Origin: Shinella kummerowiae
GTDB lineage: Bacteria; Pseudomonadota; Alphaproteobacteria; Rhizobiales; Rhizobiaceae
Direction: 5' to 3'
Assembly: GCF_009827055.1 (NCBI RefSeq)
Contig: NZ_WUMK01000012.1
Location: forward strand, 1 to 64,000
Length of the DNA stretch: 64,000 nucleotides
The notes under the pieces were generated by a model. That model ran no database searches. It saw only the letters and a program-made list of their open reading frames with translations, and was not told where the DNA came from. Both the position numbers and the translations under genes were made by a program. Every line of letters starts with the position of its first letter. The stretch's first letter is position 1. Shown in pieces: positions 1 through 64,000 of the stretch.

Positions 1-256
1 CGCCGTACGTCAACAGGCCATGTGACATTTTTTTGAAAATTTCTTCGGAAAAGCAGTCCGCATTTTCATTTCCCCCGGATTTCCGGGACTTTCATAGGGC
101 GGGAACGGTAAATAGCCGTGATTGCCCTCAGATTTTCACATTCCGCACGTCTAGAGGGATGTCAGCAACCCGCGTGATTTGACTCGCATGCCCTCGTGCG
201 TGCATGGTCCCGCGCTAACAACAAAAACCAGTGATACAGGGCGAAGCACAATCGGC

Positions 257-2206
257 ATGACCACCGACCGGAACATGACCCGATCCCTCGGCAACGAACC
301 GCCGATCCTCGCCGATGGGCGCAAGGCGCCCGACCGTCGCGAAATTTCCCTGCGTTGGCTGTCCGGCACGTTCCTGACCGGCATCACCTCTTCCATCCTT
401 ATGGGGGTCGCCCTCTTCGCAGCGCTCGACGGGCGCCAGCAGCTCGCCATTCCGGCCGAAGCCTTTGCAGCACTCGCCTCCCCGAACAAGACGGGCGAGA
501 GCGCGAAGCGCGGCGAACGCGTCATCGAAACCTCGATCGTCGCGAAACCCGCCGACAAGAAGATCATGGAAATCTCCACCATGATCCATGACGGCGAGAA
601 GGAAGTGGTGCGCCGCCAGCCCTTCGCCCATGTGAAGATGGCGCTTGCCGCAAACCACACGACCGGTGATGACTATCCGCGTTTTGATCCGCTCGCGATC
701 TTCTCCACCAATGGCAAGGATGCCGCGCCCGCCTCGCGCATGGGCACGATCTATGGTTCCGACGTGGAATCGGAAGTCGCGCTGCAAACCGATGCTTTCC
801 CGACGGACGGCTCGGCACTCGACTATGCCGACCAGATGTCGATCGAGGAAGTCGAGGAGAATGTCCGCACCAACGGCTCGGTGCTGACGGACGGCGACAC
901 GCAGGTGGCTTCACTTTCCTATGTCGACCCGCAACGCTTCGCTTCCGAATCGTCCGAACTCGACCTGTTGCAGGGGCTGACGGCCCGCGTCGTCGAGGAG
1001 AACATGAGCGTGTCGACCTTCGACACGCTGACCCCTGACGACACGGAATATGCCGACGACGTGATCCCCGTGCGCCGCGCCGCCGAAATCGGCGAGCTCA
1101 TGACGGCTGCCGGCTACACCAAAGCCCAGGCCGACGACCTGTCCGCCTATCTCGAAGGTCAACTCGGCAGCAAGGAACTCGCCGAAGGCGATGTGCTGCG
1201 CATCTGCATTTCACAGAAGGGCAAGGAAGCGAGCATCGTCCGGGCCAGCGTCTATTCGCGCGGTCACCATGTGATGACGGCGGCACTCGACGACAGCGGC
1301 CGCTTCGTCAGCGGCGCCGAACCACCGGTCCTCGACGCCGTGGCGACGGCCTTCGACGACGATGGCCGTCCCGCGATCATCGCCGGACGCGACCTGCCGC
1401 GTGTCTATGACGGCATCTATCGTGCGGCGCTGTCCTACGGCATGGGCAGGGACATGACGGCAGAGGTCATTCGCATCCTCGCCAGCAATGTCGATTTCCA
1501 GGCGCAGCTTCGCCCGAACGACACGCTGGAAGCCTTCTTCTCCGTCACCGGGGAGAACGGCACGGCGACGGAAGACTCGGAAATACTCTTCCTCGACGCG
1601 AAGTTCGGCGACACGGAAACCCGCGTCTACCGATTCCAGAATGCAGATGATGGCGCGGTCGACTATTACGACCAGGACGGCAAAAGCATCCGGCAGTTCC
1701 TGCTGCGCAATCCGGTCCCGAACGGCACGTTCCGCTCCGGCTTCGGCATGCGGCGCCATCCGATCCTCGGTTTCTCGCGCATGCATACCGGCGTCGACTG
1801 GTCCGCACCCCGCGGCACGCCGATCATCGCCGCCGGCAACGGCGTGGTCGAAAAGGCCGGCTGGGATTCCGGCGGCTACGGCAACCAGACGCTTATCCGC
1901 CATGCCAATGGCTATGTCTCGTCCTACAATCACCAGAGCGCCATCGCCAAAGGCGTCAAGCCGGGCGCGAAAGTGCGCCAGGGCCAGGTCATCGGCTTCG
2001 TCGGCACGACCGGTCTTTCGACCGGCCCGCACCTGCATTACGAGTTGATCGTCAACGGCAACAAGGTGGACGCGCTGAAAATCCGCCTGCCCGGTGGTAA
2101 GTCGCTGGAAGGCAAGGCTCTTGCGCAGTTCGAAATCGAGCGCAAGCGCATCGACGACCTCTTGGGCCGTGGCGAAGGAACGACGGAAGTCGCCGAGACG
2201 CACTGA
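257..2206 (+). CDS. M23-family peptidoglycan metalloendopeptidase, membrane anchored
   Basis: A 649-residue protein with one membrane segment about 35-55 residues from the N-terminus, a long middle region with no clear catalytic motif, and a C-terminal LytM/peptidase M23 domain. The zinc-binding pattern is visible: H-x3-D (HTGVD, His510/Asp514) and the HLH motif at 592-594. Family members cut peptidoglycan cross-bridges, or act as EnvC/NlpD-like amidase activators when catalytic residues are lost; here the ligands are present, so a hydrolase is likely. The topology puts the M23 domain in the periplasm. The start is uncertain: the frame stays open to a TTG at 179, with ATGs at 188, 257 and 275. 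I chose 257 because it gives a short basic N-terminus before the membrane helix. The first 256 bases of the window hold no other gene. Confidence 0.85.
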   Translation: MTTDRNMTRSLGNEPPILADGRKAPDRREISLRWLSGTFLTGITSSILMGVALFAALDGRQQLAIPAEAFAALASPNKTGESAKRGERVIETSIVAKPADKKIMEISTMIHDGEKEVVRRQPFAHVKMALAANHTTGDDYPRFDPLAIFSTNGKDAAPASRMGTIYGSDVESEVALQTDAFPTDGSALDYADQMSIEEVEENVRTNGSVLTDGDTQVASLSYVDPQRFASESSELDLLQGLTARVVEENMSVSTFDTLTPDDTEYADDVIPVRRAAEIGELMTAAGYTKAQADDLSAYLEGQLGSKELAEGDVLRICISQKGKEASIVRASVYSRGHHVMTAALDDSGRFVSGAEPPVLDAVATAFDDDGRPAIIAGRDLPRVYDGIYRAALSYGMGRDMTAEVIRILASNVDFQAQLRPNDTLEAFFSVTGENGTATEDSEILFLDAKFGDTETRVYRFQNADDGAVDYYDQDGKSIRQFLLRNPVPNGTFRSGFGMRRHPILGFSRMHTGVDWSAPRGTPIIAAGNGVVEKAGWDSGGYGNQTLIRHANGYVSSYNHQSAIAKGVKPGAKVRQGQVIGFVGTTGLSTGPHLHYELIVNGNKVDALKIRLPGGKSLEGKALAQFEIERKRIDDLLGRGEGTTEVAETH

Positions 2207-2238
2207 CCCGCTTTCCATCACATTGGCGGAAACAAAAA

Positions 2239-2267
2239 AGCGCGGGCCGAGACCCGCGCTTCGTTTT
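2239..2267. terminator. bidirectional terminator between the M23 gene and clpB
   Basis: The 8-bp arms AGCGCGGG and CCCGCGCT enclose a 6-nt loop. An A-run lies on the 5' side and a T-run (TTTTT) on the 3' side, so the hairpin can end transcription of both convergent genes. Confidence 0.8.
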
Positions 2268-2287
2268 TATCCAATCGATGACCGATC

Positions 2288-4894
<2,607 letters not shown>

Positions 4895-5096
4895 CATCTA
4901 CCTCCAGTACTCGGCCGGCCCTTCGAGGCACCGGTCGACGTTTAGGATAAGGCCCCCATCAAGGCGAACCTTTCATACCTGCGGTTCCCCGGCCTTAAGA
5001 CCGGTCAACCGCCTGTGAGGAATATGGTGGAGGGGTTTTCCGAATTAAAGGGAGTGTCGCAATCCCAGCGGAGAATTTTCGTGGGCAGCACCTTCC

Positions 5097-5130
5097 AAAA
5101 CGCAAGAACCCGGCACAAGGCCGGGTTCTT
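5097..5130 (-). terminator. terminator of the DUF4167 gene
   Basis: The 11-bp perfect arms AAGAACCCGGC and GCCGGGTTCTT (5104-5114 and 5120-5130) enclose a 5-nt loop. Read on the minus strand, the hairpin is followed by GCGTTTT just after the gene's stop codon. Confidence 0.75.
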
Positions 5131-5149
5131 CGATGCATGGCAGAGGATG

Positions 5150-5818
5150 TTATTCCGACGCTTCGAGAGCCGGAGCCGCTTCACCGGCGGGCTGCGCATC
5201 GCCGCCTTCGGCCGCGGCTTCGCCACGGCGCGGACGGCGCGGGCGGGCCGCAGTGCGACGGCGCGGTGCACGGCCGGCGGGTGCGGCAGCTTCCTCTTCG
5301 AGCGAGACTTCTGCCGGCGTGCCCTCGATTACCGGCTGCGGGCCGGAACCATCGACGACGGGCTGTTCGACAGGGGTGGCCACCGGAGCAACGACGGCAA
5401 CGGGCGCCGGCGCATCAACAGCCGTCGAATCGACTTCGTCCTGATCGCGGTCGTATCCGTCCCGATCATTGAAATCATTGCGGTCGTTGTTGTCGGGGCG
5501 CTCATCGCGCGGGAAGCGCTCCTGCATCTGCGCCTGTGCGGCGGCGATGATGCGGTTATAGTGCTCGGCGTGCTGGAGATAGTTCTCCGCGATGACACGG
5601 TCGCCAGCGCTCTGGGCATCCCGGGCAAGCGTCGAGTACTTTTCAGCGATGTGCTGGGCGGTGCCCCTGATCTTCACATCCGGACCCGAGCTGTCATAGG
5701 TCCGCGTCAGAGGGTTTCCGCCCTTGCGCTGATTGTTGTGGTTGCTGCTTGTGCTGTTGTTATTGTTGTTATTGTTATTACGCCCGCGGCCGCGCTTGTT
5801 TTGCTGTCCTGGCCTCAT
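5150..5818 (-). CDS. DUF4167 domain protein with N-terminal poly-asparagine tract
   Basis: A 222-residue protein recognised as a DUF4167 member, a family of unknown function common in Rhizobiales and usually found near prmC/prfA, as here. The conserved core is about residues 35-95 (PLTRTYDSSGPDVKIRGTAQ onward, then an EKY...AENYLQHAEHYNR helix pair). Before it is a basic, low-complexity N-terminus with eight consecutive Asn (residues 14-21). After it is an acidic Asp/Val/Pro-rich stretch and a basic Arg/Pro/Ala-rich segment. The basic, disordered ends suggest nucleic acid contact, but that is inference only. It is transcribed separately from prmC (330-base gap) and ends at its own hairpin. 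Confidence 0.85.
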   Translation of the reverse strand: MRPGQQNKRGRGRNNNNNNNNSTSSNHNNQRKGGNPLTRTYDSSGPDVKIRGTAQHIAEKYSTLARDAQSAGDRVIAENYLQHAEHYNRIIAAAQAQMQERFPRDERPDNNDRNDFNDRDGYDRDQDEVDSTAVDAPAPVAVVAPVATPVEQPVVDGSGPQPVIEGTPAEVSLEEEAAAPAGRAPRRRTAARPRRPRRGEAAAEGGDAQPAGEAAPALEASE

Positions 5819-5865
5819 ATGTCACTCACCTAACGTATCGTGTCTTGATGATCATGTGTCTGCAC

Positions 5866-5892
5866 GCTTGATCGGGACACGCCAGATCAAGC
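5866..5892. promoter_or_regulatory. perfect inverted repeat upstream of the DUF4167 gene
   Basis: GCTTGATC and GATCAAGC flank an 11-nt spacer, 48 bases upstream of the DUF4167 start codon. The symmetry and position fit an operator or a protein-binding site, but no regulator is assigned. It is the only structure I noticed in the 330-base gap 5819-6148, which otherwise holds no gene I can support. Confidence 0.4.
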
Positions 5893-6148
5893 ATCCTTAC
5901 CCGCGGGCAAACCACGCCGGTCGGTGGTCCTGTCGCCGTAAGACGTCAAATTAACAGGTACCCGCACAGGGCAGTCTTCAATCCTAGCAACTCTTCAGAG
6001 AGAGAAACCCTCGAGATCGGGTCATGCAGCAACGAATCTCTGTGCCATGACCTCTTGCCCAGTGCGTGCCCGCAACCTAGCCCGCTTCCTGGACAATTCC
6101 AAGCCTTTTCTTTGCGGCTGCGGAATTTGCTGCTCTGGCGCAGCAAAC

Positions 6149-7021
6149 TTACACTATAGCCGCTTTCGAAAAGACGAGGACGCGATCGTTGCCACCGAAA
6201 TCCTGGACCGCATCAATCCGCGCAAAACCCTTTTCGCGCATGATCGCGGTGACCTGATCCTTCTGGTCGTAACCGATTTCGTAAGCCACCAGGCCGTTTT
6301 CCCGAAGGTGATCGCCCGCCCCGACGGCAATGGCGCGATAGGCATCAAGCCCGTCTTCTCCGCCATCCAACGCCAGGACCGGATCGTAGAGCCGGACTTC
6401 GTCGTCCAGCGTTCCGACCACGGAGCGGACGATATAGGGCGGATTTGACACAATGATGTCGAACGCGCCGGCCACGGCTGCAAACCAGTCGCTCTCCACC
6501 GCTTCAAAGCGGTCGGCGACCCCATTTATCTCGGCATTGCGCTTCGCCGTTTCAAGGGCGCCTGCCGAAAGATCGGCCCCGACGCCCGCGGCGCCGGGCA
6601 CCAGGTCGAGCAGCGCAAGGCAGATCGCCCCCGTTCCCGTGCCGAGATCGAGGATCCGGCAGCGGCCCGTCTCGGCAAGGATGCGCTCCGCGTGCGGCAC
6701 GAGCGTATCGACGAGAATTTCGGTATCCGGTCTCGGTTCCAGCGTTTCAGGAGAGAGCGCAAGATCCAGCCGCGAGAAGGCCCGGTGACCGAGGATGCGA
6801 TGCACCGGCTCGCGCCGGATGCGCCGGTCGATCGCATCATCGACCGCCTGCTGTTCCGCCGGAGCAAGGATGCGGTTGCTGTCCGTCAGGAAAGACGTTG
6901 GCGTCAATGCCAGCAGGCCCTTGAGCAAGGCGCGCGCATCACCGGCCGCATCCGCAATGCCCGCCTCTGAAAGCCGGCGCCGCGCGACGGACAGTGCATC
7001 GGCGAGGCTGGTGCCGCTCAT
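6149..7021 (-). CDS. prmC: Peptide chain release factor N5-glutamine methyltransferase
   Basis: PrmC uses S-adenosylmethionine to methylate the glutamine of the GGQ motif in release factors. The protein has 290 residues: an N-terminal helical substrate-binding part (about 1-85), then a Rossmann methyltransferase domain with the SAM motif DLGTGTG near residue 120 and the catalytic NPPY at 193-196. Its start codon overlaps the prfA stop by 4 nt (ATGA), so it is translationally coupled to its own substrate gene, the usual bacterial arrangement. Confidence 0.96.
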
Positions 7022-8100
7022 CGGCCCAGTTCGCCCAACTGCGCCAACTGGCCGGCCTGGTAGTCGGCGACCAGCGCATCGACGATTTCATCGATCTCGC
7101 CGACCATCATGCGGTCGAGCTTATAGAGCGTCAGGTTGATGCGATGGTCGGTCACACGTCCCTGCGGGAAATTGTAGGTGCGGATGCGCTCCGAACGATC
7201 GCCCGAACCCACCTGGCTCTTGCGATCGGCGGAGCGTTCGCTGTCTGCGCGCTGGCGCTCGATGTCATAGAGTCGCGAGCGCAGAACCTGCATGGCCTTG
7301 GCCCGGTTCTGGTGTTGCGATTTTTCCGAGCTCGTCACGATAAGGCCCGTTGGCAGGTGCGTGATGCGCACGGCCGAGTCCGTCGTGTTGACATGCTGGC
7401 CACCGGCGCCGGACGAGCGCATCGTATCGATGCGGATGTCTTCCGGCCGGATTTCGATGTCGATCTCTTCGGCTTCCGGCAGCACGGCAACCGTCGCGGC
7501 GGAGGTATGGATACGCCCGCTCGCCTCGGTTTCCGGAACGCGCTGAACGCGGTGCACGCCCGATTCGAACTTCAGCTTGGCAAAGACGCCGCGGCCGGTG
7601 ATCGTCGCGATGATTTCCTTGAAGCCGCCGGCTTCGCCCTCGCTCGACGACAGAACCTCGACCTTCCAGCCATGAGCCGCAGCATAACGTTCGTACATGC
7701 GGAAAAGGTCGCCTGCGAAAAGCGCGGCCTCCGAGCCGCCCGTGCCGGCGCGGATTTCGAGGATCGCGCTCTTCTCGTCGGCGGCATCTTTCGGGAGAAG
7801 CAGGATCTGCATCTCCTTTTCCAGCGCCTCCAGACGTTCCCTCAGGTCTGGCAGCTCCATTTCGGCGAGATCGCGCATCTCGCGGTCGGTCGCCTTGTCA
7901 TTGAGCAGCACATCGAGGTCGGCGATCTCGCCATTGACCTTCTCGTATTCACGGATCTTCGTCACGACCGGCTGAAGCTCGGAATATTCAGAGGCGAGGC
8001 GCACATAGGTTTCCGAATCCGGCCCCGCCGACATGCGGGCCTCGATCTCGCCGAAACGGCGTTCGAGTTCGCGCATCTTTTCAACGGGAAGCTTCGCCAC
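7018..8100 (-). CDS. prfA: Peptide chain release factor 1
   Basis: RF1 ends translation at UAA and UAG codons. The length of 360 residues matches the family. The GGQ tripeptide that enters the peptidyl-transferase centre is at 233-235 within [10 protein letters not shown]. The region after [14 protein letters not shown] carries the stop-codon recognition domain. The gene follows ptsP by 20 bases and overlaps prmC, so the three are probably co-transcribed. Nothing is atypical. Confidence 0.97.
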
Positions 8101-8120
8101 CGTTCAAACTCCAGTCAATT

Positions 8121-10388
8121 TCAAAGCGGAACGCCGTTTTCGGCCGCGAAGTCAGTGAGGATCTGGCGGATCGAAGCGGTCGGCTTCAGATCGTCCAGCG
8201 CGGGCATCAGCATCGCTTCCAGTTTGGCGGCATCAAGCGACAACAGCATCGATTTCACCGGGCCAATCGCCGCCGGCGACATGGAGACGGAGCGGAAGCC
8301 GATGCCAAGCAATGCCATGGCAGAGATTGGCTTGCTCGCCATCTCGCCGCACAGCGTCACGGTCGTGTCATTGCGCACGCCGGCACGTACGATATCGCGC
8401 AGGATGCGCAGGAACGGACGACCGAGCGAATCGAAACGATCGGAAACGCGGGCATTGCCACGGTCGACCGCCATTGCGAACTGGAAGAGGTCGTTCGAGC
8501 CGACGGAGACGAAATCGACCTCGGCCATCAGCTCGTCGAGCTGCCACAGCAGGGCCGGCACTTCCAGCATTGCGCCGAATTGCAGCTTCTTCGGCAGCTG
8601 GTCGCCGATCTTCGACTGTCGCTGGATTTCCTTCTGGAGAAGGTCGCGAACCTCCTTCAGCTCGGAAACCTCGGTGACCATCGGTAGCATCAGGCGCAGA
8701 TCTGCGCCGGCGGCGGCACGCAGCATGGCGCGAAGCTGGGTGCGCAGAAGGCCCGGGCGATCGAGCGACAAGCGGATGGCGCGCCAGCCGAGCGCGGGGT
8801 TTTCTTCCTCCGCCGCGCGGAAATAAGGAACGACCTTGTCGCCGCCAATATCCAGCGTGCGGAACGTCACCGGACGCCCGCCCGCCTGTTTCAGGACGTT
8901 GCGGTAGAACGCCTCCTGCTCCTCCGCCTTGGGCATGGTGGAGGCGATCATGAACTGCAGCTCGGTGCGGAAAAGACCGATGCCGGAAGCACCCGATTCG
9001 TTGAGATGCGGCAGGTCGACCAGCAGTCCGGCATTCATCTGCAGATTGATGGCCTGGCCGTCCCGCGTCACCGGCTCGACGGCGCGCAGTGCACGATATT
9101 GCTCCTGCCGGCGGGCCCGGAAACGGACCTTCTCCTCATAGGAACGCTGGAGATCCTGCAGCGGCCGCAAATGGATCCGCGCGTCTTCCCCGTCGACGAT
9201 GATCGGATCGCCATTTTCGGCCAGCGCCACCGCGCCTGCCGCCTGGCCAACCACCGGGATGCCCATGGCGCGCGCGACGATCACCACATGGCTAGTGACG
9301 GCGCCATCCTCCAGCACGAGGCCGCGCACATTCTCGCGCGGATAGTCGAGCAGTTCCGCAGCGCCCATGGCGCGCGCGACGACGATCGCATCGTTCGGAA
9401 AGTTGCTGGCAGAGAGTTTTGCGCCATAGCCGGTCAACTGACGCAACAGCCGGTTCGCCAGATCGTCGAAATCGTGCATGCGCTCGCGCAGATAGGGATC
9501 CGTCAGGCGGATCATGCGCGCCTTGGTCTCGCTCTGCACCCGCTCGACCGCCGCCTCCGCCGTCAGGCCGTTGCGGATCGCCTCTTCGAGCTTCCGGACC
9601 CAGCCGCGGTCATGCGCGAACATGCGGTAGGTTTCCAGCACCTCGCGATGCTCGCCTTCCATCGAAATCTCGCGGCGCGACAGCATGTCGTCGATCGAGA
9701 TGCGCAGCGACCCGAGGGCTTCCGCCAGACGGCCGAGTTCGTGTTCGGAATCCTCGTTGAGCAGATTGGTGACGACGATGCGCGGCTCGTGCAGCACGAC
9801 ATAGCCAAGGCCGATGCCCTCGCCAAAACTCGAACCCTCGATCGACACGGGGCGCGACAGGTCCAGCTCGAGGCCGGGCTTGGTGAGCTTCTTCAGCTCG
9901 CCTGTCGCCACCATTTCCGCAATCACCATCGCTGTCGTTTCGAGCGCCTCTACCTCGTCTTCGCGATAGGTGCGGCTCGCCTTGTTCTGCACGACAAGCA
10001 CGCCGAGCGCCCTGCCGGTGCGCAAGATAGGAACGCCGAGGAAGGAGTGGTAGATCTCCTCGCCCGTTTCCGGCAGATAGGTGAAAGCAGGATGGGACTG
10101 CGCGTCGGAGAGGTTCAACGGCCGCGCGGACGCGGCGATCGTGCCGACGAGACCCTGGCCCATCTTGAGCTGAGCCAGGTGAACGGCACCGGGATTGAGG
10201 CCTTCGGTGGCATAGAGTTCGAGAACGCCATCGGAACGCAGCACGTAGACCGAGCACACTTCCGCGACCATGTTCTGCGCGATCTGGCGCACGATCTGGT
10301 CAAGGCGCTCCTGTGGCTCGAGCGGCTCCGCCATCAATTCGCGCAGCCGCTTGAGAAGAACGCGCGGACCCGCGGAGAGATCTCTCAT
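8121..10388 (-). CDS. ptsP: Phosphoenolpyruvate-protein phosphotransferase EI-Ntr (PtsP)
   Basis: This is the first enzyme of the nitrogen-related PTS, which passes phosphate from PEP to NPr and EIIA-Ntr and has a regulatory role (nitrogen and potassium status) rather than sugar transport. The 755-residue protein starts with a GAF domain (about 20-165) that marks EI-Ntr apart from sugar EI. Next are the HPr-binding helical domain and the swivelling phosphohistidine domain, with the active His367 in AVTSHVVIVARAMG. The C-terminal TIM-barrel PEP-binding domain has LFRTELQFM and a conserved Cys in VTLCGEMA. It sits between lysC and prfA on the same strand, an order I recall as common in rhizobia. 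Confidence 0.95.
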   Translation of the reverse strand: MRDLSAGPRVLLKRLRELMAEPLEPQERLDQIVRQIAQNMVAEVCSVYVLRSDGVLELYATEGLNPGAVHLAQLKMGQGLVGTIAASARPLNLSDAQSHPAFTYLPETGEEIYHSFLGVPILRTGRALGVLVVQNKASRTYREDEVEALETTAMVIAEMVATGELKKLTKPGLELDLSRPVSIEGSSFGEGIGLGYVVLHEPRIVVTNLLNEDSEHELGRLAEALGSLRISIDDMLSRREISMEGEHREVLETYRMFAHDRGWVRKLEEAIRNGLTAEAAVERVQSETKARMIRLTDPYLRERMHDFDDLANRLLRQLTGYGAKLSASNFPNDAIVVARAMGAAELLDYPRENVRGLVLEDGAVTSHVVIVARAMGIPVVGQAAGAVALAENGDPIIVDGEDARIHLRPLQDLQRSYEEKVRFRARRQEQYRALRAVEPVTRDGQAINLQMNAGLLVDLPHLNESGASGIGLFRTELQFMIASTMPKAEEQEAFYRNVLKQAGGRPVTFRTLDIGGDKVVPYFRAAEEENPALGWRAIRLSLDRPGLLRTQLRAMLRAAAGADLRLMLPMVTEVSELKEVRDLLQKEIQRQSKIGDQLPKKLQFGAMLEVPALLWQLDELMAEVDFVSVGSNDLFQFAMAVDRGNARVSDRFDSLGRPFLRILRDIVRAGVRNDTTVTLCGEMASKPISAMALLGIGFRSVSMSPAAIGPVKSMLLSLDAAKLEAMLMPALDDLKPTASIRQILTDFAAENGVPL

Positions 10389-10421
10389 CGCGTGGCGTCT
10401 CCCGAAAATGACGTTACCTCA

Positions 10422-10441
10422 CCAGCGCTTGCCCGCGCTGG
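10422..10441 (-). terminator. weak hairpin between lysC and ptsP
   Basis: The 7-bp arms CCAGCGC and GCGCTGG enclose a 6-nt loop, with no T-run on either side. It may be a partial terminator or an RNA-stability element in the 86-base lysC-ptsP gap. Confidence 0.25.
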
Positions 10442-10474
10442 CGATCACAGGATCGGCGCCGACTCGGCCGGTCA

Positions 10475-11749
10475 TTACTTCTTATCGAGACCGTAGACGG
10501 AATGCAAAGTCCGAACAGCGAGTTCGGCATAGGCACCGTCGATCAGGATGGAAATCTTGATCTCGGAGGTGGTGATCGCCTTGATGTTGATGCCCTTGTC
10601 GGCAAGCGCCCGGAAGGCCGAGGCCGCAACACCCGCATGGCTGCGCATGCCGATGCCGATGACCGAAACCTTCACCAGGCCCGTCTCGTGCTGGATCACG
10701 TCGAAACCGACCTGCTCCTTGGCGCCATCGAGGACCCTGAGCGCCTTCTCCATGTCGCCCGAGGGCACCGTGAAAGTCATGTCGGTCTTGGAACCGTCCT
10801 CGGAAATGTTCTGGACGATCATGTCGACATTGATATGCGCCTCGGCGAGCGGGCCGAAGATCGCGGCCGAAACGCCCGGCCGGTCGGCGACGCGGCGGAG
10901 CGAGATCTGCGCTTCATCCTTGGCATAGGCGATGCCGGTTACGACTTCCTGTTCCACGATCTCATCCTCATCACAAATCAGCGTACCGGGCGGGTTCAGA
11001 AGATCGCCCATGCCCGGCGCATCGGGGTCCTCGAAAGAGGAGCGAACGAAGGTGCGCACCTTGTGCACCATGGCAAGCTCGACCGAGCGCACCTGCAGGA
11101 CCTTGGCGCCAAGAGACGCCATTTCGAGCATTTCCTCGAAGGCGATCTTCTTCAGGCGGCGGGCCTTCGGCTCGATGCGCGGGTCGGTCGTGTAGACGCC
11201 ATCGACGTCGGTATAGATGTCGCAGCGGTCCGCCTTGACGGCGGCGGCGATGGCGACGGCAGAGGTGTCCGAGCCGCCGCGGCCGAGCGTGGCGACGCGG
11301 TTGTCCGGGCCAAGCCCCTGGAAGCCGGCGACGACGGCCACCTGGCCAGTCCCCATGCGGCGAATCATCTCCGAACCTTCGATGTCGAGAATCCGGGCTG
11401 CGCCATGCGCATTGTCGGTCTTGATCGGAATCTGCCAGCCCTGCCAGGAGCGGGCGTCGATGCCCATCGACTGGAGCGCGATGGCGAGAAGTCCGGCCGT
11501 CACCAGTTCGCCGGAGGCAACGATGGCATCGTATTCGCGCGCATCGTAGAAGGGCGAGTTGGCGCCGGTGACCTTCGGCATGCCCTGCACCCAGCCGACG
11601 AGTTCGTTCGTCTTGCCGGACATGGCGGAAACGACGACGGCGACCTCGTGGCCGGCATCGACCTCACGTTTCACATGGCGGGCGACATTGTGGATACGGT
11701 CGAGGTCAGCGACGGACGTTCCGCCGAATTTCATCACGATGCGTGCCAT
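10475..11749 (-). CDS. lysC: Aspartate kinase
   Basis: This enzyme phosphorylates L-aspartate to 4-phospho-L-aspartate, the first step to lysine, threonine, methionine and diaminopimelate. The 424-residue protein begins with the amino-acid kinase signature [13 protein letters not shown] (from residue 7). It has the conserved GRGGSDTSA near residue 155 and ends with two ACT domains (about 265-420) that bind lysine/threonine for feedback control. The length is typical of the single-function alpha-beta type. The start is an ATG with the family's conserved N-terminus. Confidence 0.97.
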
Positions 11750-11792
11750 GAGTGTATACCGCTATTCCAGATGTACGCGCGAGCGCGCGGGA

Positions 11793-11829
11793 GAAAACCG
11801 CGGGGTCTCTTAGCGGAAGACCCCGCGGT
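11793..11829 (-). terminator. strong terminator after the methyltransferase gene
   Basis: The perfect 12-bp arms ACCGCGGGGTCT (11797-11808) and AGACCCCGCGGT (11818-11829) enclose a 9-nt loop. On the minus strand the hairpin is followed by TTTTC, 32 bases after the methyltransferase stop codon. Confidence 0.75.
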
Positions 11830-11861
11830 GCGCAATGCATGGAATCCGGCAAACGGTACGG

Positions 11862-12428
11862 TTAGGGTTTACGGCTGATGCGGTAGACGAAGGCAGGCGG
11901 AACATTGCGCAGCGTGCCGCCGACCCGCGCCGCGGACAATCCGAGATTGTCAAGCACCGCGCGCGGCACCGGGCAACGAAGGCCATAGGTGAACTGGTAG
12001 AGCGCCGCGCCCTCGCCAAGCCGGGCAAAGGTGCCCCCGAGGATGGCATGAACCGTCGGCGACCGCATCGACAGCAGCGGCAGGCCGCTGATGGCCGCAC
12101 CGGCGGACTCCGGGCAGAACCGGGCGATGTCCGTCGCATCGATGCAGGCGATCTTTGCCTTGGGGAAGCGCTGCTGGAGGAGCGCTGCAAACTCTGCCCC
12201 CTTCTCGACGAGCAGGATATTCTCCTCCGCGACCCCGCGCCGCAGCAATGCGCGCGTGAAAACCCCGGTGCCCGGGCCAAGCTCGATGACACGTCCGGTC
12301 TCGGGGCCGATCTCGCGCACGATGAGGTCTGCCAAGGCCTTTCCGGAGGGTGTGATCGAGGCGACCCGCAGGGGATCACGGATCCATGCCCGGAAGAATT
12401 GGCAGCCATCCATGGTCAGTTCGTTCAT
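11862..12428 (-). CDS. PmtA-like phospholipid N-methyltransferase family protein
   Basis: A 188-residue class I SAM-dependent methyltransferase. The N-terminal stretch [19 protein letters not shown] and the SAM-binding [14 protein letters not shown] (about residues 53-66) match the short rRNA-dimethylase-like family that includes rhizobial phosphatidylethanolamine N-methyltransferases. Substrate is not proven: related small proteins of this family act on other lipids or are uncharacterised. The ATG at 12428 overlaps the upstream SDR stop (ATGA) and has GGAG 8 bases before it, so I prefer it to an in-frame ATG at 12488 inside the SDR gene. It probably forms an operon with the SDR, under the divergent TetR regulator. 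Confidence 0.7.
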
Positions 12429-13399
12429 TGCATGCGCTCCGCGGTCGAGGGGAAAGTCAGATGGGTCAGGTCTTCGGAAAGCCGCCAAAACCGTGCGGCA
12501 AGGTCGGGATCGGTCGCCGCGGGCAGCGGATGCACCAGGGACGGCGAACCGCGCATCTCGCGAAAACCATCCGGGCCAATGAAGGCGCCGCCGCGAAGAC
12601 CTTCGGCGGTCGCCGCATAAAGCTGATTGAGCACACCCTGCTCGGCATTCTGCGCGAGGAAGCGGTTGCCGATAGACATGAAAAGACGCAGCACGCCGGA
12701 GGTCGCATTGGTCTGGAGGTTGGTATCCGAATAGCCCGGATGGGCGAGGAGGCTGAGGATTGGCAGCCCGACCGCCTTCAGGCGGCGATCGAGTTCCAGC
12801 GCAAACAGCACATTGGCGAATTTCGACTGGGCATAGAAGGCCATGCGGCCATAGCTGCGCTCACCTTTTAAGTCCTCGAAATGGATGCGCCCCCGGCGAT
12901 GCAGCTCCGAACTCACGGTCACCACCCGCGCGTTGCTCGATGCGGAAAGCAGCGGCAGCAGCCGCAAGGTCAGGGCAAAATGCGCGAGGTGGTTGACGCC
13001 GAACTGGGTCTCGTGGCCCTGCGACGTCAGCCCGCGCGGCGGCATCATGACGCCGGCATTGTTGATCAGGAGATCGATCGGACGGCCGTCGGCGCGGAGC
13101 CTGTCGGCGAAGGCGGAAACATCGTCGAGATCGGCAAGATCGAGCCGCCGAAGCTCGACCGCAGCATCAGGCAACTCGGCACGGATGCGGGCCAGTGCCC
13201 GTTCCCCCCTGCCCGCGTCCCGCGCGGTCATCACCACCTGTGCGCCCTTCCTCGCCAGTTCGCGCACCGTCAGGAAGCCGAGGCCGCTATTTGCCCCGGT
13301 AACGACAGCAAACCTGCCGGACTGGTCCGGCATGTCGGAAAGCGTCCACGGTTTCGTGCCGGCCGCATCGTCCGTGGTTGCCATGCCGTTTGTGCGCAT
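12425..13399 (-). CDS. Short-chain dehydrogenase/reductase (retinol/WW-domain oxidoreductase-like)
   Basis: A 324-residue SDR. It has the nucleotide motif TGANSGLG (near residue 34), the NNAG motif (LLINNAGVM), the catalytic Ser in VTVSSELH, and the catalytic YAQSK tetrad segment near residue 190. Its length and the [11 protein letters not shown] insertion fit the protochlorophyllide reductase/retinol dehydrogenase-like subgroup found in bacteria; the substrate is unknown. The first Met is at 13399; a second at 13384 (MATTDD) is equally possible. It is divergent from a TetR gene with a 90-base shared promoter region, and coupled by an ATGA overlap to the methyltransferase. Confidence 0.85.
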
Positions 13400-13450
13400 T
13401 ATGATACCCCGGACAAATCTGAACAGTGTTTACATTTTGCTAGCGCAGAA

Positions 13451-13467
13451 TCTTTACACTGTAAAGA
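13451..13467. promoter_or_regulatory. TetR operator candidate
   Basis: TCTTTAC-act-GTAAAGA is a perfect 7-bp-arm palindrome placed 22 bases before the TetR start codon and between the divergent SDR and TetR genes. A half-site GTTTAC lies at 13428-13433. TetR-family proteins usually bind such palindromes in the shared intergenic region. Confidence 0.6.
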
Positions 13468-13489
13468 TAACAATTGCGTGAGACCGACG

Positions 13490-14119
13490 ATGAACGAAAA
13501 AAAGACCGCCCAACGCGGCTATCACCACGGTGACCTGCGCGACACGCTGATCAAAGCCGCCGATGCGCTTCTGGCCGAACGCGGCCTGGAGGGGTTTACG
13601 CTGCGCGAAACGGCGCGCCGCGCCGGCGTCTCGCCAGCCGCCCCCTCCCATCATTTCGGCGGCACGGCGGGCCTGCTGACGGAAATCGCCGCACTCGGCT
13701 ATCAGGAGCTCGCCAATCGCCTGACACTCGCCGGCGAAACAGGGACGGCCGCCGACCGCCTCAAGGCGCAGGGCGTCGCTTATGTCCGGTTTGCCGTGGA
13801 TTTCCCGGGCCGCTTCCACCTGATGTTTCGCCACGACCTCCTCCTGAGGGACCAGCCCTCGCTGGAGCAGGCGACCGGGCGGGCGTGGGATGCGCTGGAA
13901 AAGACCGTACTGGCCATTCGCGGGCAGTCGGACGGTGCCGAACTCGACGCGGAGGGCGAGGCCATGCTGATCGGCATCTGGTCGACGGCGCACGGATTTG
14001 CCCACCTGACGCTCGACAAGAAGCTCGCCCGCATTGCCGACTGCGGCAGCGACGATGAGATGCTGGACAGCCTGTTCCCGACCATCATCGACACGCTCTG
14101 GGTCAAGAAGCTCGGCTGA
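13490..14119 (+). CDS. TetR/AcrR-family transcriptional regulator
   Basis: A 209-residue regulator. The N-terminal helix-turn-helix covers about residues 10-58 (GYHHGDLRDTLIKAADALL ... TLRETARRAGVSPAAPSHHF), followed by an all-helical ligand domain with WHG-type features such as WDALE and IWSTAHGFAHL. The frame is open far upstream, but the ATG at 13490 gives the family-typical N-terminus; earlier codons would run through the operator and the divergent SDR gene. The most likely targets are its own gene and the divergent SDR-methyltransferase pair. The ligand is unknown. Confidence 0.88.
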   Translation: MNEKKTAQRGYHHGDLRDTLIKAADALLAERGLEGFTLRETARRAGVSPAAPSHHFGGTAGLLTEIAALGYQELANRLTLAGETGTAADRLKAQGVAYVRFAVDFPGRFHLMFRHDLLLRDQPSLEQATGRAWDALEKTVLAIRGQSDGAELDAEGEAMLIGIWSTAHGFAHLTLDKKLARIADCGSDDEMLDSLFPTIIDTLWVKKLG

Positions 14120-14177
14120 GACGAAAAGGCCCGCGCACCTTTCGGCACGCGGGCAAGGGGATCGGATGATGGTGGTT

Positions 14178-14206
14178 GCGGGCGCCAGGCGCCCGCGTCC
14201 CGTTTT
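14178..14206. terminator. terminator candidate between tetR and glpV
   Basis: The 9-bp arms GCGGGCGCC and GGCGCCCGC are separated by one base, so the practical hairpin has a 5-nt loop. GTCCCGTTTT follows on the plus strand. A second weaker stem, GCCCGCG/CGCGGGC, lies at 14129-14154. They separate the convergent tetR and glpV genes. Confidence 0.45.
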
Positions 14207-14209
14207 GCC

Positions 14210-15931
14210 TTACTTCTGCCAGCTCTTGACGAGTTCGTCATAGTTGACGGTCAGCGGCTTTTCCTTCTCGTTCTCGATCTTGAGCTGCGGCGCAATGTTG
14301 CCCTTTTCGACGGCATCCTTGTTCCAGTATTCAAGATCGTGCTCTTCGGCGAGCTTCGGGCCAATATCGCCCTGGACGCCGGCGCGCTCGAGGCGTTCCA
14401 GCACCTTTTCCTGCTCGGCGCACAGCGAGTCCATCGCTTCCTGTGCGGTCTTTGCACCCGACGAGGCATCGCCGATCGCCTGCCACCACAGCTGGGCGAG
14501 CTTCGGATAGTCAGGGATGTTCGTACCGGTCGGCGACCACTGCACGCGGGCCGGCGAACGGTAGAACTCGATCAGACCACCGAGCTTCGGTGCGCGTTCC
14601 GTAAACGACGGATGAGCGATCGAGGATTCGCGGATGAGCGTCAGGCCGGTATGGCTCTTCTTGACGTCAACCGTCTTGGAGACGACGAACTGCGCATAGA
14701 GCCAGGCGGCCTTGGCGCGGTCGTCCGGCGTGGACTTCAGAAGCGTCCAGGAACCCACGTCCTGGTAACCGAGCTTCATGCCGTCCTTCCAGTAGACGCC
14801 GTGCGGGCTGGGGGCGAAACGCCACTTCGGCGTACCGTCCGCGTTGACGACCGGCAGACCGTCCTTCACGAAGTCGGCGGTGAACGCCGTATAGGTGAAC
14901 ATCTGCTGAGCGATCTCGCCCTGCGACGGGACCGGGCCGGATTCCGAGAAGGTCATGCCCTGGGCGGACGCCGGTGCATAGGCCTTCAGCCAGTCGAGGT
15001 ACTTCTGGATGGCGTAGACCGAGGCCGGGCCGTTGGTGTCGCCGCCGCGTGCGACGCACGAGCCGACAGGACGCGACTTCTCGTCGACTTTGATGCCCCA
15101 TTCGTCGACCGGAAGACCGTTCGGCAGGCCCTTGTCGCCGTTGCCGGCCATCGACAGCCAGGCGTCGGTGAAGCGCCAGCCCAGCGACGGGTCCTTCTTG
15201 CCGTAGTCCATGTGGCCATAGACCTTCTTGCCGTCGATCTCGCGGCCGGTGAAGAACTCTGCAATGTCCTCGTAAGCGGACCAGTTGACCGGAACGCCGA
15301 GGTCGTAGCCGTACTTCGCCTTAAAGTCGGCCTTGTTCTTCTCGTCGTTGAACCAGTCGTAGCGGAACCAGTAGAGGTTCGCGAACTGCTGGTCGGGCAG
15401 TTGGTAGAGGTCGCCGTCCGGAGCGGTCGTGAACTTCAGGCCGATGAAGTCCTCGAGGTCGAGGTTCGGGTTGGTGACGTCCTTGCCTTCGTTGGCCATC
15501 CACTTGGTAAGCGAACGGGCCTGCTGGTAGCGCCAGTGCGTGCCGATCAGGTCGGAATCGTTGACATAGGCGTCATAGACGTTTTCGCCCGACTGCATCT
15601 GTGTCTGCAGCTTTTCGACGACATCACCTTCGCCGATCAGGTCGTGGGTGATCTTGATGCCGGTGATCGCGGTAAAGGCCGGTGCGAGAACCTTCGATTC
15701 GTATTCATGCGTGGTGATCGTTTCGGAAACGACCTTGATCTCCATGCCGGCGAACGGCTTGGCGGCATCGACGAACCACTGCATTTCCGCTTCCTGGGCG
15801 GTGCGGTCGAGCGAGGACATGTCGCCGATTTCCGCGTCCAGGAACTTCTTGGCAGCATCCATGTCCGCCAATGCGGAGCCGGTAAACGCCAGCAGCATCA
15901 CTGCCGTCGTCGTCAGAAGTTGCTTTCGCAT
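14210..15931 (-). CDS. glpV: Glycerol ABC transporter substrate-binding protein GlpV
   Basis: A periplasmic solute-binding protein of 573 residues, unusually large for a sugar-type binding protein but as in the rhizobial GlpV family. A signal peptide is visible (MRKQLLTTTAVMLLAF, cleavage near ALA-DMD, residues 21-25). It is the last gene of the minus-strand glp cluster, after two ATPases, two permeases and GlpU. Glycerol as substrate is inferred from the gene order glpDSTPQUV reported for Rhizobium leguminosarum. The ATG at 15931 has a strong GGGAGGAT ribosome site; the frame stays open upstream but without a signal peptide. Confidence 0.9.
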   Translation of the reverse strand: MRKQLLTTTAVMLLAFTGSALADMDAAKKFLDAEIGDMSSLDRTAQEAEMQWFVDAAKPFAGMEIKVVSETITTHEYESKVLAPAFTAITGIKITHDLIGEGDVVEKLQTQMQSGENVYDAYVNDSDLIGTHWRYQQARSLTKWMANEGKDVTNPNLDLEDFIGLKFTTAPDGDLYQLPDQQFANLYWFRYDWFNDEKNKADFKAKYGYDLGVPVNWSAYEDIAEFFTGREIDGKKVYGHMDYGKKDPSLGWRFTDAWLSMAGNGDKGLPNGLPVDEWGIKVDEKSRPVGSCVARGGDTNGPASVYAIQKYLDWLKAYAPASAQGMTFSESGPVPSQGEIAQQMFTYTAFTADFVKDGLPVVNADGTPKWRFAPSPHGVYWKDGMKLGYQDVGSWTLLKSTPDDRAKAAWLYAQFVVSKTVDVKKSHTGLTLIRESSIAHPSFTERAPKLGGLIEFYRSPARVQWSPTGTNIPDYPKLAQLWWQAIGDASSGAKTAQEAMDSLCAEQEKVLERLERAGVQGDIGPKLAEEHDLEYWNKDAVEKGNIAPQLKIENEKEKPLTVNYDELVKSWQK

Positions 15932-16004
15932 TTTGATCCTCCCTTGGGGTTTTGCGATTGCATGCGCGAAGGCCCTAATCTCCCCGGGCCTCCATTTCCT
16001 TTGC

Positions 16005-16424
16005 CTAGACGAAGCGGAAAACGCCAATGGCGTAGACCACGGACAAGGCAAGAGCCCACCACAGATTGGCGCCGACAAGGCCCAACCATGCGAGATGAAT
16101 GAACGCCGAGCCGAGCAGCGACACGAACAGCCGGTCGCCGCGGGTCGTCTCGAAGCGCAGGATGCCAACACGCGGGCTTCCGCCCGGCCGGGCATATTCC
16201 CAGACGCCCATCAGCGCGATCAGCGTGAAGATGGTCAGGAAGAACATCGCCGTCGGGAACGACCAGGCCATCCAGCCGCCTGCGATAAGCGGCGCGAAGA
16301 AGTCGCGCTCGCCGTCCTTGACCGGAAGCCCCAGGAACAGGGCGCCGGCGACGACGACATAGACGAGGAGCACGGCAACGAGCGCGGCGGGCCAGCGATT
16401 GTTGTTGTTTGCGACAGCGGCCAT
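16005..16424 (-). CDS. glpU: DUF2160 membrane protein GlpU
   Basis: A small integral membrane protein (139 residues) with about four hydrophobic helices near 13-33, 45-72, 100-118 and 120-138. DUF2160 proteins sit within rhizobial glycerol transporter operons (GlpU); their role in uptake is not known. The ATG overlaps the glpQ stop by one base (TGATG), which indicates translational coupling with the permease. 73 bases separate it from glpV. Confidence 0.88.
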   Translation of the reverse strand: MAAVANNNNRWPAALVAVLLVYVVVAGALFLGLPVKDGERDFFAPLIAGGWMAWSFPTAMFFLTIFTLIALMGVWEYARPGGSPRVGILRFETTRGDRLFVSLLGSAFIHLAWLGLVGANLWWALALSVVYAIGVFRFV

Positions 16425-17305
16425 CAGACCCTCCCCAGGGCAAAGCCCTTGGCGATGTAATTGCGGACGAAATAGATCACGAGCGCGCCGGGAATGATGG
16501 TGAGCACGCCGGCGGCGGCGAGCACACCCCAGTCCATGCCGGAGGCCGAGACCGTGCGCGTCATCGTCGCGGCGATCGGCTTGGCATCCGTCGTCGTCAG
16601 CGTGCGGGCGATCAGGAGTTCGACCCAGGAGAACATGAAGCAGAAGAAGGCGGCGACACCGATGCCCGAGGCGATCAGCGGCACGAAGATCTTGGCGAAG
16701 AACTTCGGGAACGAGTAGCCGTCGATATAGGCGGTCTCGTCGATCTCCTTCGGCACGCCCGACATGAAGCCTTCAAGGATCCACACGGCGAGCGGCACGT
16801 TGAACAGGCAGTGCGCGATGGCAACCGCGATATGCGTGTCGATCAGGCCGAAAGCCGAATAGAGTTGGAAGAACGGCAGCGCGAAGACGGCCGGCGGCGC
16901 CATGCGGTTGGTGAGCAGCCAGAAGAACAGGTGCTTGTCGCCGAGGAACCGATAGCGCGAGAAGGCATAGGCCGCCGGCAGCGCCACCGAAACCGAAATC
17001 AGCGTGTTCAGCACCACGTAGATGATCGAGTTGATGTAACCCGAATACCAGGCCGGATCGGTGAAGATCACGGTGTAGTTCCTGAGCGTCGGATTGACCG
17101 GCCAGAGCGAGAAGGCCCCGGTGATCTCCGCATTCGTCTTGAAGCTCATGTTGACGAGCCAGTAGATCGGCAACATCAAGAAGAGGATGTAGAGCGTCGG
17201 CACCAGCCAGGAGAAGCTGCGCTTGCTGTTGGCTCCGGCCCTTGTGTCGACGGTGCTTGCGGCGCTCGTCTGGAGCGTGTTTGCAGTGGTTGCCTGTGAG
17301 GTCAT
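16424..17305 (-). CDS. glpQ: Glycerol ABC transporter permease GlpQ
   Basis: An inner-membrane permease of 293 residues with about six transmembrane segments and a MalG-type ATPase-coupling loop (EIDETAYIDGYSFPKFFAKI, near 195-214). An N-terminal Ser/Thr/Ala-rich extension of about 25 residues precedes the first helix. The ATG at 17305 follows the glpP stop by 11 bases and has a GGAGG-type site; the frame is open upstream into glpP, which I treat as chance. It pairs with GlpP to form the channel. Confidence 0.93.
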   Translation of the reverse strand: MTSQATTANTLQTSAASTVDTRAGANSKRSFSWLVPTLYILFLMLPIYWLVNMSFKTNAEITGAFSLWPVNPTLRNYTVIFTDPAWYSGYINSIIYVVLNTLISVSVALPAAYAFSRYRFLGDKHLFFWLLTNRMAPPAVFALPFFQLYSAFGLIDTHIAVAIAHCLFNVPLAVWILEGFMSGVPKEIDETAYIDGYSFPKFFAKIFVPLIASGIGVAAFFCFMFSWVELLIARTLTTTDAKPIAATMTRTVSASGMDWGVLAAAGVLTIIPGALVIYFVRNYIAKGFALGRV

Positions 17306-17316
17306 GGTTTCCTCCC

Positions 17317-18185
17317 TCACGCCTGTTCGTCGCTGCTGGTCATGACCGTGTAGAAGATCCACGACAGCAGCAGGATGATCAGGAAGTAGATGATGGACAT
17401 TGCCGCGGCGGGGCCGAGGTCGAACTGGCCGATCGCCATCTTGACGAGGTCGATCGACAGGAAGGTTGTCGAGTTGCCGGGGCCGCCGCCGGTGATGACG
17501 AAGGGCTCGGTATAGATCATGAAACTGTCCATGAAGCGCAACAGGAAGGCGATGAGCAGCACGCGCTTCATCTTCGGCAGCTGGATGTAGCGGAACACGG
17601 CCCACCGCGAGGCACCGTCGATCTTCGCAGCCTGGTAATAGGCCTCCGGGATCGAGACGAGGCCGGCGTAGCACAAGAGCACGACAAGGCTCGTCCAGTG
17701 CCAGACGTCCATGACGATCAGCGTCATCCAGGCATCGAAGACATTGTTGACGTAGTTGTAGCTGATGCCGAGCGCATCGAGCGTGCGACCGAGCAGACCG
17801 ATATCGACGCGGCCAAACACCTGCCAGATCGTGCCGACGACGTTCCACGGAATGAGCAGCGGCAGCGCCATCAGGACGAGGCAGAACGGCACGCCGAGGC
17901 CCTTCTTCGGCATGTTGAGCGCGATCAGGATGCCAAGCGGGATCTCGATGGCAAGGATGATACCGGAGAACAGCAGGTTGCGGCCGAGCGCCTGCCAGAA
18001 GCGATCGGATTCCAGAACGTCGGAGAACCAGCCGACGCCGTTCCAGAAGAACTGGTTGTTGCCGAACGTGTCCTGCACCGAATAGTTCACCACCGTCATC
18101 AGCGGGATCACCGCCGAGAAGGCGACGAGCAGCAGGACCGGCAGGACCATAAACCAGGCCTTGTTGTTCCAGGTCTTGTTCATCA

Positions 18186-18186
<1 letters not shown>
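17317..18186 (-). CDS. glpP: Glycerol ABC transporter permease GlpP
   Basis: A 289-residue MalF-type permease with six transmembrane helices and the coupling loop AYYQAAKIDGASRWAVFRYI (near 190). The first ATG (18186) overlaps the glpT stop in TGATG, and a second ATG follows immediately at 18183, so the exact start is uncertain by one residue. It works with GlpQ and the ATPases GlpS and GlpT. Confidence 0.93.
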
Positions 18187-19256
<1,070 letters not shown>

Positions 19257-19266
19257 GGTCTCCTCC

Positions 19267-20349
19267 TCAGGCCGCCGCGGCGGCCGGTTCGGCGATCGTC
19301 CTGCCATCCGTGCCGAACGCCATCAGGTGGCGCGTGTCGACATGGACAGTGATGATCGCGTCCGGCTCGATGTCGTGGATGCCCGGCGAGAGCATGACCC
19401 AACGGCTGCCCTCGAATTCGATGTAGATAAAGCTTTCCGAACCGGCGATTTCCGAGATCGCGGTGCGCACCTGAAGGCTTGCCGAGGTCGGATGCCGGCT
19501 CGTCAACGCCAAATGATGCGGATGGAAGGCGATGGTGCAGGGACCGTCCGGCAGGGTCGCAAGATGCGCCGGCACCGGCAGCACCGGTTTGCCGCCGACC
19601 TCGAAATGTGCGCCGTTCTTCAACACCTGCATGGTGTTCAGCGGCGGGTCTGCAAAGGTGCGCGCCGTGACGAGATCGCTCGGATGACGATAGACGTCAA
19701 TGGTGCGGCCGAACTGGGTGATGCGGCCTTGCGACAGCGTCGCCGTATTGCCGCCGAGAAGCAGGGCTTCAGACGGTTCGGTCGTCGCATAGACGAAGAT
19801 CGCGCCGGACGCGGCAAAGATCTTCGGCAGTTCGAGGCGCAGCTCCTCGCGCAGCTTGTAATCGAGGTTGGCGAGCGGTTCGTCGAGCAGCACGAGGCTG
19901 GCATTCTTGACGATGGCGCGGGCAAGCGCCGTGCGCTGCTGCTGGCCGCCGGAAAGATTGAGCGGCGTGCGGTCGAGATAGGGCGTCAGCTTCAGCAGCT
20001 CAGCTGCCTTGCGCACTTCGCGATCGATCGTCGCTTTGTCCGCCCCCTTGATGCGCATCGGCGAGGCGATGTTCTCGTAGACGGTCAAAGCCGGATAATT
20101 GATGAACTGCTGGTAGACCATGGCGACGCCGCGCTCCTGCACGCGCACGCCGGTGACGTCCTTGCCGTCGAACCAGACGGAGCCGGCGGTCGGCTTGTCG
20201 AGGCCGGCCATCAGCCGCATCAGCGATGTCTTGCCCGACAGCGTCGGGCCGAGCAGCACATTGAGCGCGCCGCGCTCGAGCACGAGGTTGGTCGGGTGGA
20301 TATGCGTTTCCGCCCCCGCCACCTTCGCGATGTTTCTAAGTTCAAGCAT
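19267..20349 (-). CDS. glpS: Glycerol ABC transporter ATPase GlpS
   Basis: A 360-residue ATPase with Walker A GPTLSGKT (34-41), the canonical signature [10 protein letters not shown], and Walker B LVLLDEPLANLDY. It ends with a MalK-type OB-fold regulatory region. The H-loop His of other importers is not obvious: the matching stretch reads VYATTEPSEAL rather than VYVTHDQ. It is the partner of GlpT, whose Walker and H-loop regions are normal but whose signature is changed, so the two look complementary. It starts 42 bases after glpD. Confidence 0.92.
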   Translation of the reverse strand: MLELRNIAKVAGAETHIHPTNLVLERGALNVLLGPTLSGKTSLMRLMAGLDKPTAGSVWFDGKDVTGVRVQERGVAMVYQQFINYPALTVYENIASPMRIKGADKATIDREVRKAAELLKLTPYLDRTPLNLSGGQQQRTALARAIVKNASLVLLDEPLANLDYKLREELRLELPKIFAASGAIFVYATTEPSEALLLGGNTATLSQGRITQFGRTIDVYRHPSDLVTARTFADPPLNTMQVLKNGAHFEVGGKPVLPVPAHLATLPDGPCTIAFHPHHLALTSRHPTSASLQVRTAISEIAGSESFIYIEFEGSRWVMLSPGIHDIEPDAIITVHVDTRHLMAFGTDGRTIAEPAAAAA

Positions 20350-20391
20350 TCCTATCTCCGTCGTTCCTCCCAGCCACCGGATCAGGGTGTG

Positions 20392-21909
20392 CTAGTGGGG
20401 GGCCGCCTGTGCGGCCGCCATGTAGTCTTCCAGCGCAGCCGCCTCAGCGGCCGTCAGGTGCAATCCGCGTTTGGTCCGCCGCCACAGCACGTCCTCGGCA
20501 TGCCGGGCCCATTCTTCCTTCATCAGCCAGCGCACCTCACATTCGTACAGGTCGCTGCCGAAATGCCGCCCAAGATCGTCGATCGTCTTCGCGCCGTCCA
20601 GCATGACCGCGGCCCGTGTGCCGTAGAGCCGGACGAGCCGGCGGGCATGGGCCGGCGCCAGAAAGGCAAAGCGCGATGATAGCGCCTTCACCTCGGCGTC
20701 GAAGCCATCGACCTTGAAATCACCGCCGGGCAGGCGGGACTGCGCCGTCCAGCGATCGCCCTTCGCGCCGATCGATTCCGAAATCTTCTCCAGCGCCGAT
20801 TCGGCGAGACGCCGGTAGGTGGTGAGCTTGCCGCCAAAGATGTTGAGCAATGGCGCCTGGCCATCGCCACCCTCGACCTTCAGCACGTAGTCGCGTGTCG
20901 CTTCCTGCGCCTTGCTGGCGCCGTCATCGAAAAGCGGGCGCACGCCGGAATAGGTCCAGACGATATCGTCCCGCGTCACCGGCTCGGCGAAATATTCACT
21001 CGCCGAGGCGCAAAGATAACCGATTTCCTCGTCGCTGATGCGAACATCCCGGGGATCACCCTGATAGTCCCGGTCCGTCGTGCCGATCAGCGTGAACTCC
21101 TCCTGGTACGGGATGGCGAACATGATACGCCCGTCGGGGTTCTGGAAGAAGTAGGCGCGCGGATCGGAGAATTTCTTCTTCACGACGATATGGCTGCCCT
21201 GCACAAGGCGGACATTGTGCACGTCGTTGCGACCGAAGGCGGAGGACAGGACCTTGTCGACCCAGGGACCCGCGGCATTCACCAGCATGCGGGCGCGAAA
21301 CGTCTCGCGTTCGCCGGTCTCGACATGCTCGGTCTCGACATTCCAGTGGCCGTTTTCGCGCCGCGCGGTGACGACCTTGGTGCCGGTACGAATATCAGCG
21401 CCCCGGTCGGCGGCATCCCGCGCGTTCAGCACGACAAGGCGCGCATCATCGACCCAGCCGTCGGAATATTCAAAAGCCTTGTGAAACAGCTTCTTCAAGG
21501 GGCCGCCGGCCGGATCCTTCGTCAGGTCGACCGTGCGGGTCGCCGGCAGAAGCTTGCGGCCGCCGATATAGTCATAGAGGAACAGGCCGAGGCGGATAAG
21601 CCAGGCCGGACGTGGCCCGCCCTTCTGGAAGGGCAGCACGAAACGCATCGGCCAAATGACATTGGGCGCCATGGCCCACAACACTTCGCGCTCCATCAGC
21701 GCTTCACGCACCAGGCGGAATTCGTAATGTTCGAGATAGCGCAGGCCGCCATGAATGAGCTTGGTGGAGGCGGATGACGTGCCGGACGCAAAGTCCTTCA
21801 TCTCGGCAAGCACGACCGAATAGCCACGGCCCGCCGCATCGCGCGCAATGCCGCAGCCATTGATGCCGCCACCGATAACAAAAATATCGCGGATCACGTT
21901 GCCGTCCAA
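20392..21909 (-). CDS. glpD: Glycerol-3-phosphate dehydrogenase (FAD)
   Basis: This flavoenzyme oxidises glycerol 3-phosphate to dihydroxyacetone phosphate at the membrane, passing electrons to quinone. The N-terminal FAD site is GGGINGCGIARDAAGRG (near residue 12), followed by the family stretch ASGTSSASTKLIHGGLRYLE. The most likely start is a TTG at 21909, placed 5 bases after a GGAGG site, giving 505 residues and the N-terminus of known rhizobial GlpD. An ATG at 21936 lies upstream of that ribosome site. It is the first gene of the glycerol operon, preceded by repressor-like sites. No glycerol kinase gene is in the window. Confidence 0.95.
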   Translation of the reverse strand: MDGNVIRDIFVIGGGINGCGIARDAAGRGYSVVLAEMKDFASGTSSASTKLIHGGLRYLEHYEFRLVREALMEREVLWAMAPNVIWPMRFVLPFQKGGPRPAWLIRLGLFLYDYIGGRKLLPATRTVDLTKDPAGGPLKKLFHKAFEYSDGWVDDARLVVLNARDAADRGADIRTGTKVVTARRENGHWNVETEHVETGERETFRARMLVNAAGPWVDKVLSSAFGRNDVHNVRLVQGSHIVVKKKFSDPRAYFFQNPDGRIMFAIPYQEEFTLIGTTDRDYQGDPRDVRISDEEIGYLCASASEYFAEPVTRDDIVWTYSGVRPLFDDGASKAQEATRDYVLKVEGGDGQAPLLNIFGGKLTTYRRLAESALEKISESIGAKGDRWTAQSRLPGGDFKVDGFDAEVKALSSRFAFLAPAHARRLVRLYGTRAAVMLDGAKTIDDLGRHFGSDLYECEVRWLMKEEWARHAEDVLWRRTKRGLHLTAAEAAALEDYMAAAQAAPH

Positions 21910-21949
21910 GTTCCCCTCCCATTTCGCATTGCACAATTTTGCGCAGTTG

Positions 21950-21999
21950 CGAAAGCACGAAGAGTTAAAACGAAAACATTTCGAATGTCAAACGAATGT
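21950..21999. promoter_or_regulatory. GlpR (DeoR-type) operator region before glpD
   Basis: The region holds CGAAAGCAC (21950-21958), which also occurs before glpR, and a small palindrome CGAAA-ACA-TTTCG (21971-21983). CGAATGT occurs twice exactly 11 bases apart (21982-21988, 21993-21999). TTTCG/CGAAA elements are typical of DeoR/GlpR sites. Confidence 0.45.
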
Positions 22000-22023
22000 A
22001 GGACTAATGCTGTTTTTGTGCTT

Positions 22024-22794
22024 TCACGGCGCGGAAGACGTCTCGATCAGGCGCACGTCATGCTCCTGGCAAATGCCGCGAATGCCCTCGAACGGACAGG
22101 TATCGGTGATGAAAGTATGCACCTGCGACAGGTGGCCGATGCGCACCGGCGCTGTCCTTTCGAATTTGGTCGAATCCGAAACCAGGATGACGTGACGCGC
22201 ATTCGCAATGATTGCCTGCGCCACCTTCACCTCACGATAGTCGAAGTCGAGAAGCGCGCCGTCCTCATCGATCGCCGACACGCCGATCACTGCGTAGTCC
22301 ACCTTGAACTGCCGGATGAAATCCACCGCCGCTTCCCCGACGATGCCGCCATCCGCGCCACGCACCACGCCCCCGGCAATCACCACCTCAATCGAGGGGT
22401 AGACCCGCAAGCGATTGGCGACATTGATATTGTTGGTGATGACCATCAATTCCTTATGGTCGAGCAAAGCCTCGCCGACGGCCTCCGTCGTCGTGCCGAT
22501 ATTGATGAAAAGCGAGGAATTGTCCGGGATCATGGCGGCGGCGGCGCGGCCGATCGCCTGCTTTTCGGGCGCCGCAATCGAACGACGCGCCTCGTATTTC
22601 ACATTCTCGTTGCCGCTCGGAAACAACGCGCCGCCATGGATGCGCGTCAATGCCTTGCTGTCGCAAAGATCGTTCAAGTCCTTGCGAATGGTCTGCGGCG
22701 TCACGGAGAAGCGCGCCGCAAGGTCCTCGACGAGCACGCGCCCCTCGATCTTCGCGAGATCGAGGATCTCCGCCTGGCGACCTGTCAGAAACAT
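22024..22794 (-). CDS. glpR: DeoR-family repressor, probably GlpR
   Basis: A 256-residue DeoR-family repressor. The helix-turn-helix is at about 6-57 (RQAEILDLAKIEGRVLVEDL ... VTPQTIRKDLNDL), then a DeoR C-terminal sensor domain with INIGTTTEAVG and VSAIDEDG. Its position just upstream of, and in the same direction as, glpD supports GlpR, the repressor released by glycerol 3-phosphate; the ligand is inferred from context. The 114 bases between it and glpD carry DeoR-like sites, and so does its own promoter, so it is probably autoregulated. Confidence 0.88.
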   Translation of the reverse strand: MFLTGRQAEILDLAKIEGRVLVEDLAARFSVTPQTIRKDLNDLCDSKALTRIHGGALFPSGNENVKYEARRSIAAPEKQAIGRAAAAMIPDNSSLFINIGTTTEAVGEALLDHKELMVITNNINVANRLRVYPSIEVVIAGGVVRGADGGIVGEAAVDFIRQFKVDYAVIGVSAIDEDGALLDFDYREVKVAQAIIANARHVILVSDSTKFERTAPVRIGHLSQVHTFITDTCPFEGIRGICQEHDVRLIETSSAP

Positions 22795-22807
22795 TGGCTC
22801 CTCCCAT

Positions 22808-22846
22808 TGCTTTCGTTTGGTTTCATAATATGCAAAAACGAAAGCA
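22808..22846. promoter_or_regulatory. 11-bp inverted repeat at the glpR promoter
   Basis: Perfect arms TGCTTTCGTTT (22808-22818) and AAACGAAAGCA (22836-22846) are separated by 17 bases, starting 14 bases upstream of the glpR start codon. Each arm contains the TTTCG element also seen before glpD. It lies in the shared region with the divergent SDR gene and may control both. Confidence 0.55.
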
Positions 22847-22943
22847 CATCAATTGATCCGCCCTGCCTTCTTGGAGTGTGCGCCTATTTTTGTGATACTG
22901 GCCGCTGGATAACTGGCCGCAGCAAGCCCCGGGAGGACGACAC

Positions 22944-23714
22944 ATGTTTCATCCAGCCTTGTTCAAGGGCGCCAATGTCGTCGTCACCGGCGCGGGACGC
23001 GGCATCGGCCTGGAGATCGCCCGGCAGTTCCTCGATTGCGGTGCCCATGTGTTGCTGCATGGCGGCCGTGCCGCCGCCGGCGCCCTGCCCGATTTCCTCG
23101 ACAGCGCGATTGCGGAAGCCCGCGCCCATATCGTCTATTCGGATTTTCTCGTCGAAGGCGGCATCGGCGCGATCCTGCAGCGGGTGGACAGCCTCTTCCC
23201 GCATGTCGACGTGCTCATCAACAATGCCGGCACGATGGTCGGCCGCTTCCCGGCGGCGGACCTGACCGACGAGCAGTACGACACCGTCGTGCGCCTCAAC
23301 CAGACGTCCGTCGTCGAGGTGACGCGCGCCCTGCTGCCGTCGCTGCGCCGGGCGCCGCATGCCGCAATCGTCAACACGGTGTCGATTTCGGCGCTCACCG
23401 GCGGCAGCCCCGGTTCGGCGATCTACTCCGCCACCAAGGCCTTCGTTTCCACCTATTCGAAGGGCCTCGCCCGCGAACTGGCACCGGATGGCATCCGCGT
23501 CAACTGCGTCTCGCCAGGCACCATCACCACCGATTTCCATGCGCGCTATTCATCTGCGGACAAGCTGGAGGCGACGCGCAAGACAATCCCCCTGCAGCGC
23601 CTCGGCACGGCGGAGGACTGCGCGCCCGCCTATCTCTTCCTCGCCTCCGCGGCGCTGTCCGGTTACATCACCGGCCAGGTGCTGGAGGTCAACGGCGGCC
23701 AGCTCATCTGCTGA
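22944..23714 (+). CDS. Short-chain dehydrogenase/reductase
   Basis: A 256-residue classical SDR with TGAGRGIG (residues 13-20) for cofactor binding, NNAGTMVG, the catalytic Ser in NTVSISAL, and the YSATK active site near 150. The C-terminal ...GQVLEVNGGQLI fits the 3-ketoacyl reductase-like clade. The substrate is unknown. It is divergent from glpR and could belong to the same regulon (a glyceraldehyde or polyol oxidation role is only a guess). The GGGAGGA site lies 7 bases before the ATG. Confidence 0.88.
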   Translation: MFHPALFKGANVVVTGAGRGIGLEIARQFLDCGAHVLLHGGRAAAGALPDFLDSAIAEARAHIVYSDFLVEGGIGAILQRVDSLFPHVDVLINNAGTMVGRFPAADLTDEQYDTVVRLNQTSVVEVTRALLPSLRRAPHAAIVNTVSISALTGGSPGSAIYSATKAFVSTYSKGLARELAPDGIRVNCVSPGTITTDFHARYSSADKLEATRKTIPLQRLGTAEDCAPAYLFLASAALSGYITGQVLEVNGGQLIC

Positions 23715-23962
23715 GCGGTTCACTCCGCACCTCCAGGTCGATTCGCGCCCAAAAAGCGCGGCACCGACTGCATCCCCGTCCCGACGTGTTGCGCGCTTGC
23801 GTCACACAGCTTTAACCGCGCCTGAAATCGGCGGACGCACACGATTTCCCGATGCAAAATTAACCGATCGCGCCGCGCTGCCTTCTCCCGCAAACTCAGT
23901 CCTTTGCCGCATGTTCGCCCTCCATTTTGGGACGGCATGCCTCGCGCCAGCCAGGCCTGCAA

Positions 23963-23979
23963 TTAACCTTTTGTTAACC
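23963..23979. promoter_or_regulatory. CtrA binding site upstream of minC
   Basis: TTAA-CCTTTTG-TTAACC fits the CtrA consensus TTAA-N7-TTAAC exactly and lies 40 bases before the minC ATG. Further TTAACC half-sites occur at 23860-23865 and about 24010-24015. CtrA control of min genes has been reported in Sinorhizobium meliloti. The 304-base gap 23715-24018 holds no gene. Confidence 0.75.
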
Positions 23980-24018
23980 ATTTCTTCGATACACCGAAGC
24001 AACCGAAAATTAACCAAG

Positions 24019-24786
24019 ATGACCGACGTGTTAACACAGCCACGGCCCATCCGCCTCAAGGGGCGATCCTTCCTCGCACTGTCCCTGACCCCGGAGCTTC
24101 CCTTCGAGGATTGGCTGGCGCGGCTTGACGATCTGGCCCGGCGCTCCGCCGGTTTTTTCCTGCGTCGGCCGGTGATCCTGGACGTCGAGGGACTGGATAT
24201 CGACCGCCAGCAATTGCGCGATCTGGTAAGCGAACTCAGCGCCCGCAACGTGCGCGTCATGGGCCTTGAGGGTGCACGCTCCGCGCTGCTTGGTGCAGAC
24301 CTGCCGCCAGCCATGACCGATGGCCGGCCGGCCGCGGATATCGAAGCGCCCGTCAGCGAGCAGGCAGACGCAGGCCGCAACCTGCACGTCGAAGCCGCGG
24401 CACCCGCCAGCCCGCAGCCGACGCAAACGCAAGCGCCGGCACCACAGGCTTCGCCGATGCCGTCGATGGTCGTCAACCGGCCGGTGCGCTCGGGGCAGTC
24501 CATCATCTTCCCGGAAGGCGACGTCACCATTGTCGGCTCGGTCGCATCGGGCGCGGAAATCGTCGCCGGCGGCTCGATCCATGTCTACGGCCCGCTGCGC
24601 GGCCGGGCGATGGCGGGCACGACGGGCAACGCGTCGGCGCGCATCTTCTGCCGCAAGCTTGAAGCGGAACTCATCGCCATCGACGGGTTTTACAAGACCG
24701 CCGACGACCTGGAACCGGACCTGCGTGGCAAACCCGTGCAGATCTGGCTCGATGGCGAAACAATCAAGGCAGCGACACTCGGCTGA
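24019..24786 (+). CDS. minC: Septum site-determining protein MinC
   Basis: MinC inhibits FtsZ ring formation away from midcell and is positioned by MinD. The 255-residue protein has an N-terminal FtsZ-inhibitory domain (about 8-95), a Pro/Ala/Gln-rich linker (about 110-150), and a C-terminal beta-helix (about 155-250). The beta-helix includes the MinD-contact RSGQSIIFPEGDVTIVGSV and GGSIHVYGPLRGRA. The ATG at 24019 lies right after a TTAACC half-site; no strong Shine-Dalgarno was seen. It is the first gene of minCDE. Confidence 0.96.
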   Translation: MTDVLTQPRPIRLKGRSFLALSLTPELPFEDWLARLDDLARRSAGFFLRRPVILDVEGLDIDRQQLRDLVSELSARNVRVMGLEGARSALLGADLPPAMTDGRPAADIEAPVSEQADAGRNLHVEAAAPASPQPTQTQAPAPQASPMPSMVVNRPVRSGQSIIFPEGDVTIVGSVASGAEIVAGGSIHVYGPLRGRAMAGTTGNASARIFCRKLEAELIAIDGFYKTADDLEPDLRGKPVQIWLDGETIKAATLG

Positions 24787-24818
24787 ACCGAAACACATTC
24801 ACAGAACTGGAGAGGTCC

Positions 24819-25634
24819 ATGGGCAAGGTAATCGTGGTCACATCGGGCAAAGGCGGCGTCGGCAAGACGACGTCGTCTGCCGCACTCGGCGCTGCGCTGG
24901 CACAAAATGGCGAGCGGGTCGTGGTCGTCGATTTCGACGTCGGCCTGCGCAATCTCGACCTCGTCATGGGTGCCGAACGCCGCGTCGTCTATGACCTCGT
25001 CAACGTCATCCAGGGCGAGGCTAAGCTGACGCAGGCACTGATCCGCGACAAGCGCGTCGAGACGCTCTACCTGTTGCCGGCCTCGCAGACCCGCGACAAG
25101 GACAATCTGACGCCGGAAGGCGTCGAGCAGGTCATCACCGCCCTGAAGAACGCGTTCGACTGGGTCATCTGCGACAGCCCGGCCGGCATCGAACGTGGCG
25201 CCACGCTTGCCATGCGCCACGCCGACGTCGCGATCGTCGTCACCAATCCGGAAGTCTCTTCCGTACGCGATTCCGACCGCATCATCGGCCTGCTCGATTC
25301 CAAGACGCTGAAGGCGGAGAACGGCGAGCGCGTCGAAAAGCACCTGCTGCTGACCCGCTACGACGCCGCCCGCGCCGAGCGCGGCGACATGCTGAAGGTC
25401 GATGACGTGCTCGAGATCCTGTCGATCCCACTGCTTGGCATCATCCCGGAAAGCATGGACGTGCTGCGCGCGTCGAATGTCGGCGCGCCCGTCACACTCG
25501 CCGACGGCCGCTGCGCCCCGTCGCTCGCCTATTTCGAGGCGACACGCCGTCTCAAGGGAGAAACCCTGCCGGTCACGATCCCTGGTGACAAGCGCAGCTT
25601 CCTTGGCAAGATCTTCGGAAGGAAAGCGGCATGA
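24819..25634 (+). CDS. minD: Septum site-determining ATPase MinD
   Basis: MinD is a membrane-cycling ParA-type ATPase that recruits MinC and is displaced by MinE. The 271-residue protein has the deviant Walker A GKGGVGKT at 10-17, VVDFDVGLRNLDLVMG (switch I region), and the basic amphipathic C-terminal tail SFLGKIFGRKAA, the membrane-targeting sequence. GGAGAGG lies upstream of the ATG. Its stop overlaps the minE start (ATGA). Confidence 0.98.
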   Translation: MGKVIVVTSGKGGVGKTTSSAALGAALAQNGERVVVVDFDVGLRNLDLVMGAERRVVYDLVNVIQGEAKLTQALIRDKRVETLYLLPASQTRDKDNLTPEGVEQVITALKNAFDWVICDSPAGIERGATLAMRHADVAIVVTNPEVSSVRDSDRIIGLLDSKTLKAENGERVEKHLLLTRYDAARAERGDMLKVDDVLEILSIPLLGIIPESMDVLRASNVGAPVTLADGRCAPSLAYFEATRRLKGETLPVTIPGDKRSFLGKIFGRKAA

Positions 25635-25894
25635 ACCTGTTCCGTTTCTTCTCCCGTGGCCAGTCGGCCCCGGCTGCCCGTGAGCGGCTGCAGGTGCTGC
25701 TCGCCCACGAGCGCGCCGCCACCGGCGATTCCGACCTCGTCAACAAGCTGCGCGACGAAATCCTCAAGGCCATTTCCAAGCACATGCAGATCGACGACGA
25801 AAAGGTCAGCATCAAGATGGAACGCGGGGCCCAGGTCTCGACGCTCGCCGTCGATATCGAAATCCCGTTCAACGGCAACAAGAAGGCGGCCTGA
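25631..25894 (+). CDS. minE: Cell division topological specificity factor MinE
   Basis: MinE stimulates MinD ATPase activity and restricts the inhibitor to the poles. It has 87 residues: an N-terminal anti-MinCD helix (about 1-30, FRFFSRGQSAPAARERLQVL) and a C-terminal topological-specificity domain with DDEKVSIKMERG. It is translated from an ATGA overlap with minD. A hairpin overlaps its stop codon. Confidence 0.97.
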   Translation: MNLFRFFSRGQSAPAARERLQVLLAHERAATGDSDLVNKLRDEILKAISKHMQIDDEKVSIKMERGAQVSTLAVDIEIPFNGNKKAA

Positions 25895-25905
25895 GGGCCG
25901 CCTTT
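25883..25905 (+). terminator. terminator of minCDE
   Basis: Arms AAGGCGGCC and GGCCGCCTT enclose the loop TGAG, followed by a short T-run. The stem overlaps the minE stop codon. Confidence 0.6.
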
Positions 25906-26100
25906 CCCATAGATCCGCAGAGGGTGCCGCCTTGTTGCGGCCCACCGCGCGCCACACCCCGGCGCGCAACGATGACCATGCGAATCTGCTCGCGCTTCCT
26001 TTCGCGCATGCATTGTCGCCAGAGGCAGCAAAACCACAGTCAAAGGTTGCATTTTTTCACGATTGCTGGTTAACTCTCTCCTAATGTTGGGAGGTGGGTC

Positions 26101-27267
26101 ATGGCAGTTGCAGAGGTTCTCGGCGCAGTCTTCCTGGGCGGCGTCATGGGGTTGATCGGCCAGGGTGCGCGAACAGTCATCGGCCTCAAGAAACTTCACG
26201 ACGAAAATGCCGCGAAGGGTCCCAACGAGCAGGATAGCTTCATTGCCAGCAGGCTGGTCGTCAGCCTGTTCATCGGCTTCATTGCGGGCGTGGCAGCCGC
26301 GCTGCTGCTCGACCTGGGCAAGCTTGCCGCCATCACAGTCAACGACATCGACCTCTTGCTCGGCCTGGCGGCAGCCGGCTATGCCGGCACGGACATCATC
26401 GAGGCCTTCGTCGCCCGCCTGCCGACGCCGGCCGGTGGCGGCTCTCCGGGAGGCGGTGAAGGCGTGGCAGCGGGCACTACGCCGACAAAGCCGCCATCGA
26501 CCGTTGTCGTGAACGTCGCCGGCCAAACGCCCGCTGCCGAAGTGCTTACAACCGATGCGGTCACGGAGGCCGCCTTCAAACTCGACCTGGCCGACATCAA
26601 GACCAAGCTCGGTTCGATCACATCGATGATAACCGCTCCGGCGGTGGGAACGGGTGCCGCCGCCGCAGATGACGACAGCACCGATCTCATCAGCCCGACC
26701 CTGGTCAAGAGCATTTTCAACCCGGCGACACCGCTCGCCAATATCAAGACGCACCTGCCGTCCGTGCTTGCCGGCCTGCGCGACAAGGGCCTTCTCGACC
26801 GGGAGATGGTGCTGATGGCGCTGGCGACCATCCGCGCGGAGACCGAAGGCTTCGTGCCCATCAACGAATTCGTCAGCAAATACAACACCAGCACGGTTCC
26901 GTTCGATAAATACGAACCCGGCACGAGCGTCGGCAAGAATTTGGGAAACACCCAGCCCGGCGACGGCGCACGTTTTCGCGGCCGCGGCTTCGTGCAGTTG
27001 ACGGGCCGCTACAACTACAATCGGATCGGGGCCCAGATCAGCGCCAATCTGATTGTGACGCCGACATTGGCCAATGATTCCACGCTGGCCGGCCTCATCC
27101 TGGCGCAGTTCCTGCTCAACAAGCAGGATATCATTCGCGCAGCACTTTCGAGTGGGGACCTGAAGGCCGCGCGCAAGGCGGTCAACGGCGGCACCCATGG
27201 GTTCGATCGTTTCGAGGACACCTATACCCGGGGAGACGCGCTGCTTCCGGAAACCGCCATGGCGTGA
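26101..27267 (+). CDS. Membrane-anchored GH19/chitinase-like hydrolase
   Basis: A 388-residue protein of unusual layout. The N-terminus has hydrophobic stretches at about 5-28, 52-76 and 83-100, then a Gly/Pro/Thr-rich linker (about 105-145). The C-terminal domain has the features of GH19 chitinase/endolysin relatives: RAETEGF at 245-251 (Glu247 in the place of the catalytic acid of the AHESGGF motif) and FRGRGFVQLTGRYNY at 292-306. The late KAVNGG motif also matches. Family members cut chitin or peptidoglycan glycan strands; in a bacterium without chitin, peptidoglycan is the likelier target. It follows minCDE by 206 bases, has its own GGGAGGT ribosome site, and shows no other phage gene nearby. 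Confidence 0.7.
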   Translation: MAVAEVLGAVFLGGVMGLIGQGARTVIGLKKLHDENAAKGPNEQDSFIASRLVVSLFIGFIAGVAAALLLDLGKLAAITVNDIDLLLGLAAAGYAGTDIIEAFVARLPTPAGGGSPGGGEGVAAGTTPTKPPSTVVVNVAGQTPAAEVLTTDAVTEAAFKLDLADIKTKLGSITSMITAPAVGTGAAAADDDSTDLISPTLVKSIFNPATPLANIKTHLPSVLAGLRDKGLLDREMVLMALATIRAETEGFVPINEFVSKYNTSTVPFDKYEPGTSVGKNLGNTQPGDGARFRGRGFVQLTGRYNYNRIGAQISANLIVTPTLANDSTLAGLILAQFLLNKQDIIRAALSSGDLKAARKAVNGGTHGFDRFEDTYTRGDALLPETAMA

Positions 27268-27345
27268 CTCCGGTCGCGCACTTTGACTTGCCGCCAGCGT
27301 TTCGATGCGCATATTTCACGTCATCAATGATGAGGACTATGCGGC

Positions 27346-28650
27346 ATGGCTGTCACCGATATCGCGACCCGGACCCATGATCACAATTTTCGGCTCGACC
27401 CTATCGTCCGCAGCCTGCTCGATACGGATTTCTACAAACTGCTGATGCTCCAGATGATCCGGCAGTTGCATCCGGACGTGGACGCGACCTTCTCGCTGAT
27501 CAACCGCACGAAGAGCGTGCGGCTGGCCGACATTATCGACGAGGGGGAACTGCGCGCCCAGCTCGATCACGCGCGCAGCGTGCGTTTCACCAAAAAGGAA
27601 CTGATCTGGCTGGCGGGCAATAGTTTTTACGGCAAGGCCCGCATGTTCGGCCCGGATTTCATCGCCTGGCTGGCGGCATTCCGCCTGCCGGACTACGAGC
27701 TGCGCAAGATCGACGGGCAGTACGAATTGCATTTCGATGGCCCCTGGACCCACACCACGATGTGGGAAATCCCCGCGCTGGCAATCATCAACGAACTGAA
27801 GTCGCGCGCCGCGATGCGCGACAGGGGCCGCTTCACGCTCGATGTGCTCTATGCCCGCGCCAAGGCCCGGCTCTGGGAAAAGGTCGAGCGACTGCGCCAG
27901 CTGCCGGATCTCGTCATCTCGGATTTCGGCACACGGCGGCGGCATGGTTTTCTTTGGCAACGCTGGTGCGTGGAAGCCCTCAAGGAAGGTTTGGACGATC
28001 GTTTCATCGGCACGTCCAACGTCCTGCTTGCCATGGACGCCGATCTGGAAGCGATCGGCACGAATGCGCACGAACTGCCGATGGTCGCCGCAGCACTCGC
28101 CGATGGCGATGCAGCGCTGGCCCAGGCGCCCTACCAGGTGTTGGAAGCGTGGCAGCAGCACTATAACGGCAATCTGCTGATCGCCTTGCCCGACGCCTAC
28201 GGCACGACCGCCTTCCTCGCCAACGCGCCGGACTGGGTTGCGGACTGGACCGGTTTTCGCCCGGACAGCGCACCGCCGATTTCCGGCGGCGAACAGATCA
28301 TCCGCTGGTGGAAGGAGAAGGGCCGTGATCCACGCGAAAAACTGCTGATCTTTTCCGACGGCATGGACATCGACACGATCGAGGAAACCTACCGGCATTT
28401 TCACGGCCGCGTCCGCATGAGTTTCGGCTGGGGCACCAACCTGACCAATGATTTTCGCGGCTGCGACCCGGACGGCGGCAATGGCCTCGACCCGATATCG
28501 CTGGTCTGCAAGGTGACGAGCGCCAATGGCCGGCCGGCGGTCAAGCTCTCCGACAATCCCGCCAAAGCGACCGGGGACCCGGCCGAGATCGAACGCTACC
28601 GGCGCGTCTTCGGCGTGATGGACCAGGAAACGCGGCCGGTGCAGGTTTAA
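27346..28650 (+). CDS. pncB: Nicotinate phosphoribosyltransferase
   Basis: This enzyme converts nicotinate and PRPP to nicotinate mononucleotide in NAD salvage, using ATP. The 434-residue length and the conserved [10 protein letters not shown] (near 26), [15 protein letters not shown] and DGMDIDTI segments match bacterial PncB. It is a single gene on the plus strand, ending 12 bases from the convergent acuI gene, with no obvious terminator between them. Confidence 0.95.
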
Positions 28651-28662
28651 ACTGAAATTGCC

Positions 28663-29658
28663 CTAAGCGCGAACATCGACGACGACGCGTCCCTTGACCT
28701 TGCCGTCGAGAATGGCATTGGCCAGCTCCGGCAAATCCGAGAGCCGATGCTCGACGACCATCGATTCCAGCTTGTCCATCGGCAGGTCGGAGGCAATCCG
28801 GTTCCAGGCGTCGACGCGCTGGTCATAGGGCCGCATCACCGAATCGATGCCGAGAAGGCTGACCCCGCGCAGCAGGAACGGAATGACCGTGAAGGACGGC
28901 ACGGCCGCACCCGCCGCAAGACCGACCGAGGCGACGGCCCCACCATACTTCATCTGCTTCAGCACGCGCCCCAGCATCTCGCCGCCAACCGCGTCGATCG
29001 CCCCCGCCCAGCGCTCGGATTCGAGCGGTTTGCTGTTGGCTTCCGACAGTTCGTCGCGGCCGACGATCGTCTCGGCGCCGAGGCTCTTGAGATAGTCCGC
29101 CGCTTCCGGTCGGCCAGTGATGGCGGCGACCGAATAACCAAGCCTTGCCAGCAGCGCCACGGCCACCGAGCCGACGCCGCCGGCAGCCCCCGTCACCAGC
29201 ACCTCGCCTTTCAACGGCGAAAGCCCTGCCTCTTCCAGCGCGATGACCGACAGCATGGAGGTGAGACCGGCCGTGCCGATTGCCATGGCCTGGCGCGTCG
29301 AAAGCGTGTCCGGCAGCGGCACCAGCCAGTCGGCCTTGACCTTGGCGCGCGTTGCATAACCACCCCACCAGACCTCACCGACACGCCAGCCCGTCAGCAC
29401 CACCCGGTCACCGGCACGATAGCGCGGGTCGTCCGAGGCCTCCACGGTGCCGGCGAAATCGACACCCGGTACATGCGGGAAGCTGCGAACGAGCCCGCCC
29501 TTGCCGTTGATGCAGAGCCCGTCCTTGTAGTTGAGTGTGGAATATTCCACCGCGACGGTGACATCGCCATCGGGAAGCCGCGAATCGTCGAGGTCCTGGA
29601 TCGCGGCAGAGACCGCACCATCCGCCCCCTTCTCGACCAGCAATGCTTGAAACGTCAT
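28663..29658 (-). CDS. acuI: Acrylyl-CoA reductase AcuI/YhdH-family oxidoreductase
   Basis: A 331-residue zinc-independent medium-chain reductase of the YhdH/AcuI group. It has the N-terminal GroES-like fold with STLNYKDGLCINGKGGL, the NADPH-binding VTGAAGGVGSVAVALLARLG (near 148), and the substrate segment GWRVGEVWWGGYA. AcuI reduces acryloyl-CoA to propionyl-CoA in 3-hydroxypropionate and DMSP routes; a general quinone-oxidoreductase annotation is also common. The ATG at 29658 has a GAGGGGG site and fits the family N-terminus; an ATG at 29721 adds 21 unlikely residues. Confidence 0.8.
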   Translation of the reverse strand: MTFQALLVEKGADGAVSAAIQDLDDSRLPDGDVTVAVEYSTLNYKDGLCINGKGGLVRSFPHVPGVDFAGTVEASDDPRYRAGDRVVLTGWRVGEVWWGGYATRAKVKADWLVPLPDTLSTRQAMAIGTAGLTSMLSVIALEEAGLSPLKGEVLVTGAAGGVGSVAVALLARLGYSVAAITGRPEAADYLKSLGAETIVGRDELSEANSKPLESERWAGAIDAVGGEMLGRVLKQMKYGGAVASVGLAAGAAVPSFTVIPFLLRGVSLLGIDSVMRPYDQRVDAWNRIASDLPMDKLESMVVEHRLSDLPELANAILDGKVKGRVVVDVRA

Positions 29659-29760
29659 GGCGTCCCCCTCGTGATCCTGTCGCTTACCCAGATATAGGGC
29701 GCGGGGCATTGGTGTCGCCACTGTTCTTTTGTATCAAGAGCAGGGAGGTGCGGTTCGCCC

Positions 29761-30654
29761 ATGATAGACAAGCTCGAATATTTCATTGCCCTTGCCCGCG
29801 AACGACATTTCGCCCGGGCCGCGGAAGAACTCGGCATTTCGCAGCCGACGCTTTCAGCGGCGATCCGCCAGCTTGAGGAGCAGCTCGGCGTGATGCTGGT
29901 CGTGCGTGGTTCCCGCTTCCAGGGCCTGACGCCCGAGGGCCAGCGTGTGCTGGAATGGGCGCGCCGCATCGTCGGCGACACCCGCACCATGCGCGAGGAA
30001 ATGCGCGCCGCGCGCAAGGGCCTGTCCGGCCATATCCGTCTTGCCGCCATCCCGACGACGCTTGCCATGGTGCCGCACATCACCGCGCCGTTTCAGGAAA
30101 AGCACCCCGACGTCACCTTCTCGATCCTCTCCACGACCTCGATCAAGATCCTCGGCCTGCTCGAAAACCTCGAGATCGACGCCGGCCTCACCTATCTGGA
30201 AAACGAGCCGCTCGGCCGCGTCACCAGCGTGCCGCTGCTGCATGAGCACTATTGCCTCGTCACCGCCAAGGGCAACGCCTTCGCTGATCGCGAAACCGTG
30301 ACCTGGCAGGAGGCCGGCAATATTAGGCTTTGCCTATTAACTGCCGACATGCAGAACCGCCGCATCATCAACCGCCACTTCGCCGAAGCGGGCGTTACAG
30401 TCGAGCCGTCGCTCGAAGCGAACTCGATGATCGTGCTGTTCTCGCATGTGCGCACCGGACGCTGGTCCAGCATCATGCCGAGAAATGTCGCAAAATCATT
30501 TGGATTTCCTGACGAAATAAGTATAGTTTCCCTTGTCGACCCTGAACCGCATCACACTGTCGGTCTCGTCGCCACCCACCGCGAGCCTTTCACCCCGCTC
30601 GTCTCCGCCTTGCTGCACGAAGCCCGTGTGCTGGCGGAAAAAGGGATCGATTGA
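29761..30654 (+). CDS. LysR-family regulator of the formate dehydrogenase operon
   Basis: A 297-residue LysR protein with the winged helix-turn-helix at 1-60 (ERHFARAAEELGISQPTLSA) and a substrate-binding domain after about residue 90. It lies 184 bases before fdsG in the same direction, so it is the likely activator/repressor of fds (FdsR-like) responding to formate; that is context-based. The gene is GC-rich except for two AT-rich stretches (30319-30342 and 30493-30528) with rare codons. The first reads as a palindrome resembling the one over its own stop codon. Confidence 0.85.
   Translation: MIDKLEYFIALARERHFARAAEELGISQPTLSAAIRQLEEQLGVMLVVRGSRFQGLTPEGQRVLEWARRIVGDTRTMREEMRAARKGLSGHIRLAAIPTTLAMVPHITAPFQEKHPDVTFSILSTTSIKILGLLENLEIDAGLTYLENEPLGRVTSVPLLHEHYCLVTAKGNAFADRETVTWQEAGNIRLCLLTADMQNRRIINRHFAEAGVTVEPSLEANSMIVLFSHVRTGRWSSIMPRNVAKSFGFPDEISIVSLVDPEPHHTVGLVATHREPFTPLVSALLHEARVLAEKGID
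30322..30339. promoter_or_regulatory. operator-like palindrome inside the LysR gene
   Basis: ATTAGGC-TTT-GCCTATTA carries arms TAGGC and GCCTA around TTT. It matches the TAGG-N-TTT-N-CCTAT core of the palindrome at 30652-30670. It is encoded by a run of rare codons (ATT AGG CTT TGC CTA TTA) in an otherwise GC-rich gene, which suggests selection on the DNA sequence. Confidence 0.45.
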
Positions 30655-30670
30655 TAGGATTTTCCTATCA
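30652..30670. promoter_or_regulatory. LysR-type palindrome at the fds promoter
   Basis: TGATAGGA-TTT-TCCTATCA has perfect 8-bp arms, overlaps the LysR stop codon and lies 126 bases before a TATAAT. It contains the ATAG...CTAT form seen in LysR sites. Confidence 0.6.
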
Positions 30671-30795
30671 GCCAACGGCTTTGCTTTATTGACCCGCCGC
30701 CTCCGGACTGAGAAGCTGTCCGGATAGTCCGCGTGGATCGACAGGGTTCCGGTCTTCGCCGAGCAGTTTCAATGGCATCGGCGCGCCAGAACCCG

Positions 30796-30801
30796 TATAA
30801 T
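30796..30801 (+). promoter_or_regulatory. -10 element candidate for fdsG
   Basis: A perfect TATAAT lies 38 bases before the fdsG start codon. The -35 position (TGGCAT) is poor, as expected for an activator-dependent promoter. Confidence 0.45.
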
Positions 30802-30838
30802 CCTTGCGGTTCATTCGTGTCGGTTGGGAGGCCTGACC

Positions 30839-31315
30839 ATGAATGTGCACGTGACCGGCGATATCGGAGCGAGGACGCTGGCAATTGTCAGCGACCTGAA
30901 GGGGCTCGAAGGGCCGCTTCTTCCCATCCTGCATGAAATCCAGGCCGAGTTCGGCTATGTGCCGCAGGAATGTCTGCCGGTCATCGCGGCCGAACTGAAC
31001 CTGTCCCGCGCCGAAGTGCATGGCGTCGTCACCTTCTATCATGACTATCGCGACCACCCGGCCGGACGCCATGTCCTGAAGCTCTGTCGCGCCGAGGCCT
31101 GTCAGTCGATGGGCGGGGACGAAATCGCCGAGCGCGTCAAATCGCTGCTCGGCATCGATTTCCACCAGACGACGCTGGATGGCGCCGTGACGCTCGAACC
31201 GATCTACTGTCTCGGGCTCTGTTCGTGCGCACCCGCCGCGATGCTCGACGGCGAGGTGCATGGACGGGTCGATGCAGACCTTGCCAGGGAACTTGTTGCG
31301 GAGGCACGCCGATGA
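30839..31315 (+). CDS. fdsG: NAD-dependent formate dehydrogenase gamma subunit
   Basis: A 158-residue thioredoxin-like [2Fe-2S] protein related to NuoE. Ligand cysteines are C83, C88, C124 and C128 (C-x4-C and C-x3-C). It passes electrons between FdsA and FdsB in the soluble molybdenum formate dehydrogenase. The start at 30839 follows a GGGAGG site by 7 bases; an in-frame TTG at 30824 contains that site and is unlikely. Its stop overlaps the fdsB start (ATGA). Confidence 0.94.
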   Translation: MNVHVTGDIGARTLAIVSDLKGLEGPLLPILHEIQAEFGYVPQECLPVIAAELNLSRAEVHGVVTFYHDYRDHPAGRHVLKLCRAEACQSMGGDEIAERVKSLLGIDFHQTTLDGAVTLEPIYCLGLCSCAPAAMLDGEVHGRVDADLARELVAEARR

Positions 31316-32868
31316 CCGTTCGCATCTACATTCCCCGCGATGCCGCCGCCCTTGCGCTCGGCGCCGACCGCGTCGCCAAGGCGTTGGCCGGTGAGGCGGA
31401 TGCCCGCAAGCTCGACATCAAAATCGTGCGCAACGGTTCACGCGGCATGCATTGGCTGGAGCCGCTGGTCGAGGTCGAGACCGCCGAAGGCCGCATCGCC
31501 TACGGGCCGGTGAAGCCGTCCGATGTCGCCTCCCTGCTCGATGCCGGCCTCCTTGAAGGCAAAGCCCATGCGCTCTGTCTTGGCGGAACGGAAGACATTC
31601 CGTTCCTGAAAAACCAGACCCGCCTCACCTTCGCCCGCTGCGGCGTCATCGATCCGGTTTCGCTGGACGACTACAAGGCTCATGGCGGCCTGAAGGGCCT
31701 GGAAAAAGCCATCACCATGGCCCCGGTCGAGGTCGTCAAGGAAGTCACCGATAGCGGCCTGCGCGGTCGCGGCGGTGCCGGCTTCCCGACGGGCATCAAG
31801 TGGAAGACCGTGCTCGACGCACCCGGCGACAGAAAATACATCGTCTGCAATGCCGACGAGGGCGACAGCGGCACCTTTGCCGACCGCATGATCATGGAGG
31901 GTGATCCCTTCGTGCTGATCGAGGGCATGGCGATCGCCGGCCTCGCAACCGGCGCCACCAAGGGCTACGTCTACACCCGCTCGGAATATCCGCACGCCAT
32001 CGCTGTGATGAACGAAGCGGTCACCGTCGCGCGCACCGCCGGCGTGCTCGGACCTTCGGTGCTTGGCTCGGGAAGAGCCTTCGACATGGAAATCCGCGTC
32101 GGCGCAGGCGCCTATGTCTGCGGCGAGGAAACCGCCCTGCTCAACAGCCTCGAAGGCAAGCGCGGCATCGTGCGTGCCAAGCCGCCGCTCCCGGCGTTGC
32201 AGGGCTTCATGGGCCGTCCGACGGTCGTCAACAACGTCATCTCGCTCGCCTCCGTGCCCGTCATCATGGACAAGGGTGCCGCCTATTACCGCGACTTCGG
32301 CATGGGCCGCTCGCGCGGCACGATCCCGCTCCAGATCGCCGGCAACGTCAAACATGGCGGCCTCTACGAGACCGCCTTCGGCCTGACGCTCGGCGAGATC
32401 GTCGATACGATCGGTGGCGGCACGGCCTCCGGCCGCCCGGTTCGCGCCGTGCAGGTGGGTGGCCCGCTCGGCGCCTATTTCCCGCGCGCGCTGTTCGACA
32501 CGCCCTTCGACTACGAGGCCTTCGCGGCCAAGGACGGCCTGATCGGCCATGCCGGCATCACCGTCTTCGACGACACCGTCGACATGCTGAAGCAGGCGCG
32601 CTTCGCCATGGAGTTCTGCGCCGTCGAGAGTTGCGGCAAGTGCACGCCCTGTCGTATCGGCTCGACGCGCGGCGTCGAGACCGCCGACAAGATCGCGAGA
32701 GGCGTCGAGCCGGAGAAGAACCGCGCCCTGCTCGCCGATCTCTGCAACACGATGAAATTCGGCTCGCTCTGCGCGCTGGGCGGCTTCACGCCCTATCCTG
32801 TCATGAGCGCCATGACCCATTTCCCGGAAGACTTTTCGCCGGCTCCTCTGGTGGAGGCTGCGGAATGA
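31312..32868 (+). CDS. fdsB: NAD-dependent formate dehydrogenase beta subunit (diaphorase)
   Basis: The 518-residue FMN- and NAD-binding subunit related to NuoF, preceded by a NuoE-like N-terminal region. It shows the NADH/FMN motif GLRGRGGAGFPTG (near 150), the FMN segment ICNADEGDSGTFADR, and the [4Fe-4S] cysteines in ESCGKCTPCRIGSTR with a later Cys in GSLCALGG. It reduces NAD with electrons from formate. The ATG at 31312 overlaps fdsG by 4 bases, and the stop overlaps the DUF4287 gene by 4 bases. Confidence 0.95.
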   Translation: MTVRIYIPRDAAALALGADRVAKALAGEADARKLDIKIVRNGSRGMHWLEPLVEVETAEGRIAYGPVKPSDVASLLDAGLLEGKAHALCLGGTEDIPFLKNQTRLTFARCGVIDPVSLDDYKAHGGLKGLEKAITMAPVEVVKEVTDSGLRGRGGAGFPTGIKWKTVLDAPGDRKYIVCNADEGDSGTFADRMIMEGDPFVLIEGMAIAGLATGATKGYVYTRSEYPHAIAVMNEAVTVARTAGVLGPSVLGSGRAFDMEIRVGAGAYVCGEETALLNSLEGKRGIVRAKPPLPALQGFMGRPTVVNNVISLASVPVIMDKGAAYYRDFGMGRSRGTIPLQIAGNVKHGGLYETAFGLTLGEIVDTIGGGTASGRPVRAVQVGGPLGAYFPRALFDTPFDYEAFAAKDGLIGHAGITVFDDTVDMLKQARFAMEFCAVESCGKCTPCRIGSTRGVETADKIARGVEPEKNRALLADLCNTMKFGSLCALGGFTPYPVMSAMTHFPEDFSPAPLVEAAE

Positions 32869-33080
32869 GCGAGACGGAAAAGGTCAAAGGCCCGGCCTCC
32901 TACTTCCCGGCCATCGAGAAGAAATACGGCCAGCCGATCGAGCACTGGAAAGCGATCGTTCGCGCGCAGGACGGCAAGGCGCATATGCAGATCGTGGCGC
33001 TTCTCAAGGAAGCACACGGTCTCGGCCATGGCCATGCCAATGCGCTGGTAGCGGCGACACTCGCCGAGAAGACGTCGTAG
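32865..33080 (+). CDS. DUF4287 small protein in the fds operon
   Basis: A 71-residue basic protein recognised as DUF4287 from KGPASYFPAIEKKYGQPIEHWK and GLGHGHANALVAATLAE. It is translationally coupled to fdsB (ATGA overlap) and sits 56 bases before fdsA. No function is known for the domain; a link to formate dehydrogenase is suggested only by position. It is too small to carry cofactors and has no Cys. Confidence 0.8.
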   Translation: MSETEKVKGPASYFPAIEKKYGQPIEHWKAIVRAQDGKAHMQIVALLKEAHGLGHGHANALVAATLAEKTS

Positions 33081-33136
33081 AAACAACCCAAGTCGCCCGA
33101 CCCCATGTCGCGGCGCAGAATAGACCGGAGGTTCCC

Positions 33137-36016
33137 ATGTCCCTCGTCCCCGAAATCGACTACGGCACGCCCGCCTCCCGCGCGGAAAAGATGGTGACGC
33201 TCACCATCGACGGGAACGAGATCACCGTTCCGGAAGGCACCTCCATCATGCGCGCCTCGATGGAGGCCGGCATCAAGGTTCCAAAACTCTGCGCCACGGA
33301 CATGGTGGACGCCTTCGGCTCCTGCCGCCTCTGTCTCGTCGAGATCGAAGGCCGCAACGGCACGCCCGCCTCCTGCACGACGCCGGTGGCGCCCGGCCTT
33401 GTCGTCCACACCCAGACCGGCCGGTTGAAGGACATCCGCAAGGGCGTGATGGAGCTCTATATCTCCGACCATCCACTCGACTGTCTGACCTGTGCGGCCA
33501 ATGGCGACTGCGAATTGCAGGACATGGCCGGTGCGGTCGGCCTGCGCGACGTGCGCTATGGCTATGAGGGCGACAACCACGTCAAGGCCCGCAACAGCGG
33601 CGAAATCAACGCCAAGTGGATGCCGAAGGACGAATCGAACCCCTATTTCACCTATGATCCGTCGAAATGCATCGTCTGTTCGCGCTGCGTGCGCGCCTGC
33701 GAAGAGGTGCAGGGCACATTCGCGCTGACCATCGAAGGACGCGGCTTCGGCAGCCGCGTCTCGCCCGGCATGCACGAGCATTTCGTCGATTCCGAATGCG
33801 TCTCCTGCGGCGCCTGTGTGCAGGCCTGTCCGACGGCGACGCTGACCGAAAAATCCGTCATCGACATCGGCCAGCCGGAACATTCCGTGGTCACCACCTG
33901 TGCCTATTGCGGCGTCGGCTGCTCCTTCAAAGCGGAAATGCGCGGCGAGGAGCTGGTCCGCATGGTGCCGTGGAAGGACGGCCAGGCCAATCGCGGCCAT
34001 TCCTGCGTCAAGGGCCGCTTCGCCTATGGCTATTCGACCCACAAGGACCGCATCCTCAACCCGATGATCCGCGAGAAAATCTCGGATCCGTGGCGCGAAG
34101 TCACCTGGGACGAGGCCTATGCCCATGTCGCCGCCGAGTTCCGCCGCATCCAATATCAGTATGGCCGCGATTCGATCGGCGGCATCACCTCGTCGCGCTG
34201 TACGAACGAAGAAACCTATCTCGTCCAGAAGCTGATCCGCGCCGGCTTCGGCAACAACAATGTCGATACCTGCGCCCGCGTCTGTCATTCGCCGACCGGC
34301 TACGGTCTCGGCCAGACCTTCGGCACCTCCGCCGGCACGCAGAATTTCGATTCGGTCGAGCACACGGACGTCGTCATCGTCATCGGTGCCAACCCGACGG
34401 ACGGACACCCGGTCTTCGCCTCGCGCCTCAAGAAGCGCCTGCGCCAGGGCGCAAAGCTCATCGTCATCGATCCGCGCCGCACCGAACTCGTCTCCTCGCC
34501 GCACATCAAGGCGTCCTATCACCTGCCGCTGAAGCCCGGCACCAATGTCGCCGTCGTCACAGCCCTTGCCCATGTCATCGTGACGGAAGGCCTCTATGAC
34601 GAGCGCTTCATCCGCGAGCGCTGCGACTGGTCGGAATTCGAGGACTGGGCCGCCTTCGTCGCCGAGCCCCGGCACAGCCCCGAGGCGATCGAGCAGTTCA
34701 CCGGCGTCGATCCGGAGACGCTGCGCGGCGCCGCACGACTGTTCGCCACCGGCGGCAACGGCTCGATCTATTACGGCCTCGGTGTCACCGAACACAGCCA
34801 GGGCTCGACGACGGTCATCGCCATCGCCAACCTCGCCATGGCCACCGGCAATATCGGCCGCGAGGGTGTCGGCGTGAACCCGCTGCGCGGCCAGAACAAC
34901 GTGCAGGGCTCATGCGACATGGGCTCCTTCCCGCACGAGCTGCCGGGTTATCGGCACATCTCCGACGACGCGACCCGCGAGATTTTCGAAAAGCTCTGGG
35001 GCGTGAAGCTCAACAACGAGCCGGGCCTGCGCATCCCAAATATGCTGGACGCCGCCGTCGAGGGCACGTTCAAGGGCCTCTATATCCAGGGCGAGGACAT
35101 CCTCCAGTCCGATCCGGACACCAAGCACGTCTCCGCCGGCCTCGCCGCGATGGAATGTGTCGTCGTGCAGGATCTCTTCCTCAACGAGACGGCGAACTAC
35201 GCCCATGTCTTCCTGCCGGGCTCGACCTTCCTGGAAAAGGACGGCACCTTCACCAATGCCGAGCGCCGCATCAACCGCGTTCGCCGCGTCATGACGCCGA
35301 AGAACGGCTATGCCGACTGGGAAGTCACGCAGAATCTCGCCCAGGCGATGGGCCTCAACTGGAACTACCGCCACCCGTCCGAGATCATGGACGAGATCGC
35401 CGCGACCACCCCGAGCTTCGCCCTCGTCTCGTACGACTATCTCGAGAAGATGGGCTCCGTGCAGTGGCCGTGCAACGAGAAGAGCCCGCAAGGCTCGCCG
35501 ATCATGCACATCAACGGCTTCGTACGCGGCAAGGGTAAGTTCATCCGAACGGAATATGTCGCAACCGACGAAAAGACCGGCCCGCGCTTCCCGCTGCTGC
35601 TCACCACCGGCCGCGTGCTCAGCCAGTACAATGTCGGTGCGCAGACACGCCGGACGGAAAACGTCGTCTGGCATGAGGAAGACCGGCTGGAAATCCATCC
35701 GCACGACGCCGAAAACCGCGGCATCCGCGATGGCGACTGGGTGCGCCTGGCAAGCCGCGCCGGCGAGACAACCTTGCGTGCGCTGGTGACCGACCGTGTG
35801 GCGACCGGCGTGGTCTATACGACCTTCCACCACCCGACGACGCAGGCAAACGTCATCACCACCGATTTCTCCGACTGGGCGACGAACTGTCCGGAGTATA
35901 AGGTGACGGCTGTGCAAATCTCGCCGTCGAACGGTCCGTCCGACTGGCAGATCGAGTATGACGAGCTGGCGCGCCGGTCCCGCCGGATCGCCGGCAAGCT
36001 GGAGGCGGCTGAGTAG
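33137..36016 (+). CDS. fdsA: NAD-dependent formate dehydrogenase alpha (catalytic) subunit
   Basis: This molybdenum-bis-MGD subunit (959 residues) oxidises formate to CO2. In order it has an N-terminal [2Fe-2S] ferredoxin domain (CATDMVDAFGSCRLC), a NuoG-type His/Cys [4Fe-4S] region (HPLDCLTCAANGDC), two [4Fe-4S] ferredoxin clusters (CIVCSRCVRAC and CVSCGACVQACP), and a further cluster (CAYCGVGCSF). The molybdopterin domain follows, with Cys383 (in CARVCHSPT), the likely molybdenum ligand. A molydopterin-dinucleotide binding domain ends the protein (about 840-950). An independent ribosome site (CGGAGG) precedes its ATG. Confidence 0.97.
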   Translation: MSLVPEIDYGTPASRAEKMVTLTIDGNEITVPEGTSIMRASMEAGIKVPKLCATDMVDAFGSCRLCLVEIEGRNGTPASCTTPVAPGLVVHTQTGRLKDIRKGVMELYISDHPLDCLTCAANGDCELQDMAGAVGLRDVRYGYEGDNHVKARNSGEINAKWMPKDESNPYFTYDPSKCIVCSRCVRACEEVQGTFALTIEGRGFGSRVSPGMHEHFVDSECVSCGACVQACPTATLTEKSVIDIGQPEHSVVTTCAYCGVGCSFKAEMRGEELVRMVPWKDGQANRGHSCVKGRFAYGYSTHKDRILNPMIREKISDPWREVTWDEAYAHVAAEFRRIQYQYGRDSIGGITSSRCTNEETYLVQKLIRAGFGNNNVDTCARVCHSPTGYGLGQTFGTSAGTQNFDSVEHTDVVIVIGANPTDGHPVFASRLKKRLRQGAKLIVIDPRRTELVSSPHIKASYHLPLKPGTNVAVVTALAHVIVTEGLYDERFIRERCDWSEFEDWAAFVAEPRHSPEAIEQFTGVDPETLRGAARLFATGGNGSIYYGLGVTEHSQGSTTVIAIANLAMATGNIGREGVGVNPLRGQNNVQGSCDMGSFPHELPGYRHISDDATREIFEKLWGVKLNNEPGLRIPNMLDAAVEGTFKGLYIQGEDILQSDPDTKHVSAGLAAMECVVVQDLFLNETANYAHVFLPGSTFLEKDGTFTNAERRINRVRRVMTPKNGYADWEVTQNLAQAMGLNWNYRHPSEIMDEIAATTPSFALVSYDYLEKMGSVQWPCNEKSPQGSPIMHINGFVRGKGKFIRTEYVATDEKTGPRFPLLLTTGRVLSQYNVGAQTRRTENVVWHEEDRLEIHPHDAENRGIRDGDWVRLASRAGETTLRALVTDRVATGVVYTTFHHPTTQANVITTDFSDWATNCPEYKVTAVQISPSNGPSDWQIEYDELARRSRRIAGKLEAAE

Positions 36017-36024
36017 GATCGCGC

Positions 36025-36858
36025 ATGCCGGACTTCTCCACCACGACCAAGGTCGCCGAGATCGCCCGCCGCAACGGGCGGCTTACGGATGGCGAGCGTT
36101 TTGTGCCGGAGGAAACCCCGGTCGCCTTCTCCTATCTCGGCTCGACCCATGCCGTGATGATGGCGACGCCCGCCGATCTCGAGGACTTCGCCGTCGGCTT
36201 CAGCCTGACGGAAGGCATCATCGATGATCCCGGCGAGATCGAAACCATCGAGGTGGTGGCGGAGGATAGGGGCATCGACGTGCAGATCCGGCTTGCCGAC
36301 GTGCAGAACGACGCACTGACCGCCCGCCGCCGCCACATGGCCGGGCCTGTCGGCTGCGGCCTGTGCGGCATCGAATCGATCGAGCAGGCGGTACGCGTGA
36401 CGCCCTCAGTGCGTTCGTCAACGCTTACGCTTAGCGAGGATGAGGTGGCCGAGGCGGTGCGCCTGTTGAATGGCCAGCAACCGCTGCACATGGTGACGCG
36501 CGCCGTGCATGGCGCGGGCTTCTACGTGCCGGGCACCGGCCTGATTGCGGTGCGCGAGGATGTCGGCCGCCACAATGCGCTCGACAAGCTCGTCGGGGCC
36601 GCACGCCGCGCAGGCCATGCCGGCAGCACGGGTGCCGTCGTCGTGACGAGCCGCGTGTCCGTCGAGATGGTGCAGAAGACGGCCATCATTGGCAGCCCCT
36701 TCATCATCGCCATTTCCGCGCCGACGGCGCTCGCCATCCGCACGGCCGAAGAGGCCGGCATGACGTTGATTGCGCTGGTGCGCGGCGAGGAATTCGAAAT
36801 TTTCACCGGTGCGGAACGCATCGTGTCCGGCGCCGGGCGGCGCATGGGCAACGCTTAG
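36025..36858 (+). CDS. fdhD: Formate dehydrogenase accessory sulfurtransferase FdhD
   Basis: A 277-residue sulfurtransferase that carries sulfur from a cysteine desulfurase to the molybdenum cofactor before insertion in FdsA; it is called FdsC in fds operons. The catalytic cysteine pair is in GCGLCG (near 110-115), and REDVGRHNALDKLVG is the family motif. It begins 8 bases after fdsA. Confidence 0.95.
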   Translation: MPDFSTTTKVAEIARRNGRLTDGERFVPEETPVAFSYLGSTHAVMMATPADLEDFAVGFSLTEGIIDDPGEIETIEVVAEDRGIDVQIRLADVQNDALTARRRHMAGPVGCGLCGIESIEQAVRVTPSVRSSTLTLSEDEVAEAVRLLNGQQPLHMVTRAVHGAGFYVPGTGLIAVREDVGRHNALDKLVGAARRAGHAGSTGAVVVTSRVSVEMVQKTAIIGSPFIIAISAPTALAIRTAEEAGMTLIALVRGEEFEIFTGAERIVSGAGRRMGNA

Positions 36859-36867
36859 GAGATCAGC

Positions 36868-37137
36868 ATGTCGGAAGGCAACAAGCTCGTCAGGATGGCG
36901 AACCAGATCGCCACCTTCTTCCACTCGCAGCCCGCAAACGAGGCTCCGAACGGTGTGGCCACCCATATCAACAAGTTCTGGGAGCCGCGCATGCGCCGGC
37001 AGCTTTTCGATATCGTCGACAACCATGGCGGCGAAGGCCTCGACAGTCTGGTGCTGCAGGCCGTGCCGCTGATCCGGCGCCCCCCGCCTGCGGAAGTGCC
37101 GCCCGCTCTGGCGGACAGCGCACCGGCTGCGCATTGA
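36868..37137 (+). CDS. fdsD: NAD-dependent formate dehydrogenase delta subunit
   Basis: An 89-residue protein recognised by KLVRMANQIATFFHSQP and HINKFWEPRMRRQL. The small FdsD subunit joins the FdsABG complex. It is the last gene of the operon, followed by a terminator. Confidence 0.92.
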   Translation: MSEGNKLVRMANQIATFFHSQPANEAPNGVATHINKFWEPRMRRQLFDIVDNHGGEGLDSLVLQAVPLIRRPPPAEVPPALADSAPAAH

Positions 37138-37158
37138 GGCTTTGCCGCTGAAAAACCA

Positions 37159-37187
37159 ACGGCCGGCATCGCTGCCGGCCGTTTTTT
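37159..37187 (+). terminator. terminator of the fds operon
   Basis: Arms ACGGCCGGCA and TGCCGGCCGT enclose a 4-nt loop TCGC, with a TTTTTT tail. An A-run upstream makes it work for the convergent mcp gene too. Confidence 0.88.
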
Positions 37188-37204
37188 CATGCCGCGATCC
37201 GCGC

Positions 37205-38971
37205 TTAGAACTCTTCCCAGTTCTCCGCTGCCGGCGCCGTGGAGCCACGCGACGCCCGCATGCTGCGCGCCACGGCATGAAGCTGTGTTACCGGTGCAGG
37301 CGCTGCGGGTCGGTGCATCGACTGCGCATTTCCGGCAAGTTTGAACCGGCGGATGAGCGTGTGCAGCGCATCCGCCTCACGCGCCATGGCGTGGCTCGCC
37401 GCCGTGCTTTCCTCGACCATCGCCGCATTCTGCTGCGTCGCCTGATCCATCGAGTTGACCGACTGGTTGATCTCGCGAAGGCCGGTGGATTGCTCGCGCG
37501 AGGCCTCGACGATCGCGGCCACGTTGGTATGCACCTCATGCACCTGCGTGAGGATCTCCTGCAAGGCCCGTCCCGTCTCGTCGACCAGCGCCACGCCGCT
37601 CTTCACCTGCTCGCCGGAGGTGGTGATCAACGCCTTGATGTCCTTCGCCGCACTTGCCGAACGCTGCGCAAGTTCCCGCACCTCCTGCGCCACGACGGCA
37701 AAGCCCTTGCCGGCCTCGCCAGCACGCGCCGCTTCCACCCCGGCATTGAGCGCCAGCAGATTGGTCTGGAAGGCGATATCGTCGATCACGCCGATGATGT
37801 TGGAGATTTCGCGCGAAGACTGCTCGATCTGCCCCATCGCGCCGATCGCCCTCTTGACCACCTCGCCGGATTTTTCCGCGCCGATCCGGGTCTTCGTGAC
37901 CAGCGATCCGGCCTCGTCGGCCCGCCGGCTCGAATCGGCAACCGTCGTGGTGATCTCGTCGAGAGCGGCCGCGGTCTCCTCCACGGAGGCGGCCTGCTGC
38001 TCGGTGCGTCTGGCAAGGTCGTCCGCCGCCGAGCGGATTTCCTGCGCCCCGGACGCGATGGCATTGGCGTTGGTTTCGACGGTCCGCATGGTCTCGTGCA
38101 GGCCGGCGACCGCTTCGTTGAAGTCCCTGCGCACAACCTCCATCGAGGGCACGAAGGGCGTCGCCAGGTTTTGCGTGAGGTCCCCTTCCGAAAGCGCCTT
38201 CAGCGCGCCGCCCAGCGCATTGATCGCCGACATGCGCTCCGTGACGTCCGTCGCGAACTTGACCACCTTGTAGACCCGACCGTTGAGGTCACGGATCGGG
38301 TTATAGGCGGCCTGGATCCAGATTTCGCGACCGCCCTTGCCGTAGCGCACGAATTCGTTGGAGATGAATTGCCCGGCCGCCAGGTTCTTCCAGAAATCCG
38401 CATAGGCCTGCGTCTGCGCATAGGCGGGATCACAGAACATGCGGTGGTGCTTGCCGCGAATTTCCGAGAGATCGTAACCCAGCCCCGCGCAGAAGTTTTC
38501 GTTGGCATGGAGAATTTCGCCGGTCGGCGTGAACTCGATCACGGCCTGCGACCGCGAGATCGCGTCGAGCTTGCTGGCATCCTCCGCCGCCCGCATCTTC
38601 GCCTCGGTGATGTCGGTGGCGAACTTGACGACCTTGTAGGCCTTGCCGCCACGAAAGACCGGATTGTAAGAGGCCTGGATCCAGATTTCGCCGCCATCCT
38701 TGCGCAGGCGCTTGTAGCTGGAGGCGTCATATTCACCGCGCCCGAGGCGTGCCCAGAACTGCCGATAGTCCTCGCTCGCCGCATAGGTCGCTTCGCAGAA
38801 GATGCGGTGATGTTTGCCGACGATGTCCTTCAGATCGTAGCCGAGTGCCCGGCAGAAGTTTTCGTTGGCGGTGAGGATGTTGCCGGTAAGATCGAACTGG
38901 ATCACGGCCTGCGAGCGCGACAGCGCGTCGATAATATGGCCCGCATCCATGGATTTCGCGATTGAAAGCAT
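37205..38971 (-). CDS. Cytosolic chemoreceptor with two PAS domains
   Basis: A 588-residue methyl-accepting chemotaxis protein with no membrane helix. There are two similar PAS domains (about 10-125 and 133-248, each with RSQAVI...G.I..ANENFC and a GKHHR(I/M)FC block). A short linker (about 250-290) leads to the signalling coiled coil, whose hairpin tip is [20 protein letters not shown], with methylation-helix sequences on both sides. It ends in NWEEF, like the NWETF pentapeptide that tethers CheR and CheB in E. coli receptors. Soluble PAS receptors of this form sense internal redox or ligand state (as S. meliloti McpY); the signal is unknown. Confidence 0.92.
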
Positions 38972-39295
38972 GACCTGTCCCCTTGTGTGACAGCCACGGA
39001 CCGCGTGGCGATCATCGGTTGATGCGTTGGGGCACGATCCGTGGTGAGGACCGTGTCTTAACTCTCAGAGATTCAATCCATGCGGGAGGTTTATTGCCGG
39101 CCGCCGAAAAGCGTGTCTACAATCCAAGATGGAGTGACAGCCTTAAAAATTGATGAAAATCGGAAGGCGAGTTTTAGATCTATTACATAACAACAGCTTA
39201 CAGAGAATCAAAAAGAATGACGCTAACGTTACGTCAGGAAGATGGCTTCTTATAGGAAGGCTAATTCACTAAAAAGTTGCATTCACCTCGAGCAA
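38972..39295. other. AT-rich region between mcp and cheW
   Basis: About 320 bases without a gene, AT-rich compared with the surroundings (from about 39115). It should hold the mcp promoter. The one element noticed is TGACG (39218-39222), 9 bases, CGTCA (39232-39236), a weak inverted repeat. No assigned -35/-10 pair. Confidence 0.4.
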
Positions 39296-39326
39296 CAAAA
39301 AACCGCCGTGCACAGGCACGGCGGTT
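39296..39326 (-). terminator. terminator of cheW
   Basis: Arms AACCGCCGTGC and GCACGGCGGTT (39301-39311 and 39316-39326) enclose a 4-nt loop. On the minus strand the stem is followed by TTTTTTG. Confidence 0.82.
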
Positions 39327-39362
39327 CTTTGCTCAGGCGAAGCGGATGATTGCTTAGAACTA

Positions 39363-39839
39363 TCAGGCCGCCATATCTTCCACGTCGCGTTCCTTGAACA
39401 TGCGCGAAAGATTGAGGAAGCAGATCATGCCGTTCTCATGGGCGATGATGCCCTCCGCATAGGCCTTGTCGAAGGACGTCGTCACTTCCGGCACGGGCTG
39501 CAGCTGCTCGCTGCGGATGGTGAGAATGTCGGAAACCCGGTCGACGACGAGGCCGACGACCATGCTGTGCACTTCAGCCACAACGATGGCGCTGCGCTCG
39601 TTGGCTTCCGTGCTCTTCATGCCGAGCTTATGGGCAAGGTCGATGATCGGGATCACGGTGCCGCGCAGGTTCATCACGCCGATGACGTCCGGCGGAGAAT
39701 GCGGGATCGGCGTGGACGGCGCCCAGCCGCGGATTTCGCGGATCGTCGTCGTCTTCACGCAGAATTCCTGATCGTGCAGACGGAATGCGATGATTTCGAG
39801 CGTGTCGCCGGCAAAGCTGGCCGTGTTGATGGAGGTCAT
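39363..39839 (-). CDS. cheW: Chemotaxis coupling protein CheW
   Basis: A 158-residue adaptor that links chemoreceptors to the CheA kinase. It shows the CheW fold with EIIAFRLHDQEFCVKTTTIRE and VMNLRGTVIPIIDLAHKLGM, including the conserved LRG of the receptor/CheA interface. It is apart from any main che operon but next to the receptor gene, 391 bases away. Confidence 0.93.
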   Translation of the reverse strand: MTSINTASFAGDTLEIIAFRLHDQEFCVKTTTIREIRGWAPSTPIPHSPPDVIGVMNLRGTVIPIIDLAHKLGMKSTEANERSAIVVAEVHSMVVGLVVDRVSDILTIRSEQLQPVPEVTTSFDKAYAEGIIAHENGMICFLNLSRMFKERDVEDMAA

Positions 39840-39933
39840 CGGGATCTTTCCAGGTTGGTCTACGTCGTGATGCGATCCTATGCACGCCCTGGTTAAAATC
39901 TCTCAAACGCCCGAACGATTGTTGCGCCCCGAA

Positions 39934-39963
39934 CGAAAGAAGGCTCCGCATCACCGCGGAGCC
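39934..39963 (-). terminator. terminator of rocD
   Basis: Arms GGCTCCGC and GCGGAGCC enclose a 6-nt loop; on the minus strand TTCTTTC follows, 24 bases after the rocD stop. Confidence 0.6.
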
Positions 39964-39986
39964 CCCCAATCAACCTCTGCAAACCG

Positions 39987-41192
39987 TCAGGTCCGCAGAA
40001 CGGCCTCGAACTGCTCGAGTGCCCAATCCACCTGGTCGCCGGTGATGACGAGCGGCGGCGCGATGCGGATCGTATCGCCATGGGTATCCTTGGCGAGGAT
40101 TCCGCGTTCCTTCAGCGCCTCGCAATACTTGCGTGCGCCGCCGGCGGCCGGATCCAGTTCCACGGCCAGCATCAGGCCACGCCCGCGCACGTCCGTGATG
40201 ATGTTGGAGCGGATGGCCTTAAGGCCATCCTGGAAACGGTTCCCCATACGCTCCGAGTTGCCGATCATGTCTTCCTCGACCAGCACCTTCAGCGCCGCCC
40301 GCGCGATGGCGCAGGCAAGCGGGTTGCCGCCGAAGGTCGAGCCGTGCTGGCCGGGCTTCAGCACGCCCAGCACTTCGCTGTTCGAAAGCACCGCCGAGAC
40401 CGGGTAGAAGCCGCCAGACAGCGCCTTGCCGACCAGCGTCACATCGGCCTCAATACCCTCATGTTCTTCGGCAAGCAACTTTCCCGTGCGGCCGAGGCCG
40501 GTCTGGATCTCATCGAGGATCAGCGTGATGCCATGTCGGGTGCAGAGGTCGCGTACCGACGAGAAATAGCCGGCCGGCGGGATCATCACGCCCGCCTCGC
40601 CCTGGATCGGCTCGATCAGGAAGGCGACGGTGTTCTCGTTGATCGCTGCGCGGAAAGCCTCGATATCGCCGAAGGGCACATGGCGGAAGCCCGGCGCGAA
40701 GGGACCGAAGCCGGTACGCGCATCCGGATCCGTCGAGAAGCCGACGATGCCCATGGTGCGGCCGTGGAAATTGTTGGCGCAGACGATGATCTCGGCCTGG
40801 CCTTCCGGCACGCCCTTCACCTCATAGCCCCACTTGCGCACGGCCTTGACCGCAGTCTCGACCGCCTCGGCGCCGGAATTCATCGGCAGCACCTTATGCG
40901 AGCCGGTCAGCGCCGCGATTTCCTCGTAGAAATGTGCGAGCTGGTCGTTGCGGAAGGCACGCGAGGTGAGCGTCAGCTTTTGCGCCTGCTCCACCATCGC
41001 CGCAAGGATCTTCGGGTGGCAATGCCCCTGGTTGACCGCCGAATAGGCCGAAAGGCAGTCCAGATAGCGGTTGCCATCGATATCCCAGACATGGACGCCC
41101 TCGCCACGCGACAGCACCACGTCGAGCGGCTTGTAGTTATGGGCACCAAGGCGGTATTCGGTTTCGATCAGGCTTGCAGTCGACGGCGTCAT
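39987..41192 (-). CDS. rocD: Ornithine aminotransferase
   Basis: A class-III PLP aminotransferase (401 residues) turning ornithine and 2-oxoglutarate into glutamate semialdehyde and glutamate. It shows the N-terminal [19 protein letters not shown], the PLP contact NNFHGRTMG, the LILDEIQTG aspartate, and the Schiff-base lysine in LVGKALSGG. It starts 15 bases after rocF, so the two form an arginine-degradation operon. Confidence 0.95.
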
Positions 41193-41207
41193 AAAGTCCT
41201 CCGGGGT

Positions 41208-42143
41208 TCAGGCGCTGCGGGTCGGCCGATCAAGAATGCGGCGCCCGAAAAGGCTTGCGGTCAGCTCGACGAGAATGCGGGCGCTCTTGCCGCGGTCATC
41301 GAGGAAGGGGTTCAGCTCGACCACGTCGAGCGAGGAAACGAGGCCGCTGTCGCAGAGCATCTCCATGATGAGATGAGCCTCGCGGAACGTCGCGCCGCCT
41401 GGAACGGTCGTGCCGACGCCGGGCGCCAGTTCCGGATCAAGGAAATCGACGTCGAGGCTGACATGTAGCAGGCCGTTCGCCGCTTTGATGCGCGCAATGA
41501 TGTCGTGCATGATATGCGCCATGCCGATCTCGTCGATCGAGCGCATGTCGTAGACATTGACGCCATGCTCGGCGATCTCTTCGCGCTCACGCGCATCGAC
41601 GGAGCGGATGCCGACCTGGAAGACGTTCTTCGGGTCGACCATCGGGCGACCGGCTTCGAGGATCGGCGCGAATTCGGCCTCGCCGCAGAAGAACGCGACG
41701 GGCATGCCATGCATATTTCCGGATGGTGACGTGGCCGGTGAATTGAAATCCGCATGAGCATCGAGCCAGAGCACGAAGAGCGGGCGGCCCTGATCGGCCG
41801 CATGCCGCGCCATCCCGGAGACGGAGCCCATCGAAAGCGCATGATCACCGCCCAGCACCAGCGGAAATTTGCCACCCCGGGCCGCATCATAGACGGCCGT
41901 ATCCAGGGCGCGCGTGAAGGCTGCGACGACCTGCAGGTTGTTGGCTTTCGGGTGGTTGGCAAGATCGCGCGCCGGCAAGGGGCGCAGATCCCCCTCGTCC
42001 GTCACGGTGTGGCCGAGGTCCGCCAGGGTCGTATCGATCCCGGCGATGCGCAGCGCCGTCGGCCCCATGGCCGCGCCACGGCGGCCGGAGCCTTCTTCGA
42101 GAGGTGCGCCGATCAGCGCGATATGCTTGTCATTGTCAGCCAT
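41208..42143 (-). CDS. rocF: Arginase
   Basis: Arginase hydrolyses arginine to ornithine and urea with a two-manganese site. The 311-residue protein carries all metal motifs: GGDHALSMG, WLDAHADFN and SLDVDFLDP. The start at 42143 (MADNDKHIAL) has a GGGGAAA site; the frame is open upstream but would overlap the divergent Lrp gene region. It is divergent from the lrp-type gene (134-base gap), which probably senses arginine or ornithine and controls this operon. Confidence 0.95.
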   Translation of the reverse strand: MADNDKHIALIGAPLEEGSGRRGAAMGPTALRIAGIDTTLADLGHTVTDEGDLRPLPARDLANHPKANNLQVVAAFTRALDTAVYDAARGGKFPLVLGGDHALSMGSVSGMARHAADQGRPLFVLWLDAHADFNSPATSPSGNMHGMPVAFFCGEAEFAPILEAGRPMVDPKNVFQVGIRSVDAREREEIAEHGVNVYDMRSIDEIGMAHIMHDIIARIKAANGLLHVSLDVDFLDPELAPGVGTTVPGGATFREAHLIMEMLCDSGLVSSLDVVELNPFLDDRGKSARILVELTASLFGRRILDRPTRSA

Positions 42144-42277
42144 GGTTTCCCCGCAGATGCGTGAGCGCCGGTTATCCGGTTTTGGCCGATTATTGCCGTT
42201 CTCCTTGTTGGCAAAAAGATGAAAAACTGACAGATAGGCGGCTGAGTTCAGCAATTTGCCAAGCACTGGGCGACACA

Positions 42278-42718
42278 ATGGTAAGTCTCGACGACCTCGA
42301 CCACGCATTGATCGGCGCTCTGCGCCACAATGCCCGCACCCCTGTCTCCTCACTCGCCGCGATGACGGGCGCTTCACGCGCGACGGTGGCGGCTCGGATC
42401 GACCGGCTGGTCGCCTCCGGCACAATTGCCGCCTTCACCATCAAGACGGGCGCGGAACTGACGGGCAGTGGCGTGCGGGCCATCGTGATGATCGAAGTGC
42501 ACGGCAAGATGGCCGACCGGGTGGCCGTGCAGTTGCGTGGCCTGCCGCAGGTGCGCGCCCTTCACTCCACCAACGGCCGCTGGGACTTCATCGCCGAACT
42601 GGAAGACCGCGACCTCGGCACGTTCGACGAGACGCTGCACCGCATCCGCCTCATCGATGGCATCACCGTCACCGAGACGAATATCTTGCTGAAGACGACG
42701 AAGAACGCGCTGACATAG
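42278..42718 (+). CDS. Lrp/AsnC-family regulator of arginine catabolism
   Basis: A 146-residue Lrp/AsnC protein. The helix-turn-helix is at about 1-55 (VSLDDLDHALIGALRHNART ... MTGASRATVAARIDRL), followed by a RAM effector domain. It is divergent from arginase, the arrangement of AsnC-type local activators such as the regulators of arginase in rhizobia and agrobacteria. The ATG at 42278 gives the family length; the frame is open further upstream across the promoter. Confidence 0.88.
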   Translation: MVSLDDLDHALIGALRHNARTPVSSLAAMTGASRATVAARIDRLVASGTIAAFTIKTGAELTGSGVRAIVMIEVHGKMADRVAVQLRGLPQVRALHSTNGRWDFIAELEDRDLGTFDETLHRIRLIDGITVTETNILLKTTKNALT

Positions 42719-42787
42719 GCGAACACCCCGACTCAGCTTATCTCACCCTCGGATCAATTCCGCCGATGGTGGCAGTGGGTGAGTCGA

Positions 42788-42801
42788 CCTGCACGTGCAG
42801 G
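42788..42801. repeat. 14-bp perfect palindrome between lrp and tamB
   Basis: CCTGCACGTGCAGG is fully self-complementary and lies just before the tamB stop codon, between convergent genes. It may be a compact terminator stem, but there is no T-run. Confidence 0.3.
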
Positions 42802-42807
42802 AAAAGC

Positions 42808-45800
42808 TCAGTATTCCTTCTCATAGAAGATACCCGCACCGGCACTGCCGCCGCTGCCGGCTTCGCCGCGCAGCTTGAGGCCGCGGCCGACATCGAGGTT
42901 GATCACCGCCTTCGCGCCGTTCGTCTCCGGGTCCTGCTTCAACTCGATATAGGTCCGCTCGTTGAGGTACTTGCCGGCCGAAACAGCCGCCCGCCCTTCC
43001 GCATCGGTCGTGATGTCGAGATCGTCGACGCCGAGCTTGCTGCGCAGGCTGTCGAGCAGGCCGGTGGACTTGCCGCCGGCAAGCTGGCTGGCAGCCGAGG
43101 CGAGCTGGGCGATCTGTACCGCCGAAAGGTTCGACATCGACCGGTTGAAGATGAGCTGCGCCAGAATTTCGTCCTGCGGCAGAGAGGGCGAGGAGGCGAA
43201 GGTGACGGTCGGGTTGCTCGCCACACCTGCCACCGTCACGGTGATTTCCGTCGTGCCGGCAGAACTGCCCGCAACGAGGTTCACCGTCGGCACGAGACCG
43301 CCGGCAAAGCCGATATGCGCGGTGGTGAAATCGAGGCGGCGCGTCAGGATCTCCATGCGCCCACGTTCCAGCTCGAAACCGCCAGACACGACTGGCGACG
43401 AGGATGTGCCCGTTATCTTCAGGCTCCCGCCCATTTCCGCATTGATGCCGCGGCCGCGCACGAAGAGCTGCCCCGGCGCGTCGATGGTCAGATCGAGCGC
43501 GATGCCACGCGAGGCGCCACCGCCACCGCCCTGATCGCGCTGGACGTCCGCGGTCATGCGCTTGACGTCGACCGGCGCATTGCGGTGCTTGATGTCGATC
43601 TCGGAGAGCGAGGCCGGCAATTTTTGCGGAATGGTGATGTTCGCTTTGTTGATGCGCACCTTGCCGCCGAGTGCCAGCGCGGCCACGGGTCCCTTCAGCG
43701 TCAGATCGCCGGCGACATTCGCCGTCACCAGCGTGCCGTCGACATAGGTGATGTCACCGAGCTTGATCGCCACGTCGACCGGGAAGCCGCTTGCCGGATC
43801 GATACCGACGCGGCCGCTGGCCGAAAGCTGGCCGCCGCTCGCAAGCTTGCCGGAGACGGTTTCGATCACCGCCTGCCGCCCGTCCATGGTGACGCGGATC
43901 GTCAGGTTTTCCACCGCGAGGTTACGGCGCACATCGACGAGACGGGCACCGCCCGCCGTGATGCTGCCGGTGACGGAAGGCGCTGCCGCCGTGCCGCCGA
44001 TGGAGACATCGACATTGGCATTGCCGGTCAGAACGAACCCCTGCGCGGACAGTTGCCCCTGCAGCAGGCCGAACGGCACCGTGCCATTGAATTTGAGCCC
44101 GAGCGGCGTTGCTCCACCGATGCCGACCGTGCCGCCGCCGCGGAAGGACAGGCCGCCACCGCCCGAAAGCACCGTGTCGAGCCGCACCTGGTTGTTGGCG
44201 AATTCGCCCTTGGCATTGATGGTGAGTGCGCCGATCCCTGCACCACGCGTCTGGCTGGTGACGGCGCCGTCCCAATCCAGCGCATAGTTGACGACCGGTG
44301 CCGCTGCCTTGCCCTTGACCGTCACGGTACCGCCGATCGAACCGTCCGCCCCGAGGCCTGCCGCGAAATTGTTGACGAGGGCCGCCGGCAAAGCATTGAG
44401 CCGCAGCGACAGATCGAGTGTCTCGCCCGCGCGGCCGGAGATGGCCACCGAACCGCGGCCCGCCTGGATGGTCAGCGCGTCGAGCGCCGCAACACCATTG
44501 GTGACTTTGATCGTCGTCGGCTTGGCAAGCTTCAAGGCAATACGCCGCGGTGCGGCCTCGACCGTCTGCAAGGCGATATCAAGGCCACCGTCACGCTGGA
44601 GAACCTTGCCCTTCGTCACCAGCGGCGCGCCATCGAGCCGGCCGGTCAGATCAAAATTGGTCGCCTGCCCTTCGCGCGAAAAATCGAGGCGCAGCGCTTC
44701 AATTCGATTTTCACCCGAGGCGACGCGTTCGGCGCGCACCGAACCGGTGATCGCGGCGGTGGCAAGATCGGCGACCGCAAGGTCGACTGACGGCTTGGTG
44801 ATGCTCACCGCATCGCGCCGGATGGCGGAACCCGCGGCCTGTACGGTGGCCGAGGTCTTGCCGTTCGTCGTCGCGATCTCCACCAGACCGGAAAGATCGC
44901 CGGCCGCCTGCTGGCCGGCCATCGCCGCGAGCAGGCCGAGATCGGGGAAGTCAAAGCGGATCGTTCCGTCCGGCATGAAGTTCTGCGCAAGCGCCAGAGA
45001 GCCCTTCAGCGTGTTCGGACCGATCTCCGCCTCAAGAACAGGCACGGAAATGCGCCCGCCCTCGGAGGTGATGCTGGAACGCACATTGATCGGCTGGCCG
45101 TCGAGCGCGCCCGTCGCCGTCAACTCCCCGGAGGGACTGTCCGCGACAGCCTTGCCGGTCAGCGTCACCACGAGGTCACTCAGGGTGCGGCCGGACAGCG
45201 TGGCACCGCTCGACGTGACCTTGGCCGAAACGTCGAGCCCCTGCACGGGGCCGGTGGCGGAAAGTTCGAAGGCCGCTTCGCCTGCGGCATCGGCAAGCAG
45301 CTTGCCGAGGTTCAGCACCTTGCCGGTCAAGGCCGCGTCGAGATTGCCGTTGCCGAGCGACACGGAGCCTGCCGTTTCCAGCGTGCCGGACTTGACCTGA
45401 AGACCGGAGACCTCAACCGCGCCATCGCCCGCCAGTTGAACCCGCCCTTCCATCGCGATCGTCGTGTCGAACTTGCCGGACAGCGCCGGCGGCAACACGG
45501 CGGGCATCGCAAAGAGGCGGAAGTTGACGTCCGCCTCGCGGCTCTCGATGCCGTAACGGCCGGACAGCGTGCCGCCGATGCTGGCGCTTTCAAGCGTCGC
45601 GGGATCGAAGGCGATCTCGCCAGGCGAGACGTTCAGCGTGGTCACGAGCTTCACGGGACCCTTCACCATGCGATCGACATCGGCATTGGCAAAGGTCGTC
45701 GTGCCGGTTTCCAGCGTCGCATCGATGCGGCCTGACTGGCTTGCCACATTGAAGGCGTCGCTCGTTGCCGAAAGCCGGATGTTATCAATCCGGCCGGCCG

Positions 45801-46980
45801 GCAGTTCCGCCGAAACCACGGTCGCGTTCGCCTCCAGCGCCGCGGCTGTCGCCTCGCCCTTCAGCGAAATATCGGCGCCCTCGATCAGCACCCGGGCATC
45901 GCCCTCGGCAAGCGGCCAGCGAAAATCGATCGGGCCATCCTTGCCGGCAAGCTTGACGTCGAGATCGTTCGCGCCCTTGGCGCTGACCGTACCCGAAGCG
46001 CCGAGCGTCAGAGCCCCTGTCGCAATCGACCCCTTTTCGATCCGCAGCATGTCCGACCCGTCGAAGGCCGCGACGACGTCGATACCGGTGTTGCCGGCAA
46101 ACAGCGGGCGCAGCTGCGGCGGCATCAGGGCGTCAAACGTCCCGCCGCCGTTCAGCGCGACCGTGTGCAGGCCCTCGGCCGAAAGATCGTGGCGACCATC
46201 GACCCGCAGCATTTCCGTGCCGTCGAGCGATGCGGAAAGACGCCCGGTCCACTGCGACAGCGGACCGTCCCCCGTCAGGCGGATGCCCACGGCCGGGTCG
46301 TTCGGCAGCTTGAGCAGCGCGGCCAGTAGGCCGCCCTTCGGCTCGGCGACGTCGGCTTCGAGCCGCAGCACATTGTCCGCCGGGTTGAACACGATGTCCG
46401 CAGCGACCCGCGCATCCGGCCGCGCCGTTTCCGATGCGGAGAGTTTGACCGCGACGCTGTCGGCCGTCGCATTCCCGCTGCCTGTAACGACGAGGCGCTG
46501 GTCCTTTTTGGCGACCGCGGCGGAAACGAACAGTTCGGGCACTTCCAGCCTGCCGATATGCACTTCGACCGGAAGGGTGAAGGGCGCATCGGATTTTTCA
46601 GCGCCGGCCTTCGGCTCCGGCAGGCGCAACAGGGAAATGGACGAGGCAGAAACACGGCTGGCGTCGAAGCTGAAGAACAAAAGCTGGAGCGGCGACCAAT
46701 CGACGGCGAGGTCGCGGATCTCTGCATAGGTGCCCTTGTCGTCGCCGACGGTAATCGTGCCGGCCCGCAGCTTGCCTGTCAGCAGCCCGGATGGTTCGCT
46801 GATCGAAATGACCTGCCCGCTCGCCGCCGCGATCTTCTCCGCATAGGACACGGCAAATCGCGCGCCGGCATCGGTAAAACCGACAAAACCGATGAGCGCG
46901 ACAAGAACAACCAGAAGAAGGGCCAGGCCATAGCCGATATAGCGGAGCGTGGCGCGGAGAATTCGGGACAGCCTGTTCAT
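42808..46980 (-). CDS. tamB: Translocation and assembly module inner-membrane protein TamB
   Basis: A 1390-residue AsmA-like protein. One N-terminal membrane anchor (YGLALLLVVLVALIGFVGF, near 16-36) is followed by a long periplasmic beta-rich taco-like body, and a C-terminal DUF490 domain (about the last 350 residues). TamB forms a bridge between membranes with TamA and moves phospholipids or assists outer-membrane protein insertion. It ends with an aromatic residue (Tyr). It follows tamA by 104 bases in the same direction, the usual pair. Confidence 0.95.
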   Translation of the reverse strand: MNRLSRILRATLRYIGYGLALLLVVLVALIGFVGFTDAGARFAVSYAEKIAAASGQVISISEPSGLLTGKLRAGTITVGDDKGTYAEIRDLAVDWSPLQLLFFSFDASRVSASSISLLRLPEPKAGAEKSDAPFTLPVEVHIGRLEVPELFVSAAVAKKDQRLVVTGSGNATADSVAVKLSASETARPDARVAADIVFNPADNVLRLEADVAEPKGGLLAALLKLPNDPAVGIRLTGDGPLSQWTGRLSASLDGTEMLRVDGRHDLSAEGLHTVALNGGGTFDALMPPQLRPLFAGNTGIDVVAAFDGSDMLRIEKGSIATGALTLGASGTVSAKGANDLDVKLAGKDGPIDFRWPLAEGDARVLIEGADISLKGEATAAALEANATVVSAELPAGRIDNIRLSATSDAFNVASQSGRIDATLETGTTTFANADVDRMVKGPVKLVTTLNVSPGEIAFDPATLESASIGGTLSGRYGIESREADVNFRLFAMPAVLPPALSGKFDTTIAMEGRVQLAGDGAVEVSGLQVKSGTLETAGSVSLGNGNLDAALTGKVLNLGKLLADAAGEAAFELSATGPVQGLDVSAKVTSSGATLSGRTLSDLVVTLTGKAVADSPSGELTATGALDGQPINVRSSITSEGGRISVPVLEAEIGPNTLKGSLALAQNFMPDGTIRFDFPDLGLLAAMAGQQAAGDLSGLVEIATTNGKTSATVQAAGSAIRRDAVSITKPSVDLAVADLATAAITGSVRAERVASGENRIEALRLDFSREGQATNFDLTGRLDGAPLVTKGKVLQRDGGLDIALQTVEAAPRRIALKLAKPTTIKVTNGVAALDALTIQAGRGSVAISGRAGETLDLSLRLNALPAALVNNFAAGLGADGSIGGTVTVKGKAAAPVVNYALDWDGAVTSQTRGAGIGALTINAKGEFANNQVRLDTVLSGGGGLSFRGGGTVGIGGATPLGLKFNGTVPFGLLQGQLSAQGFVLTGNANVDVSIGGTAAAPSVTGSITAGGARLVDVRRNLAVENLTIRVTMDGRQAVIETVSGKLASGGQLSASGRVGIDPASGFPVDVAIKLGDITYVDGTLVTANVAGDLTLKGPVAALALGGKVRINKANITIPQKLPASLSEIDIKHRNAPVDVKRMTADVQRDQGGGGGASRGIALDLTIDAPGQLFVRGRGINAEMGGSLKITGTSSSPVVSGGFELERGRMEILTRRLDFTTAHIGFAGGLVPTVNLVAGSSAGTTEITVTVAGVASNPTVTFASSPSLPQDEILAQLIFNRSMSNLSAVQIAQLASAASQLAGGKSTGLLDSLRSKLGVDDLDITTDAEGRAAVSAGKYLNERTYIELKQDPETNGAKAVINLDVGRGLKLRGEAGSGGSAGAGIFYEKEY

Positions 46981-47084
46981 GCTTCATCCATTTCGCGTGT
47001 GGGGAGCGCTGGGAGTCGCTCCTCAACGTCTTGAATCCGAATCGTGCAGCCGATCAAGAGTCTAGACGAAAATTGCGGCCGCAG

Positions 47085-49007
47085 TCAGAAGGACTGGCCA
47101 ATACCGGCATAGATCCCGAAGGAGGTTCCGCCGGGATATTTGTTCAGCGGCACCGCCACGTCGAGCCTGAGCGGGCCGAACGGCGTCGCGTAACGCAGGC
47201 CGACGCCAGCGCCCGCCCGAATGTCGTTGAAGTCAGGCACTTCGTCCGTCGAAACCGTACCGACGTCGATGAAAGGCACGACGCCGATCGTCTCGGTCAC
47301 TCCGATGCGCACTTCGGCCGAGGCCGCCACATAGGAGCGCCCGCCGAGCAGCTCGTCCTTGCCGTTGCGCGGCGAAATTTCCTGATAGCCATAGCCGCGG
47401 ACCGTGCCGCCGCCGCCGAGGAAGAAGCGCCGCGTCGCCGGGATGTCGGAAAGCTTGTCGCCGCCAATGATCGTGCCCCCGGCAACTTTGCCGGCCAGCA
47501 CGACGCGATCTTCCGCACCCAGCGCTTGATAGCCGGTAATGGCCCCTTCGAAGCTGGAGAAGAAGGTGCCGCGATAGGTCTCGTAGCTTGGCTTCGCATT
47601 GATCAGCAGGCGGTAGCCCTCGGTCGGATTGAGCTTGTCGTCACGCGTATCGCGCACATACTCGATCGGGATGCTGGCTGTCAGGTACTTGTTCTTGCCG
47701 AAGGCGTCTTCGACGTCGCTCCACATCAGTTCACCGCCGGCACTCACGGTATCCCTGTCGGACAGTTCGACGGCGACGCCCGCGGCAGCCGTGGTCGTGA
47801 ATGCCTTGTAGGCATCGGGATCGACGATGGACGCCTTGAGGCTCGCATTGAACGTCGAGGCGGGGCCGAAAGCGCCGGGCTTGGAAAACAGAATGGCCGT
47901 CGAATAATCGAGGTTGCCCAGATCGGACTCGCCGATCCGGTTGACCGATCCTTCGAGGCGCAGCGACTCGGCTTCGCCAAACAGGTTGCGGTGGCCCCAA
48001 TAGCCCTGCAGGCCGATCCCGTCCGTGTTCGAATATTGCGCACCGACACCGAAATAGCGGTGTTTGCCTTCCGAAACCTCGATGGTCATCGGCAGCGAAC
48101 CGTCCGGCGCGAGCTTGTCGGCCTCGCGGATAGTCACGCTGGAGAAGACGCCGAGCGTACGCAGCCGCTCCGCCGCCTTGTTGAGCGCTTCCGGCGAATA
48201 GGGCTGCCCGGCATTGATACGCGAATAGCGTTGCACGAAATTCGCATCGACGGTCTTGGTGCCGGTGACACCAACCTCGCCGACAGGCGCGATCGGCCCG
48301 CCTTCGGCGGCAATGACGACATCCACGGTCTGCGTCTTGTGATCCGCCGTGGCATTGCGTTCGATAAGCTTGGCAAGCGGCCGTCCCTCGGCCTTGAGGT
48401 CCACGACGACCTGTTCGCCGGCTTTCAGGATAAGGGTGGAATCCGCACGCGCACCCGGCACCAGGCCGTAATCCGCCGGGTTGCGCCCTTCGGCATCGCC
48501 GGAAAACGCCACGTCGCCAAAGGTGAAGACCGGACCAGGCTCAACGCTGATCGACACGGGGATCGAACCGCGCCGCCCGAATTCCGGGCTCGGCGGCAGG
48601 GAATCGAGATCCTGTCCGTCGATGGTGACATTCACCACGCCGCCATAACGCGCGTTTTCGTAGAGCGCCGCCAGGATGCGGTCGCGGTCGTCGCGCGCCT
48701 TGATGACAAGGCCGAGATCGCCGGACACCGGTGTGCCCTCGTCCTGCTTGAGTCGCGCGGTGTTCTCGATCGCCTCCTTGAGGTCGTCGTCATCGGTGCC
48801 CGGATTGAGCGTCAGCGTGTAATTGACCGGATCGATGACAGCGGTCGTCTCTTCCTCTTTCTCGAAGAACTTCATGCCGAAGATCTCGAAAGCGGATGCC
48901 GACGTCACGGATACCGGGCCGAGCGCAAGCGCTGCAGCGACCGCGAGGGCGGTGCCAGCTCTCAGAAACGCAAAACTCTTTTCCGGCCGGTTCACTTTAT
49001 CCCGCAT
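47085..49007 (-). CDS. tamA: Outer-membrane assembly protein TamA (Omp85 family)
   Basis: A 640-residue Omp85 protein. The signal peptide is visible (TALAVAAALALGPVSVTSASA, cleaved near residue 39). Three POTRA-like domains follow (about 60-310, with VNVTIDGQ and GDVAFSGDAEG), then a 16-strand barrel (about 320-640) with the terminal Phe needed for outer-membrane insertion (GIYAGIGQSF). It works with TamB in outer-membrane biogenesis. Confidence 0.93.
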   Translation of the reverse strand: MRDKVNRPEKSFAFLRAGTALAVAAALALGPVSVTSASAFEIFGMKFFEKEEETTAVIDPVNYTLTLNPGTDDDDLKEAIENTARLKQDEGTPVSGDLGLVIKARDDRDRILAALYENARYGGVVNVTIDGQDLDSLPPSPEFGRRGSIPVSISVEPGPVFTFGDVAFSGDAEGRNPADYGLVPGARADSTLILKAGEQVVVDLKAEGRPLAKLIERNATADHKTQTVDVVIAAEGGPIAPVGEVGVTGTKTVDANFVQRYSRINAGQPYSPEALNKAAERLRTLGVFSSVTIREADKLAPDGSLPMTIEVSEGKHRYFGVGAQYSNTDGIGLQGYWGHRNLFGEAESLRLEGSVNRIGESDLGNLDYSTAILFSKPGAFGPASTFNASLKASIVDPDAYKAFTTTAAAGVAVELSDRDTVSAGGELMWSDVEDAFGKNKYLTASIPIEYVRDTRDDKLNPTEGYRLLINAKPSYETYRGTFFSSFEGAITGYQALGAEDRVVLAGKVAGGTIIGGDKLSDIPATRRFFLGGGGTVRGYGYQEISPRNGKDELLGGRSYVAASAEVRIGVTETIGVVPFIDVGTVSTDEVPDFNDIRAGAGVGLRYATPFGPLRLDVAVPLNKYPGGTSFGIYAGIGQSF

Positions 49008-49219
49008 CCGCAGCTATCCGTCGCCTTTCTCCGTAAGGTGCGGTGCTCACGGCGGACCGAACAGCTTCCGTCACAGACTTCAGGCGCCCTGGTTCATCCA
49101 GAGCTTTCAGGCAGGAAAAGACCCTAACGTGTTAGGTTTTCCGTAATGTTAACGGCGGTTTTACACGGCCGGGAACGAGATTTGAAGCGCTGATCGGGAT
49201 TTTCTGCCCGCATTCAAAA

Positions 49220-49248
49220 GCAAAAGCCCCGGATCATATCCGGGGCTT
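49220..49248 (-). terminator. terminator of the glycine-zipper lipoprotein gene
   Basis: Arms AAGCCCCGGAT and ATCCGGGGCTT enclose a 3-nt loop; on the minus strand TTGCTTTTG follows, 24 bases after the stop. Confidence 0.75.
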
Positions 49249-49272
49249 CGCATAGGTTGCATGGATCGGGTA

Positions 49273-49536
49273 TCAGTAACCCGACGGGCAACGGTCGATA
49301 TAGCGACGGCCGTAGCGGTCACGGTAGTAGCACTGGCCGGGCTGCTCGGAGACGCTGCCGATGACAGCGCCGGAGACGCCGCCGATGGCAGCACCCACAG
49401 CCGCGCCACGAACGTTACCGGTGACCGCGCCACCGATGATCGCACCGGAGACGGCGCCGATACCCGCACCCTTTTCCGTCTGCGTGCAGCTGGCCACGGC
49501 CAGGCCGACCAGAACGAGCGCAATGACTTTTTTCAT
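49273..49536 (-). CDS. Glycine-zipper lipoprotein
   Basis: An 87-residue protein beginning with a lipoprotein signal (MKKVIALVLVGLAVASC, lipobox AVASC with Cys17). Next is a glycine-zipper stretch (about 22-66, GAGIGAVSGAIIGGAVTGN ... GGVSGAVIGSV) and a short Cys/Tyr/Arg tail (GQCYYRDRYGRRYIDRCPSG). Glycine-zipper proteins insert in or span membranes; this type resembles OsmB-like and SmpA-like stress lipoproteins. The ATG at 49536 gives a clean signal; the frame is open further upstream without it. Function is unknown. Confidence 0.8.
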   Translation of the reverse strand: MKKVIALVLVGLAVASCTQTEKGAGIGAVSGAIIGGAVTGNVRGAAVGAAIGGVSGAVIGSVSEQPGQCYYRDRYGRRYIDRCPSGY

Positions 49537-50001
49537 GAAGATGTTCTCCAAAGTTGAGCGGCGGCCGCGTTTTCCGGGGTCCGCACTATCCCCTTCTACT
49601 CCGATAACATACCGCGGCCGTCGTCGACGGTCAGGTCTGTCCGACATCGAAAATATAGCCGGAAATGGGGAAGTCCATGGCATACAACTATTTTTTTATT
49701 GGCCGAATAAATATCGTTTCCGTTTCGTTTGCTTAACCCCGCCGATACCGGTCACGAGAAATTTCGCGCCAGCCTGAAAGTACCGGTTGATCGGCGTGGC
49801 AAAACGTCAAATGATATGACTGTTGAGGTTGCGCCGGCGGTGGAGGAACTGTCGCCGCAACACTCGTTGCCGGAATGCAATGCACGCGAATTGAGAATGC
49901 TGGTGTCGCCTGATCCCCAGCCCGCGTCGTGAAGGCGCCCGCTGCATACGACCTTCGGATCGATCGACCCCAGCGGGCAATGAACCGCCAGGGAGGAACG
50001 A
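49537..50001. other. 465-base region upstream of the glycine-zipper gene and coxS
   Basis: It contains divergent promoters for the lipoprotein (minus) and coxS (plus). A short open frame at 49729-49932 shows no recognisable protein. GTCA-N7-TGAC lies at 49806-49820. I see no RNA gene or repeat. Confidence 0.4.
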
Positions 50002-50493
50002 ATGGCGAAAGTGGCAATGACCGTCAATGGCCGGAAGGTGAGCAAGGAGTGCGAGGACCGCACGCTGCTTGTCCACTTCATCCGCGACAATCTAAGCCTT
50101 ACCGGAACCCATATCGGCTGCGATACCTCCCAATGCGGGGCCTGTGTCGTGCATATGGATGGCAAAGCCGTGAAAAGCTGTTCCATCCTCGCGGCCCAGG
50201 CCGCGGGGTCCGAGATCCTCACCATAGAAGGCTTGGCTGCGAACGGCGAGCTTCACCCCGTCCAGGCCGCCTTCAAGGCCCATCACGGCCTGCAATGCGG
50301 CTTCTGTACGCCCGGCATGGTGATGACCGCGATCGATATGATCAACCGCCATGGTGCGGAGCTCGACGAGAAGACAGTGCGCGACAACCTCGAGGGCAAT
50401 ATCTGTCGATGCACCGGCTACCATAACATCGTGAAAGCCATTCTTGCCGCCGCCCAGGAAATGGGTGCGGCGGGCCGGCAGGCTGCAGAATAA
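50002..50493 (+). CDS. coxS: CO dehydrogenase-family small iron-sulfur subunit (CoxS)
   Basis: A 163-residue protein with two [2Fe-2S] clusters. A plant-ferredoxin-type cluster uses C40, C45, C48 and C60; the second, all-helical cluster uses C99, C102, C135 and C137. It passes electrons from the molybdenum subunit to the FAD subunit. It starts the coxSLM set, the gene order of xanthine oxidase-type three-subunit enzymes. Confidence 0.93.
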
Positions 50494-50587
50494 GGCATTG
50501 GGCAATAGGCAGGAGCCAATAGGGCGGCCATGACCCTAATTCCTATTGGCGAACGCCTACTGCCTCCATTCTCTGGAGGAGATCAAG

Positions 50588-52939
50588 ATGGGTGTCGAAG
50601 GCATCGGCGCGCGCGTCGCGCGAAAGGAAGACAAACGGTTTCTCATGGGCCAGGGCCGGTATACGGACGACATGTCCGTGCCGGGCATGCGCTATGCCGC
50701 ATTCGTGCGCTCGCCGCACGCCCATGCGAAGATCAAGAGCATCGATACGTCCGCGGCGGAGGATATGCCCGGCGTGGTCGCCGTGCTCAATGGCAAGCAG
50801 ATGCTGGACGACGGCATCGGCAACCTGATCTGCGGCTGGATGATCCACTCCAAGGACGGTTCGCCGATGAAGATGGGCGCCTGGCGGCCGATCGCACACG
50901 AGACCGTGCGTTATGTCGGTGACGCCGTCGCCGTGGTGGTGGCCGACACGCTGGGCGAGGCGCGCGACGCCGCCGAAGCCGTCGTCGTCGACTACGACGT
51001 GCTGCCCGCCGTCACCAGCGCGGTGAAAGCGCTCGAAGCCGGCCAGCCGCAACTGCATCCCGAGGCACCCGGCAACCTGATCTACGACTGGCAGATCGGC
51101 GATGCCGACGCGACCGATGCGGCGATTGCCGCAGCCGCCCATGTCACCGAGATGACGATCGTCAACAACCGACTGGCGCCCAACCCGATGGAGCCGCGCG
51201 CGGCGCTCGGCATCTACGATTCCGCCGAAGACCACTATACCTGCTACACGACGAGCCAGAACCCGCATGTCGCCCGCCTCGTCATGAGCGCATTCTACAA
51301 TGTGGCGCCGGAAAACAAGCTGCGCGTCATCGCCCCGGATGTCGGCGGCGGCTTCGGCTCGAAAATCTTCATCTATCCAGAGGAAATCGTCTGTCTCTGG
51401 GCCTCGAAACGTTCAGGCGTTCCGGTGAAATGGACCAGCGACCGGACCGAAGCGTTTTTGACCGATGCGCACGGTCGCGATCACGTTTCGACGGTCAAGA
51501 TGGCCTTCGACGCCAACAACCGTATCACCGCCCTGAAGGTCGACACGATCGCCAATTTCGGCGCCTACATGTCGCTCTTCTCCTCCTCGGTGCCGACCTA
51601 TCTCTATGCCACGCTGCTGTCCGGCCAGTACAACATCCCGGCGATCCACGCCAATGTGCGCGCGGTCTATACCAATACCGCCACGGTGGACGCCTATCGC
51701 GGCGCCGGGCGACCGGAAGCGACCTATCTGGTGGAGCGCACGGTGGAGACGGCAGCACGCGAACTCGGCGTCTCTCCGGCAGAACTCCGCCGCTCCAACT
51801 TCATCCGCTCCTTCCCGCATCAGACACCGGTGATCATGAACTATGACGCCGGCGACTACGAAGCCTCGCTGGAGGCGGCGATGAAGGCTGCCGACTGGAA
51901 CGGTTTCCCGGCCCGCAAGGCGGAAGCCGCAAACCGCGGCATGAAGCGCGGCATCGGCATGAGCTGCTACATCGAAGCCTGCGGCATTGCGCCGTCGGCG
52001 GCGGTCGGTTCGCTCGGCGCCGGCGTCGGTCTCTGGGAATCGGCGGAGGTGCGCGTCAATGCCGTCGGCACGATCGAAGTCCTGACCGGCTCGCACAGCC
52101 ACGGCCAGGGCCATGAGACGACCTTTGCCCAGCTCGTCGCCGAACGTTTCGGCGTGCCGATCGACAGCGTCTCTATCGTGCATGGTGACACCGACAAGGT
52201 GCAGATGGGCATGGGCACCTACGGCTCGCGCTCCGGCGCCGTCGGCATGTCGGCCATCGTCAAGGCGCTCGACAAGGTGGAGGCCAAGGCGAAGAAGATC
52301 GCAGCCCACCTGATGGAGGCCGACGAGAGCGACATCGTCATCGAAAACGGCGCCCTGAAGGTTGCCGGCACAGACAAGACCGTGCCGTGGTTCCAGATGG
52401 CACTTGCCGCCTATACCGCACACAACCTGCCCGCCGGCATGGAGCCGGGCCTCAAAGAAGGAGCCTTCTACGATCCGGCCAACTTCACCTTCCCGGCCGG
52501 CTGCTACATTGCGGAGGTCGAGGTCGATCCGGAGACCGGCAAGACGAAGATCATCCAGTTCGTCGCCGCCGACGACTTCGGCAACATCATCAACCCGATG
52601 ATCGTCGAGGGCCAGGTGCATGGCGGCATCGCGCAGGGCATCGGCCAGGCGATGCTGGAAGGCGTGCACTACGATCCGGAAACGGGCCAGCTCCTGACGG
52701 CAAGCTACATGGACTACACCATGCCGCGCGCCGACGACCTGCCCTCCTTCAATGTCTCGCACCAGAACACGCCCTGCCCGAACAATCCGCTCGGCATCAA
52801 GGGCTGCGGCGAGGCCGGCGCCATCGGCTCTCCACCGGCGCTGATCAACGCCATCACCGATGCCATCGGCAACAACGACCTCTCCATGCCCGCAACGCCC
52901 CAGAAGGTCTGGGCGGCGGCGCGTGCTGCGGCCAACTGA
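50588..52939 (+). CDS. coxL: CO dehydrogenase form II-like large molybdenum subunit (CoxL)
   Basis: A 783-residue molybdenum hydroxylase subunit. The active-site loop is AYRGAGR (369-375), the form II signature, not the AYXCSFR of form I CO dehydrogenase. The catalytic glutamate is Glu742 in GCGEAGAIG. Form II enzymes may oxidise CO slowly or act on other aldehydes or N-heterocycles; CO as substrate is not shown. The ATG at 50588 follows a GGAGGAG site by 6 bases. No coxDEF or other maturation genes lie nearby. Confidence 0.9.
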
Positions 52940-52950
52940 CGGAGGAAGCC

Positions 52951-53748
52951 ATGTACGCAACGAATTACCATCGCGCGTCCTCGATCGCCGACGCCGTCAC
53001 GCTGCAGTCCTCGTCGGACGAAGCAAAATACGTCTCCGGCGGCATGACGCTGATCCCGACCATGAAGCAGCGGCTCGCCGCGCCTTCCGACCTCGTCGAT
53101 CTGCGCCATGTCGGCGAATTGAAGGGCATCTCCGTCAATGGCAGCCGGGTGCGCATCGGTGCCGGCACGACACATGCCGAGGTCGCCACCTCGGCCGAGC
53201 TGAAAGCCGCCTGCCCGGCGATCTGCCACCTCGCCTCGCATATCGGCGACCCGCATGTGCGCCATATGGGTACGATCGGCGGCTCGATCGCCAACAACGA
53301 CCCGGCCGCCGACTACCCCTCCGCCATGCTGGCGCTGGGCGCGACGATCGTCACCAACGCGCGGGAAATCCTCGCAGACGACTTCTTCACCGGCCTCTTC
53401 GAGACGGCGCTGGAGGATGGCGAGATCGTCGTGGCGGTCACCTTCGACGCGCCCGCCAAAGCCGGTTACGCCAAGTTCCCGAACCCGGCCTCGCGCTATG
53501 CGATGACCGGCGTCTTCGTGGCGAAGGCAAGCGATGGCAGCGCGCGGGTGGCGGTGACCGGTGCCGGCTCCGACGGCGTGTTCCGCCATGCCGGACTGGA
53601 GCAGGCGCTTTCCGCCAACTGGTCGGCCGATGCCACCGCAGGCGTGGACGTCGATGCCTCCAACCTGCTCTCCGATATCCACGGCAGCGCGGACTATCGG
53701 GCGAACCTCGTGAAGGTCATGGCCAAGCGGGCGGTCGCAGCCGCCTGA
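52951..53748 (+). CDS. coxM: CO dehydrogenase-family FAD subunit (CoxM)
   Basis: A 265-residue FAD-binding subunit of the xanthine oxidase family. FAD contacts are YVSGGMTLIPTMK (near 27) and TIGGSIANNDPAADYP (near 108). It receives electrons from CoxS and passes them to an acceptor such as quinone. The ATG has a GGAGGAAG site and comes 11 bases after coxL. A terminator follows. Confidence 0.92.
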   Translation: MYATNYHRASSIADAVTLQSSSDEAKYVSGGMTLIPTMKQRLAAPSDLVDLRHVGELKGISVNGSRVRIGAGTTHAEVATSAELKAACPAICHLASHIGDPHVRHMGTIGGSIANNDPAADYPSAMLALGATIVTNAREILADDFFTGLFETALEDGEIVVAVTFDAPAKAGYAKFPNPASRYAMTGVFVAKASDGSARVAVTGAGSDGVFRHAGLEQALSANWSADATAGVDVDASNLLSDIHGSADYRANLVKVMAKRAVAAA

Positions 53749-53780
53749 CTTCCACGAAAAAGCTGAAACTGGTTCGATTA

Positions 53781-53807
53781 AAAGGGCGGTTGAGGCCGTC
53801 CTTTTTT
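53781..53807 (+). terminator. terminator of coxSLM
   Basis: A 9-bp stem (AAAGGGCGG with CCGTCCTTT, one G-U pair) is followed by TTTTTT. Confidence 0.75.
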
Positions 53808-53816
53808 CATGCAGAC

Positions 53817-53830
53817 TTGACATGCATCAA
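53817..53830. promoter_or_regulatory. FNR/FixK-type anaerobox upstream of hemA
   Basis: TTGAC-ATGC-ATCAA fits the anaerobox consensus TTGAT-N4-ATCAA with one mismatch, 163 bases before the hemA start codon. hemA genes of rhizobia are controlled by FnrN/FixK-type regulators under low oxygen. Confidence 0.65.
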
Positions 53831-53992
53831 CAGGAAATGGCCTTTGGGGGCTTAAGACACTTTGGAATGGTTCAAAGGTGGCGCCGATTTGCCGCAGCGG
53901 ATACCGTTGCAGCGAAAGGGCGTCGGGTGTAGCCGATTGAACGACCGCCAACGACGATGATGTCCGGGTTTTCGCCGGACAGGAGACTCCGG

Positions 53993-55207
53993 ATGGACTT
54001 CGAGACCTACTTCAAGAACGAGCTGGATGGCCTGCATCAGGAAGGCCGCTACCGCGTTTTCGCCGACCTGGAACGCCAGAAGGGCAGCTTCCCGAAGGCG
54101 ACCCGCTACACGGCGGACGGTCCGAAGGACGTCACGGTCTGGTGCTCGAACGACTATCTCGGCATGGGCCAGCACCCGAAGGTCACCGAGGCGATGAAAC
54201 TCGCCATCGACCAGTGTGGAGCCGGTGCCGGCGGCACCCGCAACATCTCCGGCACCAATCACCACCATGTGCTGCTCGAGCGCGAACTCGCCGACCTGCA
54301 CGGCAAGGAATCGGCGCTGCTCTTCACCTCGGGCTATGTTTCCAACTGGGCCGCCCTCGGCACGCTCTGTTCGAAGATCCCCGGCATCATCTGTTTCTCC
54401 GATGCCGGCAACCACGCATCGATGATCGAGGGCATCCGCCACTCGAAATGCGAGCGGGTGATCTGGAAACACAATGACCTGAAGGACCTCGAAGCCAAGT
54501 TGGCCGCCGCCGATCCCAAGGCGCCGAAAATGATCGCCTTCGAATCGGTCTATTCGATGGATGGTGACATCGCCCCCATCAAGGAGATCTGCGACCTCGC
54601 CGACAAGTACGGCGCGATGACCTATCTCGACGAAGTGCATGCCGTCGGCATGTATGGCCCACGCGGCGGCGGCATTGCCGAACGCGAAGGCCTGATGCAC
54701 CGCCTCACCCTCATCGAGGGCACGCTTGGCAAGGCCTTCGGCGTGATGGGTGGGTATATCGCGGGCTCGGCAGCACTCTGCGATTTCGTCCGCTCCTTTG
54801 CCTCCGGCTTCATCTTCACGACCTCGCTGCCGCCGGCGATCGCCGCCGGTGCGTGTGCTGCCATCCGCCACCTCAAGGAAAGCCAGGTCGAACGCTTCGC
54901 CCATCAGGAGCGTGTCCGCCGCCTGCGCTCACTGCTCGACCGCAACGGTATCCCGCACATGCCGAACCCGAGCCACATCGTGCCGGTGATGGTGGGCGAT
55001 GCCGCCAAGTGCAAATGGATCTCGGACCTGCTGCTCGACAATTTCGGCATCTACGTCCAGCCGATCAACTATCCGACCGTGCCGAAGAAGACCGAGCGCC
55101 TGCGCATCACGCCGACGCCGCTGCACACCGACGCCGATATCGACCATCTGGTCGGCGCGCTGCATTCGCTCTGGTCGCGCTGCGCTCTGGCTCGTGCCGT
55201 CGCCTAA
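53993..55207 (+). CDS. hemA: 5-aminolevulinate synthase
   Basis: This PLP enzyme condenses glycine and succinyl-CoA to 5-aminolevulinate, the first step of heme in alphaproteobacteria. The 404-residue protein has GTRNISGTN, the aspartate of [12 protein letters not shown], and the PLP lysine Lys247 in GTLGKAFG. The N-terminus ([18 protein letters not shown]) fits ALAS; the ATG at 53993 follows AGGAGA by 8 bases, and an ATG at 53957 is less likely. It is convergent with dxr (17-base gap) and preceded by an anaerobox. Confidence 0.97.
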
Positions 55208-55224
55208 GCGAAGCGAAGCGAGGA

Positions 55225-56400
55225 TTATCCGATAAGCCCGGCGGCCACCCGTCGGGCTTCTTCGTCTGCGGCGAAGACATCGTCCATCGAGGACGCTGGC
55301 GGCAGGTGGGTGAGCTTGTCCATCACCTGTTCGGCGATATCGGCCATCGACAGGAAACCGAGGCGCCCGCCGACGAAGGCGTGGAAGGCAACTTCCTCCG
55401 CCGCATTCATGATCGCGCCCTGCAACCCGCCACGTTCCAGCGCCGTGCGGGCAAGACGCAGGGCGGGGAACCGATCCTCGTCCGGCGCCTCGAAATCGAG
55501 CCGCGACAGTTTGGCGAAATCCAGCCGGTCGACATTGAGTGCCGAGCGCGTCGGATAGGTCAGCGCATAACCGATCGCCGTGCGCATGTCGGGCGCACCG
55601 AGCTGCGCGAGCACCGAGCCGTCGACATAGCCGACCATCGAATGGATGATCGACTGCGGATGCACCACCACCTCGATCTGGTCCGGACGCACATCGAACA
55701 GGTGCTTCGCCTCGATCATCTCCAGCGCCTTATTGAACATCGAGGCGCTGCCGATCGAGATCTTCAGGCCCATCGACCAGTTGGGATGGGCGCGTGCGAT
55801 GTCCGCCGTGACGCCTGCCATCTGTTCGCGGCTCCAGGTGCGGAACGGGCCACCGGAGGCTGTCAGCACGATGCGCTCGACGGCATGCCGCTGGTCGTCT
55901 TCCAACGCCTGGAAGATCGCGCTGTGTTCGCTGTCGACCGGAATGAGCCGCCCGCCGCCTTGCGCGACAGCCTGCACGAAGAGATCGCCAGCAGAGACCA
56001 GGCATTCCTTGTTGGCAAGCGCGATATCCGCTCCACGCTTGGCTGCGGCAAGCGTCGGCGCAAGCCCTGCCGTGCCGACGATCGCCGCCATCACCCAGTC
56101 CGCATCGCCGGACGCCGCGTCCAGCAGCGCCGACCGCCCGGCAGCCGCCGCGATGCCGCTCCCGGAAAGCGCGTCCTTCAGATCCGCGTAGCGGCTCTCG
56201 TCCGCCGTCACCACCAGGCGCGCACCGCAGTCGCGCGCCTGTGCAGCGAGCAGTTCCACATTGCCGTTTCCCGTCAGCGCCACCACCTCGTAGCGCTCGC
56301 GCCCGCCGAGCTGGCGCACCACGTCGAGCGTGCTGGTGCCGATGGAACCTGTCGAGCCGAGAATGGTGATGCGGCGTCTCTGCCGCGCGTCCGGAGCCAT
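55225..56400 (-). CDS. dxr: 1-deoxy-D-xylulose 5-phosphate reductoisomerase
   Basis: DXR makes 2-C-methyl-D-erythritol 4-phosphate in the MEP isoprenoid pathway using NADPH and a divalent metal. The 391-residue protein has the NADPH motif GSTGSIGTSTLD (near 14), ALANKECLVSAG and the metal/substrate segment VDSEHSAIFQAL. The ATG at 56400 (MAPDARQ) gives family length; upstream in-frame codons to 56595 would add a non-conserved tail. It is next to hemA, as remembered for S. meliloti, but not in the uppS-cdsA-dxr-rseP block common in bacteria, so another copy may exist elsewhere. Confidence 0.93.
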   Translation of the reverse strand: MAPDARQRRRITILGSTGSIGTSTLDVVRQLGGRERYEVVALTGNGNVELLAAQARDCGARLVVTADESRYADLKDALSGSGIAAAAGRSALLDAASGDADWVMAAIVGTAGLAPTLAAAKRGADIALANKECLVSAGDLFVQAVAQGGGRLIPVDSEHSAIFQALEDDQRHAVERIVLTASGGPFRTWSREQMAGVTADIARAHPNWSMGLKISIGSASMFNKALEMIEAKHLFDVRPDQIEVVVHPQSIIHSMVGYVDGSVLAQLGAPDMRTAIGYALTYPTRSALNVDRLDFAKLSRLDFEAPDEDRFPALRLARTALERGGLQGAIMNAAEEVAFHAFVGGRLGFLSMADIAEQVMDKLTHLPPASSMDDVFAADEEARRVAAGLIG

Positions 56401-56589
56401 GATGTTTTCCGCGATTTTCTTGTTTTCAACAAATGGCTCTACAGGCGAAAGACGCCTGCAACAAGTCATCGAAATGCTGTAAAGCGAAGGCAGGTCCGGT
56501 GTTCTGGAACCCGCGACTTGACCTTTTCGCCCGGTCGGCCATAACGTCCCGGCAAAGCGGTCTTCCGCCTGACGCGATTGGAGAAATCT

Positions 56590-57306
56590 GTGCACCGACG
56601 CCTGAGACTATGGACCCTCGCCTGCCTCGCCCTTTGGGCGGCGGCTCCGGCCTATGCCGACGAGCCGGTTCCGGGTGGTCTCGGCGGCACATGGCTTGCC
56701 GAGGATATCGGCGGCAACGGCGTGATCGACGATCTGCAGACGACGCTGGAAATCAAGCCGGACGGCTCCTATGGCGGCAATGGCGGCTGCAACACCTATC
56801 GCGGCAAGCTGAAGGTGCAGAACGGCAATATCGCCTTTGCCCCGGCCGCCGCGACGCGCAAGATGTGCGCGCCGGCGATCATGGACCAGGAGCAGAAGTT
56901 CTTCGATACGCTCGGAACCGTCACCTCCTGGCGGCTCGAAAACGGCATCCTGCACCTGACCGGCAAGGAAGGCGCCCCGGCGATCCGTCTTGCCGCGCTG
57001 AAGAACAACACGGACATCGTCATACGCCTGCCGGGACCGGAACAAAGCGTGGCGCGCGAGACGCTGAACTATCAGTGTGACGCCGATCAGCGCATCAGCG
57101 TCGAATACATCAATGTCGGCGCCAATTCGCTCGCCGTCCTGCGCATCGCGGAAGAGACGATCATTGCGTCGAACGTGATGGCCGCCTCCGGCGCCAAATA
57201 TACCGGCGGCCGCTACGAATGGTGGACCAAGGGTGACGAAGCGACGCTCTACGACCTGACCAAGGGCGAGAACGCGCCGGGCGTCAACTGCAAGAAGACC
57301 GGCTGA
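56590..57306 (+). CDS. Periplasmic META and MliC domain protein (lysozyme inhibitor-like)
   Basis: A 238-residue secreted protein. A signal peptide (LWTLACLALWAAAPAYA, cleaved near residue 22) precedes a META/HslJ-like domain (about 30-140, GTWLAEDIGGNGV ... GGNGGCNTYRGK ... MDQEQKFFDTL). The C-terminus (about 155-238) matches MliC, with SAS/AASGAKY...YEWWTKGDEATLY and the paired cysteines. MliC domains inhibit C-type lysozyme. The start is a GTG at 56590, six bases after GGAG; the frame continues to a TTG at 56578. Confidence 0.8.
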   Translation: MHRRLRLWTLACLALWAAAPAYADEPVPGGLGGTWLAEDIGGNGVIDDLQTTLEIKPDGSYGGNGGCNTYRGKLKVQNGNIAFAPAAATRKMCAPAIMDQEQKFFDTLGTVTSWRLENGILHLTGKEGAPAIRLAALKNNTDIVIRLPGPEQSVARETLNYQCDADQRISVEYINVGANSLAVLRIAEETIIASNVMAASGAKYTGGRYEWWTKGDEATLYDLTKGENAPGVNCKKTG

Positions 57307-57330
57307 GCCGGCGGCATCGGGGGAAGTCGT

Positions 57331-57711
57331 ATGCCCACCTTCAAGGTCGGACAGAAAGTGGTTTGCATCAACGATCGCTTCAAGAACGTCTCGATCGATC
57401 AGGGCATCCGCAAGGGACAGATCTACACCGTCCGCTGGACCGGTCAATACCGCCACTATGTCGACGGCGATTTCTACGGCATCAAGCTGATGGAACTCTA
57501 TCGCGGCAACGATGACGGTCCGGAAGGCTACGGCGCCACGGACATGCCCTTCCGCGCCACCCGTTTCCGCCCGCTGGTCAGCGACCGCATCCGCAGCATG
57601 CTCGGCATGAAGGCGCCCACCCCGAAGGTCGTCGCCAAACCATCGGTCGTGCCGTCGATCAAGACCAAGCCGCGCGTCGTCACGCCCGAGCGCGAGAAGG
57701 AAGACGTCTGA
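57331..57711 (+). CDS. Hypothetical protein, possible SH3-like N-terminus
   Basis: A 126-residue protein I do not recognise. The N-terminal half (FKVGQKVVCINDRF, QIYTVRWTGQY, FYGIKLMELY) resembles short beta-barrel domains in rhizobial and phage hypotheticals; the C-terminal half is Pro/Lys/Val-rich and basic. It has no signal peptide, membrane segment or Cys-pair motif. It follows the META-MliC gene by 24 bases in the same direction, so co-transcription is likely, and ends 21 bases before the convergent oxyR. Confidence 0.65.
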   Translation: MPTFKVGQKVVCINDRFKNVSIDQGIRKGQIYTVRWTGQYRHYVDGDFYGIKLMELYRGNDDGPEGYGATDMPFRATRFRPLVSDRIRSMLGMKAPTPKVVAKPSVVPSIKTKPRVVTPEREKEDV

Positions 57712-57732
57712 TCGTCCCCTGCACAACTAGTC

Positions 57733-58647
57733 TCACGCCGGCAAACCCGGCCTGACGACGTCGGCGGCCGACTGCCGCACCACTTCGGAAATCTGCAAAA
57801 GCTGTTCGGCAAGCGGGCTGGTCTTGCGCCAGATCATGCCGATCGTTCTGGACGGTTGCGGGGCATTGAACCTGGCGATCGAAACGGCCGCCGAACGGGT
57901 TTCCACCGCCACGGCCATCTCCGGGATCAGGGTGATGCCGATGCCGGCGCCGACCATCTGCACCAGCGTGGACAGCGAACTTCCATCCATCAGTTCCCGC
58001 GGACGCTCCGTGTTCACCTTGCAGAAGGACAGCGCCTGCTCGCGAAAGCAGTGCCCCTCCTCCAGCAGCAGCAACCGCATTTCGCTCAGCATGTCGCGAT
58101 TGGGAACGGGCTTGCCCTCGTCCTTGCCCGGGCGAACGAGCACGAAATCCTCGTTGAACAGCGCCACTTCGGTGAGTGACGGTTCAGACACCGGCAAAGC
58201 GACGATTGCGGTGTCGAGGCGTCCCTCGGTCAGTTCCTGGACCAGTTTTGCGGTCTGCGTTTCGCGCACATGGATGTCGAGCCCGTCATAAAGCCGAGTA
58301 AGATTGCCGATGATCCGCGGCAGCATATAGGGGGCGACGGTGGGGATGATGCCGATCCGGAGACGCCCCGCCAGCTGGTTCCTGGCCGCCCGAGCCACAT
58401 CGCCCAGTTCGTCGACCGAACGCAGGATTTCCCGCACGCGCACGAGAAAGGCCTCGCCAAAATTGGTGAGCCGGACCTGGCGCGCGCCGCGCTCGAAGAG
58501 GTCGCTGCCTAGTTCCTTTTCCAGTTCCTTGATCTGCGTCGACAGCGCCGGCTGGGAAATCGAGCAGGCGTCGGCCGCCCGTCCAAAATGATTGTGGCGG
58601 GCCATCGCTTCAAAATAGCGCAGTTGTCTGAGGGTAAAGTTCATCAT
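57733..58647 (-). CDS. oxyR: Hydrogen peroxide-sensing regulator OxyR
   Basis: A 304-residue LysR-family regulator. The HTH is at about 1-60 (LRQLRYFEAMARHNHFGRAA). Two cysteines in GHCFREQALSFC (C200 and C209, counting from the first Met) match the redox disulfide pair C199/C208 of E. coli OxyR. The divergent katG supports the assignment. Two adjacent ATGs (58647, 58644) make the start uncertain by one residue. A palindrome covers the start. Confidence 0.95.
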   Translation of the reverse strand: MMNFTLRQLRYFEAMARHNHFGRAADACSISQPALSTQIKELEKELGSDLFERGARQVRLTNFGEAFLVRVREILRSVDELGDVARAARNQLAGRLRIGIIPTVAPYMLPRIIGNLTRLYDGLDIHVRETQTAKLVQELTEGRLDTAIVALPVSEPSLTEVALFNEDFVLVRPGKDEGKPVPNRDMLSEMRLLLLEEGHCFREQALSFCKVNTERPRELMDGSSLSTLVQMVGAGIGITLIPEMAVAVETRSAAVSIARFNAPQPSRTIGMIWRKTSPLAEQLLQISEVVRQSAADVVRPGLPA

Positions 58648-58655
58648 AAGCTTAT
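58646..58655. promoter_or_regulatory. palindrome at the oxyR start
   Basis: ATAAGCTTAT overlaps the oxyR initiation codon in the oxyR-katG intergenic region. Another GATAAG/CTTATC element follows (TTATCTTATC, to 58661). Autoregulation by OxyR is possible but not shown. Confidence 0.3.
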
Positions 58656-58708
58656 CTTATCGCGCCGATCAATAAATCAAACTTAAATTTATGCCAGCCT
58701 TTTGCTAA

Positions 58709-61063
<2,355 letters not shown>

Positions 61064-61070
61064 ACAAAAG

Positions 61071-61102
61071 CGGGCGCGGCTGGTCTCCAGCCGCGCCCGT
61101 CT
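61071..61102. terminator. terminator of katG
   Basis: Perfect 13-bp arms CGGGCGCGGCTGG and CCAGCCGCGCCCG enclose a 3-nt loop. The downstream T-run is poor (TCTTCCATTTT). It lies between convergent katG and the ABC ATPase gene. Confidence 0.6.
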
Positions 61103-61121
61103 TCCATTTTACGGCGACGAC

Positions 61122-62210
61122 TCAAGCCCGTAGCAGAGACATGCCCGAGGCCCGGTCGAAGAGATGCAGGGCCTCTTCCTTTGCGCTAAACGCGACCGGC
61201 GTGCCCGCCTTGGGCCGCATCACCGCCGGCACCAATGCGCTCACCTCCTTGCCGCCGACCCGGAAGGACACGAGGGCGTCGTCCCCGTGGAATTCGACGA
61301 GGTCGATGACACCGGCAAGCCTGTTGGCATCGCTCACCCCCCCGCCGGCGACCAGCGCCGAGGGACGCACGCCAAGCGTGACAGCCTGCCGCTCCGTGAG
61401 ATCGAAGCGCCCGCGGGACACCACGAAGCGCACACCGTCGCCGTCAAGCCGCCAGTTTTCGCCGTCCGCATGCGCCGTCACATCGACAAAGTTCATGTTG
61501 GGCGTGCCGATGAAACCGGCAACGAAAAGCGTGCGCGGCCGCTCGTAGATTTCCGCCGGCGTGCCGACCTGCTCGATGGCGCCGCCCTTCATCAGCACGA
61601 TCCGGTCGGCCAGCGTCATCGCCTCTAGCTGGTCGTGCGTGACATAGACGGTCGTCGTCTTCAGCGCCTGGTGCAGCCGGGCGATCTCGACGCGCATATG
61701 GTTGCGCAGCTTGGCGTCGAGGTTGGAGAGCGGTTCGTCGAACAGGAAGACCCGTGGCGTCTTGATCATGGCGCGCGCAATCGCCACGCGCTGCTGCTGG
61801 CCCCCGGACAGCTCCGTCGGCTTGCGGGAGAGATAGGGTTCCAGCCCGAGCGTTCCAGCCACCGCCTGAATGCGGCTGTCGATCTCCGCCTTGTCCACCT
61901 TCATGCGCTTCAGGCCGAAGGCGATGTTGTCGTAGATCGTCATATGCGGATAGAGCGCATAGTTCTGGAAGACCATCGCCACGCCGCGATCGCGCGGTTC
62001 GAGATCGTTGACGACCCGGCCGGCAATCGACACCTCGCCGCCGGAAATATCCTCCAGTCCCGCGATCATGCGCAGCAGCGTGGATTTCCCGCAGCCGGAG
62101 GGGCCGAGGAAGACGACGAATTCGTGGTCCGCGATCTCCAGGTTGAAATCGCGGATGACGTTGACGGCCCCATAGGCCTTGTCCACCTTGGCACAGACGA
62201 TGTTAGCCAT
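61122..62210 (-). CDS. Polyol/sugar ABC transporter ATPase (MalK/UgpC family)
   Basis: A 362-residue ATPase with Walker [10 protein letters not shown] (near 36), canonical LSGGQQQR, Walker [17 protein letters not shown], the H-loop [11 protein letters not shown] and a C-terminal TOBE regulatory region. It belongs to an importer whose permease and a polyol dehydrogenase lie upstream on the same strand, so mannitol, sorbitol or xylitol is the likely substrate. The match to a specific transporter is not resolved. Confidence 0.9.
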
Positions 62211-62213
62211 GGC

Positions 62214-63257
62214 TCAATCCTCTCCCTGGACGCGGATTTGCAATTTCACATCCGTCGGCCGCGCCTCCACTGCCCGGTCGAAGGCGGCGACGCTGTCGCG
62301 GAAGGCATAGGTGCCGGTGATCAGCGGCTTGAGATCGACCTTGCCGGAGGCGATCAGTTCCAGCGCTCGGTCGAAGACATTGGCGTAGCGAAACACCGTC
62401 TCGACGCGGACCTCCTTGGAGATGGCGCCCGGCACGTCGAATCGCACGGCATCGACCGGCAGGCCGACCAGCACGACGGCACCGCCCGGCCGAACGAGAT
62501 CGAACAGCCCGTCGAAAGCCTTGGCGCTGCCGCTCGCCTCGAACACCACGTCCGCGCCCCAGTCCATCGTCGCCTTGCCTATGGCCTCGGCGAAGGTGGT
62601 TTCCTTGAGGTTCACCGGTTCGATACCCGGATAGGCCGCGGCAATCGCCAGCTTCTCCGCGCTGAAATCGGAGATCAGCACGCGGCTACACCCGCCGGCC
62701 AGCGCTGCCAGCGCTACCATGATGCCGATCGGGCCGGCACCGATGACGGCGGCAACATCGCCCGGCACGATGCGGGCGCGCGCCGCCGCCTGCATGCCGA
62801 TGGCGAAGGGTTCGACCATGGCCCCCTCCGCAAAGGAGACGTTGTCCGGCAGGCGATAGGTGAAGGCAGCGGGATGCACCGCATAGGGCGCGAGGATGCC
62901 ATGCACCGGCGGCGTCGCCCAGAAGCGCACGGCCGGATCGACATTGTACAGACCGAGTTTCGCGGCGCGGGAGGACAGGTCCGGGATGCCCGGTTCCATG
63001 CAGACCCGGTCGCCGACCGCCAGATGACGGACGTTTTCGCCAGCCGCAACGACGGTGCCCGCCGCCTCATGGCCGAGCACCATGGGTGCGCGCACCACAT
63101 AGGGACCGATCGCGCCATGGGTATAGTAGTGCACGTCGCTGCCGCAGACGCCGACCGTATGGATGGCGATCTTCACATCATCCGGGCCGACGGCCAGCGG
63201 AAGATCGATATCACGAAGGGCAAGCACACCCTTTTCTTCGAGAACCAAGGCTTGCAT
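62214..63257 (-). CDS. Polyol (xylitol/L-iditol-type) dehydrogenase
   Basis: A 347-residue medium-chain dehydrogenase with catalytic zinc ligands Cys38, His63 and Glu64, and an NAD(P) motif [14 protein letters not shown] (near 173). The region where four structural-zinc cysteines normally lie ([19 protein letters not shown], 89-107) has none, a feature of some sorbitol/xylitol dehydrogenases. It starts 18 bases after the permease and ends 3 bases before the ATPase gene, so it is embedded in the transporter operon. It probably oxidises the imported polyol to a ketose. Confidence 0.86.
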
Positions 63258-63275
63258 GGTTGGATTATCCTGTCG

Positions 63276-64000
63276 TCAATTGCTCTTGCGCCGGAAGGCA
63301 TTGTTAAGGAGGCCGCTCAGGATGCCGATGAGCAGGAGCGGCGGGATGGAAAGCAGCACCACCGAGGCATTGAGGATGCCCCAGGGCACGTCGCGACCGA
63401 GCTGGGTGAGTTCCGAGGCGACGATCGGCAGCGTCTTGGCATCTGAGGTCGTCAGCATCAGCGCGATCAGGAACTCGTTCCAGACCAGCACGAAGGCAAA
63501 GGCCACGGCACCGATCAACGAGCGTGAGGCGATCGGCAGCGCGATCAGCAGGAAGACCGCATAGGGGCCGTAACCATCGACGCGCGCCGCCTCTTCCACC
63601 TCCTTCGGCACCCGGGCAAAGGCGGGCACGCCGAGCCAGATGACGGTCGCGAGCGTCAGCAGCGTATAGGTGACGATCAGGGACAGCCGCGTGTCGTAGA
63701 AGCCGAGATCGAGCCAGATAACCATCAGCGGGATGGCGACCGCAACCGGCGGCAGGAAGCGCAGCGACAGCACGAAGAACTGGATGTCGGCCGACCAGCG
63801 GTTCGGATAGCGCGCGATGGCATAGGCCGCCGGCAGACCGAGCAGCGCGCCGATCAGCACCGAGCCTCCCGCACTCAAGAGCGAGTTGACGAGACCGGCC
63901 GCAACGCTCTCGCGCCCCAGCACATAGGCGAAATTGTCGAGCGTTGGCGTGAAGATGAAGAGCGGCGTCGGGGTGACGATATCCACCCGGTTCTTGAAGG
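63276..64000 (-). CDS. Polyol/sugar ABC transporter permease (MalG type), 5' end beyond window
   Basis: The C-terminal 240 residues of an inner-membrane permease. Five to six hydrophobic helices and the ATPase-coupling EAA loop (EVEEAARVDGYGPYAVFLLI) are visible. The frame continues to the window edge through FKNRVDIVTP, a typical early periplasmic segment, so about 35 N-terminal residues are missing. It is the first visible gene of the locus; a second permease and the binding protein should lie beyond the window. Confidence 0.9.
   Translation of the reverse strand, partial: FKNRVDIVTPTPLFIFTPTLDNFAYVLGRESVAAGLVNSLLSAGGSVLIGALLGLPAAYAIARYPNRWSADIQFFVLSLRFLPPVAVAIPLMVIWLDLGFYDTRLSLIVTYTLLTLATVIWLGVPAFARVPKEVEEAARVDGYGPYAVFLLIALPIASRSLIGAVAFAFVLVWNEFLIALMLTTSDAKTLPIVASELTQLGRDVPWGILNASVVLLSIPPLLLIGILSGLLNNAFRRKSN

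Follow-up and report, generated by a model that had tools for sequence, protein, structure and literature searches.

The window, that is, the whole stretch of 64,000 nucleotides of Shinella DNA analysed here, carries the gene of a LysR-type transcriptional regulator (LTTR) upstream of the formate dehydrogenase genes fdsGBA, all on the forward strand. The regulator gene (29761..30654; 297 aa) shows the domains PF00126 (HTH_1) and PF03466 (LysR_substrate) above cut-off. Its name, fdsR, was given from its position beside the fds genes, and the top NCBIfam match of its product is CynR, under the cut-off of that family. The gamma subunit is encoded by fdsG (30839..31315; NF004638 above cut-off), a NuoF-like subunit by fdsB (31303..32868; TIGR01959 below cut-off, together with its operon position), and the alpha subunit by fdsA (33137..36016; TIGR01591 above cut-off). 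The start codons of fdsG and fdsB are our choice. The closest named records to this locus are from Shinella, with proteins 90-97% identical. On the 5' side of fdsR, toward a divergent gene which is oxidoreductase-like by our reading, the sequence GATATAGGGCGCGGGGCATTGGTGYCGCCACTGTTCTTTTGTATCAAG (29691-29738) is mostly kept across Shinella, and it is absent among the recurrent operator-matrix matches given below.

The main operator, TTGATAGGATTTTCCTATCAG (30651..30671, forward strand), overlaps the stop codon of fdsR. The motif (G)ATAG-N7-CTAT was located near the end of fdsR in 161 of 188 loci, namely in all 21 loci of the genus, all 26 of the family and all 80 named records, as well as in 31/40 further family loci and 3/20 from outside the family. 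Its flanks yield the consensus TYGATAG-N7-CTATCRA, in which the search pattern itself dictates ATAG and CTAT. In 138 distinct operator contexts, TATTGA is kept at 97-100% per base. The element RACGG...TTATTGACC (30674..30694, forward strand) contains the probable -35 (TTGACC, 30689-30694) of a putative fdsG promoter, and it is possibly an activation half-site. In two loci (L143 and L144) the fdsR frame reads through the operator and stops just past TTATTGACC, which places the putative -35 within the coding sequence.

A second site of interest lies inside fdsR, where codons 188-193 (30322-30339) read ATT AGG CTT TGC CTA TTA (I R L C L L). The original prediction described here a palindrome, TAGGC-TTT-GCCTA, built from rare codons and sharing its core with a second palindrome over the stop codon of the gene. 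Both observations hold. The palindrome is read at 30324-30336, and AGG, CTA and TTA are each used once in fdsR; CTA and TTA are missing from fdsG, fdsB and fdsA, and AGG occurs twice in fdsG. The core TAGG-N-TTT-N-CCTAT is common to this site and to GATAGGATTTTCCTATC (30653-30669), which spans the fdsR stop. LTTR binding boxes have the form T-N11-A with dyad symmetry, and this form is found from T30324 to A30336. The internal box, TAGGCTTTGCCTA (30324..30336, forward strand), is identical to the reported palindrome, corresponds in frame to codons 188-192, and was recognized from its sequence, genome matches, synonymous constraint and rank against an operator matrix. The extent of the palindrome needs correction, as the constrained unit reaches about 30341 and both palindromes are T-N11-A boxes. 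The best kept part is the right half-site CTATTRAC (30334..30341, forward strand), in which codons 192 and 193 are retained and which is similar to the operator half-site CTATCRA.

The pattern TAGGNTTTNCCTA has two exact matches in the genome of 6,342,832 bases, that is, the box and the fdsR stop codon. When one mismatch was allowed, 24 genome matches were counted vs 27 in the reversed control, and TAGGN5CCTA with up to one mismatch was found three times in the window vs 3.8 expected. Since neither of the loosened patterns is enriched, the evidence for the site comes from the exact pair and even more from conservation. A wider cluster of such boxes was rejected, in view of these counts and because no third site recurs in most loci.

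Conservation was examined in 128 homologues, comprising 21 loci of the genus with one paralogue, 26 of the family and 80 named records. For the codon tests the paralogue L030 (44%) was dropped and identical rows were merged, leaving 106 distinct Rhizobiaceae orthologues. Codon 190 is CTT in 100/106 and codon 192 is CTA in 103/106, with three Fitch steps each on the nucleotide tree, and codon 193 is TTG in 101 and TTA in four of the 106, with four steps. Over the 27 leucine codons whose residue is conserved to 90% or more, the three included, the mean is 24.1 steps, and the next lowest have 14. Relative to their residue class, codons 190, 192 and 193 have the fewest steps of all codons tested, a ranking which covers codons with a residue at least 90% conserved, in classes with at least four such columns. 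Residues L190, C191 and L192 are invariant and L193 is nearly so. At codon 188 the residue varies among Ile, Val and Leu (13 changes), and the third base is T in 101/106 with three changes, in comparison with 13-30 third-base steps in 13 other Ile/Val/Leu columns. The six-codon segment from codon 188 gave an observed/expected ratio of 0.223 (four informative codons), the lowest of 201 segments, and none of 5000 within-residue permutations was as low (lowest permuted value 0.235). The constraint ends at codon 194, with 33 changes of the third base.

The original prediction expected synonymous sites in the palindrome to be more conserved than those of flanking codons, and codons 188, 190, 192 and 193 are so. 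As codons 190, 192 and 193 are constrained and the third base of codon 188 remains T despite the residue changes, selection acts on the nucleotides. Judged from these alignments, selection on DNA at codons 188-193 is very probable, within one large group of Rhizobiaceae.

Elsewhere in fdsR, three further codons are unusually constant at synonymous positions: Ser222 TCG (30424; 102/106), Ser237 AGC (30469; 99/106) and Phe249 TTT (30505; 102/106).

What is conserved is a T-N11-A box and not the palindrome. The constant part is T-N-G-N-CTTTGYCTATTRAC, whose right half (CTATTGA) is good and whose left half is poor, and the most frequent core is TCGGCTTTGTCTATTGAC (56/106). The arms TAGGC/GCCTA are exact in just 15/106 orthologues, all of the genus of the window and 13 of them with the TTT centre, so the palindrome is ruled out as the conserved unit. 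The exact 13-mer is also present in L138, which was fetched later and stands outside the 106. In the Shinella box the symmetry is made by AGG and TGC. An RNA hairpin or attenuator was rejected as well, since the stem is not kept and its pair 2-12 is broken by CGG in 69/106 rows. Nine Rhizobium loci (L218, L219, L222, L223 and L227-L231) read NTC AGG CTC TGT CTA/CTG; in these, AGG appears while the first and the central T are both lost.

The likeness of the box to the operator was assessed with a matrix built solely from 112 distinct operators at the fdsR stop/fdsG promoter. The box (30320-30340, score 9.7) takes second place in the entire window, behind the operator. In the matrix and spacing counts, a box means the strict pattern with a found operator; the strict box is present in 119/188 loci, and near-boxes (e.g., L039, L111 and L125) are counted as no box. 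None of the 27 loci lacking the operator has a strict box, so the counts hold. With identical loci left unmerged, the box is the top match of its gene in 110/119 box-bearing loci and never falls below third place in the 119. Among the 90 boxes devoid of TAGG, 81 rank first in their gene. The same position in the 69 loci with no strict box has a median rank of 96, and seven of them are at rank 1. Within flanks of about 1.5 kb, shorter for some stretches, the only matrix sites recurring in most box-bearing loci are the box (104/119, score >0) and the operator; a match at codon 4 was seen in 16/119. The paralogue L030 was retained in the matrix ranking, the recurrence scan and the clade tree. By this operator-only matrix, the box matches the operator of the regulated promoter, its left half-site being weak.

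These results support the original prediction in part. The selection it suggested for an internal binding site is supported at the level of DNA and by the best operator-like match in those 110 loci, but it does not extend to the palindrome itself. A "downstream" site is correct with respect to the start of fdsR, but relative to the fdsG-promoter operator the box is 331 bp upstream.

In the phylogeny, the box (up to two mismatches) is found in 110/167 distinct loci, all within one clade of 114, whose exterior is box-free by construction and whose node is weakly supported (0.544). Four members of the clade (L028, L125, L139 and L150) have no box, and the five Fitch steps fit one gain and four losses. 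Outside the clade the codons are typically CTG CCG CTC TGC CTG CTG, and the operator is often retained. Pro189 is found in none of the 110 box-bearing leaves vs 48/57 of those with no box, which is essentially one evolutionary event.

The string CTTTGYCTATTGAC was found in 126/148 Rhizobium genomes (129 matches vs two in the reversed control) and in 16/16 genomes of a second genus, that of G091. Of six places with this string that were fetched, three (L235, L237 and L238) have no fdsR match and are operator-free within 620 bases; these are taken as chance matches among the 129. Among the 22 Rhizobium genomes lacking the string, 15 have fdsR at the cut-off used, with variant boxes in which CTATTGAC or CTATTAAC is still present in 12/15 and the first T of T-N11-A is missing in 10/15. 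The loss of this T, along with the four box-free members of the clade, indicates that the box is dispensable.

The distance from the T of the box to the T of the operator is 331 bp in 109/119 box-bearing loci. The other ten show 330 (four loci), 340 (three), 415, 426 and 427 bp. These deviations (-1, +9, +84, +95 and +96), perhaps three or four events, differ from 331 by whole helical turns, give or take 1.5 bp; with 10.5 bp to a turn, the 331 bp themselves amount to 31.5 turns, which is not a whole number. Box and operator within a gap range of 31 bp were matched in 123/148 Rhizobium genomes, and all 123 listed spans, as read by eye, are of 342 bases, i.e., 331 bp. Three genomes (G558, G588 and G649) were missed by the pattern because their operator ends in CTATT, and their spacing is also 331. 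Together with the variant-box loci (15/15), the spacing is 331 bp in 141/141 Rhizobium fdsR examined. Spacings of +1 to +31 were found in none of 394 family genomes, taken irrespective of whether they carry the box, and the three +9 loci (L068, L071 and L079) belong to another collection, so this zero has little weight; the form of the pattern is sound, as its sister pattern gave the 123/148 matches. Among the 42 loci that have the operator but no strict box, 16 also show 331 bp and the rest are scattered. Since the length of the protein also preserves the spacing, its constancy may hint at looping.

As to the binder, an operator of the fdsG type, GATAGGGAATTCCTATC, is located upstream of a gene for an FdhF/YdeP-family oxidoreductase (G000:C22:360232-360248; L197, 3733-3749). 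This gene is present in 12/21 genomes of the genus. The operator holds a fixed position (within 1 base) in 11/12 anchored Shinella loci, with a variable 7-bp core, and is missing from the twelfth (L214), a second gene copy; the anchoring left out four distant homologues. GATAG-N7-CTATC has five exact places in the genome and no enrichment with up to one mismatch (103 matches vs 101 in the control). The same type of operator before the FdhF/YdeP gene connects the motif with genes related to formate and hence with FdsR, a link drawn from two of the five exact places. On this basis FdsR is the likely binder of the box.

Three Shinella loci (L204, L207 and L208) have, some 420 or 840 bp before the FdhF/YdeP operator, an additional and weaker box (TTAG..CCTATCCA; scores 8.8-10.6), which may be auxiliary as well.

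The reading which we favour, with moderate confidence, is that the box is a putative auxiliary FdsR operator inside the fdsR coding sequence, which probably works together with the operator at the promoter. An FdsR dimer would occupy the weak, half-site-dominated box, and a tetramer would bridge, through a DNA loop, the 331 bp to the strong operator downstream. Such a loop would determine how firmly fdsGBA are held in check in the absence of formate and how they are induced, and it may in addition slow the transcription of fdsR itself. The preferred mechanism, looping to the fdsG promoter, is proposed tentatively, at a little short of an even chance. It counts against the auxiliary operator that the boxes and the operators have a common phylogeny. 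In most species the left half-site is poor (TCGG vs TYGATAG), so affinity may be low. This weakness, the losses and the degree to which the spacing is trivial argue against a critical role, and the box is probably a modulator.

The main rival, rather unlikely in our estimate, is that FdsR on the box stalls RNA polymerase within fdsR with no loop, as a form of negative autoregulation. The box does stand in the path of fdsR transcription, and no site near the fdsR promoter is among the 25 commonest matrix positions of box-bearing loci, so autoregulation would need another place. However, transcription could be blocked already by the strong operator over the fdsR stop, a box dominated by one half-site would make a poor block, and loci with no strict box are also mostly free of promoter sites (nine matches up to 60 bp upstream in 69 loci).

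Selection on the message, through a conserved translational pause at the rare leucine codon CTA or a small-RNA target in fdsR mRNA, is improbable. It would account for the retention of CTA in 103/106 orthologues and for the invariant or nearly invariant residues 190-193. Unlike in a pause, the codons CTT and TTG and the T at codon 188 are each retained on their own while TGC/TGT and CGG/AGG are exchanged; moreover, the string fits a DNA operator matrix, and the hairpin pairing is broken in most species.

Still less probable is a site of another transcription factor or a promoter element. TTGAC resembles a -35 and the same TATTGACC occurs in the fdsG promoter, but the likeness of the box is to an FdsR-type operator, and at the expected -10 (codons 200-202, CGC CGC ATC) the third bases of codons 200 and 201 change 27 and 28 times. 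A sigma-70 promoter with its -35 at TTGAC was rejected, since nothing similar to TATAAT is seen by eye 16-18 bp further on in the window. A chance drift of rare codons into a palindrome, with which the unenriched loosened patterns in genome and window would agree, is hardly credible against the deep synonymous conservation and the 126 Rhizobium genomes, and is contradicted by the alignment.

With respect to the evolution of the putative auxiliary operator, its gain in one Rhizobiaceae ancestor may have fixed residue 189 (Pro to Arg/Ser), so that the amino-acid sequence of the regulator would be set in part by its own putative looping site through codons of dual use. This is a speculative proposal, which we consider unlikely.

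In Cupriavidus necator, a formate-inducible promoter is assigned to FdsR with a 4.5-fold range (Table 1 of PMC7057948); one set-up gave no significant induction, and an internal site is not mentioned in the passages of that paper dealing with this promoter. The literature searched, of partial coverage, names no internal FdsR site in its titles and abstract openings.

The box would provide a clear case of regulatory DNA concealed in a coding sequence, of a kind that annotation would miss; it was found via synonymous constraint and is backed by an independent operator matrix. It predicts a tuning of formate oxidation in rhizobia. It is also a warning that codon optimization or recoding of a regulator gene can delete an operator. 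Its apparent gain in a single clade, followed by a small number of losses, offers a natural experiment in the acquisition of a regulatory function by coding sequence.

Auxiliary operators within coding DNA which act by looping are known from lac O2 in lacZ and from the internal gal operator. These belong to other protein families, their host gene is not that of the regulator, and for FdsR the loop is a prediction. A closer parallel is CatR of Pseudomonas putida, also of the LysR type, for which a box within catB is regarded as auxiliary, acting together with the promoter sites. Both cases concern a LysR-type regulator and an auxiliary box within a coding sequence, putative for FdsR. The CatR box lies beyond its promoter, in the first structural gene, whereas that of FdsR is carried by the gene of the regulator itself, on the upstream side of the target promoter, and is marked by synonymous conservation across several genera.
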